DNA of 64,000 bases from assembly GCA_000752215.1 (NCBI GenBank), contig CCFG01000017.1, forward strand, positions 930,001-994,000, read 5' to 3'. The translations under genes and the position numbers were made by a program. The notes beneath the pieces were generated by a model. The model was not told the DNA's origin. It saw only the letters and a program-made list of their open reading frames with translations, and searched no databases. Positions 1 through 64,000 of this stretch are shown here, one piece after another (the first letter of the stretch is position 1; every line of letters starts with the position of its first letter). The stretch is from a bacterium MS4 (GTDB lineage: Bacteria; Bacillota; Clostridia; Oscillospirales; Acutalibacteraceae).

Positions 1-333
1 TACGCCGCTTTTGCCGGAGACGGCAACCAGTACGGAATCCGCCGCGCGGACCGCCTCGCACATGCCGCCCTCAAAATCGAAAAGACCCGGAGCATCTATC
101 AGATTAATTTTATGATTCTTCCATTCCAAAGGGGCCACCGCAGTCGTCACGGTGATTTTTCTCTTGATTTCTTCGGGGTCAAAGTCGCAGACGGTGCTTC
201 CTTCGCCGACCTTGCCAAAACGGTCGGTAGCACCGGACAGATACAGCATAGCCTCCGCGATGCTGGTTTTCCCGGCGCCGCTGTGTCCCGCAATTGCAAT
301 GTTGAGAATGTTCTTTGCATGATACTGTTTCAT
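1..333 (-). CDS. Elongation factor G-like translational GTPase, N-terminal fragment
   Basis: The gene runs off the left edge, so only the first 111 codons are visible. They form the start of a translation-factor GTPase: a P-loop GHSGAGKT at about residues 17-24 and a DAPG (G3) motif near residue 80. The GHSGAGKT/DAPG combination, instead of the AHIDAGKT/DTPG of true EF-G, is typical of the EF-G paralogue often annotated as 'elongation factor G-like protein' (FusA2 type). The ATG at 333 is preceded by AAAGGAGTATC, and a promoter lies at 398-426. The C-terminal domains are outside the window, so assignment to the paralogue rather than another GTPase rests on the G domain alone. Confidence 0.75.
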   Translation of the reverse strand, partial: MKQYHAKNILNIAIAGHSGAGKTSIAEAMLYLSGATDRFGKVGEGSTVCDFDPEEIKRKITVTTAVAPLEWKNHKINLIDAPGLFDFEGGMCEAVRAADSVLVAVSGKSGV

Positions 334-397
334 TATAGATACTCCTTTCAGGGATTGATTGTTACAACCATACAATTGTGCAACCAAATTTACGATA

Positions 398-426
398 ATT
401 ATAGCTTGTTTTTACAATGATTACAA
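398..426 (-). promoter_or_regulatory. Sigma-A-type promoter for the EF-G-like gene
   Basis: On the minus strand, TTGTAA (-35, 421-426) and TATAAT (-10, 398-403) are separated by exactly 17 bases. The start codon at 333 lies about 58 bases below the expected transcription start. The leader contains an imperfect palindrome around ACAATTGT that could be an operator. Confidence 0.6.
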
Positions 427-528
427 TCCCAAATTGCTAAAATTTCCGCTTTTCATGCAATAATCTGCCCCGGAAAGCCCCTTCGCCGCCGCGCACAGCC
501 AAAACGGGTGTTTTTCGGCCGCAGACGT

Positions 529-564
529 AAAAAAGCCCGTCCGGAAACCGGACGGACCTTTTTA
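529..564 (-). terminator. Rho-independent terminator after fba
   Basis: CCGTCCGG-AAA-CCGGACGG forms an 8-bp stem with a 3-base loop, followed on the minus strand by a run of six T. A run of T on the plus side may let it work in both directions. Confidence 0.85.
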
Positions 565-581
565 CATGGAAACGAACTATT

Positions 582-1520
582 TTATGCTTTGCCCGCGCAG
601 CCCAGAACGGTAGTGATCTTATGCGCTACCATGTCCTTGATTGCCGTGCGTGCGGGAGCAAGGTATTGTCTCGGGTCAAAATGGCTCGGATTTTCCGCGA
701 AATATTTGCGGATGCTCGCCGTCATGGCAAGGCGCAGGTCGGAGTCCACGTTGATCTTGCAGACAGCCATCTTCGCGGCCTCGCGGAGCATATCTTCCGG
801 AATGCCGATGGCATCCGGCATCTGCCCGCCGTACTGGTTGATCTGCTGTACGAACTCGGGAATGACGGAGGAAGCGCCGTGCAGCACAATCGGGAAGCCC
901 GGCAGACGGTCGGCGACCTCCTGCAGGATATCCAGACGGAGCTTTGGGTTCTGGCCCGGCTTGAACTTATAAGCGCCGTGGCTTGTCCCGATCGCGATCG
1001 CAAGGGAGTCCACTCCGGTGCGCTTGACAAAGTCCTGCACCTCGTCCGGGTCGGTGAACTGGGCCTTGTCGTCCTCGACCTTTACGTCGTCTTCCACACC
1101 GGCCAGCTTGCCCAGCTCGGCTTCGACGGTCACGTTGTATTTGTGCGCGTATTCCGCTACCTTACGGGCTTCCTCCACGTTCTCCTCGTAGGGCTTGGAG
1201 GAACCGTCGTACATCACGGAGGTAAATCCGCCGTCAATGCAGTCCTTGCACAGCTCATAGGAAGAACCGTGGTCAAGGTGCAGGGCAATCGGAATATCGG
1301 GGTTTTCGATCACGGCTGCTTCGACAAGCTTTGTCAGATAGGTGTGGTTCGCATATTTACGCGCGCCCGCGGAAACCTGAAGAATGACCGGTGCTTTCAG
1401 TTCCTGGCAGGCCTCGGTAATACCCTGAACAATTTCCATGTTGTTGACGTTGAACGCGCCGACGGCGTATCCCCCGGCATATGCTTTTTTGAACATTTCT
1501 ACTGTATTGACTAATGGCAT
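582..1520 (-). CDS. fba: Class II fructose-1,6-bisphosphate aldolase
   Basis: A 312-residue zinc-dependent class II aldolase that cleaves fructose-1,6-bisphosphate to dihydroxyacetone phosphate and glyceraldehyde-3-phosphate in the cytosol. Family marks are GAFNVNNME near the N-terminus, the LHLDHGSSYE zinc/catalytic stretch near residue 80, and the conserved ALAIAIGTSHG and VLHGASSV regions further on. Length is normal for the FbaA type. The start at 1520 has GGGAGGT at a good distance. It is read in the same direction as the upstream glycosylase gene and has its own terminator. It would take the fructose-1,6-bisphosphate produced by the hexitol operon at 3029-9596, but it is on the opposite strand and not part of that operon. 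Confidence 0.95.
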   Translation of the reverse strand: MPLVNTVEMFKKAYAGGYAVGAFNVNNMEIVQGITEACQELKAPVILQVSAGARKYANHTYLTKLVEAAVIENPDIPIALHLDHGSSYELCKDCIDGGFTSVMYDGSSKPYEENVEEARKVAEYAHKYNVTVEAELGKLAGVEDDVKVEDDKAQFTDPDEVQDFVKRTGVDSLAIAIGTSHGAYKFKPGQNPKLRLDILQEVADRLPGFPIVLHGASSVIPEFVQQINQYGGQMPDAIGIPEDMLREAAKMAVCKINVDSDLRLAMTASIRKYFAENPSHFDPRQYLAPARTAIKDMVAHKITTVLGCAGKA

Positions 1521-1630
1521 GGTAATTACCTCCCAATGATATGATAAGACTATTATATCCCAAAAAAAGGGAAAGGGAAAGATTAAATTTTAACAACCCG
1601 CAAAATCCCTTCAAACCGGGCGTTCCGGCG

Positions 1631-2449
1631 TCAGGCGTCCTTTTCAAACAGCGCCGGATTGCTGCGGCTGTAATGAAAGATGTACTGCTGGGCGATCCCG
1701 GCGTAGCGGCCGAAGCTTTCCGGCTCCCTGCCGGGAAACAGCACCCGCATCGCACGCTTCATCCACACGTCCATCGGAAACGCCTCCAGCCGGTGCAGCC
1801 CGTAAAGCAGGGTACAGTCCGCCACCTTCGGCCCCACGCCGTGAATCGTCATCAGGCGTTCGCGGGCTTCGGGGAGCGGCGCGGTTTTGAGCGCTTCCAG
1901 GTCGACTTCTCCCTGCGCCACCTTGCGCGCGGCGCTCAGAATATATTTGGCGCGGAACCCGCAGCGGATTTCCGCAAGCTCTTCCTCCCGCAGGCACGCG
2001 ATTTTTTCGGCTTTCGGAAACGCGAAAACGCCTTCCCCGATCCTTTCGCCGAAGCCGGTGCAGAACCGTGCCACGATTCCCTTGATTCGCGGAATATTGT
2101 TATTCTGCGAAAAGATGAAGGAACACAGCGCCTCCCACGGCTCCTGATTCAAAATCCGCATGCCGGGCGCGAATTTGGCCGCCCGGGCCAGCGCGGCGTC
2201 CCCTGCCGCCAGGTCTTCCCGGATTTTCCCGTAGTCGAGCGGCAGATCGAAATAATTCCGCCAGAAGGGGTCCCGCAGCGCCTGTTCCCGGTTCTCCTCA
2301 GAAATATTTAAAATCCTGCCGGAGGCGACGCCCGTGTAGGAACCGTCCTTCTGCCTGTCCCAGCGGAAGCACTGCCCGCAGTCCAGCGTCTGCTCCAGAT
2401 CGAAGCTGTCTGTTTTCTTCCCCGTAGGTCCGTCCCCCTTTCCAAAGCG
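1631..2449 (-). CDS. 8-oxoguanine DNA glycosylase (OGG1 type), start codon not evident
   Basis: The reading frame encodes an OGG1-like base-excision enzyme that removes 8-oxoguanine. The N-terminal domain has FDLEQTLDCGQCFRW, and the helix-hairpin-helix domain has IHGVGPKVADC followed by AFPMDVW. These give the Schiff-base lysine (KVADC) and catalytic aspartate (PMDV) of the family. The frame is open from just after a TAA at 2450-2452, but no ATG, GTG or TTG occurs before an internal ATG at 2161, which would remove the whole N-terminal domain. The 5' end meets a hairpin-rich element at 2438-2500. Either a non-standard start is used (an ACG at 2425 follows AAGGGGG) or the 5' end has been lost. 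Coordinates give the maximal open frame. The domain assignment is sure; integrity is not. Confidence 0.7.
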   Translation of the reverse strand, partial: RFGKGDGPTGKKTDSFDLEQTLDCGQCFRWDRQKDGSYTGVASGRILNISEENREQALRDPFWRNYFDLPLDYGKIREDLAAGDAALARAAKFAPGMRILNQEPWEALCSFIFSQNNNIPRIKGIVARFCTGFGERIGEGVFAFPKAEKIACLREEELAEIRCGFRAKYILSAARKVAQGEVDLEALKTAPLPEARERLMTIHGVGPKVADCTLLYGLHRLEAFPMDVWMKRAMRVLFPGREPESFGRYAGIAQQYIFHYSRSNPALFEKDA

Positions 2450-2500
2450 TTAGCGGCTCTGCCGCAGTCTGCCGGTTCGTTAGCAGACCGGAAAGCTTTG
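2438..2500. repeat. Hairpin-rich inverted-repeat element at the 5' end of the glycosylase gene
   Basis: The segment is bounded by CTTTCC (2438) and GGAAAG (2490-2495). It contains nested stems (GCGGC/GCCGC and GTCTGC/GCAGAC) and two GTTAGC motifs. It sits where the start of the glycosylase gene should be. It looks like a small palindromic insertion, but no second copy is visible in this window. Confidence 0.4.
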
Positions 2501-2909
2501 CTTCCGTTTCTATCGCAAAATTATTATAGCACAGTTAGGTAAAGGTTAGAATACTGATTGTTTTCAAAGTTTTAAATGGCGGGTTGACATAATTATGTAT
2601 ACATTTCCTATTCACAACCGGGAAAGCGGGGTGGTTTCCACACTTATTAACATTTTCAACAGAGTTTTCAACAGAGAATCGGGAGTATTCCACGACGTTA
2701 TGTAAACTTTTGCAAATACTGTGTGTATAAATGGCTCCACGACTGGAAAAAAGCGGCGCATATTCCAGTTACTCTCTGTATAGGAGTCGAAAAGGCGGCA
2801 GCCCGTCTCCTTTTTTTGGCGCTTCAAAGCGGGATTCCATGGGGATTTTTTGACTCCGCAAAAATCAGATCTGGCACTTTGCACAAAATATAGAATTGCA
2901 GTTATTAAA

Positions 2910-2936
2910 ATTTGGCATCATTTCCGTGTGCCAAAT
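2910..2936. promoter_or_regulatory. Candidate MtlR operator
   Basis: A perfect 8-bp inverted repeat, ATTTGGCA and TGCCAAAT, with an 11-base spacer ends 15 bases above the mtlA -35 box. That is where an activator of the MtlR family would bind. The link to MtlR is inferred from position and symmetry. Confidence 0.5.
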
Positions 2937-2951
2937 CTGTTTTTGTTTCTC

Positions 2952-2981
2952 TTGAGAAAGTATTACGCTCCGGCTTATAAT
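2952..2981 (+). promoter_or_regulatory. mtlA operon promoter
   Basis: TTGAGA (2952-2957) and TATAAT (2976-2981) are spaced by 18 bases, and the mtlA start lies about 40 bases below the expected transcription start. The good -10 with a weaker -35 and longer spacer suits an activator-dependent promoter. Confidence 0.65.
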
Positions 2982-3028
2982 CATAGCAGAAATATTTCGG
3001 AACAATTTATTGAAAGGCGGAGTAAATA

Positions 3029-4414
3029 ATGAGAGAGAAAGTTCAAAGCTTCGGCAGATTCTTAAGTGGCATGGTTATTCCGAACGTCGGTGCCTTTATT
3101 GCGTGGGGCCTTATCACTGCAATGTTTATCGCCACCGGCTGGACGCCGAACGAAAAGCTTGCGGCGTTGGTGGACCCGATGCTGAAGTACCTGCTTCCGC
3201 TCCTGATCGGTTACACAGGAGGCCGCATGGTCGGCGGACAGAGAGGCGCCGTCGTCGGTTCGATTGCTTCTATCGGCGTAATCATCGGCGCGGACATCCC
3301 AATGTTCCTCGGCGTTATGATTATGGGTCCTCTGGGCGGCTATCTGATCAAGCAGTTTGACAATCTGGTACAGGGAAAAATCAAAGCCGGTTTTGAAATG
3401 CTGGTCGATACTTTCTCAGCAGGCATCATCGGCGGCATCCTCGCAATCATTTCGTTCCTGCTGATCAACCCTCTGTGCGTGGCTCTGACCAACGGCATGG
3501 CTGCCGGCGTCGATTTCTTCGTAAAAGCGGGCCTGCTGCCGCTGGCACAGATCTTTATTGAGCCCGCGAAGGTTCTGTTCCTCAACAACGCGATCAATCA
3601 CGGCATCCTGACCCCGCTCGGAATTGAGCAGGCCGGCAAGGTCGGCAAATCCATCTTCTTTATGCTCGAAGCAAACCCGGGCCCCGGCCTTGGACTGCTG
3701 CTTGCATACTGTATCGCAGGAAAGGGCTCGGCGAAGAGCTCCGCTCCCGGCGCAATCATCATCCATTTCCTCGGTGGTATCCATGAAATCTATTTCCCCT
3801 TTGTCATGATGAACCCCATTCTGTTTCTGGCAGTTATTGCCGGCGGCATTACCGGTTCTTTTGTAGAGGGTATCATGGGTGCAGGACTCGTCGCTCCCGC
3901 AGCTCCGGGCAGCATTATCGCTTTTCTTCTGATGACCCCGAGGGGCGGATTCTTTTCTACCATTGTCGGCGTAACCTGCGCCGCGGCAGTCAGCTTCGCG
4001 CTTTCGTTCGTACTTTTGAAGGCAACGGCGAAGGACGAAGACAACCTTGACGAAGCCAAAGACAAAGTAAAGGCAATGAAGGCCGGAAAAGCCGGAAAAA
4101 CCGCACCCGCTCTGCGCAAAGTCAACATCAGCAAAATCGTTTTCGCGTGCGACGCAGGCATGGGCTCCAGCGCAATGGGCGCAACCGTTCTCAGCAAAAA
4201 GCTGAGGGAAGCCGGTCTGGACATTCAGGTTCTCCATTCCTCGATCGAGGACATTCCGCGCGACGTTCAGATCGTCGTCACCCATCACGAGCTGATGGAA
4301 CGGGTAAAGAAAGTCGTTCCGAACGCGCAGCTCGTAACCATTACCAACTTTATGGCGGCGCCGGAGTATGACGAGCTGGTCAATCAGCTGGGCGGCCTCG
4401 CTTCGGCAATATAG
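3029..4414 (+). CDS. mtlA: Mannitol-type PTS permease, EIICB
   Basis: A 461-residue inner-membrane PTS transporter that brings in a hexitol, most likely mannitol, with phosphorylation at C1. The EIIC domain (about residues 1-340) has several membrane segments and the conserved GGIHE motif near residue 252. The C-terminal EIIB domain (about 368-461) carries the phosphocysteine in FACDAGMGSS (C374). EIIA is not fused and is supplied by the separate gene at 6630, as in many Firmicutes. The ATG at 3029 has GGCGGAG upstream. It is the first gene of a run mtlA-mtlR-mtlF-dehydrogenase-kinase-HPr. The substrate is assigned from family resemblance; another hexitol is possible. Confidence 0.93.
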   Translation: MREKVQSFGRFLSGMVIPNVGAFIAWGLITAMFIATGWTPNEKLAALVDPMLKYLLPLLIGYTGGRMVGGQRGAVVGSIASIGVIIGADIPMFLGVMIMGPLGGYLIKQFDNLVQGKIKAGFEMLVDTFSAGIIGGILAIISFLLINPLCVALTNGMAAGVDFFVKAGLLPLAQIFIEPAKVLFLNNAINHGILTPLGIEQAGKVGKSIFFMLEANPGPGLGLLLAYCIAGKGSAKSSAPGAIIIHFLGGIHEIYFPFVMMNPILFLAVIAGGITGSFVEGIMGAGLVAPAAPGSIIAFLLMTPRGGFFSTIVGVTCAAAVSFALSFVLLKATAKDEDNLDEAKDKVKAMKAGKAGKTAPALRKVNISKIVFACDAGMGSSAMGATVLSKKLREAGLDIQVLHSSIEDIPRDVQIVVTHHELMERVKKVVPNAQLVTITNFMAAPEYDELVNQLGGLASAI

Positions 4415-4501
4415 CAAAGAAAACCGGTTTCAATCCGTACATAAACACGGTATACGAAGCGCGCAAAAAATAGTACCATTGGGTATCAGGAGGGGTTACA
4501 A

Positions 4502-6595
4502 ATGACTTTTACACCGCGTTTAAATCATTTGTTCCGTATTTTACTGAAAAATACGGAGCCCGTTTCTGTAAGCGAGCTTGCTTCCCTGCTGAACACCAGC
4601 AAGCGGACGCTTTTCCGCGATATGGAAAACGTCGACTCCCAGCTTCACGCCTTTCACCTGAAAATCAACGCAAAGTCAGGGGTGGGAATCCGGCTGGAAG
4701 GAAGCGAACAGGACAGGGAAAGACTTGCCCAGGCGCTTCTCAGTGAAGAGGAACCGGAACCCATGGATAAGGAATCCAGAAGGAAACGCCTGATTCTGGA
4801 AATTCTGAAAAATCAAAGCGTACAGAAGCTTTACTATTACTCTAATCTGTTCAAAGTCAGCGAAGGGACCATCAGCAATGACATGGACGTCATTGCTGAC
4901 TGGTTCCGGGAAAACGATTTGGATCTATCCCGGCGGCAGGGCTACGGTGTTGCTCTGGAAGGCACCGAGGAAGCCTACCGCCGGGCGCTTTCCCAATTTA
5001 TTTATGAAAATATCGGCCGCGAGGAATACTGGGAGGCATCTTCCGGTATAAACGGAAACCCGGCTGAGCAAATAGACGTTTATCCCCTGTTGGATGCCAA
5101 AATTTTCAATCAGGTGATCTCCGCGCTGAAAACGATTCCGAGCAGGAAGCTGGAACGGTTCACGGAATCCTCCCGCTTCAGGCTGGTCATCTATCTTTCC
5201 ATCGCGGTAGAAAGAATTATCAGACAGAAAACAATCTCCATGGAACCGGAAACCATCGAAAAACTGAAAGCAACTGAGGACTATGTGCTCGCCGACACCA
5301 TCGCGGATATGCTGGAGGATTCTTTCCAGTTCAAAATCTGCGACGAGGAAAGGGCATATATCTGTATTCATATTAAAAGTGCAAAGCAAAAATATATTGA
5401 TAAAAATCCGGACGACGATTTCTTTATCGACCATTATGACCTGATCCGTATGATTTACCGGATGATCGAGCGGTTCGACCCGGAGATGGCTCAGGAGCTG
5501 AAAACGGATGAAGTCCTGCTGAGCGGGCTGATCGTCCATCTGGACCCCACCCTGATCCGGCTCAAGCACAACATGGCTATCCAGAACAATATGCTGGACC
5601 AGATCCGCGCCATGTATCCGGATATCTTTGAGAAAAGCAAAAATGCCGCGCAGGTCATCTGGGAGAGCTACGGCTTTGCCGTACCCGACGCGGAAACAGG
5701 CTACCTTGCCACTCATTTCGGGGCGGCGGTCATCCGCCTGAAAGAGAGAAAGCTCCAGCGCAAGGTCGTCACCATCGGCGTTGTCTGCGCAAGCGGAATC
5801 GGGATTTCCTATCTGATGTCCTCCCGCATAAAAAATACGTTCAAGGCGGATGTCCTGCTAAAGACATACGCACAGGAGGATTTGTCCGAAGGAACCCCGC
5901 CGGATATCGACATCCTCGTCTCCTCCTTCCCCCTCAAGGATGTCGCGTACCCGTATCTGCTGGTCAGCCCCCTGCCTACAGATGAGGATCTGGAAAAAAT
6001 CCGGGAAGAGATCAACCGCTGCGCCTATGTGGAAACGGGTCAGCTCCCGCCTGAAACAAAGAACGGGAGCTCCTCCGGCCACCTGCACAAAACCTGGGAT
6101 ATGGCGGAAAGCATCCAGTCCGTGCTATCTCAGTTCGGGATTTCGTACACGGATGAGAACATCAAGTTCGCGGAGCTTGTCAATCAGGCAAGCCAGCGCT
6201 TCGGCGACAGCGACACAGACCGCAGGCTGATTTTCAACGATCTTCTCGCCAGGGAAAAAATCAGTTCACAGGTGGTGGTCAGCTATCAGTTCGCCCTGCT
6301 TCACGCGAGGACCGGCGGCGTAAGAAAACCGGTGTTTTCCGTAATCCTGCCCAACCATCCTCCTTTCTGCAGCGAATATTTAAAGGGCGCCGTGCTGGCG
6401 GTCGTCATGCTCATCCCCACGGGCTCCGACGGGAAAGAAAACAGCCAGATGATGGGGAAGCTCAGCAGCGCGCTGATCGAAGACGAAGATTTTCTGAACG
6501 CGCTCAAATCCGGGGACCGGGACGTTTCCTACGCAAAAATACAGGAGATCCTGGAGGGCTACTTTGCACAGAAAATTAAAGAGCTCTACCTGTGA
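4502..6595 (+). CDS. mtlR: MtlR-type PRD transcriptional activator
   Basis: A 697-residue regulator controlled by PTS phosphorylation. In order it has an N-terminal DeoR-like helix-turn-helix and Mga-like HTH (residues 1-170), two PRD domains (about 190-400), an EIIB-Gat-like domain with the cysteine of GVVCASGIG near residue 427, and a C-terminal EIIA-like domain with a histidine in ALLHART near 600. PRD2 histidines are present in GLIVHLD and YLATHFG. In PRD1 one usual histidine appears replaced by tyrosine in VIYLSIA, while CIHIKSA is kept. It lies between mtlA and mtlF, the classic Firmicute order, with AGGAGGGG before the start. It probably activates its own operon through the 2910-2936 site. 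Confidence 0.92.
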   Translation: MTFTPRLNHLFRILLKNTEPVSVSELASLLNTSKRTLFRDMENVDSQLHAFHLKINAKSGVGIRLEGSEQDRERLAQALLSEEEPEPMDKESRRKRLILEILKNQSVQKLYYYSNLFKVSEGTISNDMDVIADWFRENDLDLSRRQGYGVALEGTEEAYRRALSQFIYENIGREEYWEASSGINGNPAEQIDVYPLLDAKIFNQVISALKTIPSRKLERFTESSRFRLVIYLSIAVERIIRQKTISMEPETIEKLKATEDYVLADTIADMLEDSFQFKICDEERAYICIHIKSAKQKYIDKNPDDDFFIDHYDLIRMIYRMIERFDPEMAQELKTDEVLLSGLIVHLDPTLIRLKHNMAIQNNMLDQIRAMYPDIFEKSKNAAQVIWESYGFAVPDAETGYLATHFGAAVIRLKERKLQRKVVTIGVVCASGIGISYLMSSRIKNTFKADVLLKTYAQEDLSEGTPPDIDILVSSFPLKDVAYPYLLVSPLPTDEDLEKIREEINRCAYVETGQLPPETKNGSSSGHLHKTWDMAESIQSVLSQFGISYTDENIKFAELVNQASQRFGDSDTDRRLIFNDLLAREKISSQVVVSYQFALLHARTGGVRKPVFSVILPNHPPFCSEYLKGAVLAVVMLIPTGSDGKENSQMMGKLSSALIEDEDFLNALKSGDRDVSYAKIQEILEGYFAQKIKELYL

Positions 6596-6629
6596 AGCCG
6601 GTCCATTCAAAGAAGGTGGTACACACATT

Positions 6630-7082
6630 ATGTTTTTTAAGAAAAGCACAAAAAAGCCGGAGCTTCTGATGAAGCGGAACATTATCCTGAACTGCAGCGC
6701 CGTAAACAAAGAGGCGGCCATCCGGCGCGCGGGAGAGCTGCTGGTCGAAAGCGGCTATGTCGCAAAACCTTACGTCGACGGCATGCTCGCGCGGGAGAAA
6801 AAACTCTCCACCTGTATCGGCAACAGCATCGCCATCCCCCACGGAGAAAGCGAAGTGAAAAAGGAAATCGCGTCCTCCGGGCTGGTGGTCCTGGTGTATC
6901 CGGACGGGATTTTGTGGGACGGAGAAACCGTCTACCTTGTGGTGGGCATCGCCGCGGTCGGAGACGAGCATCTGGAAATTTTAAGGAATATTGTTGAGAA
7001 GCTGGATACGCCGGAGAAGGTGGAAGCCCTTATAAAAAGCGGGGACGCCGATCAGATTTACCGTTTATTCAGCGGCGATTGA
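6630..7082 (+). CDS. mtlF: Mannitol-type PTS EIIA component
   Basis: A 150-residue cytosolic EIIA that passes phosphate from HPr to the EIIB cysteine of MtlA. The phosphohistidine is in IAIPHGE (H71). The frame is open further upstream, but the ATG at 6630 is preferred because AGAAGGTGG lies ten bases before it and the family fold begins soon after. It follows mtlR by 34 bases and precedes the dehydrogenase by 41, in one operon. Confidence 0.92.
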   Translation: MFFKKSTKKPELLMKRNIILNCSAVNKEAAIRRAGELLVESGYVAKPYVDGMLAREKKLSTCIGNSIAIPHGESEVKKEIASSGLVVLVYPDGILWDGETVYLVVGIAAVGDEHLEILRNIVEKLDTPEKVEALIKSGDADQIYRLFSGD

Positions 7083-7123
7083 ATTTTGGCTTCCGGCCGC
7101 ATGGGCCGGAGAAAGGAATCACT

Positions 7124-8389
7124 ATGAAGACGAAAGCAGTCAGAATGTATGGAGCAGACGATTTGCGGCTTGAGGAATTCGAGCTGCCGGAAATAAAGGA
7201 CGATGAAATACTGGTCAAGGTTGTCAGCGACAGTATCTGCATGTCCACCTATAAGCTGGTAAAGCAGGGGAAAAAGCACAAGCGCGCCCCTCAGAATATT
7301 GACACGAATCCCGTGATCGTCGGGCATGAATTTGCCGGCGACATTGTAAAGGTCGGGGCAAAGTGGCAGCATGAATTCACCCCGGGCGAAAAATTCGCCC
7401 AGCAGCCCGCCCTGAATTACAAGGGGAGCCTCAATTCCCCCGGCTATTCCTACGAATTTTTCGGCGGGGACTGCACCTACTGCATCATCCCGCACGAGGT
7501 GATGGAACTGGGATGCCTGCTGCATTACCACGGCCCCAGCTACTTTGAGGCCTCGCTCGGCGAGCCGATGTCCTGTATCATCGGCGGCTTCCATTCCAAC
7601 TACCACACCAATAAGCGCAATTACGACCACGCCTCCGGCGTCAAAGAAAACGGTGCGCTTCTCATCATGGGCGGCGCGGGCCCCATGGGCCTAGGCGCGG
7701 TGGAATACGCCATCTGTCTTGAGAAAAAGCCCCGCCTGGTCGTTGTGACCGACGTCAGCGAGGACCGCATCGCGCGCGCGGAAACGGTGGTCCCGGTTTC
7801 CAAGGCCGCCGCGCAGGGCGTAACGCTGAAATACGTCAATCCGAATCAGCTGGAGGACCAGTACGAAGGCCTGAAAGCGCTGACCGGCGGCAAGGGCTAC
7901 GACGACATCCTCGTCATGGCGCCCATCCGTCCTCTGGTAGAACAGGCGGACAGCCTGCTCGCCTTTGACGGCTGCCTCAATTTCTTTGCGGGCCCGACGG
8001 ACAACAAGTTTTCCGCCAATATCAATATGTATAACACGCATTACATAAGCACCCACATCATGGGCTCCACCGGCGGCAACACCGACGACCTTGTGGAAGC
8101 GCTCGACCTGTCCGCCGCCGGAACCATCAATCCGTCGGTAATGGTCACCCATGTGGGCGGCCTGGACTGTGTCGCCGACGCAACCGAAAACCTGCCCTCC
8201 ATCCCCGGCGGCAAAAAGCTGATTTACACCCATATCAATCTGCCGCTGACGGCCATCGACGATTTCCGCGCTTTAGGCGAAAAGGATGAGCTGTTCAAAA
8301 AGCTGGCGGACAGCTGCGAAAAGCACAGCGGCCTGTGGAACAGCGAAGCGGAACAGATTCTGTTTGCGCATTACGGACTGAACGGCTGA
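7124..8389 (+). CDS. Zinc-dependent sugar-phosphate dehydrogenase, SorE (sorbose-1-phosphate reductase)-like
   Basis: A 421-residue medium-chain dehydrogenase. It has a catalytic-zinc cysteine in SICMSTYK, the GHEFAG motif, a glutamate in SLGEPMS and an NAD-binding GGAGPMG loop. The four-cysteine structural zinc loop of typical alcohol dehydrogenases is missing. The overall sequence resembles L-sorbose-1-phosphate reductase (SorE), which interconverts a hexitol phosphate and the ketose with its carbonyl next to the phosphorylated carbon. It occupies the place where mtlD is normally found. Applied to mannitol-1-phosphate, the same chemistry would give fructose-1-phosphate, the substrate of the kinase encoded next. 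That substrate is inference. The start at 7124 has GAGAAAGGA upstream. Confidence 0.8.
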   Translation: MKTKAVRMYGADDLRLEEFELPEIKDDEILVKVVSDSICMSTYKLVKQGKKHKRAPQNIDTNPVIVGHEFAGDIVKVGAKWQHEFTPGEKFAQQPALNYKGSLNSPGYSYEFFGGDCTYCIIPHEVMELGCLLHYHGPSYFEASLGEPMSCIIGGFHSNYHTNKRNYDHASGVKENGALLIMGGAGPMGLGAVEYAICLEKKPRLVVVTDVSEDRIARAETVVPVSKAAAQGVTLKYVNPNQLEDQYEGLKALTGGKGYDDILVMAPIRPLVEQADSLLAFDGCLNFFAGPTDNKFSANINMYNTHYISTHIMGSTGGNTDDLVEALDLSAAGTINPSVMVTHVGGLDCVADATENLPSIPGGKKLIYTHINLPLTAIDDFRALGEKDELFKKLADSCEKHSGLWNSEAEQILFAHYGLNG

Positions 8390-8423
8390 AAACTTATCAA
8401 TAGGACTGCGGGGGTATACACCA

Positions 8424-9332
8424 TTGATTTATACCGTAACATTTAATCCCGCGCTCGATTACATCACGGATGTCCTTGATTTTCGCGAGGGCGAGATCAA
8501 CCGGAGCAGCGGTGAAAAAATTCTGAGCGGCGGAAAGGGAATCAACGTTTCCATTGTGCTGAAAAACCTTGGGATCGACAGCACGGCGCTCGGCTTCATC
8601 GCCGGATTTACCGGGGATGAAATCGAACGGGGCGTACGGTCCTTCGGCTGCAACACCGATTTCATCCGGCTGGACGGCGGACTGTCCCGTATCAACCTGA
8701 AAATCCGCTCCAAACGCGAAACAGCGGTGAACGGCGGCGGCCCGCCCATCCCCCCGGAAAAAGTTGACGAACTGTTTTTGCAGCTTAGCTCCCTTTCCGA
8801 CGGAGATATCCTTGTTCTCGCGGGCAGCATTCCTTCCTCCCTGCCGGCCGACACCTATGAGACCATCATGGAACGGCTGCAGGAAAAAAAGATCCGCATT
8901 GTGGTGGACGCCACCGGGCAGCTGCTTCTGAATGTCCTGAAATTCCGGCCGTTTCTGATCAAGCCCAACCGGGAGGAACTCGAAGAGCTGAGCGGACGGG
9001 CGCTGAAAGGCGAAAAAGAAATCATCCTGGCCTGCAAGGACCTTCAGGTGCTTGGCGCGTGCAACATCCTTGTGTCGCTGGGCGGCGACGGCGCAATCCT
9101 TGTCAGTGAAACAGGCGGCGTTTATCAGAGCGCGGCCCCGCAGGGCAGGGTTGTCAACACCGTCGGCGCGGGGGATTCCATGGTGGCCGGCTTCCTGGCG
9201 GGATACCTGAAAAACAGGAGCCTTCTAGAAGCTTTCCATACCGGGATCGCCGCCGGAAGCGCCAGCGCATTTTCCGAAGACCTTGCGACCGGAAAAGAAG
9301 TTTCCGCTCTGCTTAAAACAATAAAGGGGTGA
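8424..9332 (+). CDS. fruK: 1-phosphofructokinase (PfkB family)
   Basis: A 302-residue PfkB-family kinase of the 1-phosphofructokinase/tagatose-6-phosphate kinase group. It has the N-terminal GGKGINVS signature and the C-terminal NTVGAGDSM motif, whose aspartate is the catalytic base. It would phosphorylate fructose-1-phosphate to fructose-1,6-bisphosphate. The start is TTG at 8424 with GCGGGGGT upstream; no ATG fits the N-terminal strand MIYTVTFNPALD. Its place directly after the SorE-like dehydrogenase in a mannitol-type operon is unusual and suggests the ketose phosphate made there is phosphorylated at C1. LacC-like specificity for tagatose-6-phosphate cannot be excluded. Confidence 0.85.
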   Translation: MIYTVTFNPALDYITDVLDFREGEINRSSGEKILSGGKGINVSIVLKNLGIDSTALGFIAGFTGDEIERGVRSFGCNTDFIRLDGGLSRINLKIRSKRETAVNGGGPPIPPEKVDELFLQLSSLSDGDILVLAGSIPSSLPADTYETIMERLQEKKIRIVVDATGQLLLNVLKFRPFLIKPNREELEELSGRALKGEKEIILACKDLQVLGACNILVSLGGDGAILVSETGGVYQSAAPQGRVVNTVGAGDSMVAGFLAGYLKNRSLLEAFHTGIAAGSASAFSEDLATGKEVSALLKTIKG

Positions 9333-9335
9333 AAA

Positions 9336-9596
9336 ATGATGAAAGAGTTCCGCTATGTCATTCAGGATAAGGAAGGAATCCACGCCAGACCCGCCGGTCT
9401 TTTGGTTCTGGAAGCACAGAAGCACGCCTCGGAAGTCACCATCAGCAAAACCGGGAAAAAAGGAAACGCAAAAAAACTGTTTTCCGTTATGAGCCTTGCG
9501 GCCAAAAAGGGCGAAGAGGTTACGGTTACGGTGGAAGGCTCCGACGAGGAGCAGACATTCAAGGATATTCAGGCCTTTTTCAGGGCAAATTTATAA
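9336..9596 (+). CDS. HPr-like PTS phosphocarrier lacking the regulatory serine
   Basis: An 86-residue HPr. The phosphotransfer histidine is in GIHARPAG (H16). At the position of the Gram-positive regulatory Ser46, where the family reads like LKSIMGVMSL, this protein has KKLFSVMSL, with lysine in place of the serine. If that alignment is right, HPr kinase could not phosphorylate it and it could not act as a CcpA co-repressor. It closes the hexitol operon three bases after the kinase gene, so it is probably an operon-dedicated phosphocarrier and not the general HPr. The start has AAAGGGGTGA upstream. Confidence 0.9.
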   Translation: MMKEFRYVIQDKEGIHARPAGLLVLEAQKHASEVTISKTGKKGNAKKLFSVMSLAAKKGEEVTVTVEGSDEEQTFKDIQAFFRANL

Positions 9597-9656
9597 GCTT
9601 ACAAGATTTCATGATGATACATCTCCATCTCACTCACGCACAATTTCTTCCATCTG

Positions 9657-9705
9657 GAGAGACCGGCGTCAATGCTTCTGCATTGGCGCCGGTCTCTTGC
9701 TCTAT
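9657..9705. terminator. Long hairpin between convergent genes
   Basis: AGAGACCGGCG.CAATGC-TTCT-GCATTG.GCGCCGGTCTCT is a nearly perfect stem of about 17 bp between the HPr gene and the convergent NlpC/P60 gene. The T-tract after it is interrupted. It probably ends the hexitol operon. Confidence 0.65.
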
Positions 9706-10799
9706 TCTTTTGCATCCTCAATTTTCCCGTCGCACAGAACGACCTTGCGGTCCTGTATTCTGTAGGTTCCGTCCCTGACATAGGTAAGGGTCGGCACCTG
9801 CAGATAATGCTCCCAACCGCGCCCTGCAAGTTCGGTCTTTACAACGCCGTACCGGTTCCCCCTGGCCTCGATCACCTCGCCCCCGCCGACATAAACGCCG
9901 ATGTGGCCGCTCCTGTGGACCGCCAGCCCCGGGGTATCCGGCATCGCGGAAATATCGCCCTTGACCTCAGCCGACTCGAAAAGGCCGTCCGCCGTACAGT
10001 CCGGCAGAGCGCCCTGCCGCTTTGCGGAAATTTCCCCCGTCGACTCGTCCAGCCAGCAATACGCCTTGATCAGCCCGCTGCAGTCAAAGCCCGGCCTCCC
10101 TCCAAAATTCAGGTAGATGGCGTTTACCTGCTCCCCGCTCAGGTCCGCCCGGTCCACCCCGTCGAACCGCTGCTGCTGTTTTTGCAGAAAGGGCATCCGG
10201 ATCGTCTGGCCGACCGCCCCGTAAACGTAGCCGCTTTTGCAGGCCAGCGCGTTCCAGGCGAAATTGGCAAGGCCGATATTGTTTTTCAGCCCGTCCCCGC
10301 TTTTCAGATTTTTTTGCAGCAGGGAAACGGAATCGACATACCCGGGCGCCAGCTCCGTACTCAGGCCGGTCATCGACTTCCTCTGCGCGCTGTCGACCGA
10401 AAGGCCGAATTCCAGCTCGATCCTCTCAAAGATTCCGTCCGTATCCTCAAAGGGTACGGGCGTATTCTTTTCTTCTCTATAGAAACATTTTACAAGGCGC
10501 TCCCTCACATTGCTTTTGTCCGGGTACCGGCTGTTGTCAAACAGGGTGATGTAGACGGCATACAGCAGCTGTGTGTTGATCTGTTCCCCCTGCGGGGTAC
10601 GCAGAAGCACCTGTGAAACCAGGGGCTTGAAATCCTCCGACACCGTTTCCAGCGCGTATTCCCTCAGGCTTTCCTTCTGCCCGGCGCAACTTTTTACAAC
10701 GGAAACGATCAGAAGAAGCACCATCAGCAGGATGCCGGCGGCTGCCCAAAACCGTTTTTTTATGATAATTCGCGGAATACTATGTCTTGTGACGATCAT
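9702..10799 (-). CDS. Membrane-anchored NlpC/P60 cell-wall hydrolase
   Basis: A 365-residue protein with one N-terminal membrane segment (about residues 17-36) and a C-terminal NlpC/P60 peptidase domain facing the wall. The catalytic cysteine is in GFDCSGL and the histidine in GHIGVYVGGG. Enzymes of this family cut gamma-D-Glu-diamino acid bonds in peptidoglycan stem peptides. The middle region (40-190) is not recognised. The frame is open much further upstream, but AGGAGGTA directly before the ATG at 10799 sets the start. It is a single gene, divergent from rlmB. Confidence 0.85.
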   Translation of the reverse strand: MIVTRHSIPRIIIKKRFWAAAGILLMVLLLIVSVVKSCAGQKESLREYALETVSEDFKPLVSQVLLRTPQGEQINTQLLYAVYITLFDNSRYPDKSNVRERLVKCFYREEKNTPVPFEDTDGIFERIELEFGLSVDSAQRKSMTGLSTELAPGYVDSVSLLQKNLKSGDGLKNNIGLANFAWNALACKSGYVYGAVGQTIRMPFLQKQQQRFDGVDRADLSGEQVNAIYLNFGGRPGFDCSGLIKAYCWLDESTGEISAKRQGALPDCTADGLFESAEVKGDISAMPDTPGLAVHRSGHIGVYVGGGEVIEARGNRYGVVKTELAGRGWEHYLQVPTLTYVRDGTYRIQDRKVVLCDGKIEDAKE

Positions 10800-10882
10800 G
10801 ATTGCCGTACCTCCTGAATCTTTCCTATGCACAGACGGGGAAAAGTATGAGCAAACCGGAAAAGTTTTGAAGTTCCGCTCAT

Positions 10883-10911
10883 TGACGGGCATGTCCATAT
10901 CTGCTAAAATA
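10883..10911 (+). promoter_or_regulatory. Promoter for the rlmB operon
   Basis: TTGACG (10883-10888) and TAAAAT (10906-10911) are spaced by 17 bases. The 5' leader of about 110 bases contains two GC-rich hairpins (GGCGG/CCGCC near 10945 and a second near 10965) before the RBS of rlmB. Confidence 0.7.
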
Positions 10912-11027
10912 GAAAATGTATAGTTAATTTGAAATTCAAAGTAGGCGGGGAAAATCCGCCCTTTCCCGGACTCCGGGCGAATTTTGGAAGATTGTGCCAT
11001 ATTTATGAAAATAGGGAGTAAAAATAG

Positions 11028-11795
11028 ATGAACGAAGAAAAAAAACAGCGCGGCGACGACATTATTGCGGGAAGGAACGCCGTGAGCGAAGCCATGCGCA
11101 GCGGACGCAGCATCGACAGCCTTTACGTTGTCCGCGGGGCGCACACCGGCAGCCTGAGCGCGCTGATCGCCAAGGCAAAGGAGAAAGGGATCGCCATTAA
11201 GGAAGCGGACGGCAAAAAGCTGGATTTCCTGTGCGGCAACGCCAATCATCAGGGCGTGGTCGCCGTAGCGGCGGTCAGGGAATACGCGACCGTCGACGAT
11301 ATTTTCCGGCTTGCCGAAGAGCGGAACGAGCCCCCGTTCATCATTGTGGCGGACGAGCTGGAGGACCCGCACAATCTGGGCGCGGTTCTGCGGGTGGCGG
11401 AATGCGCCGGCGCGCACGGTGTCATCATTCCCAAGCGGCGCGCGGCGGGCCTGACCTACGCGGTCGGAAAGGCCAGCGCGGGCGCGGTGGAATACGTCCC
11501 GGTTGCCAGGGTGACGAACATCACCGCCGCCATCGACGAGCTGAAAAAGCGCGGCGTCTGGATTTACGCCGCCGATATGGACGGAGAGCCCTGGTGCGGC
11601 GTGGATTATTCCGGCCCGGCCGCCATTGTGATCGGCTCCGAGGGCGCGGGTGTCGGGCGGCTGGTAAAAGAAAAATGTGATTTTGTCATATCTTTGCCGA
11701 TGAAGGGTAAAATAAATTCGCTTAATGCTTCGGTCGCCTGCGGCATCATCTGTTATGAAATTGCACGCCAGCGCAGTGGGATTAAGACAAAATAA
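11028..11795 (+). CDS. rlmB: 23S rRNA (guanosine-2'-O-)-methyltransferase, RlmB/TrmH family
   Basis: A 255-residue SPOUT methyltransferase with the N-terminal substrate-binding domain followed by the knotted catalytic domain. The three family motifs are present: DPHNLGAVLR (about residue 113), VIGSEGAGV (about 203) and LPMKGKINSLNASVA near the C-terminus. By family it 2'-O-methylates a 23S rRNA guanosine (G2251 in E. coli). It is first in a three-gene run, 16 bases ahead of the large membrane protein gene. Confidence 0.9.
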   Translation: MNEEKKQRGDDIIAGRNAVSEAMRSGRSIDSLYVVRGAHTGSLSALIAKAKEKGIAIKEADGKKLDFLCGNANHQGVVAVAAVREYATVDDIFRLAEERNEPPFIIVADELEDPHNLGAVLRVAECAGAHGVIIPKRRAAGLTYAVGKASAGAVEYVPVARVTNITAAIDELKKRGVWIYAADMDGEPWCGVDYSGPAAIVIGSEGAGVGRLVKEKCDFVISLPMKGKINSLNASVACGIICYEIARQRSGIKTK

Positions 11796-11811
11796 TACAG
11801 GAGCGATCAAT

Positions 11812-14800
11812 ATGGGCGACAATCAAAAAGCTCCGCGCGACAAATTTTCGTTAGACGAGATTTTAGCGGAAGCGCGCACTTTGGAAACAGGAAAACAGGA
11901 GCCTGCGCCCACCGAACAAAAGGCAAAGGCTGACCCGGGACGAAAAAAAGCGGTTGCCACACCGGAGGAAATTGCCCGGCAGGCAAAAATCGCTCTGGAC
12001 GCAAAAGTGTCCTCCCTTCCGCAGCACCCCGCCGCGCCGGAACCGGAAAAGACAAAGAGCCGCGGCAGGGGATTTTTCAAACGCCGCAAGCAGGACTTTC
12101 CGGAGCCGGAGGAGGACGCAGACATTTACTACGGCCTTCAGCTGCGGTCGCTGGAGGACTACCGCGCGGAATACGGAAAAATAGAGGCCCCCGTGCCCCA
12201 TTCGGAGAAGAAAGAGGGAGACTCGGTCTTTTCCTATCTTTTCAGCGAAACCGGCGACGACGTGGTGGACGACGAGGTTGCCGAACGGTTTGAGCGCCTT
12301 CACAGCGAACGCAAAAAGCGCGTGAAAAAAATCATGAGCCAGGTCGGCCTGGATGAGGACGATATCTTTTCCCTGTACGAGGACCAGCCGGCCGGCGAAG
12401 GTCCGAAGGCGAAAGAACCGCCGCCGGAGCCGGAAGAACCCGAGGAGCCGTATGCTCCCACCGTGATTCCTCCCGCACCGCAGCCCGCCCCCGGTCCGGC
12501 TCCCCAGCCAAAGCCGGAGATAGCGCCCGGCCCCGCGCCGGAGCCGGAAATACGCGAGCCTCACCCGGAACCGGTGTTCCAGCCGTCGGCCCCGCCGATG
12601 ACTCCGCAGACACCGTTCCAGCCCGACGCCGTTCCTTCCATCCGCTGCCGGCTTTCGGAAGAGCCGGTCAAGGAGCCTGTGGCTGCGCCGGCGGTAAAGG
12701 AAGAGGTCCCGCCTCCGCCCCCCGTCAGGGAACCGGGAAAGCCGGTGCCGCGGTCGGCGGAAAACGCATGCAGCTACCGGGCGGATTTCAGAAAGCCCGT
12801 TCATTTTATCCAACTGAATAATTATGAGGAAGTTTTGTCAGAAGCGGCGGCGGGCTATCCGCCCGCCAAGCCGAAGCAGCCTCCGCCGCCGATCCGGATT
12901 CCCGTCGAACCGTCCGGCGGCGCGGGCGTGCCGGAGGAAGGCGCGGAGCAGGCGGAAGATTTTTTCAACGAAGCTCCGCAGCCCATCCCCTTCCCCGAAC
13001 CCGTTCCTTCCCTGGCCATGGACCCCGAAGAAGGAGAAGCGCTCGAAAGCTCTTTCCAGCCGGAGGAAGAGGACGGAGCCAAACCGGAGAAAAAGAAAAG
13101 CTTCAGCGTGTTCGGAAACGAGGAAGAGGACAACGACTCCACCGACAACCTGCCCGGCGAGCCGGAGGAGCTGGACGACTACCAGAGTCCGTCGGACGCT
13201 CCCTCCATCTTCCACGACCTCAGCGCCAATATCCGAACGCTGTATCTCCGGCTGGCCGTTACGGGCATCAGCTTTGTGATTCTCCTTATTTCCGGTATCC
13301 TGCGGGATTATTCCTCCCTGCTGCCGGAAGCGGTCCGGGACTGGACGGGAGCGCAGCCGTACATAATTCTGAACCTTGTATTTCTGCTGACTGCCACCGC
13401 TTTCAGCATCACGCCCATCCTGAACGGATTAAAGGGGCTGGTCACGTTCCAGGCCAACGCGGACAGCGGCGTCGCCGTTGCGGATATCGCCGCGCTCATC
13501 CAGAATATTTCCCTGCTGTTTTCCGTGCAGAGCCTGCAGACCGGGAATCTGCATCTGTACTCTATTCTTGTGGTGATGGCCCTGTTCTTAAACGCCGCAG
13601 GAAAGCTCAGCTTTGCCAGGCGGATCGACCGCAATTTTCATTTTGTCGCCGCGCCCGACCAGAAACAGGCCGTGCAGCTTTTCGACGACCACAACATCGC
13701 ACTGCAGATGACGAGCGGCTGCGTGATGGACGCGCCGGTCATCGCCTATCAGACAAAGACGAATTTTTTGAAACAGTTTCTAAGCCTTTCCTATGAGCCG
13801 GACCCAAGCGAGCAGTCCTCACAGGTAGCGGCTCCCATCGGATTCGTATCTTCTCTCATACTGTGCATTGTTACGCTCATATTATTTAAGGATATTTTTA
13901 GCGCGCTGACCGCCTTCGCGGCTGCCGCGTGCATCTGCGTCCCCTTTGTCAATATGCTCAGCGTCAACCTTCCGGTCAACCGGGTCAGCCGTATCGCCGC
14001 CCGCTGCGGCGCAATGATCGTCGGCTATCCCGCGATCGACCGGTTCAGCGGGGTCAACGCCGTGCTGGTGGACGCGAAAGAGCTGTTCCCCAAGGGGACC
14101 GTCGTGCTGAACGCGATCAAAACCTTCGGCGGGCAGCGCATCGACGACGCCATTGTGGACGCCACCGCCCTGATGTGCGCGGTGGGCGGGCCGTTAAGCG
14201 ACCTGTTCGACCAGATCATCAAGAGCCGCCGCGACATGCTTCCGAAAATCGACAATACGGTCTATGAGGACGACAAGGGCGTTACCGGGTGGGTTTCCGG
14301 GCGAAGGATTCTGGTGGGCAGCCGCAAGCTGATGGAAGCCCACAGCATTGAGCCGCCCTCGCGCGATTATGAAGAAAAATACATCCGCACCGGAAAGAGA
14401 ATCGTTTATCTGGCCTCCGGCGGGGAACTGGTCGCCATGTTTGTGGTCTCCTACAATTCCGACCGCCGCCGCGCCATGGAGCTAAGGCGCATGGAAGACA
14501 ACGGCATCAGCCTGATCGTGCGCACCTGCGACCCGAACATCACCCCGGCTCTGCTGGCGGAATGCTTCGGGCTGGAAGAACACTCCGTGCGCGTGCTGCC
14601 CGAGCGGCTGGGGAGCATCTATACCGAAATGACGGCTTCCCCGCAGGAGCGTTCCGAAGCGGTCATGGCCACAAAGGGCCGTCCGACCGCCATGATGCGT
14701 CTGCTGACAGCGTGCGTCCGCCAGCGCAGCAACATCTCCATTGCGCTTGCCCTGCAGAACGTTGCGGTGATTCTCGGCCTTCTGCTGGTCGCGTTTTTGA

Positions 14801-14904
14801 CCTGCTATTCCGGGCTCGGCCAGCTGACCGTCACCGCGCTGATGATTTACGAGCTGTTCTGGGCGGCGGCAATCCTGATTGTGCCCAGGCTTCGCAAGCC
14901 TTGA
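11812..14904 (+). CDS. Degenerate P-type ATPase-like membrane protein with a long disordered N-terminus
   Basis: A 1030-residue protein. Residues 1 to about 470 are charged and rich in Pro/Glu, predicted disordered and cytosolic. The rest follows the plan of a P1-type ATPase: two membrane hairpins (about 476-600), an actuator-like soluble part (about 605-670), a third hairpin (about 680-730), a P/N-like cytosolic part (about 735-960) and a last hairpin (about 975-1025). Blocks that look homologous are GVTGWVSGRRILVG (N domain) and IRTGKRIVYLASGGELVAMF (start of P2). The catalytic motifs are gone: DKTGT reads DAKEL (D754), TGES is absent, TGDN is replaced by RTCDPN, and there is no GDGxND. It should not pump ions. 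AGGAGCG precedes the ATG at 11812. Function unknown. Confidence 0.75.
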   Translation: MGDNQKAPRDKFSLDEILAEARTLETGKQEPAPTEQKAKADPGRKKAVATPEEIARQAKIALDAKVSSLPQHPAAPEPEKTKSRGRGFFKRRKQDFPEPEEDADIYYGLQLRSLEDYRAEYGKIEAPVPHSEKKEGDSVFSYLFSETGDDVVDDEVAERFERLHSERKKRVKKIMSQVGLDEDDIFSLYEDQPAGEGPKAKEPPPEPEEPEEPYAPTVIPPAPQPAPGPAPQPKPEIAPGPAPEPEIREPHPEPVFQPSAPPMTPQTPFQPDAVPSIRCRLSEEPVKEPVAAPAVKEEVPPPPPVREPGKPVPRSAENACSYRADFRKPVHFIQLNNYEEVLSEAAAGYPPAKPKQPPPPIRIPVEPSGGAGVPEEGAEQAEDFFNEAPQPIPFPEPVPSLAMDPEEGEALESSFQPEEEDGAKPEKKKSFSVFGNEEEDNDSTDNLPGEPEELDDYQSPSDAPSIFHDLSANIRTLYLRLAVTGISFVILLISGILRDYSSLLPEAVRDWTGAQPYIILNLVFLLTATAFSITPILNGLKGLVTFQANADSGVAVADIAALIQNISLLFSVQSLQTGNLHLYSILVVMALFLNAAGKLSFARRIDRNFHFVAAPDQKQAVQLFDDHNIALQMTSGCVMDAPVIAYQTKTNFLKQFLSLSYEPDPSEQSSQVAAPIGFVSSLILCIVTLILFKDIFSALTAFAAAACICVPFVNMLSVNLPVNRVSRIAARCGAMIVGYPAIDRFSGVNAVLVDAKELFPKGTVVLNAIKTFGGQRIDDAIVDATALMCAVGGPLSDLFDQIIKSRRDMLPKIDNTVYEDDKGVTGWVSGRRILVGSRKLMEAHSIEPPSRDYEEKYIRTGKRIVYLASGGELVAMFVVSYNSDRRRAMELRRMEDNGISLIVRTCDPNITPALLAECFGLEEHSVRVLPERLGSIYTEMTASPQERSEAVMATKGRPTAMMRLLTACVRQRSNISIALALQNVAVILGLLLVAFLTCYSGLGQLTVTALMIYELFWAAAILIVPRLRKP

Positions 14905-14932
14905 TTTTAACACGGATTGTGAGAAAGAACAC

Positions 14933-15565
14933 ATGAAGAAAGACCTTTATAAGCGCATGGCGATGGTGTGCGTCGGCACCCTGATCATGGGCTTTGCCGT
15001 GTCCCTTTCCGTATATGCCCGCCTGGGAACGGACCCCTGCACCTGTATGAATACCGGGCTGGCGCAGCTGCTCGGCATGAGCTTCGGCGTATGGCAGCTG
15101 ATCATGAACAGCATCATGCTGGTTTTCACCTTTTTCTTCGCCCGCGATAAGATCGGCTTCGGTACGATCGTCAACATGGTCGCCATCGGCTTTCTGGTGG
15201 ATTTTTTCAGCTGGCTCTTCACGTTTTTCCTGCCGCCCGTGCCGCCGCTTTTCCTCAGAATCGCCTGCATGCTTCTGGGCATCGGCATTCTCGCTTTTAC
15301 CGCCGCGCTTTACATGTATCCCGATCTGGGCGTTTCGCCCTACGACAGCATCGGCTTTATCCTCGCCCGCTTCCTTCACGCGCAGTACCGTTGGTGCCGC
15401 GTCGGCTACGACGTTACGGCCGTCCTCCTCGGCGCCTCTTTGGGCGGCGTTGCGGGGATCGGCACCGTCATCACCGCGTTCTGCATGGGGCCGCTGATTA
15501 AATTTTTCGGCGACCGGATGCCGAAATGGTTCCCCCTTGAAAGGAAACCCCTGATAAGCAACTAA
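14933..15565 (+). CDS. YczE/YitT-like integral membrane protein
   Basis: A 210-residue protein with five or six membrane segments over nearly its whole length, resembling the YczE family (the YitT/YyaS group) of Gram-positive membrane proteins. Conserved-looking parts are the first hairpin with ARLGTDP and the later DLGVSPYDS motif. The biochemical role of the family is not established. The ATG at 14933 follows GAGAAAG, 28 bases after the preceding gene, so it is probably cotranscribed with it and ends the operon at the terminator 15564-15606. Confidence 0.75.
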   Translation: MKKDLYKRMAMVCVGTLIMGFAVSLSVYARLGTDPCTCMNTGLAQLLGMSFGVWQLIMNSIMLVFTFFFARDKIGFGTIVNMVAIGFLVDFFSWLFTFFLPPVPPLFLRIACMLLGIGILAFTAALYMYPDLGVSPYDSIGFILARFLHAQYRWCRVGYDVTAVLLGASLGGVAGIGTVITAFCMGPLIKFFGDRMPKWFPLERKPLISN

Positions 15566-15606
15566 AAAAGACCTGAAAAGACGTTCCGTCTTTTCAGGTC
15601 TTTTTT
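15564..15606. terminator. Bidirectional terminator
   Basis: A 13-bp stem, GACCTGAAAAGAC-GTTCC-GTCTTTTCAGGTC, has A-runs before and T-runs after it. It serves the YczE-like gene (plus) and the lipoprotein gene (minus). Confidence 0.92.
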
Positions 15607-15652
15607 CTGTTTCCATCCACGAGAGATTGCAAAGTCCGCTCCCGTGAATCGG

Positions 15653-16114
15653 CTATTTTAGAAAGCCGTCGATAATTTTCTGCGCTCCGGCGTTGTCGTC
15701 CGACACGCACAGGATGACATATTTTCCGTTTTTCACCAGAACGGGCGATTTCAGCTTCGCCATTTCCTGCGGCTGATAATCCGTAAAACCGGCCCGCTGG
15801 TCTTCAATTCTGCTCTGCGCGGCCTCTTCCACCTTCCCGGCGGAAGTTTCGTCCTTCGCTTCAAAAACCGCCACTTCCTCCGCCGTGGCCCCGGTGCTTT
15901 CATAAATGTCCGATTTGGAAACGGAGCTTTCGTCAAGTCCGTACAGCTTAAGCGCCGTTTTGCTGTCAAGCTTCGACATTTGATCCGCAAACCGGATCGA
16001 GGATATCAGTTTTTCAGCAACCGCCCCGGTGTCCACCGACTTCGGGGTGCTTGCGGCACAGCCCGCCGCAAACAGCAGCGCGCCCGCCAGAATCACCATG
16101 ATCGCTCTCTTCAT
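15653..16114 (-). CDS. Small secreted lipoprotein (DUF4358-like)
   Basis: A 153-residue protein with an N-terminal signal and lipobox LFAAGC, so it is predicted to be lipid-anchored outside the membrane. The remainder resembles the DUF4358 family, which is common in Clostridia and has no known function. It starts six bases after the SGNH-hydrolase-like gene and ends at a bidirectional terminator, so the two are a cotranscribed pair and may act together on the cell surface. Confidence 0.8.
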   Translation of the reverse strand: MKRAIMVILAGALLFAAGCAASTPKSVDTGAVAEKLISSIRFADQMSKLDSKTALKLYGLDESSVSKSDIYESTGATAEEVAVFEAKDETSAGKVEEAAQSRIEDQRAGFTDYQPQEMAKLKSPVLVKNGKYVILCVSDDNAGAQKIIDGFLK

Positions 16115-16120
16115 TTCTTC

Positions 16121-17011
16121 CTAATCCCTTTCCCCATTCGTGTGCGCCCTCAGGTACTCACACCATTTTTTGCAGTATTCCCTGTTCAAATGCACTCCGT
16201 CGGCCGAAGCGTCTTCGGGCAGGTTCCCCTCCGAATCGGAAACCGCCGTATTGACCGCGAGATAGCGCACCTTGCTTTTCGCGGCCATCTCTTCGATCGC
16301 TTGATTGTATGCTTCGATTTTCTGGTTGTTATACACCTTATCCGTGCCGGATTTTTTCGCCGTCACCGGAAGGATGGACTGTACGTAAATCACAGCGCCC
16401 GGCTGGCTGGTCTTGATACCGTCAATGACCTTCTGATAGTCCTGAACAAAGGTGTTGAAGCTGCTCCAGCCAAGCTCGTTTACGCCCAGCATAATATAGA
16501 TTTTCCCATATTTCTTCTCTTTAAGCGCCTGCATCACCGGCAATTTTTTTCCGTGGATTTCAATGGACGGCTTCGTGAAGATCGTGCTGACCATCAGCCC
16601 TTTTACGGCATAGTAGGTCGCGTTGTCCAGCCCGTCATAATTTCGCAGCGCCTCCGTCCGGCTGTCCCCAATCAACAGCGCGTCGTCAAAATATCCCGCC
16701 GGAGCAACGGCGTCCTGCGGGGTGCTGCTGAGCGGTACGGCGGGCGACGAAATCACCTCGGGCGGAAGGCTGGCCGCTGCCGACTCTGCCTTTGACGGAC
16801 TGCTGCTGACCGGCGGTGAGCTGCTCACCGCGGATATCTCCGGAACGGAGCTCTGCGTCCGCGTTGCCCCGTGGACCATCTGGCTGATTCCCCTGAAGGC
16901 GGCAAAGGTGCCCAGCCCGATCAGATACAGGACCCCCGCCAGAAAGATACAAATGGCCAATCTTCGAAAAAAACGCCTTCTTTTGTATTGTTTGTACCTT
17001 GTAACCTGCAT
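16121..17011 (-). CDS. Membrane-anchored SGNH/GDSL-type hydrolase
   Basis: A 296-residue protein with a basic N-terminus and one membrane segment (about 16-38), a Ser/Pro-rich linker (50-100), and an extracellular SGNH hydrolase domain. Block I is LLIGDSRTE, with the nucleophile serine. Block III is GVNEL and block V is DGVHLN, which supplies Asp and His. The substrate is likely an ester on a wall or surface polymer, such as O-acetyl groups, by family analogy only. It is first in a two-gene operon with the lipoprotein at 15653. Confidence 0.82.
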   Translation of the reverse strand: MQVTRYKQYKRRRFFRRLAICIFLAGVLYLIGLGTFAAFRGISQMVHGATRTQSSVPEISAVSSSPPVSSSPSKAESAAASLPPEVISSPAVPLSSTPQDAVAPAGYFDDALLIGDSRTEALRNYDGLDNATYYAVKGLMVSTIFTKPSIEIHGKKLPVMQALKEKKYGKIYIMLGVNELGWSSFNTFVQDYQKVIDGIKTSQPGAVIYVQSILPVTAKKSGTDKVYNNQKIEAYNQAIEEMAAKSKVRYLAVNTAVSDSEGNLPEDASADGVHLNREYCKKWCEYLRAHTNGERD

Positions 17012-17302
17012 ATAACTGCACCCCGCGTTTACTGACAGCCATCTGCAAAATAAAGCGACGATATTTCAAACGGTTTTTCTTATTCCGCATTAAGAAAAAC
17101 CGTAATTCGATACTCCCTCTTGATTTGTTGCCCTCACTGTCGTGCTGATTTTGGAACGTTCCAACGGGTTCTATTATACCCCAAAACCTGTTTTTTGGGA
17201 AGTACAAAACAAGGGTATGACAAAACTGTCATGCCCTTGTAATCATTGTTATTATTTGCTTTGGATTGTCACAGACGTGTAACGGTTGCTTCTTCTGAAA
17301 GA

Positions 17303-18310
17303 TTATTTCTGTGCCTCGAAAACCGCAACCGCGCAGGCTACCGTAGCGCCTACCATCGGGTTGTTGCCCATGCCGATCAGGCCCATCATTTCCACGTGCG
17401 CGGGAACGGAAGAGGAACCGGCAAACTGAGCGTCGCCGTGCATGCGTCCCATGGAATCCGTCAGTCCGTAGGAAGCGGGACCGGCGCCCATGTTGTCCGG
17501 ATGCAGGGTACGGCCGGTGCCGCCGCCGCTGGCAACGGAGAAATACTTCCTGCCGTTTTCCTGCGCCCACTTCTTGTAGGTGCCGGCGACCAGGTGCTGG
17601 AAGCGGGTCGGGTTGGTGGAGTTGCCGGTGATGGAAACGTCGACGCCCTCCGCCTGCATGATCGCAACGCCCTCGCGGACGTCGTTCGCGCCGTAGCATT
17701 TGACCGCCGCGCGCTCACCGTCGGAGAAAGCCTTTGTCTCAACGACCTTCAGCTCGTCGTTAAAGAAGTCGAAATCGGTCTTTACATAGGTAAAGCCGTT
17801 GACTCTTGAAATGATATACGCGGCGTCCTTGCCGAGGCCGTTCAGGATAATCCGGAGCGGCTCCTTGCGGGCGCGGTTCGCGGTGCGGGCAATTCCGATG
17901 GCGCCCTCGGCGGCGGCAAAGGATTCGTGGCCCGCCAGGAAAGCAAAGCACTTCGTCTCGTCACGCAGGAGCATGGCGCCCAGGTTGCCGTGGCCCAGGC
18001 CGACTTTTCTCTGCTCGGCGACGGAACCGGGAACACAGAACGCTTCCAGACCGGCCCCGATCTTTTCGGCGGCCTCAGCGGCGGACTTTACGCCGGTCTT
18101 GACTCCAATTGCACAGCCGAGGGTATAGGCCCAGCTTGCGTTCTCAAATGCGATGGGCTGTACGCCCTTGACAATTTTATCTACATCGATCCCTTTGGAA
18201 AGGCAAAGGTCGCGAGCGTCTTCGAGGCTGGCAAGGCCATACTCGGCAAGACACTTCTCTATTTTGGCCATTCTTCTTTCTTTTCCTTCAAACATGACAT
18301 CGTTAGCCAT
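17303..18310 (-). CDS. GGGtGRT family protein
   Basis: A 335-residue protein with the signature SGGGTGRTLHPDNMGAG (about 255-271) that gives the GGGtGRT family its name. Other well-marked blocks are GNSTNPTRFQHL and GLIGMGNNPMVGAT. No signal peptide or membrane segment is visible. The glycine-rich signature suggests nucleotide or phosphate binding, but no activity is known. It follows the NifU-like gene by 27 bases with its own AAAGGAGGA, a pairing I know as recurrent in Clostridia. Confidence 0.85.
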   Translation of the reverse strand: MANDVMFEGKERRMAKIEKCLAEYGLASLEDARDLCLSKGIDVDKIVKGVQPIAFENASWAYTLGCAIGVKTGVKSAAEAAEKIGAGLEAFCVPGSVAEQRKVGLGHGNLGAMLLRDETKCFAFLAGHESFAAAEGAIGIARTANRARKEPLRIILNGLGKDAAYIISRVNGFTYVKTDFDFFNDELKVVETKAFSDGERAAVKCYGANDVREGVAIMQAEGVDVSITGNSTNPTRFQHLVAGTYKKWAQENGRKYFSVASGGGTGRTLHPDNMGAGPASYGLTDSMGRMHGDAQFAGSSSVPAHVEMMGLIGMGNNPMVGATVACAVAVFEAQK

Positions 18311-18337
18311 ATAGTTTGTCCTCCTTTATGGTCTTTA

Positions 18338-19030
18338 TTATTCTTCACGCGGGTCAATATACTTTGCCGCGTTGTCAAAACGGCCGTACTGACCGATATT
18401 CTTTTTATAAGCCTCTTCCGGGCTTACGCCGTGACGGATGTCCTCCATCATCTTGCCGAGCTTGACAAACTGATAACCGATTACCTCGTTGTTCTCATCC
18501 AGCGCGGTTTTCAAAACATAGCCTTCCGCCATTTCCATGTAGCGGACGCCCTTCGCGCCGGTGCTGTACATGGTGCCGACCTGGGAACGGAGCCCCTTGC
18601 CAAGGTCTTCCAGACCTGCGCCGATCGGAAGTCCGCCTTCGGAAAACGCCGTCTGGCTGCGGCCGTAGGCGAGCTGCTTGAAGATTTCTCTCATGGCGAC
18701 GTTGATCGCGTCGCAGACAAGGTCCGTGTTCAGGCATTCGAGCATGGTTTTGCCCGGCAGGATTTCGGCGGCCATTGCCGCGGAGTGGGTCATGCCGGAG
18801 CAGCCGATGGTTTCCACCAGAGCCTCCTGCACAATACCATCCTTCACATTCAGAGTCAGCTTGCAGGCGCCCTGCTGCGGAGCGCACCAGCCAATGCCGT
18901 GGCTCAAACCGGATATATCCTTGATTTCATATGCCTTGACCCATTTTCCTTCTTCAGGAATCGGTGCGGGGCCGTGTTTTGGTCCCTTTGTTACAGTACA
19001 CATTTTTTCCACTTCTGGGGAATAATTCAT
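18338..19030 (-). CDS. Iron-sulfur cluster assembly scaffold-like (NifU N-terminal) protein
   Basis: A 230-residue protein related to the IscU/NifU N-terminal fold, in the variant that accompanies GGGtGRT proteins. Candidate ligand cysteines are in GIGWCAPQQGAC and ETIGCSGMTHS. The later part (about 130-230) is longer than a plain IscU. No IscS-like cysteine desulfurase is adjacent, so a role in general Fe-S assembly is uncertain. The start at 19030 has AAAGGAG in front and a good promoter at 19096-19124. Confidence 0.82.
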   Translation of the reverse strand: MNYSPEVEKMCTVTKGPKHGPAPIPEEGKWVKAYEIKDISGLSHGIGWCAPQQGACKLTLNVKDGIVQEALVETIGCSGMTHSAAMAAEILPGKTMLECLNTDLVCDAINVAMREIFKQLAYGRSQTAFSEGGLPIGAGLEDLGKGLRSQVGTMYSTGAKGVRYMEMAEGYVLKTALDENNEVIGYQFVKLGKMMEDIRHGVSPEEAYKKNIGQYGRFDNAAKYIDPREE

Positions 19031-19095
19031 ATCGGTACTCCTTTCGGTTTCAGTGTCTTTTGGTTTTATTACCATATAACCAAACATACTGTTTT

Positions 19096-19124
19096 ATTAT
19101 AGTTTATCTTTCGCCTTTTATCAA
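19096..19124 (-). promoter_or_regulatory. Promoter for the NifU-like/GGGtGRT operon
   Basis: TTGATA (19119-19124) and a perfect TATAAT (19096-19101) with a 17-base spacer on the minus strand, about 60 bases before the first gene. A strong constitutive-type promoter. Confidence 0.75.
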
Positions 19125-19287
19125 TAGAAACATGCCCAATAATTAATAATTTAACAAATAAAAAGCGGGGAGCCGGGGGCTTGAAATGCTGCCATAAATT
19201 CCCACAAAAAAATAAAAGTCGGATTCTTGTATGAGCCGTCGAAAAATGCTACGATAGAGACAAATCTAATATATTGGGGAGATAAAA

Positions 19288-19566
19288 ATGCAAGAACCAA
19301 ACTCTGCGTACCAAAACCCTGCGGTTTACGAAGACAGCGCGCCTCTTTCCATTGGCAATTATCTGGTCATGATGCTCGTGGGGGCGATCCCCGTGGTGGG
19401 CCTCATCATGATGCTTGTGTGGGCGTTCAGCGGCAGCGCCAACACCAACAGGAAAAACTATGCCCGGGCAGTCCTGATCATGATGTTGGTCGTCCTTGTT
19501 CTCAGCATCATTTTCGGAGCAAGCCTGCTTTCGTTCTTTTATTCCATCGGAACGGCAAGTTACTGA
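19288..19566 (+). CDS. Small two-segment membrane protein
   Basis: A 92-residue protein with two hydrophobic segments (about residues 27-50 and 62-86) joined by a basic loop containing NTNRKNYAR. The N-terminus is polar and rich in Asn/Tyr/Pro. GGGGAGA precedes the ATG, and an independent terminator follows at once, so it is a single-gene unit. I do not recognise a named family; similar small proteins occur in Clostridia without assigned function. Confidence 0.75.
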   Translation: MQEPNSAYQNPAVYEDSAPLSIGNYLVMMLVGAIPVVGLIMMLVWAFSGSANTNRKNYARAVLIMMLVVLVLSIIFGASLLSFFYSIGTASY

Positions 19567-19578
19567 TCGGTTCAGCGC

Positions 19579-19609
19579 AGACGGCGGACAGGTTCCGCCG
19601 TCTTTTTTC
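19579..19609 (+). terminator. Rho-independent terminator
   Basis: AGACGGCGGA and TCCGCCGTCT form a 10-bp stem followed by TTTTTT. Confidence 0.92.
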
Positions 19610-19731
19610 TTCGGACCCGGCGGGGCCAATGTTCATGAATTCTTCTTTATTTTTATTGAGCCGTATGATATACTGATTTTATATGCAAAATCTATAGGAT
19701 TGATTTTCTATGATATTTCAGAGGTGACTTT

Positions 19732-22476
19732 ATGAGTAATATTCTGACCGCCTTTTTCGGCAATTACAGCAAACGCGAACTCAAGCGCATTCAGCCAATC
19801 TGTGATGCCGTTCTGGCACTGGAGGACAAGTATAAAGGGATGTCCAACGAAGAGCTGATTGCCCAGACCCCCGCGCTGAAGGAGCGCCTGTCCAACGGGG
19901 AAACGCTCGACGACATCCTGCCGGACGCTTTCGCGGTCTGCCGCGAGGCTTCGGACCGCGTTCTGGGGATGCGCCACTTCCCGGTGCAGATCATCGGCGG
20001 GATCGTGCTCCATCAGGGACGCATCAGCGAAATGAAGACCGGCGAAGGAAAAACGCTGGTCGCCACCCTTCCGGCCTACTTAAATGCCCTTTCCGGAAAG
20101 GGCGTCCATGTTGTAACCGTCAACGACTACCTTGCCCGCCGCGACTCCGAATGGATGGGCAAAATCTACCGCTTTCTGGGACTGAGCGTCGGCCTGATCG
20201 TACACGATCTGGAAAACGACGAGCGCAAGAAGGCGTATAACGCCGACATCACCTACGGCACGAACAACGAGTACGGCTTCGACTACCTGCGCGACAACAT
20301 GGTCATTTACAAGGAAAACAAAGTGCAGCGCGGCCACAACTTCGCCATCGTCGACGAAGTGGACTCCATCCTCATCGACGAGGCCCGCACCCCGCTGATC
20401 ATTTCCGGCCAGGGCGACAAATCCACGGAGCTTTACAATGTGGCCGACCACTTCGCACAGACCCTGAAAATGGTGAAGGTCGCGGAGCTGAACGACAAAG
20501 AGGACAACGACGAGCTGTACAAGGGCGCCGATTATATTGTGGACGAAAAGGCAAAGACCGCCACGCTGACGCAGTCCGGCGTGAAGAAGGCCGAAGCTTA
20601 TTTCAAGCTTGACAACCTGACCGACGCCGACAATATTACGATCCAGCACCACATCAACCAGGCGATCAAGGCGCGCGGCGTCATGCAGAACGATATCGAC
20701 TACGTCGTCAAGGACGGCGAAGTCATCATCGTCGACGAGTTCACCGGCCGTCTGATGTACGGCCGCCGCTACAACGAGGGCCTGCATCAGGCAATTGAAG
20801 CCAAGGAGGGCGTAAAGGTCGCGCACGAAAGCAAAACGCTCGCCACGATCACCTTCCAGAACTTCTTCCGGCTATACGACAAGCTTTCCGGTATGACCGG
20901 TACCGCGATGACGGAAGAGGAAGAATTCCGTGAAATCTACAAGCTGGACGTTGTCGAGGTCCCGACCAACAAGCCGATGGTCCGTAAGGACTTCCCGGAT
21001 GTTGTTTATAAGACGGAGAAAGCGAAATTCAACGCGGTCATCGAGGATATCATCGAGCATCATGAAAACGGGCAGCCGGTTCTGGTCGGCACCATTTCCA
21101 TTGAAAAGTCGGAAGAGCTCAGCGGACTGCTGCACCGCCGCGGCGTCAAGCACGAAGTGCTGAACGCGAAATACCACGACAAGGAAGCGGAAATCGTCGC
21201 TCAGGCCGGCCACAAGGGCGCCGTTACCATCGCCACCAACATGGCCGGACGCGGCACCGACATTGTGCTGGGCGGCAACAGCGAATATATGGCGAAATCG
21301 GAAATGCGCCGCCTGCAGTTCTCGGAAGAGCTCATCAGCGAGTCCACCGCCTACTCCGAGACAGCGGATGAAGAAATTTTAAACGCCCGCAAGACCTTTG
21401 CGGAGCTGGATGAAAAATACAAGGCCCAGATCAAACAGGAAGCGGAAGAGGTCAAAGCCGCCGGCGGCCTTTACATCATCGGTACGGAGCGCCACGAATC
21501 CCGCCGTATCGACAACCAGCTGCGCGGACGTTCCGGCCGTCAGGGCGACCCCGGTATGAGCCGTTTCTACATTTCGCTGGAAGACGATCTCATGCGTCTG
21601 TTCGGCGGCGAGCGTATCAACAACCTGATGGAACGCCTGAATGTGGATGAAAACACCCCGATTGAAAACAAAATGCTCAGCAATACCATTGAGGGTGCCC
21701 AGCGCAAGATCGAAGGCCGCAACTTCGGCATCCGCAAAAACGTCCTCCAGTTCGACGACGTTATGAGCCGTCAGCGTGAAATCATCTACGGCCAGCGCGA
21801 CCAGGTGCTGAACGGAGAAAATATCAAGGACCAGATCATCAAGATGATCGAGCAGGCCATCGAGTCCCAGGTACACCAGTACATGCCCGAAACCGCGCTT
21901 CACGACGACTGGAATTTCCAGGGTCTGCGCGACCACTACATGGGCTGGCTGCTCACCTCGGAGGATCTGGTTTACAGCAAGGAAGAGATCGAACGGCTGG
22001 AGCCCGATTTTGTCAAGAACGAGCTGATCGAAAAAGCGAAAGCGCTGTACGAAAAACGTGAGCAGCAGTTCGGCGAGGAAATCGCCCGTGAGCTTGAGCG
22101 CGTCATCCTTCTGAAAAACGTCGACTCCGAGTGGATGGATCATATCGACGCCATGGAAGAGCTGCAGAAGGGCATCCGGCTGCGCGCTTACGGCCAGCAC
22201 GACCCGGTCGTCGAGTACCGCTTGGAAGGCTTCGACATGTTCGACGCGATGATCGCGACCATCCGTGAAAACACCGCGCGCATGATGCTCACCGTCCAGC
22301 TCCGTTCTGCGGAAGAGCCGAAGCGTGAACAGGTCGCCACCCCGACCATGAGCAGCGGCGGCGACGGCAGCGACACGAACCGCACCGTGCGCAAAGGCAA
22401 GAAGCCGGGCCGCAACGACCCGTGTCCGTGCGGCAGCGGCAAAAAATATAAAAAATGCTGCGGTAAAGACGAATAA
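19732..22476 (+). CDS. secA: Preprotein translocase ATPase SecA
   Basis: A 914-residue SecA, the ATPase that drives secretory proteins through SecYEG. The Walker A motif MKTGEGKT is near residue 105, [13 protein letters not shown] near 210 and the NBD2 [13 protein letters not shown] near 500. The C-terminus carries the SEC-C zinc motif [13 protein letters not shown], used for SecB/ribosome contact. Length and motifs fit the essential housekeeping SecA1. It is a single gene, with AGAGGTGA before the ATG and a terminator shared with the convergent small gene at 22516. Confidence 0.97.
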
Positions 22477-22492
22477 CTTTGTTTGAAACGAG

Positions 22493-22528
22493 CGGTAGGG
22501 CTTTGATGATAGGCCCTACCGTTTTTTT
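22493..22528. terminator. Terminator of secA
   Basis: CGGTAGGGC and GGCCCTACCG form a 9-bp stem followed by seven T. The stem also contains the stop codon of the convergent small gene at 22516-22680. Confidence 0.92.
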
Positions 22529-22680
22529 ACCTCTCCATTTTGAATCCCATGGATTTCCACGATATCCTCTGGAGCCTTCAAATAAAATTCTTCCGTTTCG
22601 CACTGCGCTCTCTGTAAAATTTCAATTGCCCTGCTGACTTCATGGAATAAAACGCCATACATTTTTCGATAATCGGGCAT
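22516..22680 (-). CDS. Short helical protein paired with an XRE regulator (54 residues)
   Basis: The frame begins ATG-CCC-GAT at 22680 (two further ATGs lie just upstream) and ends with TAG at 22516-22518. It gives 54 residues beginning MPDYRKMYGVLFHEVSRAIE. GAAAGGAAG lies 8-9 bases ahead. The middle reads as an amphipathic helix (AIEILQRAQCETEEFYL), and no membrane segment is seen. It is divergent from the XRE gene at 22800, with AAGTACTAT sites between them. I have a recollection of comparable short proteins next to XRE regulators in Clostridia, but the function is unknown. It could be a small antagonist or effector of the regulator. Confidence 0.65.
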   Translation of the reverse strand: MPDYRKMYGVLFHEVSRAIEILQRAQCETEEFYLKAPEDIVEIHGIQNGEVKKR

Positions 22681-22719
22681 CATCATTCTTCCTTTCTGTA
22701 TCCCCTTTATAGAACTTAT

Positions 22720-22783
22720 AAGTACTATATAAAACAGAATAACACCTGCTTATGGTATTGTCAATAGTATAAAAAGTACTATG
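22720..22783. promoter_or_regulatory. Paired AAGTACTAT sites in a divergent promoter region
   Basis: The 9-mer AAGTACTAT, with palindromic core AGTACT, occurs at 22720-22728 and again at 22775-22783, between the small gene on the minus strand and the XRE gene on the plus strand. The region is AT-rich. Placement and repetition suggest an autoregulatory operator pair for the XRE protein. This is inference. Confidence 0.5.
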
Positions 22784-22799
22784 GGAAGGTGTGGTGCAA

Positions 22800-23018
22800 T
22801 TGTATTTTCCAAGACTCAAGGATTTGCGCAACGACAGAGATCTGCTGCAAAAGGATATCGCGGCGGTCCTGAAGATCAGTCAGACGGTCTATTCCCGGTA
22901 CGAAAGAGGGTATCAGACCATCCCCGTGGAGCATCTTCTCAGTCTGGCTGATTTTTACCATACTTCCACTGACTATCTCCTGGGGCGGACAAATAATCCA
23001 AACCCCGCGCCAAAATAA
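22800..23018 (+). CDS. XRE-family helix-turn-helix regulator (small)
   Basis: A regulator of about 72 residues that is almost entirely one XRE/Cro-type HTH domain: LLQKDIAAVLKISQTVYSRY is the HTH core, followed by the typical LADFYHTSTDYLLGR end. The start is uncertain. TTG at 22800 lies ten bases after GGGAAGG and gives MYFPRLKDLR, while GTG codons at 22791 and 22794 are closer to the same RBS. It probably controls itself and the divergent 54-residue gene through the AAGTACTAT sites. Confidence 0.85.
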   Translation: MYFPRLKDLRNDRDLLQKDIAAVLKISQTVYSRYERGYQTIPVEHLLSLADFYHTSTDYLLGRTNNPNPAPK

Positions 23019-23022
23019 AAGC

Positions 23023-23056
23023 AGCATGGAGTCCGACTGAACTCCATGCTGTTTTC
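23023..23056 (+). terminator. Terminator after the XRE gene
   Basis: AGCATGGAGT and ACTCCATGCT form a 10-bp stem with an 8-base loop, followed by GTTTTCT. It touches the end of the convergent membrane-protein gene and may serve both. Confidence 0.8.
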
Positions 23057-23352
23057 TATTTGGATGTTTTCATGCCTCCGCGCCCGGAAGTGAGGGTTTT
23101 GACCAGGTCGAACACGTAATTGCTGCCCCGGCTGACGAGGATTCCCGTCAGGATACTGCCGACAAGCGGAACCGAGGTTTTCATCCCCACCATGGCCAGC
23201 ATGTCGACCCCGTAGGCGACGGTAACGAATACGCCCAGCAGGATGGAAAATACCATTTCCCACTTCAGGACTCCTTTGACAAAGAACTGGTTGATATAGG
23301 TAATGACCCCTTCCACAATGACCGCCAGAAAAAACAAGCCGAAATACTCCAT
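23056..23352 (-). CDS. Small hydrophobic membrane protein
   Basis: A 98-residue protein with about three hydrophobic segments (1-20, 30-50 and a weaker 60-75) and a basic C-terminus ending in TSGRGGMKTSK. The size and layout are holin-like, but there are no phage genes around it and I do not assign that role. A GGAGGGCGG precedes the start. It is a single gene. Confidence 0.65.
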   Translation of the reverse strand: MEYFGLFFLAVIVEGVITYINQFFVKGVLKWEMVFSILLGVFVTVAYGVDMLAMVGMKTSVPLVGSILTGILVSRGSNYVFDLVKTLTSGRGGMKTSK

Positions 23353-23489
23353 ATGACCGCCCTCCTCATCTGACCGCCGCGGCGTATTCCGCCGCAGCCC
23401 GGTTTCCCTTTGCCTGTTTCAATTCTATGCAGGAAATCCTCCGTTCAATACAGAGTCCGCCGCGGTGAAAAAAATTTCCTTCCAGCAAC

Positions 23490-23518
23490 AAAAAATCCCG
23501 CCTCCCGGCGGGTTTTTC
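23490..23518. terminator. Short hairpin with flanking A- and T-runs
   Basis: CCCGCC-TCCC-GGCGGG with TTTTT after it and AAAAA before it. On the minus strand it would stop transcripts leaving dnaJ. Confidence 0.7.
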
Positions 23519-23546
23519 TGTTGTCGATCAAGCCGCGCAACCTTTT

Positions 23547-23596
23547 GGCTCCCTCTTTGAGGGGGCTGGCAGGCCGCGCCTGACTGAGGGAGTATA
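23547..23596 (+). repeat. Intergenic GGCTCCCTC...GGGAGT repeat
   Basis: GGCTCCCTCTTTGAGGGGGC...GACTGAGGGAGT is one copy of a short palindromic repeat also seen, diverged, near 43990, 52600, 53082, 53548 and 61089. It has terminal inverted CTCCCTC/GAGGGAG arms and no coding capacity, so it is MITE-like. Confidence 0.7.
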
Positions 23597-23631
23597 TGGA
23601 AATCCGGCGGGGATACTCTCCGGCCTGTTTC

Positions 23632-24774
23632 CTATTCGCCGAACATATCCTTGATCTTATCGATAAAATTCTTGCGTTTCTGATAGTTCTTTTCCTCGGC
23701 GACATTGTCGAATTCCTGTAAAATTTCCTTTTGCTTCTGGGTCAGGTTTTTCGGCACCTCAATCGTCATGCGCACGAACTGGTCGCCGCGCCCGCGCCCA
23801 CCGATCCGGGGGATACCCTTGCCCTTGAGCTTAAACACGTCGCCGGGCTGTGTGCCCTCGCGCACATGGTAGCTGACGCGGCCGTCAATGGTCGGCACGA
23901 CGACCTCCGCGCCGAGCGCCGCCTGGGTATAGGTAATCGGCACCTCGCACCAGATGTCGTTGCCGCGGCGCTCAAAAATGGGATGCGGCCGCACATTGAC
24001 ATACACGCGCAGATCGCCGCTCGGGCCGCCGTTGGTTCCGGCGTTTCCCTGTCCGCTTACGCTGAGAATCTGCTCGTTGTCGATTCCGGCAGGGATGTTG
24101 ACCTCGATCGTTTTCTGCCGGCGTATCCGTCCGGTCCCGCCGCAGGTTCCGCAGGGATCGTCAATCACCTTTCCGGTTCCGCCGCAGCGGTCGCAGCTCC
24201 TGCTGGTCTGTACCACGCCGAACGGCGTGCGCTGGCTGATGCGCACCTGTCCCGTTCCGCCGCAGTTCGGGCAGGTTTTCGCGGAGGTTCCCTTTTTCGC
24301 GCCGCTGCCGCCGCAGTCGCCGCAGGTTTCTATCTTCTGATAGGATATATTTTTGCGGCAGCCCTTTGCCGCTTCCTCAAAGCTTATGTTCACCGTCGCT
24401 TCGGTGTCGCTGCCGCGCCGCGGTGCGTTCGGATTGACGGAACGGCCGCCGCCAAACCCGCCGCCGAAAAAGCTGTTGAATATGTCGCCCAGATCAATGT
24501 CGCCGGTAAAGGGGCTTCCGCCGCCCGCACCGCCGCCGAAGTTGGGGTCGACGCCCGCGTGGCCGAACTGGTCGTAGCGCGCTTTTTTATCCTTATCGGA
24601 AAGCACTTCGTATGCTTCGTTTACCTCTTTGAATTTTGCCTCGGCTGTCTTGTCCCCCGGATTTAAATCCGGATGATACTGCTTCGCAAGCTTGCGGTAA
24701 GCCTTTTTGATCTCTTCGTCCGTGGCATTTTTCGGCACGCCCATAACTTCATAATAATCCCTTTTATCAGCCAA
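23632..24774 (-). CDS. dnaJ: Chaperone DnaJ (Hsp40)
   Basis: A 380-residue type I J-protein that stimulates DnaK ATPase and delivers substrates. It has the J domain with HPD in [11 protein letters not shown], a Gly/Phe-rich linker (about 75-125), four CxxCGGxG zinc repeats ([32 protein letters not shown]) and the C-terminal substrate-binding domains. It is last gene of hrcA-grpE-dnaK-dnaJ, 199 bases after dnaK, a gap that holds a stable hairpin. Confidence 0.97.
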
Positions 24775-24890
24775 ACCAAATCACTCCTAAAATAATGAAA
24801 AATGAATAAATGAAGGAGGAAGAGTCCCTTGGCGTTCCTTCAAAATGCATTTTAACTGTTATTGCTGAAATTGCCGCTCAACCCATGATT

Positions 24891-24915
24891 GCCAGCTCCC
24901 CAAACGAAGAGCTGG
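24891..24915. other. Hairpin in the dnaK-dnaJ spacer
   Basis: GCCAGCTC and GAGCTGGC form an 8-bp stem with a 9-base loop. No T-run follows on the minus strand, so it is more likely an mRNA-stability or processing element than a terminator. Confidence 0.4.
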
Positions 24916-24973
24916 CCACCACAGTCATTCATCTTTCATGAATCGTTATTCATTGTAAAAAGCAAGCCGGAGA

Positions 24974-26815
24974 TTACTTTTTGTCATCGTCGTTTACGTC
25001 CTTGTACTCTGCGTCGTAGACGTTGCCGCCGTTTGCGTCCTGCGTCGGCGGGACGGGCTGGCCATCAGCCGGCTGCTGCGGCGCCGCACTCTTATAGAGC
25101 TTTTCGCTGACCGCATACATCGCCTTCTGCAGTTCTTCCGACTTTGCCTTCATATCGTCGACATTGCTTGCGGAGATGGCCTCTTTCAGGGAAGCGACCT
25201 TTGCGTTCAGGTCGGATTTGTCGGACTCATCGATCTTGTCGCCATTGTCCTTAAGCAGCTTCTCGACCGCGTAGCACATATTTTCAGCTTCGTTCTTCTG
25301 GTCGACTTCCTCGCGGTGCTTTTTATCTTCCGCCGCGAATTTCTCGGCTTCCTGAACAGCCTTGCTGATGTCGTCCTTGCTCATGTTGGAGCTGGAGGAA
25401 ATCGTGATCTTCTGCTCCTTGCCGGTACCCATATCCTTGGCGGATACGTTGACGATGCCGTTGGCGTCGATATCAAAGGTGACCTCGATCTGGGGGATTC
25501 CGCGCGGCGCCGGAGCAATGCCGTCCAGCTTGAACAGGCCGAGCTGCTTGTTGTCGCGGGCGAATTCGCGCTCGCCCTGCAGGACGTTGACCTCAACCTG
25601 GGTCTGGCCGTCCGCCGCGGTGGAGAAGATCTGGCTCTTCTTGGTCGGGATGGTGGTGTTGCGCTCGATGATCTTGGTCATGACACCGCCCATGGTCTCC
25701 ACGCCGAGGGACAGCGGGGTAACGTCCAGCAGCAGCAGGCCTTCGACCTCGCCGCCCAGCACGCCGGCCTGAATCGCCGCGCCGATGGCAACGCACTCGT
25801 CCGGGTTGATTCCCTTGAACGGGTCTTTTCCCGTAAAGCCCTTAACAGCGTCCTGCACGGCGGGGATTCTGGAGGAACCGCCGACCAGCAGAACCTTGTT
25901 GATCTGCTCGATCTTCAGACCGGAATCGGAAAGCGCCTGACGGACCGGGCCCATGGTCTTTTCCACAAGGTCCGCGGTCAGCTCGTTGAACTTCGCCCTG
26001 GTCAGGGTCAGGTCAAGGTGCTTCGGGCCGGAGGCGTCCGCCGTGATGAACGGCAGGTTGATGGAGCTGGAGGTCATGCCGGAAAGCTCGATCTTCGCTT
26101 TTTCGGCGGCTTCCTTCAGTCTCTGCATCGCCATCTTGTCGCCGGAAAGGTCAATGCCGCTTTCCGCCTTGAAGGAGGAAGTCATCCAGTCCATGACGCG
26201 CTTGTCGAAGTCGTCGCCGCCAAGGCGGTTGTTGCCCGCGGTGGCCAGAACTTCCTGCACGCCGTCGCCCATTTCTATAATGGAAACATCGAATGTACCG
26301 CCGCCAAGGTCGTAAACCATGATCTTCTGGTCGTCGCCCTTGTCGATGCCGTAGGAAAGCGCGGCAGCCGTCGGCTCGTTGATGATACGCTTTACATCCA
26401 GTCCGGCGATCTTACCGGCATCCTTTGTCGCCTGGCGCTGTGCGTCGGTGAAATACGCCGGGACAGTGATGACCGCGGAAGTGACCTTTTCACCCAGATA
26501 AGCTTCCGCGTCGCCCCTCAGCTTCTGAAGGATCATTGCGGAAATTTCCTGAGGAGTATAGCTTTTCCCGTCGATATTGACCTTATAGTTGGAACCCATT
26601 TCTCTTTTTATGGAAGAGACGGTGCGGTCCGGATTGGTAATCGCCTGACGTTTCGCAACCTGACCGACCATACGCTCGCCCGTCTTGGAAAAAGCAACAA
26701 CGGAAGGGGTGGTTCTGGCGCCTTCTGCGTTCGCAATGACGACCGGCTCGCCGCCCTCGATAACCGCAACACAGGAATTGGTAGTACCTAAGTCTATACC
26801 TATTGTCTTTGACAT
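24974..26815 (-). CDS. dnaK: Chaperone DnaK (Hsp70)
   Basis: A 613-residue Hsp70. The ATPase domain begins with [14 protein letters not shown] and includes the [11 protein letters not shown] phosphate loop. The substrate-binding domain and a helical lid follow, and the C-terminus is acidic and Gln/Pro-rich, ending DVNDDDKK. The ATG at 26815 follows GGAGGTAAACAGT; an ATG five codons earlier has no RBS. It is third gene of the HrcA/CIRCE-controlled operon. Confidence 0.98.
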
Positions 26816-26896
26816 ACTGTTTACCTCCAAAAAATAAGTTTTTGAATTGAATAATCAATCTATAAGAATTTTTAAAATCACCTGAAATCGGCCAAA

Positions 26897-27508
26897 TCAG
26901 TTCGCGACCTGCACCATCGCGTGGCGCACGATCTTATCCCCGATTTTGTAGCCCTTCTGGAACACCTGCACAATGGTGTTTTCCCCGGCGTTTTCGTCCT
27001 CCACATGGGAAACCGCGTTGTGAAGGTCCGGGTTGAAGACTTCCCCGGCTTCTCCCATCTCGGTTACGCCGAGCTTTGCAAGCGCGCCTTTCAGCTGTGT
27101 GCCGACCATTTCGACCCCCTTGCGAAGGTCCTCCACGGTGCAGTCCTGCTGTTCCAGCGCCCGTTCTAGGTTATCCGCCACGGGTAAAAATTCCGTGACC
27201 GCAGCGGCTGTCGCGTCGGCGTATACCGCCGTTTTTTCGCGTTCCGTACGTTTGCGGTAGTTATCGTATTCCGCGGCTGTGCGGAGCAAAAGCTCTTTTT
27301 GCTTTTTCAGCTCCTCCTGCGCCTGTTCCAGCTGAGCCTGTGCGTCGTCCTTTGGTTTTTCCTGCCCGGCCGGATTTTCCGCCGCCGCAGTTTCCCCGGC
27401 ACAGGCCTTCTCTGCCTTAGAGGTTTCCTCCGGCTTGCCCGCAGAGGTTTTTTCGGGCGTTCCGGAAGTTTTCTTTTTATCCGCTTGTTCTTTTTGGTTT
27501 TTTTCCAA
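26897..27508 (-). CDS. grpE: Nucleotide exchange factor GrpE
   Basis: A 203-residue GrpE that releases ADP from DnaK. Residues 1 to about 65 are low-complexity and rich in Lys/Glu/Ala, longer than in many GrpEs. A coiled coil (65-115) with YDNYRKRTEREK follows, then the beta-domain ending IVRHAMVQVAN. It lies 15 bases after hrcA in the heat-shock operon. Confidence 0.96.
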   Translation of the reverse strand: MEKNQKEQADKKKTSGTPEKTSAGKPEETSKAEKACAGETAAAENPAGQEKPKDDAQAQLEQAQEELKKQKELLLRTAAEYDNYRKRTEREKTAVYADATAAAVTEFLPVADNLERALEQQDCTVEDLRKGVEMVGTQLKGALAKLGVTEMGEAGEVFNPDLHNAVSHVEDENAGENTIVQVFQKGYKIGDKIVRHAMVQVAN

Positions 27509-27523
27509 AACAGTGACCCCTTT

Positions 27524-28555
27524 CTATTCCATATCCAATAGCTCTGTCAGCATTCTTCCGACAGAGCCGGAGAGATATTCAATATTGGAAATGACCTTTC
27601 CGTAGTTCATGCGCGTAGGGCCGATAATGGCGATCGCGCCCGCGTCCCTGCCGCCGACCGAGTACCGGGAGACCACTACGCTGGATTCGCTCAGCTCGGG
27701 ACGCTTGCTTTCCTGACCGATCAGCACCTTCATGCTGTTGCTCTGCTGCATCAGAAGGCGGGAAAGCTCCTGCGGACGGGAGAGGAAATCCATAATGCGG
27801 CGGATGCCCGCCTGCCCCAGCTCGCTGCAGAATAAAAGGTTCATTTCGCCGTCCAGACAGACCTCCGTCTGCATGGTGTCCTGCGCCACGTCCAGCACCG
27901 CCATCAGCGCGTCGCTCATCAGCATCGTCATGTTTCCCAGAGACGCGGCAAAGGACTGAATGTACGCCGGCGTAATGGTGGAAACCGGCAGCCCGACCAG
28001 CTTTTCGTTCAGAACCCTGAAAAACACGCGCAGGATTTCGGGGGTAATATCGAAATCGCAGTGGAAAACGCGGCTTTTCATGGTGCCCGCGGAGGTCATC
28101 ATAATGGCCATCGCGGTCCTTCGGCTGGTCTGCACAAACTGAATGGCACGGATGTCCGCCGAGCTTCCGCTCGGTGTGGTGGAAATGGCCGCGAACCGGG
28201 TCATTCCCGCCAGCGCCCGCGCAACGCCGTCCAGCAGCTTTTCGGGGTCGTATGCGCTCGGCAGCAGCAGGCTGTCGATATAACGCTGCTCTTCCCTGGA
28301 AACCGAATGCTTTTTCATCAGTGTGTCGATATAAACGCGGTAGCCTTTGTGGGAAGGAATTCTTCCCGCGGAGGTGTGCGGCTGCTCCAGCAGCCCCATT
28401 TCCGCAAGGTCGCTCATTTCATTGCGCACCGTCGCGGAGGACACGGTGAAATCAAGGGTGTCGCAAAGCGCCTTGGAACCCACCGGTTCGCCGGTCGCAA
28501 CGTACAAATCAACGACAGCCGCCAGAATTTTCTGTTTCCGTTCGCTTAACTCCAA
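27524..28555 (-). CDS. hrcA: Heat-inducible repressor HrcA
   Basis: A 343-residue HrcA, the repressor that binds CIRCE. It has an N-terminal winged helix with SSATVRNEMSDLAEMGLLEQPHTSAGRIPS, the family signature, then a GAF-like and dimerisation region. The frame continues upstream to a GTG at 28588, but that codon lies inside CIRCE. A TTG at 28555, six bases after GAGGTG, gives MELSERKQK, the normal N-terminus, and is preferred. First gene of the hrcA-grpE-dnaK-dnaJ operon. Confidence 0.95.
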   Translation of the reverse strand: MELSERKQKILAAVVDLYVATGEPVGSKALCDTLDFTVSSATVRNEMSDLAEMGLLEQPHTSAGRIPSHKGYRVYIDTLMKKHSVSREEQRYIDSLLLPSAYDPEKLLDGVARALAGMTRFAAISTTPSGSSADIRAIQFVQTSRRTAMAIMMTSAGTMKSRVFHCDFDITPEILRVFFRVLNEKLVGLPVSTITPAYIQSFAASLGNMTMLMSDALMAVLDVAQDTMQTEVCLDGEMNLLFCSELGQAGIRRIMDFLSRPQELSRLLMQQSNSMKVLIGQESKRPELSESSVVVSRYSVGGRDAGAIAIIGPTRMNYGKVISNIEYLSGSVGRMLTELLDME

Positions 28556-28581
28556 CCCTTTCACCTCGCCTGTTTTATATT

Positions 28582-28608
28582 TTAGCACTCTAATAGTTCG
28601 AGTGCTAA
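28582..28608. promoter_or_regulatory. CIRCE operator
   Basis: TTAGCACTC-N9-GAGTGCTAA matches the CIRCE consensus perfectly. It sits between the promoter at 28620-28648 and the hrcA start, so HrcA bound here blocks the operon, the standard class I heat-shock circuit of Firmicutes. Confidence 0.98.
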
Positions 28609-28619
28609 ATCTAATTAAT

Positions 28620-28648
28620 AATTTACCATTACTTTACCCCATTGTCAA
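28620..28648 (-). promoter_or_regulatory. Promoter of the hrcA operon
   Basis: TTGACA (28643-28648), a 17-base spacer and TAAATT (28620-28625) on the minus strand, directly above CIRCE. Confidence 0.8.
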
Positions 28649-28791
28649 TATAGTATTTGTAAACTCTTTGTGAAATCGTAAAAATTATGTTCTTCCGGCG
28701 AACGGGGAACGCCGCTTTTCATTTCTATGGAGTTATGCTAAACTATTTCCATACCGAACGAATATTATTTTGCATTGGAAATGGAGAAACG

Positions 28792-29616
28792 ATGGAACAG
28801 AATCCCTTCGGCGGCAACTACGCCCGCCTGATCAAAGAGTTGGAGCCGGACTGCGAAAAATGCAGCGGCCTGTGCTGTGTAGCGCTGTACTGCGCAAAAA
28901 CGGAAGGTTTTCCGGCCGATAAAGACGCGGGAACACCCTGCCGATATTTAGCGCCTGATTTCCGCTGCGGGATTCACGCCGATTTGAAAGACAGAAAAAT
29001 GAGCGGCTGCCTTGCTTACGAATGCCTGGGAGCGGGACAGAAAACGACACAAATTTATTCTTCCGTCGGGGACTGGAAGACCGCCCCTGATCAAGCGGAA
29101 GCGATCTTTCAAGCCTTTTCCGTTCTTTTTCAGCTCCACCAGATTTTATGGTACCTCATTGAAGCGGCTTCCCTGACCTCGGACGAAAAGACAGCGGCAG
29201 CCGTCGACGCTCTTATCGAGGAAAATCAGCAAATGTCCCAATTGCCCCGCGGCAGCCTTTTGGAGACGGACATTGCCGGACACAAATCAAAAGCGAACCG
29301 TATATTGAAAAAAATCATCGGGAGCATTTCATCTGAAGACCCTGAAGCACGCCAAAGGGCCGACTTTTTAGGAAAAAATTTCAGGAAAGCGAGCCTTGAC
29401 CGAAAAGACTTCAGCATGTCGCTCCTGATCGCGGCTGATCTGGAAGGCTGCAGTTTGGACAGAACTGTCTTTTTAGGGGCCGATCTCCGCGACGCAAACC
29501 TGAAAAATACCGATTTAAGCAGGAGCGTTTTTCTGACACAAATGCAGATAAACTCCGCGAAGGGCAACCGGAACACCCGGCTTCCCGCTGGGCTGCGCCG
29601 CCCTTCGGCATGGTAG
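28792..29616 (+). CDS. Cysteine-cluster and pentapeptide-repeat protein
   Basis: A 274-residue protein in two parts. The N-terminus (about 18-85) has a cysteine cluster, CEKCSGLCC followed by single cysteines and CGIHADLKDRKMSGCLAYEC, which looks like a metal or Fe-S site of the YkgJ kind. The C-terminus (about 195-260) contains pentapeptide repeats such as ADLEGCSLDRTVFLGADLRDANL, expected to form a short right-handed beta helix. TGGAGAAA precedes the ATG at 28792. It lies on the opposite strand to the hemW-hrcA block, which it interrupts together with the next gene. Function unknown. Confidence 0.8.
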   Translation: MEQNPFGGNYARLIKELEPDCEKCSGLCCVALYCAKTEGFPADKDAGTPCRYLAPDFRCGIHADLKDRKMSGCLAYECLGAGQKTTQIYSSVGDWKTAPDQAEAIFQAFSVLFQLHQILWYLIEAASLTSDEKTAAAVDALIEENQQMSQLPRGSLLETDIAGHKSKANRILKKIIGSISSEDPEARQRADFLGKNFRKASLDRKDFSMSLLIAADLEGCSLDRTVFLGADLRDANLKNTDLSRSVFLTQMQINSAKGNRNTRLPAGLRRPSAW

Positions 29617-29748
29617 CGCGTGTTTGTAAAACGAAACCTGCTTTACGGCCTTTCCAGATTATGCTAAAATATAATCCGGTCGGTTAAGAGTATTGACGTC
29701 AGGCGACAGCTTACGTTCTATTACCGGCTGGTAAAGGGAAGTGCATAT

Positions 29749-30630
29749 ATGAATCAGAATTGGTCTGTAACAAAAAACTTTACTGTAGAAACGCACGGCT
29801 TTCAGGGCTGTTTTTATTGTTCGGAACGGCCATGGGAAGAAAAAAAGGCCGTCATTGTCTGCGGCGGAAGCGACGGGGATTTTACCTTGACAAAGCAGCT
29901 GGGCGAAACCTTTTGCAGCCAGGGCGTCCATGTGCTGGCACTGGCTTACGTGAACGCTCCCGGTTTACCCAAGCATACCGTTGAAGCCCCTGTCGAAAGT
30001 GCTGAAAACGCCGTTCAATGGCTGCTTGATAACGGGTTTGACAAAATCGGCATGTACGGTATTTCCAGCGGCGGCGAATACGCCTTGCTGGCGGCTTCCC
30101 TTCTTCCCCGGATTACCTGTGCCGTTGCGGTCTCCGCACCGTCCGCCGTTTCCCAGGCGGACAACGGTGTCCATTATAAAAACACCTCCTGCTGGACGTG
30201 GAGGAATCAGCCCGTGCCTTATATGAAAATCAATTACTCCCTGATTGGCGCCATCCCCATGAGCATTCGCCATAAGGAGCTGTATACCAGACATTTTTAT
30301 GAAAAAGGGATCGGGTCCGCGCCCGACAACGTATGGATTCCGGTTGAAAAAATCAACGGGCCCGTTCTTTTTCTCACAGCCGGAGAAGATTCCATCTGCC
30401 CAAGCAGTGAATTTGCCGAACGTGCGGTACAAAGGCTGAAAGAACATGATTTTCCTTTTCCGTACGAGCATGTCGATTATCCATACGCCAGTCATTTCCT
30501 GATTCCCGCCTTAACGCCGGGATCCGCCCCCTTCAAAGCGTTTGCCATTGAAAGGCGCCGCCCGAAAGAGTGTGCCGAAAGCCGCGCCGATTCCCTCAAA
30601 AAAACGGTCGCATGGCTGAAAAAATGGTAG
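29749..30630 (+). CDS. Alpha/beta hydrolase (BAAT C-terminal-like acyl-CoA thioesterase family)
   Basis: A 293-residue serine hydrolase. The nucleophile elbow is GISSGGEYAL (Ser near residue 105). The acid is in TAGEDSICPSS and the histidine in YASHFLIP, the arrangement of the BAAT C-terminal/dienelactone-hydrolase-like group. There is no signal peptide, so it is cytosolic. The substrate is unknown; the family includes acyl-CoA thioesterases and acyltransferases. It stands 132 bases after the pentapeptide gene and ends at a bidirectional terminator. Confidence 0.8.
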   Translation: MNQNWSVTKNFTVETHGFQGCFYCSERPWEEKKAVIVCGGSDGDFTLTKQLGETFCSQGVHVLALAYVNAPGLPKHTVEAPVESAENAVQWLLDNGFDKIGMYGISSGGEYALLAASLLPRITCAVAVSAPSAVSQADNGVHYKNTSCWTWRNQPVPYMKINYSLIGAIPMSIRHKELYTRHFYEKGIGSAPDNVWIPVEKINGPVLFLTAGEDSICPSSEFAERAVQRLKEHDFPFPYEHVDYPYASHFLIPALTPGSAPFKAFAIERRRPKECAESRADSLKKTVAWLKKW

Positions 30631-30702
30631 GCCGCACGTTTCGCAGCGGGGTCTGTTTGTAAACCGGCCCGGATTCAAGCCATGCAGTTTCATCGTCACG
30701 TG

Positions 30703-30735
30703 AAAAAAGAGCCGCGGAGCATCCCGCGGCTCTTT
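30703..30735. terminator. Bidirectional terminator between the hydrolase gene and hemW
   Basis: AAAGAGCCGCGG and CCGCGGCTCTTT form a 12-bp stem. The A-run before it acts as the T-tract on the minus strand, where it ends the lepA-hemW transcript. Confidence 0.88.
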
Positions 30736-30738
30736 CCG

Positions 30739-31863
30739 TTATCCGTTTTCCGCGCTGTACAAAATCTCCGCCGTCAGCATGTTGGAAACCAGAAATCCCC
30801 GCGGCGTAAAACGGAACCCGCCGTCTGTGCAGACGGTCAGCCCGCCCTTTTCATAAAGCTTTGCCGCTTTCAGCATCCTCGCGGGAAGCCCCGTGCCGAA
30901 CCGTTCGCGGCAGCCTTCGTCCGTAAGCCCCTCCGTCAGGCGCAGGGCGAGCATGGCGTATTCCTCAAACCCGCCGCCCTCCCCGTCCGGCACGGGTTCT
31001 CCGCCTTCGAGAAATTCCGAAAGGCTTCTCGGATAATAGAACCGTTTCCCTTCCATGAACGAATGCGCCGCCGGACCGATTCCCAGATATTCCTCACAGC
31101 GCCAGTATTTCAGATTGTGTCGGCTCTCAAAGCCCGGTTTCGCAAAATTGGAGATTTCGTACTGGTGAAACCCGCGCTTTTCCAGCTCTTCGCAGGCGAA
31201 CAGATATAGCCCGCTCGCTTCGTCGTCGTCCGGAACGCACAGCGTTTCTTTCTTTTTTCCGTAAACCGTGTCCGGCTCAATTTTCAACAGATAGGCGGAA
31301 AGATGTTGAATCCCCGCGTCCGCGCAGAAATCAATCGAGTACAGAAGGCTTTCCTTTGTCTGTTTCTGGATGGCAAGCATCAGGTCGAGGGAGAGATTGT
31401 CAAAACCCGCGTCCTGTGCGTAAGCAACCGTTTTTTTCGCCTGTGCGGCGGTGTGCCGCCGGCCCAGAAGCGAAAGCTCGTCCTCGTTTGCGGACTGCAG
31501 GCCGATCGACAGGCGGTTTGCCCCCGCCGCGCGGATTTCCTTCAAAAAGCCGCGCAGGTCCTCTGCGGGATTGACCTCCACGGTAATTTCTGCGCCGTCC
31601 AGCCTGAAGCAATCCTTCGCGCGCGCAAGGATTGCGGACAGCCGCTCTGCGCCGAGCAGGTTCGGGGTGCCGCCGCCGAAGTACAGCGTGTCGGCCCGCC
31701 GCCCGTACCGCCCCGCGTACGACCCGAGCGCTTCCATCACCCGCTGTGCGTACCGGTCCATCTTTTCTCCGACGGCGGGCTGGGAATAAAAGTCGCAGTA
31801 CGGGCATTTGCCGTCGCAGAACGGCACATGGAGATAAAGGCCGAAAGGCTTTTCGTTATTCAT
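30739..31863 (-). CDS. hemW: HemW-like radical SAM protein (coproporphyrinogen oxidase-like)
   Basis: A 374-residue radical SAM protein with the CxxxCxxC cluster motif in [13 protein letters not shown], the SAM-binding YFGGGTPN and the HemW-type C-terminal domain ([11 protein letters not shown]). HemW proteins bind haem and are thought to deliver it. One odd feature is the usually conserved DL(M/I)xGLPxQT stretch, which here reads [10 protein letters not shown] and so lacks the Gly and Pro. The ATG overlaps the lepA stop by 8 bases, a tight coupling. Confidence 0.9.
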
Positions 31864-33673
31864 CCAGCTTCAGCACACTCATAAACGCCTCCTGCGGCAC
31901 CTCCACCGTGCCGAGCTGGCGCATGCGCTTCTTGCCTTCCTTCTGTTTTTCCAGCAGCTTCTTTTTGCGCGTGATGTCGCCGCCGTAGCACTTGGCCAGA
32001 ACGTCCTTGCGCATGGCCTTGACCGTTTCGCGCGCGATGATCCTGCCGCCCACACAGGCCTGAATCGGCACCTCAAAAAGCTGGCGCGGGATTTTCTCCG
32101 ACAGCTTCTCCGCCATCTTGCGCGCGCGCGGATACGCCTTGTCGGCGTGGATAATAAAGGAAAGCGCGTCCACCACGTCGCCGTTGAGCATGATGTCCAG
32201 CTTGACGAGGCTGCTTTTTTTGTATCCGCTCAGCTCATAGTCGAACGAGGCGTAGCCGCGGGTACGGGATTTCAGCGCGTCGAAAAAGTCGTAGATGATC
32301 TCGTTCAGCGGCAGCTCGTAATGGATGTCCACACGGTCGGTGTCGATGTATTTCATATCCTTGAAGACGCCGCGCCTGTCCTGGCAAAGCTCCATAATAT
32401 TGCCGACATATTCGCTCGGCGTATAGATATGGGCGTTGGTGATCGGCTCCTCCGCCTGCGAAATCAGCGACGGGTCGGGGTAATTGGTCGGGTTGTCAAT
32501 ATGAATCACTTCCCCGTTGGTTTTCGTGATCCGGTAAACCACACTGGGGGCGGTGGTAATAATGTCAAGGTTGTATTCGCGTTCCAGCCGTTCCTGAATA
32601 ATTTCCATATGCAGAAGGCCCAGAAAGCCGCAGCGGAAGCCGAAACCGAGCGCAACGGACGTCTCCGGCTCAAACGACAGCGCCGCGTCGTTCAGCTGCA
32701 GCTTGTCAAGCGCGTCGCGCAGATCGGGATAGCGCGCGCCGTCCGCCGGGTAAATCCCGCAGAAAACCATTGGCTGCACCGAGCGGTAACCCGGCAGCGG
32801 CGTTTTGGCGGGGTTGCCCGCCAGCGTAACGGTGTCGCCCACACGGGCGTCCTTCACCGCCTTGATGGAAGCAGCGATATAGCCGACCTCCCCTGCGCTG
32901 AGCCCCGCGCTCGGCTCCAGACAGGTCGCGCGGCCGTAGCCGCACTCCACCACGGTGAATTCCGCGCCCGTCGCCATCAGCCGGATGGTGTCGCCCGGAT
33001 GCACTTGCCCGTCCTTTAGCCGCACATGGATGATCACGCCCTTGTACGCGTCGTAGTAGGAATCGAAAATCAGCGCCTTGAGCGGTGCGTTTTCGTCGCC
33101 CTGCGGAGACGGAACGTGTTTGACGATCTGCTCCATCACCTGGTCAATGTTCGTTCCCAGCTTTGCTGAAATGCACGGCGCCTCGTCCGCGGGAATGCCG
33201 ATGACGTCCTCTATTTCCGTGCGCACCTTTTCCGGCTGCGCGCTGGGCAGGTCGATCTTATTGATGACCGGAACGATTTCCAGCCCGGCGTCCACCGCCA
33301 GATAGGTGTTCGCCAGCGTCTGCGCCTCGATTCCCTGGGAAGCGTCCACCACCAGTACCGCGCCTTCACAGGCGGCGAGCGAACGCGAAACCTCGTAGTT
33401 AAAGTCCACATGGCCCGGGGTATCGATCAAATTGAAAACATAGTCCTGCCCGTCCTGCGCGCTGTAAACGAGCGTAACGGCGTGCGCCTTGATGGTGATG
33501 CCCCGTTCGCGCTCCAAGTCCATGTTGTCGAGCAGCTGATTTTCCATATCGCGCAGCGCGACGGATTTCGTCTGCTCCAAAATGCGGTCGGCCAGCGTGC
33601 TTTTCCCGTGGTCAATGTGCGCGATAATGCTGAAATTCCGTATTCTCTCGCGTGGTATCGACAAATTTATCAC
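31856..33673 (-). CDS. lepA: Elongation factor 4 (LepA)
   Basis: A 605-residue ribosomal GTPase that acts on stalled or mistranslocated ribosomes. It has AHIDHGKST (G1), DTPGHVDF (G3) and NKIDLPSA (G4), the EF-G-like domains II, III and V, and the LepA-specific C-terminal domain. The start is GTG at 33673, preceded by TGAGGATTAG; no ATG fits. It is in the conserved Firmicute position between spoIIP and hemW. Confidence 0.97.
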
Positions 33674-33958
33674 CTAATCCTCAAAGATAATATGGCTTCC
33701 GTTTTCCGGCCAATTCCGGGAAAAACCTTAAAACGACCCGGCAGTCAGACTGAAAATGCTGGAAAGATAATGAATAATATATTATAACACAGATCACGAA
33801 TTCTGAATAGTATGCCGTGCGGCGGGGAGAAATTTTATATGCGGCAGGGAGAAATTTTTATAAAACGCGCGAAATAAAGCCCGGTAAAGTCCGGACTGTG
33901 GAACGCGCATAAAAATAGCGGCGTACCGGGAAATTTCTTCTCCGGCGCGCCGCCATGA
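33674..33958. other. Intergenic stretch between lepA and the secreted-protein gene
   Basis: About 285 bases without a gene. There is a near-direct repeat GGGAGAAATTTT at roughly 33826 and 33848, with no clear terminator or promoter. Confidence 0.35.
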
Positions 33959-34540
33959 TCAATATTTCAGATTTCTGTAATACTTGTCGTTCAGCAGGCG
34001 TTTCTTGTGCGGGCGGTTCGGACGGCGGTAGCGTTTGCGGCCTCCGCCTCTCGGCGGACGGCGGTTGCTGAACACGACGATCAGCACCACCACGATGCCC
34101 AGTGCAATACACACCCACGAAAGAATTCCGATCCAGTTCATTTTTTTGTTGGCCGCGCTATCCACGATCACGGAGCTGAGCGGGTTGTTTTCCTCTATGC
34201 TGTCCACGCTGGGAAGAACAATCTCGCTGGATTCTTCACCGCTGCTGAAAACCCCGCCGGAAACGTCACCGGAGACGTCACCTGAGGCATCTCCGGAAGC
34301 TCCGGAGAAAATTTCCGAGGATACCGGCTTTTTGCTCGTGACCGATCTTCTGGAGCTGACGGCCGGTTTGCTGGAAACGGTACTCGCGACGGACTGTGAG
34401 GGAGCCTGGGAGGACTGCTGGTTCAGGATCTGTTCCACCTGTTCCGGCGTTATCTCAGTTGCCAGGGCGGTAACGGAGTACAATGAAAACATAAAGATCA
34501 ATATGAATACTGAAAACCATATTTTCTTATGTTGATTCAT
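33959..34540 (-). CDS. Secreted or membrane-anchored Ser-rich protein
   Basis: A 193-residue protein with an N-terminal signal peptide (about 7-29, ending ALATE), a Ser/Val-rich low-complexity stretch with the tandem motif SGDASGDVSGDVSG, one membrane segment (about 137-158) and a strongly basic tail of Arg/Lys/Tyr. GGAGGAAACG precedes the ATG at 34540. It lies in the gpr-spoIIP-lepA block, where B. subtilis has yqxA, so a link with sporulation is possible. Family not recognised. Confidence 0.65.
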   Translation of the reverse strand: MNQHKKIWFSVFILIFMFSLYSVTALATEITPEQVEQILNQQSSQAPSQSVASTVSSKPAVSSRRSVTSKKPVSSEIFSGASGDASGDVSGDVSGGVFSSGEESSEIVLPSVDSIEENNPLSSVIVDSAANKKMNWIGILSWVCIALGIVVVLIVVFSNRRPPRGGGRKRYRRPNRPHKKRLLNDKYYRNLKY

Positions 34541-34781
34541 GATACGTTTCCTCCACAGCATTCTCTCTCAATGATAATACGAAATTATTATACCATACTT
34601 TCGCCACATTGCAAGTTTCCTGCCATGTTTTGCCGGTAATCTGGTAAATAAGGGTTTTGTCGTCGCCAAAGCCGATTCTGCGGGAATTGGCGTCGACCTC
34701 CGCCATGCCGAAAAGCAGTGCAAAGACGCAAAGCGTGCTGAAAAACGACGCAAAGAAAATCCTTTTTCTTTTTCTTTCCAT
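34527..34781 (-). CDS. Small membrane-anchored protein between spoIIP and lepA
   Basis: An 84-residue protein with a basic N-terminus and one hydrophobic segment (about 8-27), then a polar, probably extracytoplasmic part containing GFGDDKTLIYQITGKTW. It starts 25 bases after spoIIP and its end overlaps the next gene by 14 bases, so it belongs to the spoIIP transcript. Its position matches yqxA of other Firmicutes, but the sequence similarity is not clear to me. Confidence 0.6.
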   Translation of the reverse strand: MERKRKRIFFASFFSTLCVFALLFGMAEVDANSRRIGFGDDKTLIYQITGKTWQETCNVAKVWYNNFVLSLRENAVEETYHEST

Positions 34782-34806
34782 TTTTTTAACATCTTTTCCT
34801 TTCCGC

Positions 34807-35898
34807 TTATGTCAGGCCGTTCAGAACGTTGACCAGCGCTTTCCCGAACAGCTCCCCGGAGTACACCGCCTCGTCAAGGGTGTTGACCTCGGTGCCGAAC
34901 TCGATCAGCAGGGAACCTTTCGTCAGATTTTCATTATACTTCCTCGCGCAGAAATTCAGCGGCCTCGCCAAACCGGGGTATAAATCCGCCAGCGACTTCT
35001 GCAGCCGCACGGCCAGCCTGAAATTGTATTCCCAGTTGGGGAAGCCGAGCGTGCCGTCGTCGTCACAGCCGGAGATGATCATCACCTGCGCGGCCTTCCT
35101 GCCGTTGACCGTCGCGGTCGGCTTGATCCTGGTTCCGTCGGAGGTGCCCATCGCGTCGCGGTGGATGTCGAGCGTGACCTGGATGCCCGGATATTTCTTC
35201 AGGTTGTTCTGCATCGTCACCTTGGAACGGTCATAAGAACCGTTATAGCTCGGGTAGTCGTGCAGGGTGGTGTCGTGCACCACGTTGATTCCGGCGGCCT
35301 TCAGCTGGGCGGCGATCTGGTCGCCCACGGCGACCACGCTTTTCGCTTTGTCCTGGCTGCGCGTATCGCCCAAAAACGCCTCCGTTGTGTGGGTGTGGTA
35401 AATCAGGACCTGCGGCGTCGAATTCTTGACGATTTTTACCGCAGGCTGTTTCTGAAGCTCCGAAGCGATGTCGACCGTATGGTTTTTATTCGTATTCTTT
35501 ACCCATATATTATTGTATTGGGAACCGGAATTGGCAATGCTCATTTCCTTCACGCCCTTGGGCAGCGTAACGGGAGACGACGACGTGCCCGACGCCGTGC
35601 TCGAAGCCGCCTGTGAGCTTACCCCCGTACCGGAGCTGTCCTGTGAAGAAGCCGGGGCGGAGTTTACGCCCGAAGAAACCGGCGACTCGCTGCTCCCGTG
35701 CTCATTATCCTCTTCATCCTCTTCCAGATAATCCTCTTTCATTGCCTCGGCAGCACCCGCGGGCATGATAAAGCCCGCCGCGGCGAACGCCGCGTCCTTT
35801 GCCTGCAGCACGGGCAAACGTCCCAGAACGCACGCGACCGCCGCAAACACCAATGCAACCGAGCAGATTCCCATTCCCTTTTGCATCCAGTTTTTCAT
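34807..35898 (-). CDS. spoIIP: Stage II sporulation protein P
   Basis: SpoIIP is the peptidoglycan amidase/endopeptidase that acts with SpoIID and SpoIIM to thin septal wall during engulfment. An N-terminal membrane segment is followed by an acidic, Ser-rich linker and the catalytic domain with LIYHTHTTEAF, DIHRDAMG and LLIEFGTEVNT, which supply the zinc ligands of the family. The ATG at 35898 with GGGGGCAGGAT is preferred over one at 35925, giving 363 residues. It follows gpr, as in other spore formers. Confidence 0.93.
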   Translation of the reverse strand: MKNWMQKGMGICSVALVFAAVACVLGRLPVLQAKDAAFAAAGFIMPAGAAEAMKEDYLEEDEEDNEHGSSESPVSSGVNSAPASSQDSSGTGVSSQAASSTASGTSSSPVTLPKGVKEMSIANSGSQYNNIWVKNTNKNHTVDIASELQKQPAVKIVKNSTPQVLIYHTHTTEAFLGDTRSQDKAKSVVAVGDQIAAQLKAAGINVVHDTTLHDYPSYNGSYDRSKVTMQNNLKKYPGIQVTLDIHRDAMGTSDGTRIKPTATVNGRKAAQVMIISGCDDDGTLGFPNWEYNFRLAVRLQKSLADLYPGLARPLNFCARKYNENLTKGSLLIEFGTEVNTLDEAVYSGELFGKALVNVLNGLT

Positions 35899-35957
35899 AT
35901 CCTGCCCCCATTGAATGATATTCATTCTTATGCGGGCGGGACAAATTTCATGATGCT

Positions 35958-36776
35958 TCAGGTCAATTCTTCAAAATCCTCAACACTGAGAGAGGGGTTC
36001 AGCGCCACGTTGATTCCCATGCTCAGCAGTCTCGCGCCTCTGGAAATAATCAGGTCGATTTCACGCGGGGTCACCATCATCTGGGCGCCGCGCGGCGCGA
36101 TTTTCTCCTCGGACCCGTCCGTTTCACCGTCCAGCAGGTCCGCCGCCAGAGTGGCCGCGTCCACCACGGTCGGAATCCCCATGCTGACCACCGGAACGCC
36201 GAGCGTGCTTTCGTCGATGCGCGGCCTTGCGTTTCCCACGCCGGCCCCGGGAGAAATCCCCGCGGAGCAAAGCTGCACTGTGCAGCCCAGCCGGGCGGGA
36301 CTGCGCGCCGCAAGCGCGTCGACCGCAACCACGGCGTCCGGGTTCAGCTCCTTGACCAGCGCCTGCAGAAGCTCCACGGCTTCAATCCCCGTGCAGCCCA
36401 GCACCCCGGGGCTTACTACGGAAACGGGACGCAGCTTGTCCAGGCCCGTCACCTTTGCCAGCTCGCCCTTGATATGCCTTGTCGCCAGAATTTTTTCGGC
36501 GACGAGCGGCCCCAGCGCGTCCGGCGTAATAGCGCGGTTCCCCAGCCCCGCCACCAGAACGCTTCCCTTCTTTGGCAGCAGCGCGGACAGCTCCTGCGCG
36601 GTCAGGGTCAGCAGGCTGTTGTCGCTGTCGATATGGTCGGAAATCGCCTGCACCTCCAGCGTAACATAGGTGTTGCCCTCCTCGTCTATCCGTGTGACCG
36701 TGCAATCCTTTTCTTTTCGTGTAACGTGCCTGCTGGGTTCCGTATTTTCCAGCGCCAGATCGGTACGGAATACCAT
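35958..36776 (-). CDS. gpr: Germination protease Gpr
   Basis: A 272-residue GPR endopeptidase, the aspartic-type protease that degrades small acid-soluble spore proteins at germination. It begins with a short propeptide-like RTDLALE segment followed by VAGLGNRAITPDALGP and GIPTVVDAATL, both well conserved in the family. The length is shorter than the Bacillus enzyme (about 370) but usual for Clostridia. It is divergent from rpsT and precedes spoIIP. Confidence 0.94.
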   Translation of the reverse strand: MVFRTDLALENTEPSRHVTRKEKDCTVTRIDEEGNTYVTLEVQAISDHIDSDNSLLTLTAQELSALLPKKGSVLVAGLGNRAITPDALGPLVAEKILATRHIKGELAKVTGLDKLRPVSVVSPGVLGCTGIEAVELLQALVKELNPDAVVAVDALAARSPARLGCTVQLCSAGISPGAGVGNARPRIDESTLGVPVVSMGIPTVVDAATLAADLLDGETDGSEEKIAPRGAQMMVTPREIDLIISRGARLLSMGINVALNPSLSVEDFEELT

Positions 36777-36811
36777 AAAAAATCAGTCCTTTCCTATTTT
36801 TTTTAAAACAC

Positions 36812-36840
36812 TTGCATTTTTTGTCCATCGATGGTATTAT
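36812..36840 (+). promoter_or_regulatory. rpsT promoter
   Basis: TTGCAT (36812-36817), a 17-base spacer and TATTAT (36835-36840). The expected start leaves a leader of about 30 bases. Confidence 0.7.
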
Positions 36841-36875
36841 TATTGATACGTGACAATACCAAAGGAGGTGGAATC

Positions 36876-37139
36876 ATGCCTAACATTAAATCAGCCAAAA
36901 AACGCGTAAAGGTTATTGCTACAAAAACACTCATCAACAAGTCCTTTCATTCCGGACTGAAAACTGATATAAAGAAAGCAAACCTTGCCGTAGAATCCAA
37001 TGATGCCAACAAAGCGGATGCCGTTAAGGTTGCGATTAAGAAGCTTGATCAGGCTGCGGCAAAGGGAATCCTGCACAAAAACACAGCCGCAAGAAAAAAA
37101 TCAGCTCTTGCACGCAAGCTGAACGCAGCAAATGCATAA
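36876..37139 (+). CDS. rpsT: 30S ribosomal protein S20
   Basis: An 87-residue, Lys/Ala-rich protein beginning [13 protein letters not shown] and containing [18 protein letters not shown] near the end, the standard S20 layout. It binds 16S rRNA early in 30S assembly. The ATG at 36876 follows a perfect AAAGGAGGTG; the frame is open further upstream but without an RBS. Single gene divergent from gpr, as in B. subtilis. Confidence 0.98.
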
Positions 37140-37162
37140 CCCTGAATACGCGGTTTAAAAGC

Positions 37163-37192
37163 AAAAGCAGAGCCTTGCGCCCTGCTTTTTTA
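37163..37192 (+). terminator. rpsT terminator
   Basis: AAAAGCAG and CTGCTTTT form an 8-bp stem followed by further T. Confidence 0.7.
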
Positions 37193-37241
37193 TTATACTC
37201 CGGAGCGCAGGGAGCGAATTTCCATAAACTTGCCGCTTTGA

Positions 37242-37270
37242 TTGACTTTTCAAAAAGAATTGGTTATTAT
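37242..37270 (+). promoter_or_regulatory. Promoter for the 50-residue membrane peptide gene
   Basis: TTGACT (37242-37247), a 17-base spacer and TATTAT (37265-37270), followed by further AT-rich sequence. Confidence 0.75.
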
Positions 37271-37316
37271 ATATTATATAAACAGGATCTAATCATGATA
37301 AACGGAGGTGCTCGTT

Positions 37317-37469
37317 TTGAAAAAATGTAATACATTATCCATATTGATTACAGTAATTTCCGCTATGACGGCCGTCGCGGCGGCTGTTGTTGCCGTCGTC
37401 CTCTTCTTTGAGAAAAAGAAAAAGGATGAAGAGGAGCTTGAGCACTACCTGGATTGTTCCATACAGTAA
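37317..37469 (+). CDS. Single-span membrane peptide, 50 residues
   Basis: A TTG start at 37317, seven bases after a near-perfect ACGGAGGTG, opens a frame ending at TAA 37467-37469. The peptide begins MKKCNTLSILITVISAM, has one hydrophobic span (about 7-31), then a charged stretch FFEKKKKDEEELEHYL and the C-terminus DCSIQ. Promoter, RBS and terminator all match, so it is a real one-gene unit. The function is unknown. Confidence 0.75.
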   Translation: MKKCNTLSILITVISAMTAVAAAVVAVVLFFEKKKKDEEELEHYLDCSIQ

Positions 37470-37498
37470 GGGACTTCCTCCGGTGCCATAACAGGATA

Positions 37499-37529
37499 CG
37501 GGCAGGTTTTGATACCTGCCCGTTTTTTT
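37499..37529 (+). terminator. Terminator after the membrane-peptide gene
   Basis: CGGGCAGG and CCTGCCCG form an 8-bp stem with an 8-base loop, then seven T. Confidence 0.9.
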
Positions 37530-37670
37530 CATGCTTTTAGCCTTACCATATATTTTTTGAAATACGTACGGTAATACAGCTTCCAGATCTCCCACAGAAG
37601 CATGCCGATGATCTGGCCGTTGATGATCCTGAAAATCCTGTACAGGATTTTCAGAACGAGAAAGGTTTTG

Positions 37671-38027
37671 CTAGCTCTTATCTCCCGACTTTGAAAACAG
37701 AGCAGCAACGTATCCGAAGAACACGGCCGCCGCGATACCCGCGGCACTCGCCGCAACGCCGCCCGTAAACGCGCCCAGCAAACCCTGTTCCCTGACCGCT
37801 TCAAGCGTCCCTTTCGCCATCAGATACCCAAAACCGGTCAGCGGCACCGTAGCGCCGGCCCCCGCGAAATCCACAAGCGGCCCGTACAGCCCCAGCCCCG
37901 TCAGCGCCACACCCAGTGTGACAAACAAAACAAGGATTCTGGCCGGCGTCAGCTTCGTAAAATCGATCAGTACCTGGCCGATCGCGCAAATGGCGCCGCC
38001 GATCAAAAAAGCCCATAAATAATCCAT
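37671..38027 (-). CDS. spoVAE: Stage V sporulation protein AE
   Basis: A 118-residue membrane protein of the SpoVAC/SpoVAE family with about four membrane segments. Characteristic parts are GGAICAIGQVLIDFTKLTPARILV and AGAGATVPLTGFG. SpoVA proteins form the channel that moves dipicolinic acid into and out of spores. The ATG at 38027 is preceded by CGAGGTGAAAAA. The usual partners spoVAC and spoVAD are not next to it in this window. Confidence 0.92.
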   Translation of the reverse strand: MDYLWAFLIGGAICAIGQVLIDFTKLTPARILVLFVTLGVALTGLGLYGPLVDFAGAGATVPLTGFGYLMAKGTLEAVREQGLLGAFTGGVAASAAGIAAAVFFGYVAALFSKSGDKS

Positions 38028-38102
38028 GTTTTTCACCTCGGCTTTATTTTCGCCGGATGATCGCTTCAATATACATTCGAAAGAATTAAATCAAAAAATA
38101 CC

Positions 38103-38128
38103 GCAAAAAAACCGGCCATCCGGCCGGT
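38103..38128 (-). terminator. Hairpin after the dioxygenase gene
   Basis: ACCGGCC-ATCC-GGCCGGT with an A-run on the plus strand, read as T on the minus strand. Confidence 0.75.
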
Positions 38129-38141
38129 TCGCTTTGGTTTA

Positions 38142-38903
38142 TTATGAAAAGACGTAGGAGGTCATGGAAAGACTTCCCGCCATACGCGCTTCATTATAGA
38201 TTTTGACCTGATTCTTTTCATCCGCCGCTCCCAGAACGTACAGCAGCGGGTCAAAGTGTTCCCGTGTGGGGAACGCGTGTTTTGCACATTCTCCCGCTTT
38301 TTTGTATTCGATCACCGCGCTGAAATCCCCGTCCTGAATATGATCGCGGATATATGCGTCGAACTCGTCCGCAAAGGGGTATCCGCCCCGTACGGAAAAA
38401 TCCACAAGCGCCAGATTATGTACCACGTTTCCGCTCCCGAAAATCAGCACATTCTCCTCCCGCAGAGCCTTCAGCTTCCTGCCGGCGTCGAACATCTCCC
38501 GAGGGGTCAGCCTTCCGTCAATGCTCATCTGCACCACCGGGATATCCGCCCGCGGATACATCAGCCTCAGCACGCTCCACGCCCCGTGGTCAATGCCCCA
38601 GGTTCGGTCCTCCAGACAGTCCCCGCCGATCAGCTTCATTGTCTCGGCCGCAAGCTCCGGAGCGCCGGGAGCCGGATACTGAATATCGTATAGTTCCCTG
38701 GGAAAGCCGTAAAAATCATGGATGGTTTTCGGCTTTTCCTGCGTCATCAGCCGGGTACGGTCGGTATACCAGTGAGCGGAAACCGCCAGAATCGCATCCG
38801 GCCTGGGGATTTCCGCACCGATCTCTCTCCAGCCCGCCGTGTACTCATTTTCCTCAATCGCGTTCATAGGCGACCCATGTCCTATAAAAACCACCGGCAT
38901 CAT
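38142..38903 (-). CDS. Class III extradiol dioxygenase (YgiD/LigB-like, DOPA dioxygenase family)
   Basis: A 253-residue enzyme of the 4,5-DOPA extradiol dioxygenase group. Metal-ligand histidines are expected in FIGHGSPM, VSAHWY and VVHNLALV, and LDGRL-like and THE-type positions are replaced by SIDGRLTP. Activity on aromatic diols requires oxygen, so its role in a probable anaerobe is unclear; oxygen or catechol detoxification is possible. It is a single gene, close to asnB but with its own terminator. Confidence 0.82.
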   Translation of the reverse strand: MMPVVFIGHGSPMNAIEENEYTAGWREIGAEIPRPDAILAVSAHWYTDRTRLMTQEKPKTIHDFYGFPRELYDIQYPAPGAPELAAETMKLIGGDCLEDRTWGIDHGAWSVLRLMYPRADIPVVQMSIDGRLTPREMFDAGRKLKALREENVLIFGSGNVVHNLALVDFSVRGGYPFADEFDAYIRDHIQDGDFSAVIEYKKAGECAKHAFPTREHFDPLLYVLGAADEKNQVKIYNEARMAGSLSMTSYVFS

Positions 38904-38968
38904 CCGATTTTTCCCCTTTCCAATGAAAGCTCCTCAGAAATTCGCGTTTGCAATCAGTCCCGACACGG

Positions 38969-40837
38969 CTACCGGATGACCGGAAGATCGCCCGGTTCGT
39001 GGGAACCGCCGTTAAAATAAATATCGTACCAGACGAGGAAGACAAAAATCGTCCAGATTTTGCGGTTGTTGTCCCGCTTCCCGCTGTAGTGGTCGTCAAG
39101 AAATTTCATCAGCTCGTCGGTGTTGAAGAACTGCTTTGCGGTTTCGCCCGTAAAAGCGTCCTTAACAACGTTATAGTATTTTTCATCCCTGAGCCACACG
39201 CGCGTCGGCACCGGGAAGCCCAGCTTTTTCTTCTGCGCGGTCGCGTCCGGCAGATGCTTCATCGCGGCAAGGCGCATCGCGTACTTGGTGTTTTCCTTAT
39301 TCACCCGCAGCTTTCTCGGAATACGGGAAGCCACCCCGAACACCTCTTTGTCGAGGAACGGCACGCGCAGCTCCAGCGAATTCGCCATGCTCATGCGGTC
39401 CGCTTTCAAAAGGATGTCGCCGACCAGCCACACGTTGATGTCCAGATACTGCATCTTGGTCACGTCGTCCTTGTCCTTTACGCGGTCGTAATACGGCTTT
39501 GTCAGCTCCTGCGGACGGGTGACCGGAATATCGCTTTTCAGCAGACGGCGTTTTTCGTCCATGGTAAACATACTGCAGTTTCCGATAAAGTTTTCCTCGA
39601 TCGGCAGTGCGCCGCGCATCAGGAAGCTTTTTCCCCGGAAGGAAAACGGCAGCGCCTTCGCAACCGCCGCCAGCGCCTTGCGCAGGCCGAGTGGCAGCTT
39701 TTTGTAGCCTTCAAAATCATCCGGCTCGTGATAAATATTGTATCCGCCGAACAGCTCGTCCGCACCCTCGCCGGAAAGCACCACCTTCACGTACTCGCTC
39801 GCCATTTTCGAAACAAAATAGAGGGCGATACAGGACGCGTCGGCCAGAGGCTGGTCCATATGGTACTGCACCTTGCGGATATTTCCCCAGTATTCGTCGG
39901 CAGAAATGACCTTATAGTGATGTTCCACGCCGATCTTTTCGGAAAGGTTCTTTGCCCAGTCGATTTCGTTGTATTTTTCCCCGTAATCGAACCCGACCGT
40001 AAAGGTCTTCTGCCCGGCGAAGTAGGTGGAAACATAGCTGGAATCCACGCCGCTGGACAGGAAGCACCCGACTTCCACGTCGCTGATTTTGTGCGCGCTG
40101 ACCGAGTCCTCAAACACCTTTTCGATTTCCTCGACGGCCTGTTCCCGGGTCATGCCGGGGTCCTCGCTGAATTTCGGCTCCCAGTAGCGGTGGGTTTCGA
40201 CCTTGCCGTCCTTGTACCAGAGGTAGTGCGCCGGCATCAGGCAGTAGACATTCTCGAAGAAGGTTTCCGGCGGAACGGCGTATTCAAACGAGATGTAATT
40301 GTTCAGCGCGTTTTTATTGAATTTCTTTTCAAAGCCGGGAAATTCCAGAATACTCTTGATTTCGGAACCGTAAACAAAATGGCCGCCGACCTGCGTGTAA
40401 TGCATCGGCTTGATTCCGAAATAGTCGCGGGCAATAAACACGCTCTTTTCGACGGTGTCGTAGATGGCAAACGCGAACATCCCGCGCAGCTTGGTCAGAA
40501 GGTCTTCATGCCATTCCTCAAAGCCGTGGATCAGCACCTCGGAATCGGTCTGGGTATAAAAACGGTGACCCTTTTCCAGCAGGATGTTTCTGAGCTCCCG
40601 GTAGTTATAGATTTCCCCGTTAAACGTAAGCACCAGGGTTTTGTTCTCGTTGTAGATCGGCTGGTCGCCCGAGGAAGCGACGTCGATGATGCTCAGGCGC
40701 CGGAAGCCCATGGATATATCGGAATCGGTAAAAAACCCGTTGGAGTCCGGGCCCCTGTGGGTGATTTTATCGGTCATGCTTTTAATCACTGCGTCGCGGT
40801 CGATTACTTCACCGGTAAATCCGCACAATCCGCACAT
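38969..40837 (-). CDS. asnB: Asparagine synthase (glutamine-hydrolysing)
   Basis: A 622-residue AsnB that makes asparagine from aspartate, glutamine and ATP. The N-terminal glutaminase domain starts with the catalytic MCGLCGF (Cys2) and includes THRGPDSNGF. The synthetase domain has the ATP-pyrophosphatase loop FLSSGVDSSY (SSGVDSS where many enzymes have SGGxDSS). It starts five bases after the CpXC gene with GGGGAGGA upstream, so the two are cotranscribed. Confidence 0.95.
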   Translation of the reverse strand: MCGLCGFTGEVIDRDAVIKSMTDKITHRGPDSNGFFTDSDISMGFRRLSIIDVASSGDQPIYNENKTLVLTFNGEIYNYRELRNILLEKGHRFYTQTDSEVLIHGFEEWHEDLLTKLRGMFAFAIYDTVEKSVFIARDYFGIKPMHYTQVGGHFVYGSEIKSILEFPGFEKKFNKNALNNYISFEYAVPPETFFENVYCLMPAHYLWYKDGKVETHRYWEPKFSEDPGMTREQAVEEIEKVFEDSVSAHKISDVEVGCFLSSGVDSSYVSTYFAGQKTFTVGFDYGEKYNEIDWAKNLSEKIGVEHHYKVISADEYWGNIRKVQYHMDQPLADASCIALYFVSKMASEYVKVVLSGEGADELFGGYNIYHEPDDFEGYKKLPLGLRKALAAVAKALPFSFRGKSFLMRGALPIEENFIGNCSMFTMDEKRRLLKSDIPVTRPQELTKPYYDRVKDKDDVTKMQYLDINVWLVGDILLKADRMSMANSLELRVPFLDKEVFGVASRIPRKLRVNKENTKYAMRLAAMKHLPDATAQKKKLGFPVPTRVWLRDEKYYNVVKDAFTGETAKQFFNTDELMKFLDDHYSGKRDNNRKIWTIFVFLVWYDIYFNGGSHEPGDLPVIR

Positions 40838-40842
40838 CTGTC

Positions 40843-41505
40843 TTAGTCCTCCCCGCCGCGGTACACCCGCAAAATATTTTCAGCGGCGGCAGAATCCACC
40901 GCCACAAAATCGTCGTCCCGTGAAACCGCGCCCACGCTTTCCACAATCTCCAGCGATTTGCGGTAAACGTCCATACGCGTTCCCTGCTGTACCGGCTCGT
41001 CCTCTCCCTGCAGGAAAAAGGAAAACACAATCCGGTTCTCTTTTTCATCCGCGTAGCAAAAGTATCCGGAGGAAGTCTTTCGGTCGTGTTTTTTGCCCGC
41101 CACGTCGGTAAGTGCAAGCTTGACCAGCTCCACCGCAAAATCGTTCAGCCCGGCCTCAAAAATAAGCACTTTTTCCTTCAGACCCGCCAGCGAAGTCACC
41201 GCCCGCTTGGCCATCCCGTTAAACTGCGGAAAAGCTTCTCCCACGCTGACCGGTTCCAGCTGGCAGCAGCCGCTGTTCGGCACAACATATACCATAAACT
41301 GATTTTCTTTATCGTGATAAAGGCAAGGATAAACAAGCTGCGCTTCATAGCCGCATTCCGGACATTTCCAGTCAAACAGCGTTTCATCCAGGATGCGCTG
41401 CCGCAAATCCGGATTCTCCCCGGCGTTGATTTCGGGGCTCATCGCTGTTTTTACCACGGCACCGCAGTGAGGGCAGCTTACGTCCCTGTTTCCAACCGAT
41501 GGCAT
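40843..41505 (-). CDS. CpXC domain zinc-binding protein
   Basis: A 220-residue protein with two Cys pairs near the N-terminus, CPHCGAV and CPECGYE, separated by about 40 residues, as in the CpXC family. The remaining part is predicted globular and of unknown role. AAGGAGGAAA precedes the ATG. It lies directly upstream of asnB, with five bases between the genes. Confidence 0.8.
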   Translation of the reverse strand: MPSVGNRDVSCPHCGAVVKTAMSPEINAGENPDLRQRILDETLFDWKCPECGYEAQLVYPCLYHDKENQFMVYVVPNSGCCQLEPVSVGEAFPQFNGMAKRAVTSLAGLKEKVLIFEAGLNDFAVELVKLALTDVAGKKHDRKTSSGYFCYADEKENRIVFSFFLQGEDEPVQQGTRMDVYRKSLEIVESVGAVSRDDDFVAVDSAAAENILRVYRGGED

Positions 41506-41665
41506 TTTTATTTCCTCCTTAGCCTTTGCGTATTTGTTTATTATATCACAACAAATTTAAAAAAGGAACAGAATTAAATAATCCTGTTATTTTTCAAACT
41601 TTTGAGTTATAATAATAGCATTGAAATCCTATCATGAATACCGCTATTGCGGCAGGAGGTACGCT

Positions 41666-42193
41666 ATGAATTTTTTTGAAAATGTAACCGGCAGGGTAAC
41701 AAAAGCAGTCGACTATGTTGTTGAGAAAAACCGCAAAGCCGCGCTGATAAATCGCATCAGGATCGTGATTAAAAACGAAAGGGAAAACGAAGCGCGCGCC
41801 TACGTCGCATTGGGAAAATATTATTTTCAGAATCTGCGCGACGCGCAGAACGAGGAAACCGAGTCCCTGTGCAAAGCGGTGGAAGCCGCCGACAAGCGCA
41901 TAAAGAAGGCGTTTGACAAGCTCGACGAGCTCACCGCCGAAGAAGGGTATGAGGACGACGCCTGTACCGACTGTACGGACGACTGCGATTACTGCCCGTG
42001 CGGCTGTTCCGGTGAATCCGATACGGAAAGCACGGACGTCCCCGCGCCGGAACCGGAGGACGAGATCGCACCCGCCGATTTTCCGCTCCATTTCCCCATT
42101 GTTGACAAGGCAAACGACAGGGATGACGCGTCCGAAGAGGCGGCCGAGGAAGCGGCGGACGACGAGGACGAGGCCCAGCCCACGCTGGACTGA
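41666..42193 (+). CDS. Acidic protein with a cysteine cluster, upstream of mnmA
   Basis: A 175-residue protein. Residues 1-95 are helical and basic (NFFENVTGRVTKAVDYV, then KNERENEARAYVALGKYYF). Residues 95-115 hold a compact cysteine run, CTDCTDDCDYCPCGC, suggestive of metal binding. The C-terminal third is very acidic (Glu/Asp/Ala). There is no membrane segment. The ATG at 41666 follows GGCAGGAGGT and a TATAAT lies at 41608-41613. It precedes mnmA by eight bases, so it is cotranscribed. I do not recognise a characterised family. Confidence 0.75.
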   Translation: MNFFENVTGRVTKAVDYVVEKNRKAALINRIRIVIKNERENEARAYVALGKYYFQNLRDAQNEETESLCKAVEAADKRIKKAFDKLDELTAEEGYEDDACTDCTDDCDYCPCGCSGESDTESTDVPAPEPEDEIAPADFPLHFPIVDKANDRDDASEEAAEEAADDEDEAQPTLD

Positions 42194-42201
42194 GCGGGAA
42201 T

Positions 42202-43275
42202 ATGAAGAAAAAAGTTATGCTCGGCATGAGCGGCGGCGTGGACAGCTCCGTTGCCGCGCTCCTGCTTCTCAGGGACGGATACGACGTTACCGGCGTCACC
42301 CTGCGGCTGCGGCCGGACGAATACATGTGCCAGAGCGCGGCGGGCGGCTGCTGCTCGCTGGACGATATCGACGACGCACGCAGGGTTGCCTACAAGCTTG
42401 GGATCGACCATCTGGTCCTCAATTTTACGGACGTTTTTGAAAAGGACGTCATCGACTATTTCGCGGCACAGTACGCGGCGGGGCTGACGCCCAACCCGTG
42501 TATCGCCTGCAACCGCCACGTCAAGTTCGACGCCATGCTCCGCCGAGCGAAGGAGCTGGATTTTGACTATATCTCCACCGGCCACTACGCCGTGATCGAA
42601 CAGAACGCGGCGGGGCGCTGGCTTTTGAAAAAAGCGCCCGCCAGCAAGGACCAGAGCTACGTGCTGTACTCCTTTACACAGGAGCAGCTCAGCCGCACCC
42701 TGATGCCGCTGGGAAAATACACAAAGCCCGAGGCGCGCGCCATGGCGGAGGAAGCCGGGCTGCCCGTCGCGCACAAGCCGGACAGTCAGGAAATCTGCTT
42801 TGTGGAAAACAACGATTACGCCGGATTCATTGAGCGCTACACCGGAAAAACCGCTCCGCAGGGCGATTTCGTGGACCAGAGCGGAAACGTGATCGGCCGC
42901 CACCGCGGCATCACCCGCTACACCGTCGGTCAGCGCAAGGGGCTGGGCGTTACCTTCGGCAAGCCCATGTATGTGACTGGGATCGATACGGTACATAACC
43001 GGATTACACTGGGGGAAGAGGGCAGCCAGTACGCATCCTCGCTGATTGCGGCGGACCTCAATTTCATCCCGTTCGATACCTTGGAAAAGGAAACGGAGAT
43101 CACCGCCAAAGTGCGGTATCAGGCGAAGCCCGCAAAGGCGAAGCTGGTTCCGCTCGGGGACGGAAAAGTCCGTGTGGATTTTGAAGAAGCGCAGCGTGCG
43201 GTCACGCCGGGACAAGCCGTCGTCTTTTACGACGGGGACCTTGTGGTCGGCGGCGGCACGATTCAGCCGGGATAA
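42202..43275 (+). CDS. mnmA: tRNA 2-thiouridylase MnmA
   Basis: A 357-residue enzyme that thiolates U34 of tRNAs for Lys, Glu and Gln. It has the PP-loop GMSGGVDSSVAA at the N-terminus, the first catalytic cysteine in TPNPCIACNRHVKF (about residue 97-100) and the second in SQEICFVENNDY (about 197). A C-terminal beta-barrel domain follows. It is cotranscribed with the acidic Cys-cluster protein and ends at a strong terminator. Confidence 0.95.
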   Translation: MKKKVMLGMSGGVDSSVAALLLLRDGYDVTGVTLRLRPDEYMCQSAAGGCCSLDDIDDARRVAYKLGIDHLVLNFTDVFEKDVIDYFAAQYAAGLTPNPCIACNRHVKFDAMLRRAKELDFDYISTGHYAVIEQNAAGRWLLKKAPASKDQSYVLYSFTQEQLSRTLMPLGKYTKPEARAMAEEAGLPVAHKPDSQEICFVENNDYAGFIERYTGKTAPQGDFVDQSGNVIGRHRGITRYTVGQRKGLGVTFGKPMYVTGIDTVHNRITLGEEGSQYASSLIAADLNFIPFDTLEKETEITAKVRYQAKPAKAKLVPLGDGKVRVDFEEAQRAVTPGQAVVFYDGDLVVGGGTIQPG

Positions 43276-43279
43276 CATC

Positions 43280-43313
43280 AAGGGCGGAGCCGTTTTTGGC
43301 TCCGCCCTTTCAG
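43280..43313. terminator. Terminator between mnmA and the convergent membrane-protein gene
   Basis: AAGGGCGGAGCC-GTTTTT-GGCTCCGCCCTT is a perfect 12-bp stem. The T-run is short. Confidence 0.8.
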
Positions 43314-43564
43314 CGTTTATTTTCCAGAAAATACAGAAGAAGGAGCCCGACACAAAATATCCCGAAGACGACAAAAATCCCTTTCAGGCGCTTCTGCGTC
43401 GGATGATTTCCATAGCTATAGGAGCATAATAAGGCAAAAACAACGACCGAACATACCCAGTTCTGCCATTCGCCGCGCGTGAATCCCGCAGAATAAAGTA
43501 CCGCCGCAAAAGCGCCCCACAGAACGATTCGAATCGACCGGACGCGGCTGCCGTCTTTGTTCAT
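43310..43564 (-). CDS. Small three-span membrane protein
   Basis: An 84-residue protein beginning MNKDGSRVRSIRIVLWG with hydrophobic spans at about 12-27, 33-47 and 62-80. AAAGGGGGCGG precedes the ATG at 43564. It follows the zinc-ribbon membrane gene by 34 bases and is probably cotranscribed with it. No family recognised. Confidence 0.65.
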   Translation of the reverse strand: MNKDGSRVRSIRIVLWGAFAAVLYSAGFTRGEWQNWVCSVVVFALLCSYSYGNHPTQKRLKGIFVVFGIFCVGLLLLYFLENKR

Positions 43565-43598
43565 TTTACCGCCCCCTTTTCTGACCGAAAGCCGGTCA

Positions 43599-43913
43599 CT
43601 ACTTGAAACCGTACCCGCAGTGCGGGCATTTCGGGTAATCCATATCGCATTTCTTCCCACAGTTCGGGCAGGTGATCTGCATGATTTCCGGCGCGTTGTC
43701 CCGACGGTCCTCGCTGATTTTCAGCTGATCCTCCAGCACATTGACCCTGTTCATCAGGTCGCCGACGGCGATCAGCAGCAGGCCGAGAAGCCCCGCGGTA
43801 AAAACGCTGAGGAAAACCCAGAAGTCCTTGTCGGAGGACGCGAGCTCCGCAAGGAAAAGACCGATCCCTGCAATCAGGAACACCAATCCCGCCTCTTTAA
43901 AAAATCTGGCCAT
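43599..43913 (-). CDS. Membrane protein with a C-terminal zinc ribbon
   Basis: A 104-residue protein with two hydrophobic segments (about 8-24 and 33-51), a short helical linker and a C-terminal zinc ribbon, CPNCGKKCDMDYPKCPHCGYGF. The ribbon should be cytosolic. A regulatory or protein-binding role is likely, but nothing specific can be said. Confidence 0.72.
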   Translation of the reverse strand: MARFFKEAGLVFLIAGIGLFLAELASSDKDFWVFLSVFTAGLLGLLLIAVGDLMNRVNVLEDQLKISEDRRDNAPEIMQITCPNCGKKCDMDYPKCPHCGYGFK

Positions 43914-43989
43914 CTTACACCACCCTGTAATTCTTACTGGTAATTATATCACAGATACCCTGTCGATACAAACGGATTTGGCAAGTCGG

Positions 43990-44166
43990 GCCGCCGCGGC
44001 GAAAGGAGTGGCTCCCTCCGCATCAGCCTTCCGTGAAACTCCCCCAGCCGCTCCGCGGCAGCCCCCTCAAAGAGGGAGCCTTCAGGAACGACCTCGGTCT
44101 CCCTCCCAGAGGGAGGTGGCGCGCCCGGCGCGTCGGAGGGAGTACACCCCCGCTCAGCCTCCCTCA
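43990..44166. repeat. Tandem intergenic palindromic repeats (CTCCCTC/GAGGGAG family)
   Basis: At least two diverged units lie side by side: ACTCCCCCAGCCGCTCCGCG...AGAGGGAGCC (44038-44080) and TCTCCCTCCCAGAGGGAGG...GGAGGGAGTA (44098-44144). Partial arms are at 44010 and 44155. They belong to the same family as the unit at 23547. The last arm touches the end of the sigma-like gene. Confidence 0.7.
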
Positions 44167-44463
44167 ATTTAACCGCGAGAAGGAATATCCCACTACCCGG
44201 CGCAGCCGTTCCCGCGCTTTTTTCAGATGCTTCGACACGGTCGGCGGCGTAACGCCGATGATCTCCGCGACCTCCTGTACGCTTTTCTGCTCGAAATACC
44301 GCAACCGCAGACAGTCGCGCTGCCGTTCGGTCAGCTCTCCTTCCATCGCGCGCCGCAGCGCCCCGCGCATCCTGAGATGCTCTCCCCCGTCGTCGTTCTC
44401 TTCCCGACCGACATTCAGCCGGTCCCCGAACAGGTCCAAGCTCAAATTGCTTTTTCTTCTCAT
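44164..44463 (-). CDS. Sigma-70 region 4-like DNA-binding protein
   Basis: A 99-residue protein whose C-terminal half is a sigma region 4-type HTH: ELTERQRDCLRLRYFEQKSVQEVAEIIGVTPPTVSKHLKKARERL. There is no region 2, so it is not a complete sigma factor; it may be an accessory subunit or a stand-alone regulator. Its ATG overlaps the stop of the upstream 67-residue gene by four bases, so the two are translationally coupled. Its end abuts intergenic repeats. Confidence 0.78.
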   Translation of the reverse strand: MRRKSNLSLDLFGDRLNVGREENDDGGEHLRMRGALRRAMEGELTERQRDCLRLRYFEQKSVQEVAEIIGVTPPTVSKHLKKARERLRRVVGYSFSRLN

Positions 44464-44663
44464 CTTTTCGCCCCGATTCTCACCAGATACCTGCCCGTGT
44501 GCAGGCAGTCCAGATACATGTCGTTCAGCAGGGCAATCCTGCGGTACAGCCCGGAGGCCTCCTCGTTGCCCGCCTGCCGCGCCTGCCTGCGAAGCGGCGC
44601 CAGCCGTTCCTTAATTCTCTCTGCCTCATTCAAATATTCCGTGCCCCATTCGTTATAGACCAT
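44460..44663 (-). CDS. Small helical partner of the sigma-like protein (67 residues)
   Basis: A 67-residue, charged, helical protein starting MVYNEWGTEYLNEAERIKE, with a perfect GGAAAGGAGC ahead of the ATG at 44663. No HTH or membrane span is seen. It is coupled to the sigma region 4-like gene by a four-base overlap, so it may be its partner or modulator. No known family is recognised. Confidence 0.65.
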   Translation of the reverse strand: MVYNEWGTEYLNEAERIKERLAPLRRQARQAGNEEASGLYRRIALLNDMYLDCLHTGRYLVRIGAKR

Positions 44664-44912
44664 ATTGCTCCTTTCCTTCCCCGAAGCGGACCGCAAGCAT
44701 CCGAATTCGTGTCCTATAATTCCATACTATCCAAAGAGGAGCAAATTTTCAAGATATTTTAGAACAAATGTTCTATTTAAATTCCTGGCAGGGACAAACT
44801 TGGTACACCGAACCGGGCTTGTTTCCATTTTACAAGGATGTTAAAATAAAAGAAAAGCCTGAGCGGCCTATCCGGGCAGGAGCAGGATACCAAGCGGAAA
44901 GCGGGAATCAAA

Positions 44913-45053
44913 ATGGAAAGCTTCGCTCCTTTATTGATCATTGCGGGATGTTATGTTCTTGTCTATACGTTTGGCAAGATCAACAAGAAGAGATACGATG
45001 CTCCGGGAAAATTCCGGGATTCCCGGAAGCCTTATCGCCGGGGAAAAAAGTAG
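44913..45053 (+). CDS. Probable single-span membrane peptide (46 residues)
   Basis: The ATG at 44913 opens a 46-codon frame that ends with TAG at 45051-45053, just before a terminator. The peptide begins MESFAPLLIIAGCYVLVYTF, one hydrophobic span, and continues with a very basic tail including KINKKRYDAPGKF and YRRGKK. GCGGGAA is the only RBS-like sequence, about seven bases ahead. The layout is protein-like, and the placement before the terminator supports it. Confidence 0.45.
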   Translation: MESFAPLLIIAGCYVLVYTFGKINKKRYDAPGKFRDSRKPYRRGKK

Positions 45054-45086
45054 GAGGAAGCGAAACGCTTCCTCCCTTTATTTTTT
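45053..45086. terminator. Bidirectional terminator beside tadA
   Basis: GGAGGAAGCG-AAA-CGCTTCCTCC is a perfect 10-bp stem followed by a T-rich stretch on the plus strand. An A-run before it makes it work for tadA on the minus strand. Confidence 0.85.
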
Positions 45087-45533
45087 ATCCCTCAGCTTCT
45101 GAAAAAAATCCGTAAGCAGCAGCGCGCATTCATCGGCAAGCACGCCGCCCAGCAGCTCCGGACTGTGGTTGTACGGCAGCTCAAACAAATTCACGACGGA
45201 GCCGCAGGAACCGGCCTTCGGGTCCCGCGCGCCGTATACCACTCTTGGAATCCGCGCGTTGATGATCGCCCCCGCACACATGGGGCAGGGCTCCAGCGTG
45301 ACGAACAGCTCGCACTGCCACAGCCGCCAGCCGCCCAGCAGACGGCACGCCCGGTCAATGGCCTCCAGCTCCGCGTGGCAAAGCGCGTTTTTCCCGCTCT
45401 CGCGCCGGTTGCGGCCCGTGGAAATGACTTCCCCGTCCTTTACGATCACCGCGCCGACCGGCACCTCGCCCTCCTGCGCCGCCTCCCGCGCAAGAGCCAG
45501 CGCCAGACGCATAAACCGTTCTTCCCTGTCCAT
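45078..45533 (-). CDS. tadA: tRNA adenosine(34) deaminase TadA
   Basis: A 151-residue zinc deaminase that converts A34 to inosine in tRNA-Arg(ACG). The zinc and catalytic motifs are CHAELEA (HAE) and EPCPMCAGAI (PCxxC). A general N-terminal family block is EVPVGAVIVKDG. It lies six bases after the CPBP protease gene on the same strand, so they are cotranscribed. Confidence 0.93.
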   Translation of the reverse strand: MDREERFMRLALALAREAAQEGEVPVGAVIVKDGEVISTGRNRRESGKNALCHAELEAIDRACRLLGGWRLWQCELFVTLEPCPMCAGAIINARIPRVVYGARDPKAGSCGSVVNLFELPYNHSPELLGGVLADECALLLTDFFQKLRDKK

Positions 45534-45539
45534 ATCAGC

Positions 45540-46556
45540 CTACGAAAGATACCGGAACGAGGACAGAAGCGTTAACAGCAGCACCGCCACACCGCCCGGA
45601 TTGAAAAACAGCGCGTTCAGCTTTGCGGAAAGCCGGAAATACGGGTTTACCCCGTCGCTGTGGAAAAACTTCTTATCCTTTACCAGCAGATAAACAAAGG
45701 AAGCCACACCCAGCGCCAAGACGACGCCGACCACCGTGTTGTTTACATAATCTGCCATCTGGTCCCCGCCGAAGCGCTGCGACATTTCCACCGCGAAGGA
45801 AATCCCGTTGTTGAAAAAATGGATCAGGATGGACGGCCACAGGGAATTGGTGCGGACAACCACCAGCGCCATGACCAGACCGGCGATAAAGGCAAACACC
45901 ATCTGCACAAAATTGCCGTGGTACAGCCCGAAAAGGATCGCGGAGCCCACTATCGCGAACCCGTCCCCGTATTTTCTCAGGCTGTGAAGCACCACGCCGC
46001 GGAAAAACAGCTCCTCCACCAGTGGCGGAATGACCGCGATCGTAAGGAAATACAGGAATAAAACCGGCGGATCGCCCGTCAGGGGCATCTCCGGCAGCTC
46101 GCCGGAAAAGCCGAACCATTTCTCGATTTCCACCACCGCATTGGCCGGAATGTTCGCCAGCATACAGACGGCTGTCCCGAAAAAGACGCATGCACCAATT
46201 TTCAGAAACCCGGCCTTCTCAAAGGGCAGCGCACTGCTCAGGGAAATATGCCTCGCGGCGAAAAAGACCAGCGCGGGAGCGGCCAGCCCGACCAGATAGC
46301 CCGCCCCGTTCGCAAGATAATAAAGCACCGGCGTAAAGCCCTGAAAATCGCTGTTCGTATAGTCGTGCGTATATCCCACCGCGCGAAGATAGAACACGCA
46401 GACATACAGGAAGCCGGTCATCAGGAACATGGCGACGAGCAGAGTCCAGCAGACCGCGTTGGAGGTTTTCCTCAGCTCGCGCTTGCTGTTCTGGGCTTCC
46501 ACATAGGGATGCACGTTATAATAAGGGCCGTATTGGGTGTAAGGCGAATTGTTCAT
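45540..46556 (-). CDS. CPBP-family intramembrane metalloprotease
   Basis: A 338-residue membrane protein with about eight membrane segments. The CPBP (Abi/CAAX-like) motifs are EELFFRG (about residue 190), FGLYHGN and HFFNNG, which give the glutamates and histidines of the active site. Substrates are unknown; relatives act in prenyl-protein processing or bacteriocin immunity. The N-terminus is Asn/Tyr/Pro-rich and cytosolic. CTCTCCTTTTAT before the gene is the complement of AAAGGAGAG, the RBS. Confidence 0.85.
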   Translation of the reverse strand: MNNSPYTQYGPYYNVHPYVEAQNSKRELRKTSNAVCWTLLVAMFLMTGFLYVCVFYLRAVGYTHDYTNSDFQGFTPVLYYLANGAGYLVGLAAPALVFFAARHISLSSALPFEKAGFLKIGACVFFGTAVCMLANIPANAVVEIEKWFGFSGELPEMPLTGDPPVLFLYFLTIAVIPPLVEELFFRGVVLHSLRKYGDGFAIVGSAILFGLYHGNFVQMVFAFIAGLVMALVVVRTNSLWPSILIHFFNNGISFAVEMSQRFGGDQMADYVNNTVVGVVLALGVASFVYLLVKDKKFFHSDGVNPYFRLSAKLNALFFNPGGVAVLLLTLLSSFRYLS

Positions 46557-46570
46557 TGCTCTCTCCTTTT

Positions 46571-46606
46571 ATAAAAAAGGGCCCTCTCCCGCAAGCAGGA
46601 AAGAGC
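46571..46606 (-). terminator. Terminator after tRNA-Arg
   Basis: On the minus strand GCTCTTTCC and GGGAGAGGGC pair across a 7-base loop, followed by CCTTTTTTAT. Confidence 0.7.
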
Positions 46607-46709
46607 GTCTCCTTTTTTGGCAGGTTAGGTGAATATAGACGCCGCCGACCGGGCGGCAAAGTAAAGAAAAAGCGCCGGACCCAAACGCGAATTGGATCCA
46701 GCGTCACGC

Positions 46710-46786
46710 TGGCGTCCCCGGCGCGATTCGAACGCGCGGCCTTTCGCTTAGGAGGCGAACGCTCTATCCAGCTGAGCTACGGAGAC
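46710..46786 (-). tRNA. tRNA-Arg (anticodon CCT)
   Basis: A 77-base cloverleaf. The acceptor arms GTCTCCG and CGGGGAC pair fully with one G-T. The D arm has AGCTCAGCTGGATAGAGC, the anticodon arm has stem TTCGC/GCGAA around loop CTCCTAA (anticodon CCT, reading AGG), and the T arm has GTTCGAATC. The 3' CCA is encoded. An extra GCCAGCG/CGCTGG palindrome lies immediately downstream. Confidence 0.96.
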
Positions 46787-46893
46787 AAATAAAGCTGTAA
46801 GGCGGGTTTCCGCGGGCATCCGCCAAACGGCTCTCTTTCAGCGGAAATCGCATACAACTTTTATATTATAGGATATCGCGGCGCCTTTGTCAA

Positions 46894-47352
46894 TTACTCC
46901 TTTTTAGGGGATTCCTTCCCATCTCCGTCCTGTGCCGCCTGGAAAAACCCGAAGATCAGCAGCATCATGGAGGTCAGGGAAATCAGAATAATGATATACG
47001 GCAGCCAGGTCATGGTCGCGTAATCCACCATTTTCCTTTTTGCCGCGCTGTAAAAACAGGCCGACGCCGTCGCGTACAGTGCGCAGAGCACCACGGAAGC
47101 GCCGAAATTTTTTCTTTCCTTCAGAACCCTCATAAAAATAATAATCGCGGCCGGGAACACACACGCCATCACCATGTAGAAAAGCGCGTCGTCGGAAAAG
47201 CCCATGCCCGCGTAGCGGTTAATCATCTGAAAAACACTCAGCGCAGTGTCTCCTGCGGCATCCCCGACAATGGTCCCCGCCGGTAAAAACAGCGCTCCGA
47301 TCAAAAAAAGCTGCAGCAGGGTCACCATGCTTTTAATCTGCTTCTTGTTCAA
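46894..47352 (-). CDS. Membrane protein of unknown function
   Basis: A 152-residue protein with four likely membrane segments (about 11-30, 55-75, 83-100, 115-135) and a polar C-terminus ending GKESPKKE. The start is a TTG at 47352, placed by AAGGAGGCGGG eight bases before it; the longer frame to 47400 has no RBS. The gene is downstream of ppdK on the same strand, separated by a long hairpin. No family recognised. Confidence 0.65.
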   Translation of the reverse strand: MNKKQIKSMVTLLQLFLIGALFLPAGTIVGDAAGDTALSVFQMINRYAGMGFSDDALFYMVMACVFPAAIIIFMRVLKERKNFGASVVLCALYATASACFYSAAKRKMVDYATMTWLPYIIILISLTSMMLLIFGFFQAAQDGDGKESPKKE

Positions 47353-47390
47353 CCGTACCCGCCTCCTTCCGGTAAATATCCCTTGAATAC

Positions 47391-47422
47391 AATTCCCCAT
47401 GCTCCTGAGAGCATGGGGAATT
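47391..47422. terminator. Perfect 14-bp hairpin after ppdK
   Basis: AATTCCCCATGCTC-CTGA-GAGCATGGGGAATT. No long T-run follows on either strand, so it may be a weak terminator or an RNA-stability element at the 3' end of ppdK. Confidence 0.6.
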
Positions 47423-47448
47423 CTGTGTCTATCAAAGTGCGGGGAAAT

Positions 47449-50085
47449 TTATTTTGCTCTCTTTTCCTTTACAGCGGCCTGTGCGGCAGCCAGACGTGCG
47501 ATCGGCACGCGGAACGGTGAGCAGGATACGTAGTTCAGGCCGACGTTGTGGCAGAACTCGACGGAAGTCGGGTCGCCGCCGTGCTCGCCGCAGATGCCGA
47601 GGTGGATCTCGGGTCTGGTCTTGCGGCCAAGCTCAACCGCCATCTTCACCAGCTTGCCTACGCCGTTCTGATCAAGGTGGGCAAACGGATCGGACTCGTA
47701 AATCTTGTTCTCGTAGTAGTAGTTCAGGAACTTACCGGCGTCGTCACGGCTGAAACCAAAGGTCATCTGGGTCAAGTCGTTGGTTCCGAAGCTGAAGAAC
47801 TCCGCTTCCTTGGCAATGTCGTCCGCGGTCAGAGCGGCGCGCGGAATCTCGATCATGGTGCCGACCTCGTATCTGAGGGATACGCCGGCTTCCTTGATGA
47901 TCTTATCAGCGGTCTCCGTAACGATATCCTTTACGAACTTGAGCTCTTTCTGCTCGCCCACCAGCGGAATCATGATGCGCGGCTCGGTCTTGAACTCAGG
48001 ATGTTTCTTGTTGACTGCGATAGCGGCGTTGATGACGGCCGTTGTCTGCATTCTGGCGATTTCCGGATAGGAAACGGCAAGACGGCAGCCGCGGTGGCCC
48101 ATCATCGGGTTGAACTCGTGTAGGCTTGCAATGACGTTCTTCAGGTCTGCGACGGTGATGTTCAGCTCGCCGGCGATTTCCTTGATGTCCTCTTCCTTGG
48201 TCGGCAGGAACTCGTGGAGCGGCGGATCGAGGAAGCGGATGATGACCGGACGGCCTTCCATCACTTCGTAGATGCCCTCAAAGTCGCCCTGCTGGAACGG
48301 GGTCAGCTTGACAAGCGCCTTTTCGCGCTCTTCGGTGGTCTTGGCAACGATCATTTCACGCATTGCCTTAATACGCTGGCCCTCAAAGAACATGTGCTCG
48401 GTACGGCAGAGGCCGATGCCCTGCGCGCCGAAATCACGGCCCTGTTTTGCGTCCTTCGGTGTGTCGGCGTTGGTGTAAACTTCCAGCTTACGGGCAGCGT
48501 CGGCCCACTTCATGAAGCGGTCGAAGTCGCCGGAAATTTTGGCGGCGGCCGTCGGAATCGCTTCCGCGTAGATATTGCCGGTGGAACCGTCGATGGAAAT
48601 ATAGTCGCCCTCTTTAATGGTCAGGCCTGCGAGGGTAAATTTCTTTGCGTCGTAATCGACAACGATTTCGCCGCAGCCGGATACACAGCAGGTACCCATG
48701 CCGCGCGCAACAACCGCCGCGTGGGAGGTCATGCCGCCGCGTACGGTGAGGATGCCCTGTGCGACTGCCATGCCTTCGATGTCTTCCGGAGAGGTCTCCA
48801 GACGGACAAGAACGATCTTCTCGCCCTTATCGTGCCATTCCTTCGCGTCCTCCGCGGAGAATACGACTCTGCCGCAGGCAGCGCCCGGGGAAGCCGCAAG
48901 GCCCTTGCCGATTGCCTTTGCCTTTTTAATGGCGGTAGCGTCGAACTGGGGATGGAGCAGGGAGTCGAGCTGCTTCGGCTCTACTCTCAGCACTGCCTCT
49001 TCTTCGGTGATCATGCCTTCGTCAACCAGGTCGACAGCTACTTTCAGGGCAGCGGCCGCGGTTCTCTTGCCGTTTCTGGTCTGGAGCATGTAGAGCTTGC
49101 CGTTTTCAATGGTGAACTCCATGTCCTGCATGTCGGTATAATGTTTTTCAAGGTTGTTTGCAATCTCAGCGAACTGGTTGTAAACTTCCGGCATATCCTG
49201 CTGGAGGTGGCTGATCGGGAACGGGGTGCGGATACCGGCGACGACATCTTCGCCCTGTGCGTTAATGAGGTACTCACCGAAGAGAGCCTTTTCGCCCGTA
49301 GCCGGGTTGCGGGTAAACGCAACGCCCGTGCCGGACTTGTCTCCGGAGTTGCCGAACACCATCGCCTGTACGTTGACGGCGGTGCCCCAGTCATAAGGGA
49401 TTTCGTTCATACGGCGGTATACGTTCGCGCGGGGGTTGTCCCAGGAACGGAATACGGCCTTGACGGCTTCCATCAGCTGAACCTTCGGTTCGGTCGGGAA
49501 GTCCTCGCCTTTCTGGGCTTTATAGAAAGCCTTGAATTTTTTAACAAGGTCCTTCATATCGTCCGCGTCAAGCTCGGTATCCATCTTAACGCCTTTTTCC
49601 TGCTTCTTCGCCTCAATGATTTTCTCAAACTCTGTTTTGGAAAGCTCCATCACAACGTCGGAGAACATCTGTACAAAGCGGCGGTAAGAGTCATAGGCAA
49701 AGCGGGGGCTGTTCGTCAGCTTTGCAAGCCCTTCCACAACGGTGTCGTTCAGGCCGAGGTTCAGGATGGTGTCCATCATACCCGGCATGGAAGCGCGGGC
49801 GCCGGAACGTACGGAAACCAGCAGCGGGTTTTCCGGATCGGCGAACTTTTTGCCGCAGATCTTTTCCATTTTTGCGAGGTATTCATAAATTTCAGCCTGA
49901 ATGTCGGCGTTGATTTCACGGCCGTCCTTATAGTATTGCGTACAGGCTTCGGTGGAAATCGTAAAGCCCTGGGGAACAGGCATGCCAAGAACGGTCATCT
50001 CGGCTAAGTTGGCGCCTTTGCCTCCGAGAAGCTCTCTCATTTTGCCATTGCCTTCGGAGAAAAGGTAAACGTACTTGTGGCTCAT
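47449..50085 (-). CDS. ppdK: Pyruvate, phosphate dikinase
   Basis: An 878-residue PPDK that interconverts pyruvate, ATP and phosphate with phosphoenolpyruvate, AMP and pyrophosphate. It has an N-terminal ATP-grasp domain (GGKGANLAEM), the swivelling phosphohistidine domain with GGMTSHAAVVARGMG (His near residue 455) and a C-terminal TIM barrel with the catalytic CGEHGGDP. In anaerobes it often supplies glycolytic ATP via PPi, and here it could also feed PEP to the PTS. TAGGAGGTAC precedes the ATG. Confidence 0.97.
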   Translation of the reverse strand: MSHKYVYLFSEGNGKMRELLGGKGANLAEMTVLGMPVPQGFTISTEACTQYYKDGREINADIQAEIYEYLAKMEKICGKKFADPENPLLVSVRSGARASMPGMMDTILNLGLNDTVVEGLAKLTNSPRFAYDSYRRFVQMFSDVVMELSKTEFEKIIEAKKQEKGVKMDTELDADDMKDLVKKFKAFYKAQKGEDFPTEPKVQLMEAVKAVFRSWDNPRANVYRRMNEIPYDWGTAVNVQAMVFGNSGDKSGTGVAFTRNPATGEKALFGEYLINAQGEDVVAGIRTPFPISHLQQDMPEVYNQFAEIANNLEKHYTDMQDMEFTIENGKLYMLQTRNGKRTAAAALKVAVDLVDEGMITEEEAVLRVEPKQLDSLLHPQFDATAIKKAKAIGKGLAASPGAACGRVVFSAEDAKEWHDKGEKIVLVRLETSPEDIEGMAVAQGILTVRGGMTSHAAVVARGMGTCCVSGCGEIVVDYDAKKFTLAGLTIKEGDYISIDGSTGNIYAEAIPTAAAKISGDFDRFMKWADAARKLEVYTNADTPKDAKQGRDFGAQGIGLCRTEHMFFEGQRIKAMREMIVAKTTEEREKALVKLTPFQQGDFEGIYEVMEGRPVIIRFLDPPLHEFLPTKEEDIKEIAGELNITVADLKNVIASLHEFNPMMGHRGCRLAVSYPEIARMQTTAVINAAIAVNKKHPEFKTEPRIMIPLVGEQKELKFVKDIVTETADKIIKEAGVSLRYEVGTMIEIPRAALTADDIAKEAEFFSFGTNDLTQMTFGFSRDDAGKFLNYYYENKIYESDPFAHLDQNGVGKLVKMAVELGRKTRPEIHLGICGEHGGDPTSVEFCHNVGLNYVSCSPFRVPIARLAAAQAAVKEKRAK

Positions 50086-50379
50086 TAACAGTACCTCCTA
50101 TTAAATTGTTGGTTTTACGAGCTATATTAATTTGTAATTTTGTAAATAGTCGCTCAAAACGTATTATAGCAAAAAGAGTTAGAAATTACTATATGTTTTT
50201 TTATAAAACCGCCTGATATTTCAAATTAAATTTTGTAAAAACAGAGTATCTTTCACAAATCATATTCAAAAGTTGATTTATATCTTGAAAATTCTGATTC
50301 TTATGAGATAATAGAGATAACCTAGAATGTATTTTTATGCTCAGACGCTAATGCTATAGATAATCACGGAGGAAACAAC

Positions 50380-51426
50380 ATGCCAGAGGAATGCTGTGCA
50401 GTAATTCTTGCCGCCGGCGAGGGGAAACGGATGAAGTCCAACCGCCCCAAAGTGCTTTCACCGGTACTTTTCAAGCCGATGCTGCAATGGGTGATTGATT
50501 CCGCGCACGGCGCGGGAGTTTCCGGTATCTGTGTAGTCACCGGCTATATGCATGAGGAGGTCGAGCGGTACCTTTCCCTTCTGAACGAAAGCGGTACCTT
50601 TGCCCCGATTTCCCACGTTCTTCAGCCTGAGCGCAAGGGCACCGGCCACGCCGTCATGATGACCGAGCACTTTCTGCGCGGCCACCGCGGGGAAAATGTT
50701 TTGATTTTAAACGGAGACGCCCCGTTTGTCGATTCCTCTGTGATCGGCGAAGCGCTGAAGGACCACGTTGAGAACGGCAACGCGGTTACCGTCATCTCCG
50801 CCGTTCTGGACGACCCCACCGGGTACGGCCGCATTGTGCGCGACCCGGAAACCCACCTTATCAGCGCGATAGTGGAACAGAAAGACGCTGACTTCGCGAC
50901 CCTTTCCATCTGTGAAATCAACTCCGGCGCATACTGGTTCCGTGTGGACGACCTTCTGGACATTCTTTCCAAAATCCAGAACAACAATGCGCAGGGTGAA
51001 TATTATCTGACCGACGCGGTCAAACTGCTGATTGAAAACGGCAAAAACGCCGGAGCCCATACCACCGGCGACGCAAACGCCGTGCTGGGCGCGAACGACT
51101 GCCTGCAGCTCAACGCGCTGAACTCCGTCGCCCGCGACGAGATCCTTTCCCGCCATATGCGCAACGGAGTGGAAATTCCGTGCCGCGACGGCGTGATGAT
51201 CGGCCCGGACGTGGTCATCGGCAGCGATACCTGTATCTTACCCGGCACCATTTTGCGCGGAGCAACCGTGATCGGCTGCAACTGCACTGTGGGGCCGCAT
51301 TCTTTTTTATCGGACTGCCGGGTTGGGGACGGCGTACAGCTGATTTCCGTACAGTGCGAAAACAGCGTGATTCCATCAAACAAGGCCGTTGCGCCTTTTT
51401 CTGTTATTAACCAGAATATAGTTTGA
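50380..51426 (+). CDS. glmU: GlmU-like N-acetylglucosamine-1-phosphate uridyltransferase, short form
   Basis: A 348-residue protein. The pyrophosphorylase domain is complete: LAAGEGKRMKS at the N-terminus, QPERKGTGHAV and NGDAPFV (the NGD metal site). Only a short left-handed beta-helix follows (about 250-340, with IGPDVVIGSDTCILPGTILRGATVIGCNCTVGP), about 110 residues shorter than full-length GlmU (about 456). The acetyltransferase active site of the distal helix is missing. It would make UDP-GlcNAc from GlcNAc-1-P, but the acetylation step would need another enzyme. The place just before prs is the usual one for glmU. Confidence 0.87.
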   Translation: MPEECCAVILAAGEGKRMKSNRPKVLSPVLFKPMLQWVIDSAHGAGVSGICVVTGYMHEEVERYLSLLNESGTFAPISHVLQPERKGTGHAVMMTEHFLRGHRGENVLILNGDAPFVDSSVIGEALKDHVENGNAVTVISAVLDDPTGYGRIVRDPETHLISAIVEQKDADFATLSICEINSGAYWFRVDDLLDILSKIQNNNAQGEYYLTDAVKLLIENGKNAGAHTTGDANAVLGANDCLQLNALNSVARDEILSRHMRNGVEIPCRDGVMIGPDVVIGSDTCILPGTILRGATVIGCNCTVGPHSFLSDCRVGDGVQLISVQCENSVIPSNKAVAPFSVINQNIV

Positions 51427-51453
51427 GTCAACAGAATACAGGGGGATATGCAA

Positions 51454-52410
51454 ATGAACTTTCATGGCAAGGATATCAAGATTTTTGCTGCCAACGCCAG
51501 CCAGCGCGTAGCAAAACAGATTTCGGAGTGTCTGGGCCTTCCGATGGGCAAGAGCGAGGTTTCCACCTTCAGCGACGGTGAAATTTCCCTATCTCTTTTT
51601 GAATCGGTCCGCGGTTCCGACTGCTTTATTGTCCAGTCGACCTGCGCGCCGGTCAACAACAACCTGATGGAGCTGCTCATTATGGTCGACGCGATGAAAC
51701 GCGCTTCCGCGGCACGCATCACCGCCGTCATGCCGTACTTCGGCTACGCCCGTCAGGACCGCAAGGCAAAAGCCCGCGACCCGATTTCGGCAAAACTCTG
51801 CGCCGATCTGATCACCACCGCCGGTGCAGACCGCGTGCTGACCATGGATCTTCACGCACCCCAGATTCAGGGCTTCTTCAATATCCCCGTGGATCATCTT
51901 CTCGGCGCGCCGATTCTTTCCTCTTTCCTGAAAGAGCGCATCGGCGACGAAACCGACGATTACGTGATCGTATCCCCCGACCTGGGCTCCGTTACCCGCG
52001 CGCGCAATTTCGCCGCCCGCATCGGCTGCCCGCTCGCGATTGTGGACAAGCGCCGCCAGAAGGCCAACGTGTGCGAGGTCATGAACATCATCGGCGACGT
52101 AAAGGGCAAGAAGGTCGTGCTCGTCGACGATATGATCGACACCGCCGGGACCCTCTGCAACGCGGCCTGCGCCATCATGGACAAGGGCGCGAAGGAAGTC
52201 AACGCCTGCGCGACTCACGCGGTCCTTTCCGGCCCGGCCATCGAGCGCATTAAGGAAAGCCCCATCAAAGAGCTCGTCCTGCTCGACACCATCCCCCTCG
52301 CTCCCGAAAAGCATCTGGACAACTTTACGATTCTGCCCGTCGCCCCGCTGTTCGCGGAGGCAATCGAGAGGATTTACGAAGACAAGCCCGTTTCTCCCAT
52401 GTTTGTCTGA
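51454..52410 (+). CDS. prs: Ribose-phosphate pyrophosphokinase
   Basis: A 318-residue PRPP synthetase that makes PRPP from ribose-5-phosphate and ATP. It includes FSDGEISLSL, the PYFGYARQDRK flexible loop, DLHAPQIQGFF and the PRPP-binding VLVDDMIDTAGT. The ATG at 51454 lies eight bases from GGGGGA; an ATG at 51448 is too close to it. It follows the glmU-like gene by 27 bases, in one operon. Confidence 0.96.
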   Translation: MNFHGKDIKIFAANASQRVAKQISECLGLPMGKSEVSTFSDGEISLSLFESVRGSDCFIVQSTCAPVNNNLMELLIMVDAMKRASAARITAVMPYFGYARQDRKAKARDPISAKLCADLITTAGADRVLTMDLHAPQIQGFFNIPVDHLLGAPILSSFLKERIGDETDDYVIVSPDLGSVTRARNFAARIGCPLAIVDKRRQKANVCEVMNIIGDVKGKKVVLVDDMIDTAGTLCNAACAIMDKGAKEVNACATHAVLSGPAIERIKESPIKELVLLDTIPLAPEKHLDNFTILPVAPLFAEAIERIYEDKPVSPMFV

Positions 52411-52521
52411 TAAAGGAATGAAAATGCAGTATCAGGTGGGGTAGAGTAATCTATCCCGCCATATTGCTTTCCCCCTGCCCAGAATCGGGCGGGGCACCGG
52501 AGGGAGGGACGGCCTCCCCCG

Positions 52522-52612
52522 GCATATGTTAAATTCCCCCACCAAGTGGCGGTCCCTTCAAAAATCGGGGCCGGGTTATAATCTTTTTCAGTCGGGTTTC
52601 TATTAAGCTCCT
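52522..52612 (+). repeat. Direct repeat unit 1, about 90 bp
   Basis: From GCATATGTTAAATTCCC through CAAGTGGCGG, TTCAAAA.TCGGGGCCG and GTCGGGTTTCT, this segment matches 52997-53087 with scattered differences. It is non-coding. Confidence 0.75.
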
Positions 52613-52705
52613 TCCGTCAGGCTTCGCCTGAGTCCCCTCGGGGAGGGGGCCGAACCCTTGCCTCCCTCCGTGAGGGAGGTGTCGCGTACGGCGCGACGAA
52701 GGGAG
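52600..52705. repeat. CTCCCTC/GAGGGAG palindromic repeat cluster
   Basis: Contains AGCTCCTTCCGTCAGGCTTC...GGGGAGGGGGCC and CCTCCCTCCGTGAGGGAGG...CGAAGGGAGTT, two units of the same intergenic family as at 23547 and 43990. Confidence 0.65.
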
Positions 52706-52746
52706 TTCGTTGGGAATCACAGTGCTTCCCAAATTCCTGTTTCTAA

Positions 52747-52930
52747 TCGTCAGCTTTGCCCTCAGGCCGGGCGGGCCCCTACTTTCGCGTTTGTCCGAAA
52801 GTAGGCAAAGGACGCGCAGGGGGATTTTGAATTCCCGGCGGGAGTTCTCCATAAAATCCCCCTGCACCCCCAGGTATCCCCAAAGTGTCTCTCTGAGATA
52901 CGATATTACTGTGGTTTTCATTGACGGGGG
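52747..52930 (+). repeat. Large inverted repeat, left copy (about 184 bp)
   Basis: It begins ATCGTCAGC and ends TTTTCATTGACGGGG. The reverse complement of 53664-53846 matches it over its full length with perhaps 15-20% differences, including GGCCGGGCGGGCCCCTACTT and CACCCCCAGGTATCCCCAAA. One frame reads GYLGVQGDF in both copies, but no start or RBS is present. Confidence 0.8.
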
Positions 52931-52996
52931 TACGCGGAGCTCGCGACCGCATGGTCCGCATGGTTCCGGGGGGACTGAGGGAATCCCCCCGGCCAA

Positions 52997-53087
52997 GCAT
53001 ATGTTAAACTCCCCACCAAGTGGCGGCCCCTTCAAAATCGGGGCCGAGTTGTATTCATTTTCAGCCGGGTTTCTTATTAGACTCCCC
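52997..53087 (+). repeat. Direct repeat unit 2, about 90 bp
   Basis: Second copy of the segment at 52522-52612. It is followed by another CTCCCCC...GGAGGAG palindromic unit. Confidence 0.75.
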
Positions 53088-53133
53088 CAGCCGCTTCGCG
53101 GCAGGTCCGCGATTGGCACACCGGAGGAGTAAG
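53082..53133. repeat. Palindromic intergenic repeat
   Basis: GACTCCCCCAGCCGCTTCGC...CACACCGGAGGAGTA, one unit of the dispersed family. Confidence 0.55.
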
Positions 53134-53159
53134 AAAGTTTTTTATTAGGGATTTGACAC

Positions 53160-53208
53160 AAAAAGGACCGGCGGGGAAAAGCCATTCGGGGGACCCTCAC
53201 CGCCGGCC
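53160..53208 (-). terminator. Second terminator-like hairpin below the orphan RNA
   Basis: On the minus strand GGCCGGCGG and CCGCCGGTCC pair (one bulge) around an internally structured loop, followed by TTTTT. It would catch read-through from the RNA gene at 53226-53439. Confidence 0.6.
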
Positions 53209-53225
53209 TTCCTGCGGCAGGGCAC

Positions 53226-53266
53226 AAAAAAACGCCGTACACGGATGACTTCATCCATATACAACG
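53226..53266 (-). terminator. Intrinsic terminator of the orphan RNA
   Basis: CGTTGTATATGGATG and CATCCGTGTACGGCG pair over 15 bp (with G-T pairs) around AAGT, followed by seven T on the minus strand. Confidence 0.88.
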
Positions 53267-53439
53267 CCGTCAGGTGCAAACAGATACAAATCACCCCTGT
53301 ACAAAACTGCAAAGAGGCGGTATAATAATATCCGCAGTGCGCCGATTATTCGGTTGCGTATGGAGGCTCGTTCTCCGTATGCAGGGGGCGGGGTGGTGGT
53401 GCACCCCGTTCCTGCTCTGCACTTTTTATTGTGCCTTAC
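53226..53439 (-). ncRNA. Orphan structured small RNA, family not recognised
   Basis: A stand-alone transcription unit on the minus strand between prs and pth. A promoter with a perfect -10 lies at 53446-53474, and a 15-bp stem with a tetraloop and TTTTTTT lies at 53226-53266. The roughly 210-base transcript has no plausible ORF and several local hairpins: GCAC/GTGC near the 5' end, CGGGGTG/CACCCCG, GGAG/CTCC, CCGA/TCGG and GCGG/CCGC. It lacks the signatures I would look for in SRP RNA, tmRNA or RNase P RNA. 6S RNA is possible by size but a 5'-3' closing stem is not seen. No gene lies downstream on this strand, so it is not a leader. Confidence 0.65.
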
Positions 53440-53445
53440 AAACCG

Positions 53446-53474
53446 ATTATAGCGCGTTTCTTCCCTTAGTGCAA
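53446..53474 (-). promoter_or_regulatory. Promoter of the orphan RNA
   Basis: TTGCAC (53469-53474), a 17-base spacer and perfect TATAAT (53446-53451) on the minus strand. Confidence 0.8.
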
Positions 53475-53547
53475 TAGAAATTGTAAAATAACGGAAGATT
53501 ATGGAAATAGATGGGAGAAGCCCGTCCCTTACTTGGGCTTACAGCAA

Positions 53548-53650
53548 ATTTCCCCAGCCGCTTCGCGGCAGTCCCTTTGAGAAGGCCCAGGATTATTTGT
53601 TTTTTAGTCGGGTTTCTGCCGGACTCCCTCACGGAGAGGGCCAAGCCCTG
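53548..53650. repeat. Palindromic intergenic repeats
   Basis: TCCCCAGCCGCTTCGCGGCA...CTTTGAGAAGG and GGACTCCCTCACGGAGAGGG are further diverged units of the dispersed family, lying between the orphan RNA and the right copy of the large inverted repeat. Confidence 0.55.
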
Positions 53651-53663
53651 CTTTCCCGTATTC

Positions 53664-53846
53664 CCCGTCAATGAAAACCATAATGATACCGTGTCACATA
53701 AAGGTGCTTTGGGGATACCTGGGGGTGCAGGGGGATTTTATGGAGCCCTCCCGCCGGGAATTAAAAATCCCCCTGCGCGCACTTTGCCTACTTTCGGGCA
53801 AGAGCGAAAGTAGGGGCCCGCCCGGCCTGAGGGCAGAGCTGACGAT
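53664..53846 (-). repeat. Large inverted repeat, right copy (about 183 bp)
   Basis: The reverse complement of 52747-52930. The two copies face each other across about 730 bp that contain the orphan RNA gene. The copy ends about 100 bases before pth. Confidence 0.8.
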
Positions 53847-53947
53847 CAACTCCCACTTGCGGCGATGCACTAATGAAAACCAATGGGAGCAAATGTAGAG
53901 TCTCTTGGACAGGTCCCTGTCCAAATTTCAGATCGAGGTTACGGAAC

Positions 53948-54559
53948 ATGTTTAAAAACATCTTTGCAAGAAGCGCCGAGCCGGCCGGCCCGGTCGAATA
54001 CATTGTCGCCGGTCTGGGCAACCCCGGCGGCAAATACGAGGGCACGCGCCACAACGCGGGCTTTATGGCGCTTGACTATATTGCGGAGAAGGCCGGGGCG
54101 CGGGTCGACCGTATCCGGTTCAAGGGGCTGACCGGCACCGCCGTGATCGGCGGAAAAAAGGTGCTTCTGCTCAAGCCCTCCACCTATATGAACCTGAGCG
54201 GCCAGAGCGTGACCGAGGCCATGGCCTTTTACAAGCTGCCCCCGGAAAAGGTGATCGTCCTTTTCGACGACGTTTCGCTGGAGCCGGGCCGTATGCGCAT
54301 CCGCATGAAGGGCAGCGACGGCGGCCAGAACGGCATGAAAAACATCATCTATCTGAGCGGGAGCGACCACTTCCCGCGCATCAAGCTCGGCACGGGCGCA
54401 AAGCCGAACCCCCAGTGGGACCTTGCCGACTGGGTGCTTTCCAAATTGACGGAAGCGGACAGAAAGGCGCTGTACGAGGCGATTGACCACGCCAACTCCT
54501 CTGTGGAGCTGATGGTGCGGGGAGACGCCGCCGAAGCGATGAACAAATATAATTCCTAA
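53948..54559 (+). CDS. pth: Peptidyl-tRNA hydrolase
   Basis: A 203-residue Pth that frees tRNA from dropped-off peptidyl-tRNA. Motifs are GLGNPGGKYEGTRHNAGF (catalytic His), KPSTYMNLSG and FDDVSLEPGRMRIRMKGSDGGQNGMKNI. About 18 residues precede the usual start (MFKNIFARSAEPAGPVEY). The ATG at 53948 has GAGGTTACG upstream; the longer frame has no RBS. It follows the repeat island and precedes mfd, the standard Firmicute neighbour. Confidence 0.95.
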   Translation: MFKNIFARSAEPAGPVEYIVAGLGNPGGKYEGTRHNAGFMALDYIAEKAGARVDRIRFKGLTGTAVIGGKKVLLLKPSTYMNLSGQSVTEAMAFYKLPPEKVIVLFDDVSLEPGRMRIRMKGSDGGQNGMKNIIYLSGSDHFPRIKLGTGAKPNPQWDLADWVLSKLTEADRKALYEAIDHANSSVELMVRGDAAEAMNKYNS

Positions 54560-54637
54560 CGAACGCATATAATAAAGAAGCAATGAAAAGAATGGAAAAG
54601 CGTGATTTTCCGATTCCTTCAGAATAAGGGAGATTTC

Positions 54638-57600
54638 ATGAAATTTCTCACCAATGCAATCAGCGGCCTCAAGGAGTTTCAGGAGCTTGAAGCCGCCGTC
54701 AAAACCTCTGCGCTGCCGGCGGCAGTGACCGGGCTTTCCGGAATCCATAAAGCAAATATCATCTACTCGCTCTGCGTAAAATCAAAACGCAGGGCTTTTG
54801 TTGTTGCCGGTGACGAAAACGAGGCCCAGCGCCTGTGCGACGACCTTGCCGCCATGGGCATGAAGCCGCTGTTTTACCCCGTGCGCGACTTCAACTTCCG
54901 CGACACTGCGGGCAGCAGCCACGAATACGAGCATCAGCGCCTGCAGGTGCTTGAGCAGACGCTGAACGGCGCGTGCGACGCGGTCGTCTGCTGCATGGAC
55001 GCGGCGCTCCAGTACACCATCCCCCCCGCCGAGCTGAAAAAGCGCACCGTTACGCTGAAGGCGGGCGATACCGTCTCTATGGCGCAGGTGCTTGCCGCCC
55101 TGACCGCCTGCGGGTACGAACGCGCCGTTCAGGTGGACGGCACGGGCCAGTTCTCCCAGCGCGGCGGTATCCTGGACATCTTTACCCCGGACGCGCCCAA
55201 CCCGGCGCGCGTGGAGTTCTGGGGCGACGAAATCGACACGATTTCCCTGTTCGACCTGGAAACCCAGCGCCGCACGGAAACCGCGGAGCAGCTCGTCATC
55301 GCCCCCGCGGTGGAAGCGCTGATCGACAACCCGGGGCTTCTCGCGGACAAGATCATGAAACACGCGTCCACCCTGCGCGGAAAGACGGCTCCCGCCGCCA
55401 GGACCGTTTTGACGGAGCAGGCGGAAAAGCTGGAAAACGGCGTGCGCATCGGATGCGCGGACAAATATATCTCCCTGCTGTACAGCGCCACGGCGACCCT
55501 GTTCGACTATATGGAACCCGGCACCCTGCTGTTTGTCAGCGAGCCGGTCAAATCCAAGGAGCGGATGCGCAGCACGCTCTGGCAGTGGGGCGAGGACGTC
55601 AAGGACCTTCTGCAGGAGGGCACGCTCTGCCGCGGGCTGGACACCTTCAGCGGGGACTGGCCGTACGCGCTCGATCTGTGCGAGCGGCGTGGGGCGGTCT
55701 ATCTGGACACCTTTGTGCGCGGCAGCTACGAGACGCCGGTTCGCACCCTGATCGGGATGACCGCGCGGCAGCTTTCCGTCTGGGGCGGCAGCACCCAGCT
55801 TTTGAGCGAAGACGTACAGAACATGATGGCGACCAAGTGGGCCTGTGTGGTGCTCGCCGGAAGCGAGCGCAGCGCGCGGACCACTGCCGCCGACCTGCAG
55901 GCGGCCGGGCTGCCCGCGGGTTACGTGGAAAACCCGGAAACCGTCCAGCGCGGGACCGTTGTTGTCACCACCGGGGCGCTTTCCGCCGGGCTGGAATACC
56001 CCGGCGCGTTTTTCGGCCTGATTACCCACGGCCGCCTGATCACCGCGCCCGCCAAAAAGGCCAAGCGCAGCAAGAACAGTCAGGAAATCTACAGCCTTGC
56101 GGAGCTGACCCCCGGCGACTACGTGGTACATGCGTCCCACGGTATCGGCGTGTTCGAGGGCATCCACAAGCTCGATATGCACGGCATTGTCAAGGATTAT
56201 ATCAAGCTGCGGTACGCCAAAAACGACACCCTGTACGTTCCTGTCACCCAGCTGGACATGGTTTCCAAATACATCGGCCCGCGCGAGGACGCGACCGTCA
56301 AGCTGCACCGCCTGGGCGGCGTGGAATGGCAGAAGGCCAAGGCGAGGGTCCGCGCGGCGGTCAAGGATATGGCGAAGGAGCTGATGAAGCTCTACGCCGA
56401 ACGCATGCAGGCACAGGGACACGCCTTCCCGCAGGACAATGAGTGGCAGCGCGACTTTGAAGCGCATTTTGAATACGACGAAACGGAGGCCCAGCTCCGC
56501 TGTATCGACGAGATCAAGAGCGATATGGAGCGGGAAGCCCCCATGGACCGGCTTCTGTGCGGGGACGTGGGCTTCGGGAAAACGGAGGTCGCCCTGCGCG
56601 CCGCGTTCAAGTGCGTTACGGACTCCAAGCAGTGCGCCATGCTCGTGCCCACCACCATCCTCGCGTGGCAGCACTTCCAGACCATCACGAAGCGCATGGA
56701 GGGCTTCCCGGTCCGGATCGAGCTGCTTTCCCGCTTCCGCACGCCCAAGCAGCAGGAGGAAATCCTGCGGCGTTTGAAGCGCGGGGAGGTTGACATGGTG
56801 GTCGGCACGCACCGCCTTGTTTCCAAGGACGTGAAATTCCACGATCTGGGACTGGTCATCATCGACGAAGAACAGCGCTTCGGCGTCGCGCAGAAGGAAA
56901 AGCTCAAGGCGCTGTGTAAAAATGTGGACGTCCTCACCCTTTCGGCCACGCCGATTCCGCGCACGCTGAACATGGCGCTGTCCGGCATCCGCGACATGAG
57001 CCTGATCGAGGAAGCGCCGCACGACCGCCACCCGGTGCAGACCTATGTGCTGGAGCACGACAGCGGCCTGATCAACGAAGCCATCCGGCGCGAGCTGCGG
57101 CGCGGCGGGCAGGTTTACTACCTGCACAACGACGTCGCCACCATTGAGCGCACCGCCGCCCGCCTGCAGGCGCAGATTCCGGAGGCGCGCATCGGCTTCG
57201 GCCACGGCAAAATGAACGAGCAGGAGCTTTCCGAGGTCTGGCGCCGCCTGATCGAGCACGAAATCGACGTGCTCGTCTGCACGACGATCATTGAGACAGG
57301 CGTGGACGTGCCCAACGCCAACACGCTGATTATCGAAAACGCGGACCGGATGGGCCTTTCCCAGCTTCATCAGATTCGGGGCCGCGTGGGGCGGTCCAGC
57401 CGCCGCGCCTACGCTTACCTGACTTTCACGCCCAACAAGGTGCTGACGGAAATCGCCCAGAAACGGCTTTCCGCCATCCGCGAGTTCACGGAATTCGGCT
57501 CCGGCTTCAAAATCGCCATGCGCGACCTTGAAATCCGCGGCGCCGGGAACATTCTGGGCGGCGAACAGCACGGCCATATGGAAGCCGTCGGCTACGACAT

Positions 57601-58093
57601 GTACCTGCACCTGCTGGCGGAGGCGATCAGCCGCGAGAAGGGCGAAACCCCACCCGAGTACGACCGGGAATGCCTTGTGGATATGCAGATTCAGGCGCAT
57701 ATCCCGGAAAGCTACATTTCCAACCTCAGCCAGCGGCTGGAGATTTACCGCCGCATCGCGGACATCCGCACCCGCGAGGACGCGCTCGACGTGACCGACG
57801 AGCTGATCGACCGCTTCGGTGACCCGCCGGAAAGCGTAAACGGCCTGATCGAGGTCGCGCTCCTGCGCAATCTTGCTTCCCAGCTGGGGATTTATGAGAT
57901 CAAACAGCAGAACGACGTTCTGCTCCTTTATAAGACAAACATCGACATGAAGCAGGTCGGTTCCCTCATTTCCTCCATGCGTTCCCGCGTGATGCTGAAC
58001 GCCGGAGCGAAGCCGTACATCAGCGTCAAGATCCTTCCGGGCGCCACCCCGCTGGACACTTTGACCGAAATTCTCAACACGATCCGCGAATAA
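54638..58093 (+). CDS. mfd: Transcription-repair coupling factor Mfd
   Basis: A 1151-residue Mfd that removes RNA polymerase stalled at lesions and recruits UvrA. In order it has the UvrB-like N-terminal region, the RNA polymerase-interaction domain (about 480-560, with GDYVVHASHGIGVFEGI), the RecG-like motor with Walker A GDVGFGKTEVA and DEEQRFGV, helicase motif GRVGRSSRRAYAYL, and the C-terminal TRCF domain. AAGGGAGA precedes the ATG at 54638. It is cotranscribed with pth. Confidence 0.97.
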   Translation: MKFLTNAISGLKEFQELEAAVKTSALPAAVTGLSGIHKANIIYSLCVKSKRRAFVVAGDENEAQRLCDDLAAMGMKPLFYPVRDFNFRDTAGSSHEYEHQRLQVLEQTLNGACDAVVCCMDAALQYTIPPAELKKRTVTLKAGDTVSMAQVLAALTACGYERAVQVDGTGQFSQRGGILDIFTPDAPNPARVEFWGDEIDTISLFDLETQRRTETAEQLVIAPAVEALIDNPGLLADKIMKHASTLRGKTAPAARTVLTEQAEKLENGVRIGCADKYISLLYSATATLFDYMEPGTLLFVSEPVKSKERMRSTLWQWGEDVKDLLQEGTLCRGLDTFSGDWPYALDLCERRGAVYLDTFVRGSYETPVRTLIGMTARQLSVWGGSTQLLSEDVQNMMATKWACVVLAGSERSARTTAADLQAAGLPAGYVENPETVQRGTVVVTTGALSAGLEYPGAFFGLITHGRLITAPAKKAKRSKNSQEIYSLAELTPGDYVVHASHGIGVFEGIHKLDMHGIVKDYIKLRYAKNDTLYVPVTQLDMVSKYIGPREDATVKLHRLGGVEWQKAKARVRAAVKDMAKELMKLYAERMQAQGHAFPQDNEWQRDFEAHFEYDETEAQLRCIDEIKSDMEREAPMDRLLCGDVGFGKTEVALRAAFKCVTDSKQCAMLVPTTILAWQHFQTITKRMEGFPVRIELLSRFRTPKQQEEILRRLKRGEVDMVVGTHRLVSKDVKFHDLGLVIIDEEQRFGVAQKEKLKALCKNVDVLTLSATPIPRTLNMALSGIRDMSLIEEAPHDRHPVQTYVLEHDSGLINEAIRRELRRGGQVYYLHNDVATIERTAARLQAQIPEARIGFGHGKMNEQELSEVWRRLIEHEIDVLVCTTIIETGVDVPNANTLIIENADRMGLSQLHQIRGRVGRSSRRAYAYLTFTPNKVLTEIAQKRLSAIREFTEFGSGFKIAMRDLEIRGAGNILGGEQHGHMEAVGYDMYLHLLAEAISREKGETPPEYDRECLVDMQIQAHIPESYISNLSQRLEIYRRIADIRTREDALDVTDELIDRFGDPPESVNGLIEVALLRNLASQLGIYEIKQQNDVLLLYKTNIDMKQVGSLISSMRSRVMLNAGAKPYISVKILPGATPLDTLTEILNTIRE

Positions 58094-58169
58094 CGTCATA
58101 CCGCGCAAAAACTCACCGGTTTTCCATCAAGGTTTCACACAACCTTCACAAAATCGCCGGGCGGCGCAC

Positions 58170-58198
58170 TGGACAAGCCGGATGGATAAGAGTATAAT
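58170..58198 (+). promoter_or_regulatory. Promoter of the foldase-like lipoprotein gene
   Basis: TGGACA (58170-58175), a 17-base spacer and TATAAT (58193-58198), with a leader of about 85 bases. Confidence 0.7.
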
Positions 58199-58288
58199 AA
58201 TCTGGTGAAACTTGAATCAGGTCTTGTTGACAGACGAGGCCCGGCACCTGTTCAAATTTTGGCTGCGCACAAGCGCATGGAGGTAGTT

Positions 58289-59431
58289 ATGTTAAAGAAG
58301 TCGAAAAAGGTGGTCGCCGCAGTGCTGGCCGTTGCCATGATAGCAGGCATGACCGCATGTAAAAGCGACAAAAGCTGGGCGATGAAAAACGACAGCCTGA
58401 CCGCTCCCATCGGAGTATATATCTATAATCTGTATTATGCTTACCAGAATGCGCAATCCCTGGCGACGGACTCGTCGAAGCCGCTTCTGGAACAGAAGAT
58501 CGACGGCAAGGACGCGGAAGCCTATATTAAAGAAAAAGCACTGAATTCCACAAAGATGCTCTTTGTGATGAACGATAAAATGAAGGAGCTCGGCCTTTCC
58601 CTGACCGCGGACGAAACGAAGTCCATCAGCTCCAGCACGGATTCCCAGTGGGCGCAGGCAAGCTCCACCCTTGAAAAATACGGTATTTCAAAGAGTTCGT
58701 TCAATCTTGCGTATTCGGACTATTACACCAAATATCAGAAGGTGTTTACGGCCCTCTACGGCAAGGGCGGCAAAAAGGAAGTTTCCGACGCCGACCTGAA
58801 AGCCTATTTTGAGAAGAACTACACCGACTTTTCCTATTTCCTCAAGCCGCTTTACAACACCGACGCCAACGGCAGCACGGTGATGATCACGGAAGCCGAG
58901 CAGGCCGCGTTGGAAAAAGAGTTCAACGGCTACGCGGCGGACATCAAAGCCGGAAAAATGACCATGCAGCAGGCTGCCGACGCTTATAAAACCTCTTCCA
59001 AGCAGACGACCGACCAGCTTCAGTCCGGAACCGAAATTCTGGACAGCAATTCCGGCTTCCCGACTGATTTTCTCACCCTCTTCTCTTCCATGAAGCCGGG
59101 CGAGGTCAAGGCGGCGGAAATCTCCGGCACCTATCTGGTCGCGATGAAAAATGACATCACCAAAAAAACCGCCGAGCAGCTCGGTACCGAAAGCACCCGC
59201 AGCTCCATTCTGGCCCAGCTGAAGGGTCAGGAATACTCCGACGAAATCGAAAAGGAAGCGGCGGCGTACACCAACGTTACGCTGAACCAGAAGGCGATCG
59301 ATTCCTATAAGCCTTCCATGTTTGAGACAAAGACCTCCTCCGCGGCGGCAGCATCTTCCGCGGCTGCGGCATCCTCCGCTCCGGCCTCTTCGGCGGCCGC
59401 CTCAACGGCAAGCGCCGCATCGTCCAAATAA
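58289..59431 (+). CDS. PrsA/SurA-like extracytoplasmic foldase lipoprotein
   Basis: A 380-residue lipoprotein with signal and lipobox GMTAC (Cys near residue 28). The middle resembles the SurA N-terminal helical domain, and the later part takes the place of a PpiC-type domain but lacks the clear rotamase signature (no ARHIL- or GG-type blocks), so isomerase activity is doubtful. The C-terminal 45 residues are Ala/Ser low complexity (repeated ASSAAA), probably a flexible tail. It is a neighbour of mfd as PrsA-like foldases often are. The start at 58289 is set by GGAGGTAGTT. Confidence 0.75.
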   Translation: MLKKSKKVVAAVLAVAMIAGMTACKSDKSWAMKNDSLTAPIGVYIYNLYYAYQNAQSLATDSSKPLLEQKIDGKDAEAYIKEKALNSTKMLFVMNDKMKELGLSLTADETKSISSSTDSQWAQASSTLEKYGISKSSFNLAYSDYYTKYQKVFTALYGKGGKKEVSDADLKAYFEKNYTDFSYFLKPLYNTDANGSTVMITEAEQAALEKEFNGYAADIKAGKMTMQQAADAYKTSSKQTTDQLQSGTEILDSNSGFPTDFLTLFSSMKPGEVKAAEISGTYLVAMKNDITKKTAEQLGTESTRSSILAQLKGQEYSDEIEKEAAAYTNVTLNQKAIDSYKPSMFETKTSSAAAASSAAAASSAPASSAAASTASAASSK

Positions 59432-59447
59432 CCAGCCAAAACAAAGT

Positions 59448-59485
59448 AAGGGCGCAGACAGAAGCTTCTGTCTGCGCCCTTGTCA
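59448..59485. terminator. Bidirectional hairpin terminator
   Basis: AAGGGCGCAGACAGAAG and CTTCTGTCTGCGCCCTT form a perfect 17-bp stem with no loop spacer, between the foldase gene and the convergent XRE gene. The T-run is short. Confidence 0.75.
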
Positions 59486-59492
59486 TGTGAGG

Positions 59493-59729
59493 TTATTCCC
59501 TCTGTTTTTTTCTTGGATACGGCGTTTCGACGTCCGTCAGACCGACCAGATAATCTATGCTGGTTCCGTAATACTCTGCCAGCCGAACCAGAACCGATAT
59601 GGGAACACCCAGCTTCCCCAATTCATAATCCGAATAGGTTGTCTGCCCAATGGAAAGCAGCCCGGCCAAATCCTTTTGTTTCAGATCCCTGTCTTCTCTT
59701 AAATTCCGAATCCTCTCATAGACTGTCAT
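59493..59729 (-). CDS. XRE-family helix-turn-helix regulator
   Basis: A 78-residue XRE protein: MTVYERIRNLREDRDLKQKD, an HTH core LAGLLSIGQTTYSDYELGK, then VRLAEYYGTSIDYLVGLT, as in many Clostridial XRE regulators. The ATG at 59729 follows GGGTGATG. It stands 31 bases after the hypothetical gene at 59761 and may be cotranscribed with it. Confidence 0.85.
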   Translation of the reverse strand: MTVYERIRNLREDRDLKQKDLAGLLSIGQTTYSDYELGKLGVPISVLVRLAEYYGTSIDYLVGLTDVETPYPRKKQRE

Positions 59730-59760
59730 GTAAACATCACCCGAAATTATTATGTTTTTA

Positions 59761-60936
59761 TCAATACAGCACCACGGTGCCGCCCTGCACGGCGCAGCTG
59801 CACTCATAGCTTTTCTGGGTCCCCGTCTGCGCGTCAAAGACCGAATTGAACTCAAAGGAATCCTTGTCGTCCGCAAGAATGTAGCGGGCCAGAAGGAACC
59901 GGTCGTCCACACAGGCGAAAAACTCTCCCAGCTCTTTGCTGTACCGCGTGTGGATTTCGGAATTCAGCACGCCGTCCACCCGGTAACCGTCCTCTTCCTC
60001 CGTAATCCGGTAGACCCGCGCGCCGCTGCCGTCGATACTGAACATGGCGGGGGCCTCGTCCTCCTTCAGGTTCAGCTCCGCCACAATCGACTTTTTCCCC
60101 GTCATTTTGTCGTAAGCGCAGATTCTCTGGTCGCCGGTCGGAAAATACTTGACCCGGAAATACAGGCTGCCGCCGTCCATCCCGGCAAAGCGCACCAACC
60201 CCGGGGTCCCCGCGCTCAGGATCAGCTCCAGCGGGGCGCGCTCCTCCCCGGTCTTGACGGCGACAATAAAGTCGAACAACGGGCAAAGCCAGACGTTATC
60301 GTTGATATTGTCGCCCAGCCAGCGGATGTTCCGGAAGCAATGCTCCTTTTCCTCCTCGTCGCCGTGCGGCTGCAAAACCAAAAGCTGTTTCTGCCCGTCC
60401 GCCTCATAGGGAATCAATCCGGCGCTGTCAGCGGTACAGACGCGCGGGTCGCGAACATAATAGTACTTTTCATCGTCAATATCGTAAAGATACGCCACTT
60501 TTTCAAAACCGGTCAGCTTTTTGTAGTCCTCAAACAGCGCCCGGTGCTGCGCGTTCTCTTTGGTATAAATCACCAGATGGCTTTCGTCCAGCGCGGTGCA
60601 GTCCGAAAACCCGCCGATAAAGTTCAGCGTGGCCATATTTCTTTCCGCGCCCGTGTGCTTGTCGATCCGTAAAATCCAGGCATCGCTTTCCCCGCTTTCC
60701 ATCACGACGATAATGTCCTCCGGAAAGCTGAAAAAATGCTGTACAAAAGCCGGATTGCTCAGAAAATAGTTCGCGATGATCCGTTCGCGGCGCGTAACGC
60801 GGTTATATTCCAGAATAAAGAGATTGTTGTGGCCTTCCTCTTTTTTCTCTTCTGCATAATAAATAAAATGATCGCTGATTTCAATCAGCACGTCGTTACA
60901 GCTTGCAAAGACGTTTCTCAGATCGACAACCTTCAC
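59761..60936 (-). CDS. Hypothetical protein, predicted beta-rich repeat fold
   Basis: A 391-residue soluble protein without signal peptide or membrane span. It consists of many short strands with recurring aromatic/Asp/Gly turns (for example SGESDAWILRIDKHTGAERN and GGSLYFRVKYFPTGDQRICAYDKMTGKK). The 'D-TG' type turns look like blades of a beta-propeller. No catalytic motif is recognised. It is followed by an XRE regulator gene. Function unknown. Confidence 0.6.
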   Translation of the reverse strand: MKVVDLRNVFASCNDVLIEISDHFIYYAEEKKEEGHNNLFILEYNRVTRRERIIANYFLSNPAFVQHFFSFPEDIIVVMESGESDAWILRIDKHTGAERNMATLNFIGGFSDCTALDESHLVIYTKENAQHRALFEDYKKLTGFEKVAYLYDIDDEKYYYVRDPRVCTADSAGLIPYEADGQKQLLVLQPHGDEEEKEHCFRNIRWLGDNINDNVWLCPLFDFIVAVKTGEERAPLELILSAGTPGLVRFAGMDGGSLYFRVKYFPTGDQRICAYDKMTGKKSIVAELNLKEDEAPAMFSIDGSGARVYRITEEEDGYRVDGVLNSEIHTRYSKELGEFFACVDDRFLLARYILADDKDSFEFNSVFDAQTGTQKSYECSCAVQGGTVVLY

Positions 60937-61341
60937 TCCGAATCCCTCCCGTTCTCTTTATTATAGCATAAAGGACCCGATCGTCCATCCCTGTTTTTGA
61001 CTTTCCGGACGCTTCCTTTTTTTCAGATTGATGTTATAATATCAGTGTATAATATTTCAGGCTGTCGATAAAGTCGTTTCTCCTTTTTGGCTCCCTCTTT
61101 GAGGGAGCTGGCAGGCGAATCCCGGACCGGCGAGGTCCTGACTGAAGGGGTTTGCAGAAAACGCACCGAAAAGTTTTTACTCCCTCACGGAGGGAGGCTG
61201 TTTTCCACTTCCTGACAAGTTTTTCGATATTCTCTAATATTATCATATCATATTCGTTTTTCAAATAAATGGATGCTTTTTTGTTAGGCGGCTTTCTGCT
61301 TTTCCGGATTGCCGAAACAGAAAGATACGGTGGGGAAAACA
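60937..61341. other. Intergenic region with a dispersed repeat
   Basis: About 400 bases without a gene. 61089-61200 holds a CTCCCTC/GAGGGAG family repeat (GGCTCCCTCTTTGAGGGAGC...GAAGGGG and ACTCCCTCACGGAGGGAGG). A TATAAT lies near 61046. The Smr gene RBS is at the right end. Confidence 0.6.
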
Positions 61342-61590
61342 ATGCTTCAGACAAAACACGGCAGCGTTCTGGAAGTGGATATTCACGGCATGACCGCCGG
61401 CGAGGCCAAACGCGGCCTGGAGCAGCTTTTGACCCGCGCAGACAAAAGCGTTTCGGAAATCCGCGTCATCCACGGTTACAACAGCGGCCAGGTGCTGCGC
61501 GACATGGTGCGCAAACAGCTCAAGCACCCGCGCATTTCCGCCAAGCTCATCAGCCTGAACCCCGGGGAAACGCGCATTCTTCTAAAATAA
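61342..61590 (+). CDS. Smr domain protein (82 residues)
   Basis: An 82-residue protein made of a single Smr domain like the C-terminus of MutS2: DIHGMTAGEAKRGLEQ (the LDLHG-type motif), IHGYNSGQVLRDMVRKQL and the final strand ETRILLK. Smr domains bind or nick nucleic acid, and relatives act on RNA at collided ribosomes. The ATG at 61342 with GGTGGGGAAA is chosen over the upstream 61309. It is a single gene. Confidence 0.85.
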   Translation: MLQTKHGSVLEVDIHGMTAGEAKRGLEQLLTRADKSVSEIRVIHGYNSGQVLRDMVRKQLKHPRISAKLISLNPGETRILLK

Positions 61591-61591
61591 C

Positions 61592-61619
61592 AAGCGGGCA
61601 GGAAAACCTGTCCGCTTTC
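61592..61619 (+). terminator. Terminator after the Smr gene
   Basis: GCGGGCAGG-AAAA-CCTGTCCGC followed by TTTCT. Confidence 0.8.
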
Positions 61620-61713
61620 TGATATCCTGAAAATTTCCCGGGTAATATTGCCGGTTCATTTCCGGGGCAATTTTTTACGGGTCAAAATTCTTCCTTTTTC
61701 CGTAAAATTCGGG

Positions 61714-62655
61714 CTATTTTTTAAATTCCTCGATCAGGAAACGCGGCCTTGCCTTGACTTCGCTGTAGATCTTGCCGACATAGCCGCCCACCACGCCGAG
61801 ACACAGCAGCTGGATTCCGCCGAGCAGCCAGATGGAGCAGACGATCGCCGTCCAGCCTGCGACCGCAAGGCCCATAAAATACGAAACCAGCGCGTAGATC
61901 AGTCCCAGAATGCTCAGCAGGGACAGGATGACCCCCAGGGTGGAGATCATTTTCAGCGGCTTTACGCTGAAGGACGTGATGCCGTCCAGCGCGAAGGAAA
62001 GCATTTTTTTCAGCGGATATTTCGACTCGCCCGCAAAGCGCTCGTTCCGGTCGTAGTACACGTAGTCGCTCCGGTAGCCGATCAGCGGCACGATCCCGCG
62101 CAGGAACAGGTTGACCTCTTTGTATTCGCTCAGCGCGTCCAGCGCGCGGCGGCTCATCAGCCGGTAATCCGCGTGGTTATAGACGACGTCCACCCCGAGC
62201 ACCTTCATGAATTTATAAAAGCCCTGCGCGGTGGTGCGCTTAAAAGCCGTGTCCGTCTCGCGCTTGTTGCGCACTCCGTAGACCACGTCGCAGCCGTCGG
62301 TAAACTTGTCCACAAACTGGTCCAGCACTTCAATGTCGTCCTGCAGGTCGGCGTCCAGACTGATCGCGCAGTCGCAGTATTCCTTCGCGGTCATCAGCCC
62401 CGCCAGAAGCGCGTTCTGGTGGCCGCGGTTGTGCGCTAGCTTGATCCCGCTGACCAGCGTATTTTCTTCACAGTACCCGCTGATCATCTCCCAGGTGCGG
62501 TCGCGGCTGCCGTCGTCCACAAGGAGCATCCGGCTTTTTTCGTCGGCGCGCCCGGCCTTGATCATGGAATTCATTTTGATTGTCAGCCGTTTCACCGTTT
62601 CCGGCAAAACCTCTTCCTCGTTATAGCAGGGTATCACCAAATATACAGTAGGCAT
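61714..62655 (-). CDS. GT2-family polyprenyl-phosphate glycosyltransferase (CsbB/GtrB-like)
   Basis: A 313-residue DPM1/GtrB-type enzyme. It has an N-terminal GT-A domain with VIPCYNEEEVLPETV, DDGSRDRTW and SLDADLQDD (the DxD), and two C-terminal membrane segments (about 228-255, 265-290). Such enzymes load a sugar onto undecaprenyl phosphate. It sits 20 bases after a YfhO-type gene, as in the CsbB-YfhO pair of B. subtilis that adds GlcNAc to lipoteichoic acid. The ATG at 62655 follows GGAGGAAATT. Confidence 0.87.
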   Translation of the reverse strand: MPTVYLVIPCYNEEEVLPETVKRLTIKMNSMIKAGRADEKSRMLLVDDGSRDRTWEMISGYCEENTLVSGIKLAHNRGHQNALLAGLMTAKEYCDCAISLDADLQDDIEVLDQFVDKFTDGCDVVYGVRNKRETDTAFKRTTAQGFYKFMKVLGVDVVYNHADYRLMSRRALDALSEYKEVNLFLRGIVPLIGYRSDYVYYDRNERFAGESKYPLKKMLSFALDGITSFSVKPLKMISTLGVILSLLSILGLIYALVSYFMGLAVAGWTAIVCSIWLLGGIQLLCLGVVGGYVGKIYSEVKARPRFLIEEFKK

Positions 62656-62675
62656 AATTTCCTCCGATAAGATCG

Positions 62676-64000
62676 TCATTGTGTCGTTTCCGGTGCCTCG
62701 GGCGCCGGCCGCACCTCTTCCGCCGGGAGTTCTTCGTATTTGATCCGGTACGTTTTCCGCTTGCGCGGCTTCCTTTTGTCATACGCCCGGGTTACAAGAT
62801 AAAATACCAGATACAGCACCGCGCCGCCCGCGGAAATCGCCGCGCCCAGCTTCAGGCCCGGCGTCGCGTAGTCGAAGCGGATGACCGACTCCCCGGCCGG
62901 CACCTTCACCGCCATGAACCCGACGTTTACCTTGGCGATTTCCGCCGGTTTGCCGTTGACCTGCGCGCTCCAGCCGCCTTCCCAGGGGACACTGAAAAAC
63001 ACGAGCCGTTCTTTGTCCGCGGTAATTTTTGCGGTAAAGCCGCTGTTGTCACGCTCAAAAGAGGAACAGGCTTCCGACTTCCGGTTCATGCAGTCCTCGA
63101 AATAGGCGCTCTGCGTAAATTCACTGGACTGGAAATCGTCGTTATGAGGAAGAATCCCGGCGTACTTCTGTACGTCGTCGTTTTCCAGCACCAGCGTTTT
63201 CAGCAGGAGCAGGTGACGGCTTTCCTTATCCACCTGTTCGTATTCCGCTCGGGTAATATAGGAATCGTAGCTGAACCCCATGGGGATATAGTAGTCGTTT
63301 TCATAAATATTGAAGCCGTTCTGCACCGCGTAGAACGTCCAGCCGGGCATCGCCGGAGTATCCTCGCCCTCGTCCCCCGCAAAATTCTTGCCGCTCTGCA
63401 CCGGGTCAAACAGCCAGCGGCAGCTGGTCAGCCCGCGCAGGCCGTAATACTTGGCCTCCGGCCGCGAACCCACGTCGCGCTGGACGCCGATGGACGGGTA
63501 GAAATCCATTATGGAACCCGGCACAATGCTGTGGAATGCCTGGATCGTCGGAATCTGCCAGTACATGGCCTGATTGTCCATGCCGTCGTAAACGTCGATG
63601 CGGCAGTTTTTGGTGTCGGGCAGCTGGATGTCTTTTCCGCCGTTGAGCGAATACGGAATCAGCTCCCGGTGGGCGTCGTCACTCTGGGTTTTTCCCAGCG
63701 CGATGAAAAACAGCGAATACAGAACGGAAATCAGGGCCACCCCGCTCATACAGCGGCGGATAAACAGCTTTTTGTCGCGGCGGTACCATTTAAAAATGAT
63801 CGTCAGCAGGGTCAGGCTTAAAAGCGAGATCGCCACATAAGTCCAGAAACGGGTGGGGTAATCCTCCAGTCCGAAGGAGGTCACCTTTTGCCCGTCCTGC
63901 TGCGTCGTGGTCACCATCAGCCCGATGGGCAGCGCGATTCCCAGCGTGATGCCGGTCGTCCATTTGATGGCGCTTTTCCAGTCGATGCACTCCCTCTCGA
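62676..64000 (-). CDS. YfhO-type membrane protein, C-terminal part
   Basis: The gene runs off the right edge; 440 codons and the stop are visible. The frame stays open beyond the ATG at 63917 to the window end, with a hydrophobic segment across the putative start, so the true start is outside. It has multiple membrane spans at the beginning, an extracytoplasmic region (about 120-335 of the visible part), a final membrane span and a basic tail (KRKPRKRKT). Late soluble blocks such as FFSVPWEGGWSAQVNGKPA are typical of YfhO. By analogy it transfers the sugar loaded by the adjacent glycosyltransferase to a wall or lipoteichoic polymer. Confidence 0.82.
   Translation of the reverse strand, partial: ERECIDWKSAIKWTTGITLGIALPIGLMVTTTQQDGQKVTSFGLEDYPTRFWTYVAISLLSLTLLTIIFKWYRRDKKLFIRRCMSGVALISVLYSLFFIALGKTQSDDAHRELIPYSLNGGKDIQLPDTKNCRIDVYDGMDNQAMYWQIPTIQAFHSIVPGSIMDFYPSIGVQRDVGSRPEAKYYGLRGLTSCRWLFDPVQSGKNFAGDEGEDTPAMPGWTFYAVQNGFNIYENDYYIPMGFSYDSYITRAEYEQVDKESRHLLLLKTLVLENDDVQKYAGILPHNDDFQSSEFTQSAYFEDCMNRKSEACSSFERDNSGFTAKITADKERLVFFSVPWEGGWSAQVNGKPAEIAKVNVGFMAVKVPAGESVIRFDYATPGLKLGAAISAGGAVLYLVFYLVTRAYDKRKPRKRKTYRIKYEELPAEEVRPAPEAPETTQ

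Follow-up and report, generated by a model that had tools for sequence, protein, structure and literature searches.

Gene content of the locus

The gene studied here, annotated as a pseudo-P1B-ATPase for the reasons given below, lies at positions 11812..14904 on the + strand of the window, the whole 64,000-nt stretch of DNA that was analysed. Its frame is intact and runs from the ATG at 11812 through 1030 codons to a stop codon ending at 14904, exactly as given in the first-pass annotation. The encoded protein of 1030 amino acids consists of a disordered head of 470 amino acids and a C-terminal half with eight transmembrane (TM) segments. On reading the sequence, a Shine-Dalgarno element, AGGAG, was found at 11799..11803 (+). 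The gene is separated by 16 nt from rlmB (11028..11795, +), which codes for the 23S rRNA G2251 2'-O-methyltransferase (238 bits with TIGR00186, whose cut-off is 160). A scan based only on consensus sequences placed a promoter-like site upstream of rlmB (10882..10910, +) and found no + strand site in the interval that separates the two genes. The gene had been described as sitting between rlmB and a YczE-like gene. The upstream part of this description is correct, but the downstream gene is no more than YczE-like, at 118 bits where the cut-off is 205, and of the 121 other loci, 5 have such a gene in the examined flank.

The C-terminal half is related to P1B ATPases

To describe the C-terminal half, we used an alignment of 122 sequences, 85 of which come from the host family (window included, and sampled from genomes with more than weak matches) and 37 from the other families of the order. 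The alignment shows eight main hydropathy peaks, and the two cytosolic loops are placed as in a P1B ATPase. Four TM segments at residues 483-594 (13258..13593, +) are equivalent to MA, MB, M1 and M2. They are followed by a shortened remnant of the A-domain at residues 611-672 (13642..13827, +; median 62 residues in the 122 sequences), in which the profile alignment shows a gap at the place of the TGES segment. The next two TM segments, at residues 675-716 (13834..13959, +), correspond to M3 and M4, and have lost the CPC motif and kept the M4 proline. An approximate N-domain with G823 and G836 was placed at residues of about 776-880 (14137..14451, +) from conservation and a Foldseek match to 5lbd, and the last two TM segments, at residues 980-1020 (14749..14871, +), are the equivalents of M5 and M6.

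A profile-profile comparison of this half with P1B (CopA-type) ATPases gave a probability of 99.95% and an E-value of 8.7e-38 over 507 columns, and the copper efflux ATPase 3rfu in the PDB was matched with an E-value of 6.5e-12. The NCBIfam CopA model (E 2.2e-13, 51.7 bits against a cut-off of 1316) and TIGR01525 (E 9.2e-12, 46.8 bits against 346.25) also matched, so that the curated P1B family cut-offs are not reached by the C-terminal half in the window. A comparison of 45 members with Pfam gave no match to any model. The top Foldseek matches of the predicted structure are P1B copper ATPases, and the N-domain superimposes on that of HMA6 (5lbd) with a TM-score of 0.76 by target and an rmsd of 3.5. 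The predicted P/N part reached a pLDDT of 80.6 in the best of five models (33.5-47.8 in the others), and the model of the whole half, which was built on six sequences, is of low confidence, with a pLDDT of 55.9 in the best of five models (37.4-41.6 in the others). In a phylogenetic tree, the 27 pseudo-ATPases are all found to the same side of a branch supported at 100/100; the branches are long and the joins may be false, and we therefore do not place the group relative to P1B and P2 ATPases. Taken together, the profile, PDB and fold searches rule out a chance resemblance and, along with the hydropathy, bear out the P1-type domain order and the P-type fold proposed in the first-pass annotation. 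We are in very little doubt that the protein is a pseudo-P-type ATPase.

Loss of the catalytic motifs

Regular expressions for DKTGT, TGES, GDGxND, SEHP and CPC matched none of the 122 C-terminal halves, at any position, and a mere shift of the motifs was thus rejected. No homologue examined keeps DKTGT, which shows that the loss is common to the group. The string TGD as such is present somewhere in the C-terminal half of 1/85 members of the host family and 4/37 members of the other families. At the place of DKTGT, the PDB, profile and family alignments put DAKEL (residues 754-758; 14071..14085, +). The suggestion that DKTGT had turned into DAKEL holds for the loss of the motif but not for the catalytic aspartate itself, which survives in the window. 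An aspartate occupies this position in 69/85 members of the host family, but in only 8/37 members of the other families. Similarly, the alignment puts TCDPN (residues 905-909; 14524..14538, +) at the place of TGDN/K. This motif had been reported as changed to RTCDPN, and it is indeed lost, yet its T and D remain, since TGD aligns to TCD. The reported absence of TGES and GDGxND was confirmed, and because the profile alignment has a gap at each of the two places, these segments look deleted rather than mutated. The histidine position of SEHP is mostly occupied by a glycine or serine in the 122 sequences.

The family has conserved residues of its own. G836 is invariant (122/122), and G823 and Y881 are found in 120 and 119 of the 122 sequences, respectively. 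The M4 proline, P711, is present without CPC in 106/122 sequences (79/85 in the host family and 27/37 in the other families). In the P domain, D907 is kept in 117/122 sequences and position 757 is an aspartate or glutamate in 105/122. These retained acidic residues leave room for unusual chemistry.

The disordered N-terminal head

The head covers residues 1-470 (11812..13221, +) and is rich in proline (17%) and glutamic acid (14%). It is assigned to the cytosol, and the Uversky charge-hydropathy relation classes it as disordered, in agreement with the disordered head of 470 residues that had been claimed. In five pairs, the dN/dS ratio was 0.17-0.26 for the head and 0.06-0.16 for the C-terminal half. 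A comparison of the heads revealed three recurring motifs. FSLDEILAEAR, near the tip (residues 12-22; 11845..11877, +), represents a motif class seen in 30/119 heads and in 0/119 shuffled ones, and DIYYG (residues 104-108; 12121..12135, +) recurs in 14/112 heads against 1/112 shuffled. The third, DDYQSPSDAPSIFHDL (residues 455-470; 13174..13221, +), is juxtamembrane and follows the pattern DDYxSPxDA, the strict form of which was found in 20/119 heads and 0/119 shuffled heads; its median distance from the end of the head is 16 residues. Strict DNA patterns for the head motifs, which can miss variants, had a single match in the host's own genome, namely the pseudo-ATPase gene, and six matches in 12 other genomes picked for having such a head motif, all inside the frame of the homologue by coordinates. 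In the genomes searched, we therefore discarded the idea of motifs shared with other proteins.

The length of the head varies, as measured from the upstream stop codon (from the start codon in the window), which makes the values slightly too long. It is nearly missing in some members, with 16-18 amino acids in L201, L202 and L219 and 32-43 amino acids in L098, L117, L125 and L126. Members with heads of less than 50 residues still keep the membrane and P/N core. The existence of near-headless members implies that the head is not responsible for the entire function and that the core must be functional by itself. Where the head is present, it is plausible that it makes the pseudo-ATPase a scaffold or sensor, and it is the chief ground for proposing a scaffold.

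Distribution and linkage to rlmB

The pseudo-ATPase is near-universal in the searched genomes of a single bacterial order. A match with an E-value below 1e-30 was obtained in 288 of the 297 genomes of the order, of which the motif check covers the fetched homologues, also within the E-value range of about 1e-30 to 1e-50. Three further genomes hold members, and one contains rlmB together with a head-like ORF that is truncated at the end of the contig. Outside the order, in searches of 231 and 246 genomes, none of the matches listed was full length, and the five best matches in the phylum-level search were intact ATPases. Among 21 genomes checked for absence, nine lack both rlmB and the pseudo-ATPase gene; as the two genes are neighbours, these joint absences could partly represent assembly gaps. 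Five genomes keep rlmB without the pseudo-ATPase gene, which must be dispensable for RlmB there.

The rlmB gene is located upstream of the homologue at 82/84 loci from the host family and 35/37 loci from the other families. With three loci set aside (L077, L107 and L230), which begin at the edge of the available stretch or close to it, the homologue directly follows rlmB, in the same orientation, at 117 of the 118 testable loci. L123, a wrongly picked region on a 1.5-kb contig, was left out of the analysis. The neighbourhood is thus conserved, and the one member without an rlmB match in the examined flank is L228. The gap between the two genes has a median of 24 nt, with nine overlaps, and is at most 100 nt at 101/117 loci; the 16 longer gaps may come from wrongly picked start codons. 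The next best-kept neighbours, which we named by reading their sequences, are Rpe-like (13/84) and EF-G-like (12/84) genes in the host family and EF-G-like genes (11/37) in the other families. This ranking leaves out those ORFs overlapping rlmB or the pseudo-ATPase gene in another frame or on the opposite strand that were judged by position to be shadow ORFs. A likely co-expression with RlmB would hint at a connection with ribosome maturation or with growth rate.

Functional interpretation

Several readings of the family were considered. The loss of the motifs and the failure to reach curated family cut-offs might point to a decaying pseudogene or a chance resemblance to P-type ATPases, and one member in 122, L212, has an in-frame TGA (only the piece downstream of it was used). 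However, the C-terminal frame is open in the other 121 members (as stop-to-stop ORFs), some residues are invariant, and the profile match is strong. Furthermore, the dN/dS values of 0.06-0.26 indicate that the gene is not decaying, and with conservation across the order they rule out decay. The first-pass annotation had rightly opposed an intact pseudo-ATPase to a decaying pseudogene, as supported by purifying selection, the fold match and the motif loss in every member, and there is practically no chance that the family is degenerate or fortuitous. A still-active transporter, moving a metal or other ion through an ATP-independent channel or carrier or by altered chemistry at D757 and D907, would fit the eight TM segments, the M4 proline and the conserved acidic residues. 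It is nonetheless unlikely, given that CPC is absent from all members, that the TGES and GDGxND segments are missing and that the nucleophile position is seldom an aspartate outside the host family. Moreover, the host's own genome has 12 PF00122 matches over the cut-off, and all eight of those examined carry DKTGT and GDGxND.

Another reading is that the dead copy heterodimerises with CopA or ZntA and modulates the active pump. The homology to CopA agrees with a role as a regulatory partner, as does the presence of P1B ATPases over the family cut-off in the host's own genome and in 20/20 genomes examined. On inspection, however, none of the neighbour clusters around the homologues looked like a P1B gene, and we consider this role quite improbable. 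The constancy of rlmB, unmatched by any other neighbour, and the joint absences would fit a protein that serves ribosome maturation as a membrane anchor or regulator, directly binding RlmB or its substrate. Yet co-transcription alone can hold adjacent genes together, and rlmB occurs without the pseudo-ATPase gene in five genomes and the reverse may apply to L228, which makes direct binding a fairly unlikely explanation for the fixed gene pair.

The conservation across the order and the near-constant rlmB neighbour suggest that a dead pump was probably given a new, non-pumping job. As computed from the alignments and models, the protein keeps the eight-helix membrane body and the cytosolic P/N fold, and has lost every catalytic motif by substitution (DKTGT, SEHP and CPC) or by apparent deletion (TGES and GDGxND). 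Such losses would make the phosphoenzyme cycle, and hence pumping, impossible, and the protein is very probably non-pumping. It would most likely serve as a membrane-anchored regulator or scaffold, a working mode that we put forward tentatively, at somewhat below an even chance. In this mode, a protein or small ligand would be bound by the P/N domain but not turned over. The disordered cytosolic tether of most members may present short motifs, namely FSLDEILAEAR near the tip and DDYxSPxDA beside the membrane, both of which can be recognised in a minority of the heads, and these motifs would recruit a cytosolic partner to the membrane. The explanation as a whole, in which a P1B (CopA-like) ATPase gave rise to a membrane regulator or scaffold that does not pump and is co-expressed with RlmB, has in our judgement an even chance of being right. 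As a long shot, a copper pump in the ancestor of the order might have become a membrane hub, in which the head motifs and the dead nucleotide domain bring RlmB or other ribosome-assembly factors to the membrane as a checkpoint for ribosome maturation.

Comparison with known systems

P-type ATPases, whose defining feature is the aspartate of DKTGT, belong to the most thoroughly studied pumps. An order-wide family that keeps the architecture and has lost the catalytic motifs would show that the P-type scaffold can be reused for something else. The pseudo-ATPase marks a whole order, its fixed place after rlmB offers an experimental entry point, and the conserved residues of its dead N and P domains provide a natural test of what the P-type fold can do without phosphorylation.

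The eight-TM order, the A-P-N-P layout and the P/N fold are shared with the CopA/P1B copper ATPases (3rfu/4bbj, which we take to be LCopA; P/N domains 2b8e and 3a1c). The second glycine of GxG and the glycine of VGN in the CopA N-domain, as we presume the matched motifs to be named, are also present in the pseudo-ATPase. Unlike CopA, it lacks DKTGT, TGES, GDGxND, SEHP and CPC, has a shortened A domain and a disordered N-terminal head, and is linked to rlmB. The P1B zinc/cadmium ATPases ZntA/CadA belong to the same superfamily and have a weaker profile match to the C-terminal half (4.6e-9); the pseudo-ATPase differs from them in the same motif losses, short A domain, head and rlmB linkage. The iRhom pseudoproteases are inactive membrane-enzyme scaffolds that have lost catalysis and kept their fold and a cytosolic extension. 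The pseudo-ATPase resembles them in these respects, but the folds are unrelated.

A literature search, mostly outside subscription papers, found no description of such a family. One catalogue of P-type ATPases reports DKTGT as kept in 99.77% of the sequences, with 5 eukaryotic and 17 bacterial sequences lacking a perfect motif (PMC3896382). These sequences share the imperfect DKTGT with the pseudo-ATPase, but they are reported as otherwise clear ATPases altered at a single point, whereas in the pseudo-ATPase all of the motifs are gone throughout an order-wide family (PMC3896382).

Gene layout and homology to P1B ATPases

The pseudo-ATPase gene extends on the forward strand from an ATG at 11812 to a stop codon ending at 14904, with an AGGAG at 11799-11803 (+) ahead of the ATG. 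The coordinates and the intact frame of 1030 codons in the first-pass annotation were exact when the window was re-read. The head (residues 1-470) consists of 17% proline and 14% glutamic acid, and both its composition and its disorder score agree with the earlier description of a disordered head of 470 residues. The C-terminal half (residues 471-1030) contains eight main hydropathy peaks, leaving out two blips of one residue each, at 873 and 1007. Peaks 1-4 are located at residues 483-499, 517-535, 558-567 and 584-594, peaks 5-6 at 675-696 and 698-716, and peaks 7-8 at 980-1004 and 1010-1020. By hydropathy, the cytosolic loops follow peaks 4 and 6, as in P1B ATPases, and these positions support the P1-type membrane and domain order proposed from the sequence.

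For the window protein, Pfam gave no match better than chance (best E 0.13, to an unrelated family), and no Pfam model matched any of 45 members of the group. NCBIfam matched the window protein to P1B models only, with scores far below their cut-offs, and its CopA model matched 30 of the 45 members. The copper ATPase 3rfu was found with phmmer (E 6.5e-12). In a profile-profile comparison, 85 homologues matched 34 P1B ATPases (32 distinct, each with DKTGT, GDGxND and CPC, taken from the MS4 genome and relatives in its genus, family and order) over 507 columns, with a probability of 99.95% and an E-value of 8.7e-38. Nor was the predicted structure unrelated to P-type ATPases, as the top Foldseek matches were to P1B ATPases. 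For the whole half, of which the model is weak (pLDDT 55.9), the top match was the copper ATPase 4bbj (2.7e-13); for the P/N part (pLDDT 80.6, pTM 0.75), the matches included 4bbj at 2.4e-13 and, with a TM-score of 0.76 by target, the HMA6 N-domain. The rmsd of the best P/N superpositions was high, about 6-12 Å, which may be due to the domain angles.

Loss of catalytic motifs and conservation of other residues

We compared 122 homologues: the window protein, 84 further members of its family (79 of the 80 regions retrieved plus five related loci) and 37 proteins from other families of the order. DKTGT, TGES, GDGxND, SEHP and CPC are absent from every C-terminal half, so that the motif loss noted in the window protein is common to all 122. 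The TGES and GDGxND segments fall in gaps of the profile alignment, and the A-domain remnant has a median length of 62 residues. The replacement of DKTGT by DAKEL in the window protein, as first described, holds for the motif as a whole, but the aspartate itself survives. An aspartate is present at this position in 69 of the 85 family members versus 8 of the 37 homologues outside the family, and since it is so rare in the latter, it is not a conserved nucleophile.

The pseudo-ATPases carry signature residues of their own. Position 757 is an aspartate or glutamate in 105 of the 122 homologues and is followed by a hydrophobic residue, a phenylalanine or tyrosine and usually a proline. G836 is kept in all 122, G823 in 120, Y881 in 119, D907 in 117 and N909 in 103. 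In comparisons with five close relatives, dN/dS of the membrane half was 0.06-0.16 and that of the head 0.17-0.26, ratios that are approximate because several pairs approach saturation at synonymous sites; the gene is not decaying, as the first-pass annotation had stated. A single homologue (L212, in genome G228) has an in-frame stop, one TGA in the C-terminal half, for which a sequencing error, recoding and a real break are candidate readings.

Variation in the head

Counted from the upstream stop codon, the head has a median length of 349 residues in 119 members (range 16-1098), and of the 112 heads with 80 residues or more, 109 score as disordered. An N-terminal motif of the class [FY]S[LV][DE][DE]IL occurs in 30 of 119 heads, a median of 21 residues from the frame start, and a juxtamembrane class, DDYxxxxDA, in 20 of 119, a median of 16 residues ahead of the head end; neither was found in shuffled heads. 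DIYYG occurs in 14 of 112 heads and in one shuffled head. In the genomes searched, the strict head-motif patterns match the pseudo-ATPase gene only. Some short-headed members (L125, L126) retain, by eye, a juxtamembrane-like stretch. Three loci of family f10 (L201, L202, L219) have almost no head, with frames of 553-554 amino acids and rlmB directly upstream, and are natural head-less versions.

Association with rlmB

In the window, rlmB (11028-11795, +) ends 16 nt before the pseudo-ATPase start. Of the family loci, 82 of 84 encode an RlmB homologue upstream on the strand of the pseudo-ATPase gene, as do 35 of the 37 loci from other families. Three loci whose start lies on or close to the edge of a sequence stretch (L077, L107, L230) were set aside and one (L228) is a real exception, so that this neighbourhood, singled out for checking by the first-pass annotation, is conserved in 117 of 118 testable loci. 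Measured to the first start codon preceded by a Shine-Dalgarno-like sequence, the median gap is 24 nt (n=117); it is at most 30 nt in 78 and at most 100 nt in 101 of the 117, and the genes overlap in nine. The single promoter-like site on the forward strand lies before rlmB, and none was seen on that strand between the two genes, a sequence pattern consistent with one transcript.

No other neighbour is as well kept among the 84 family and 37 other loci. The next best is an Rpe-like protein (at least 13 of 84 family loci), and an EF-G-like GTPase is encoded downstream on the same strand in at least 12 of 84 family loci and at least 11 of 37 other loci, a possible further link to translation. 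These counts are lower bounds owing to limited flanks and exclude ORFs overlapping either gene in other frames, and both names come from reading the sequences alone. The YczE-like membrane protein at 14933-15562 (+) scores 118 bits (NCBIfam cut-off 205); it recurs in just 5 of 121 related loci and is thus no conserved partner. Elsewhere in the window are a divergently placed protein within 9702-11822 (-), whose end (FDCSGLIKAYCW) resembles, by eye, an NlpC/P60 cell-wall hydrolase, and a GGGtGRT protein at 17306-18310 (-) (PF14057, E 5.3e-192), near a DUF4358 gene (15656-16114, -). We know of no function for the GGGtGRT family.

Distribution

In the family-wide search, 187 of 200 genomes had some match at E 0.001, of which weak ones may be ordinary ATPases. 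An order-wide search with a 40-member profile gave a best match below 1e-30 in 288 of 297 genomes; in 20 genomes searched a second time, the strongest match of this profile to an ordinary-looking ATPase was 7.8e-27. Three of the remaining nine genomes carry the gene (G459, G468, G478), in one (G230) the contig breaks off within a head-like ORF that comes after rlmB, and five (G258, G280, G292, G313, G398) have ordinary ATPases only and gave no RlmB-grade match. Absence was examined in 21 genomes: the 13 without a family-search match and eight of these nine, G459 being already a known member. Two carry the gene (G468, G478), and in three (G079, G111, G230) a head-like ORF after rlmB is truncated where the contig stops. 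Two (G005, G156), whose contigs stop within about 0.4 kb, were left out of judgement. Five have rlmB and no recognisable pseudo-ATPase copy (G067, G093, G181 and G193, and the 1.8 Mb G099); four of these five genomes are 1.0-1.2 Mb. Both genes are missing from nine (the five with ordinary ATPases only, and G033, G041, G048 and G086), and because the genes are adjacent, their joint absence could partly reflect assembly gaps.

A class-wide search with a 45-member profile matched 12 of 12 order members at nearly full length (E <1e-90). Across 231 genomes outside the order, the best E-value among the matches listed was 7.6e-43, these matches span only about positions 189-495 of 560, and seven genomes had none. 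A phylum search, which covered 246 genomes from outside the order and shared six of them with the class-wide set, gave the same picture (best 1.4e-41 among the matches listed), and its best five such matches are ATPases with intact CPC, DKTGT and GDGxND. The named relatives comprise Caproiciproducens species, one Clostridiales MAG and one Oscillospiraceae MAG. NCBI taxonomy places Caproiciproducens in Acutalibacteraceae, whose order we take to be Oscillospirales.

Functional interpretation and relation to P-type ATPases

The P-type cycle needs a conserved site that can be phosphorylated. As the pseudo-ATPases have no such site and lack GDGxND, TGES and CPC, their sequences indicate that they should not run this reaction cycle. 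The retention of the fold, the new near-invariant residues and the motif-bearing tether argue for binding rather than turnover, and the protein may be a membrane regulator or scaffold. Some members lack a real head, so the core must have a role of its own and the head is an added module. The fixed position next to rlmB suggests co-regulation with ribosome maturation.

A tree with 27 pseudo-ATPases supports their single origin, with no resolved place among the P-type classes. No account of a family like this turned up among the open-access papers listed by our searches; the available part of a survey of P-type motif variants reports point variants only (PMC3896382). The pseudo-ATPase status first assigned to the window protein is borne out by the P1B homology and the order-wide motif loss. 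Although homologous to the P1B family, the protein lacks the features that define it, and we therefore file it as a pseudoenzyme derived from P1B ATPases rather than as a member of that family.
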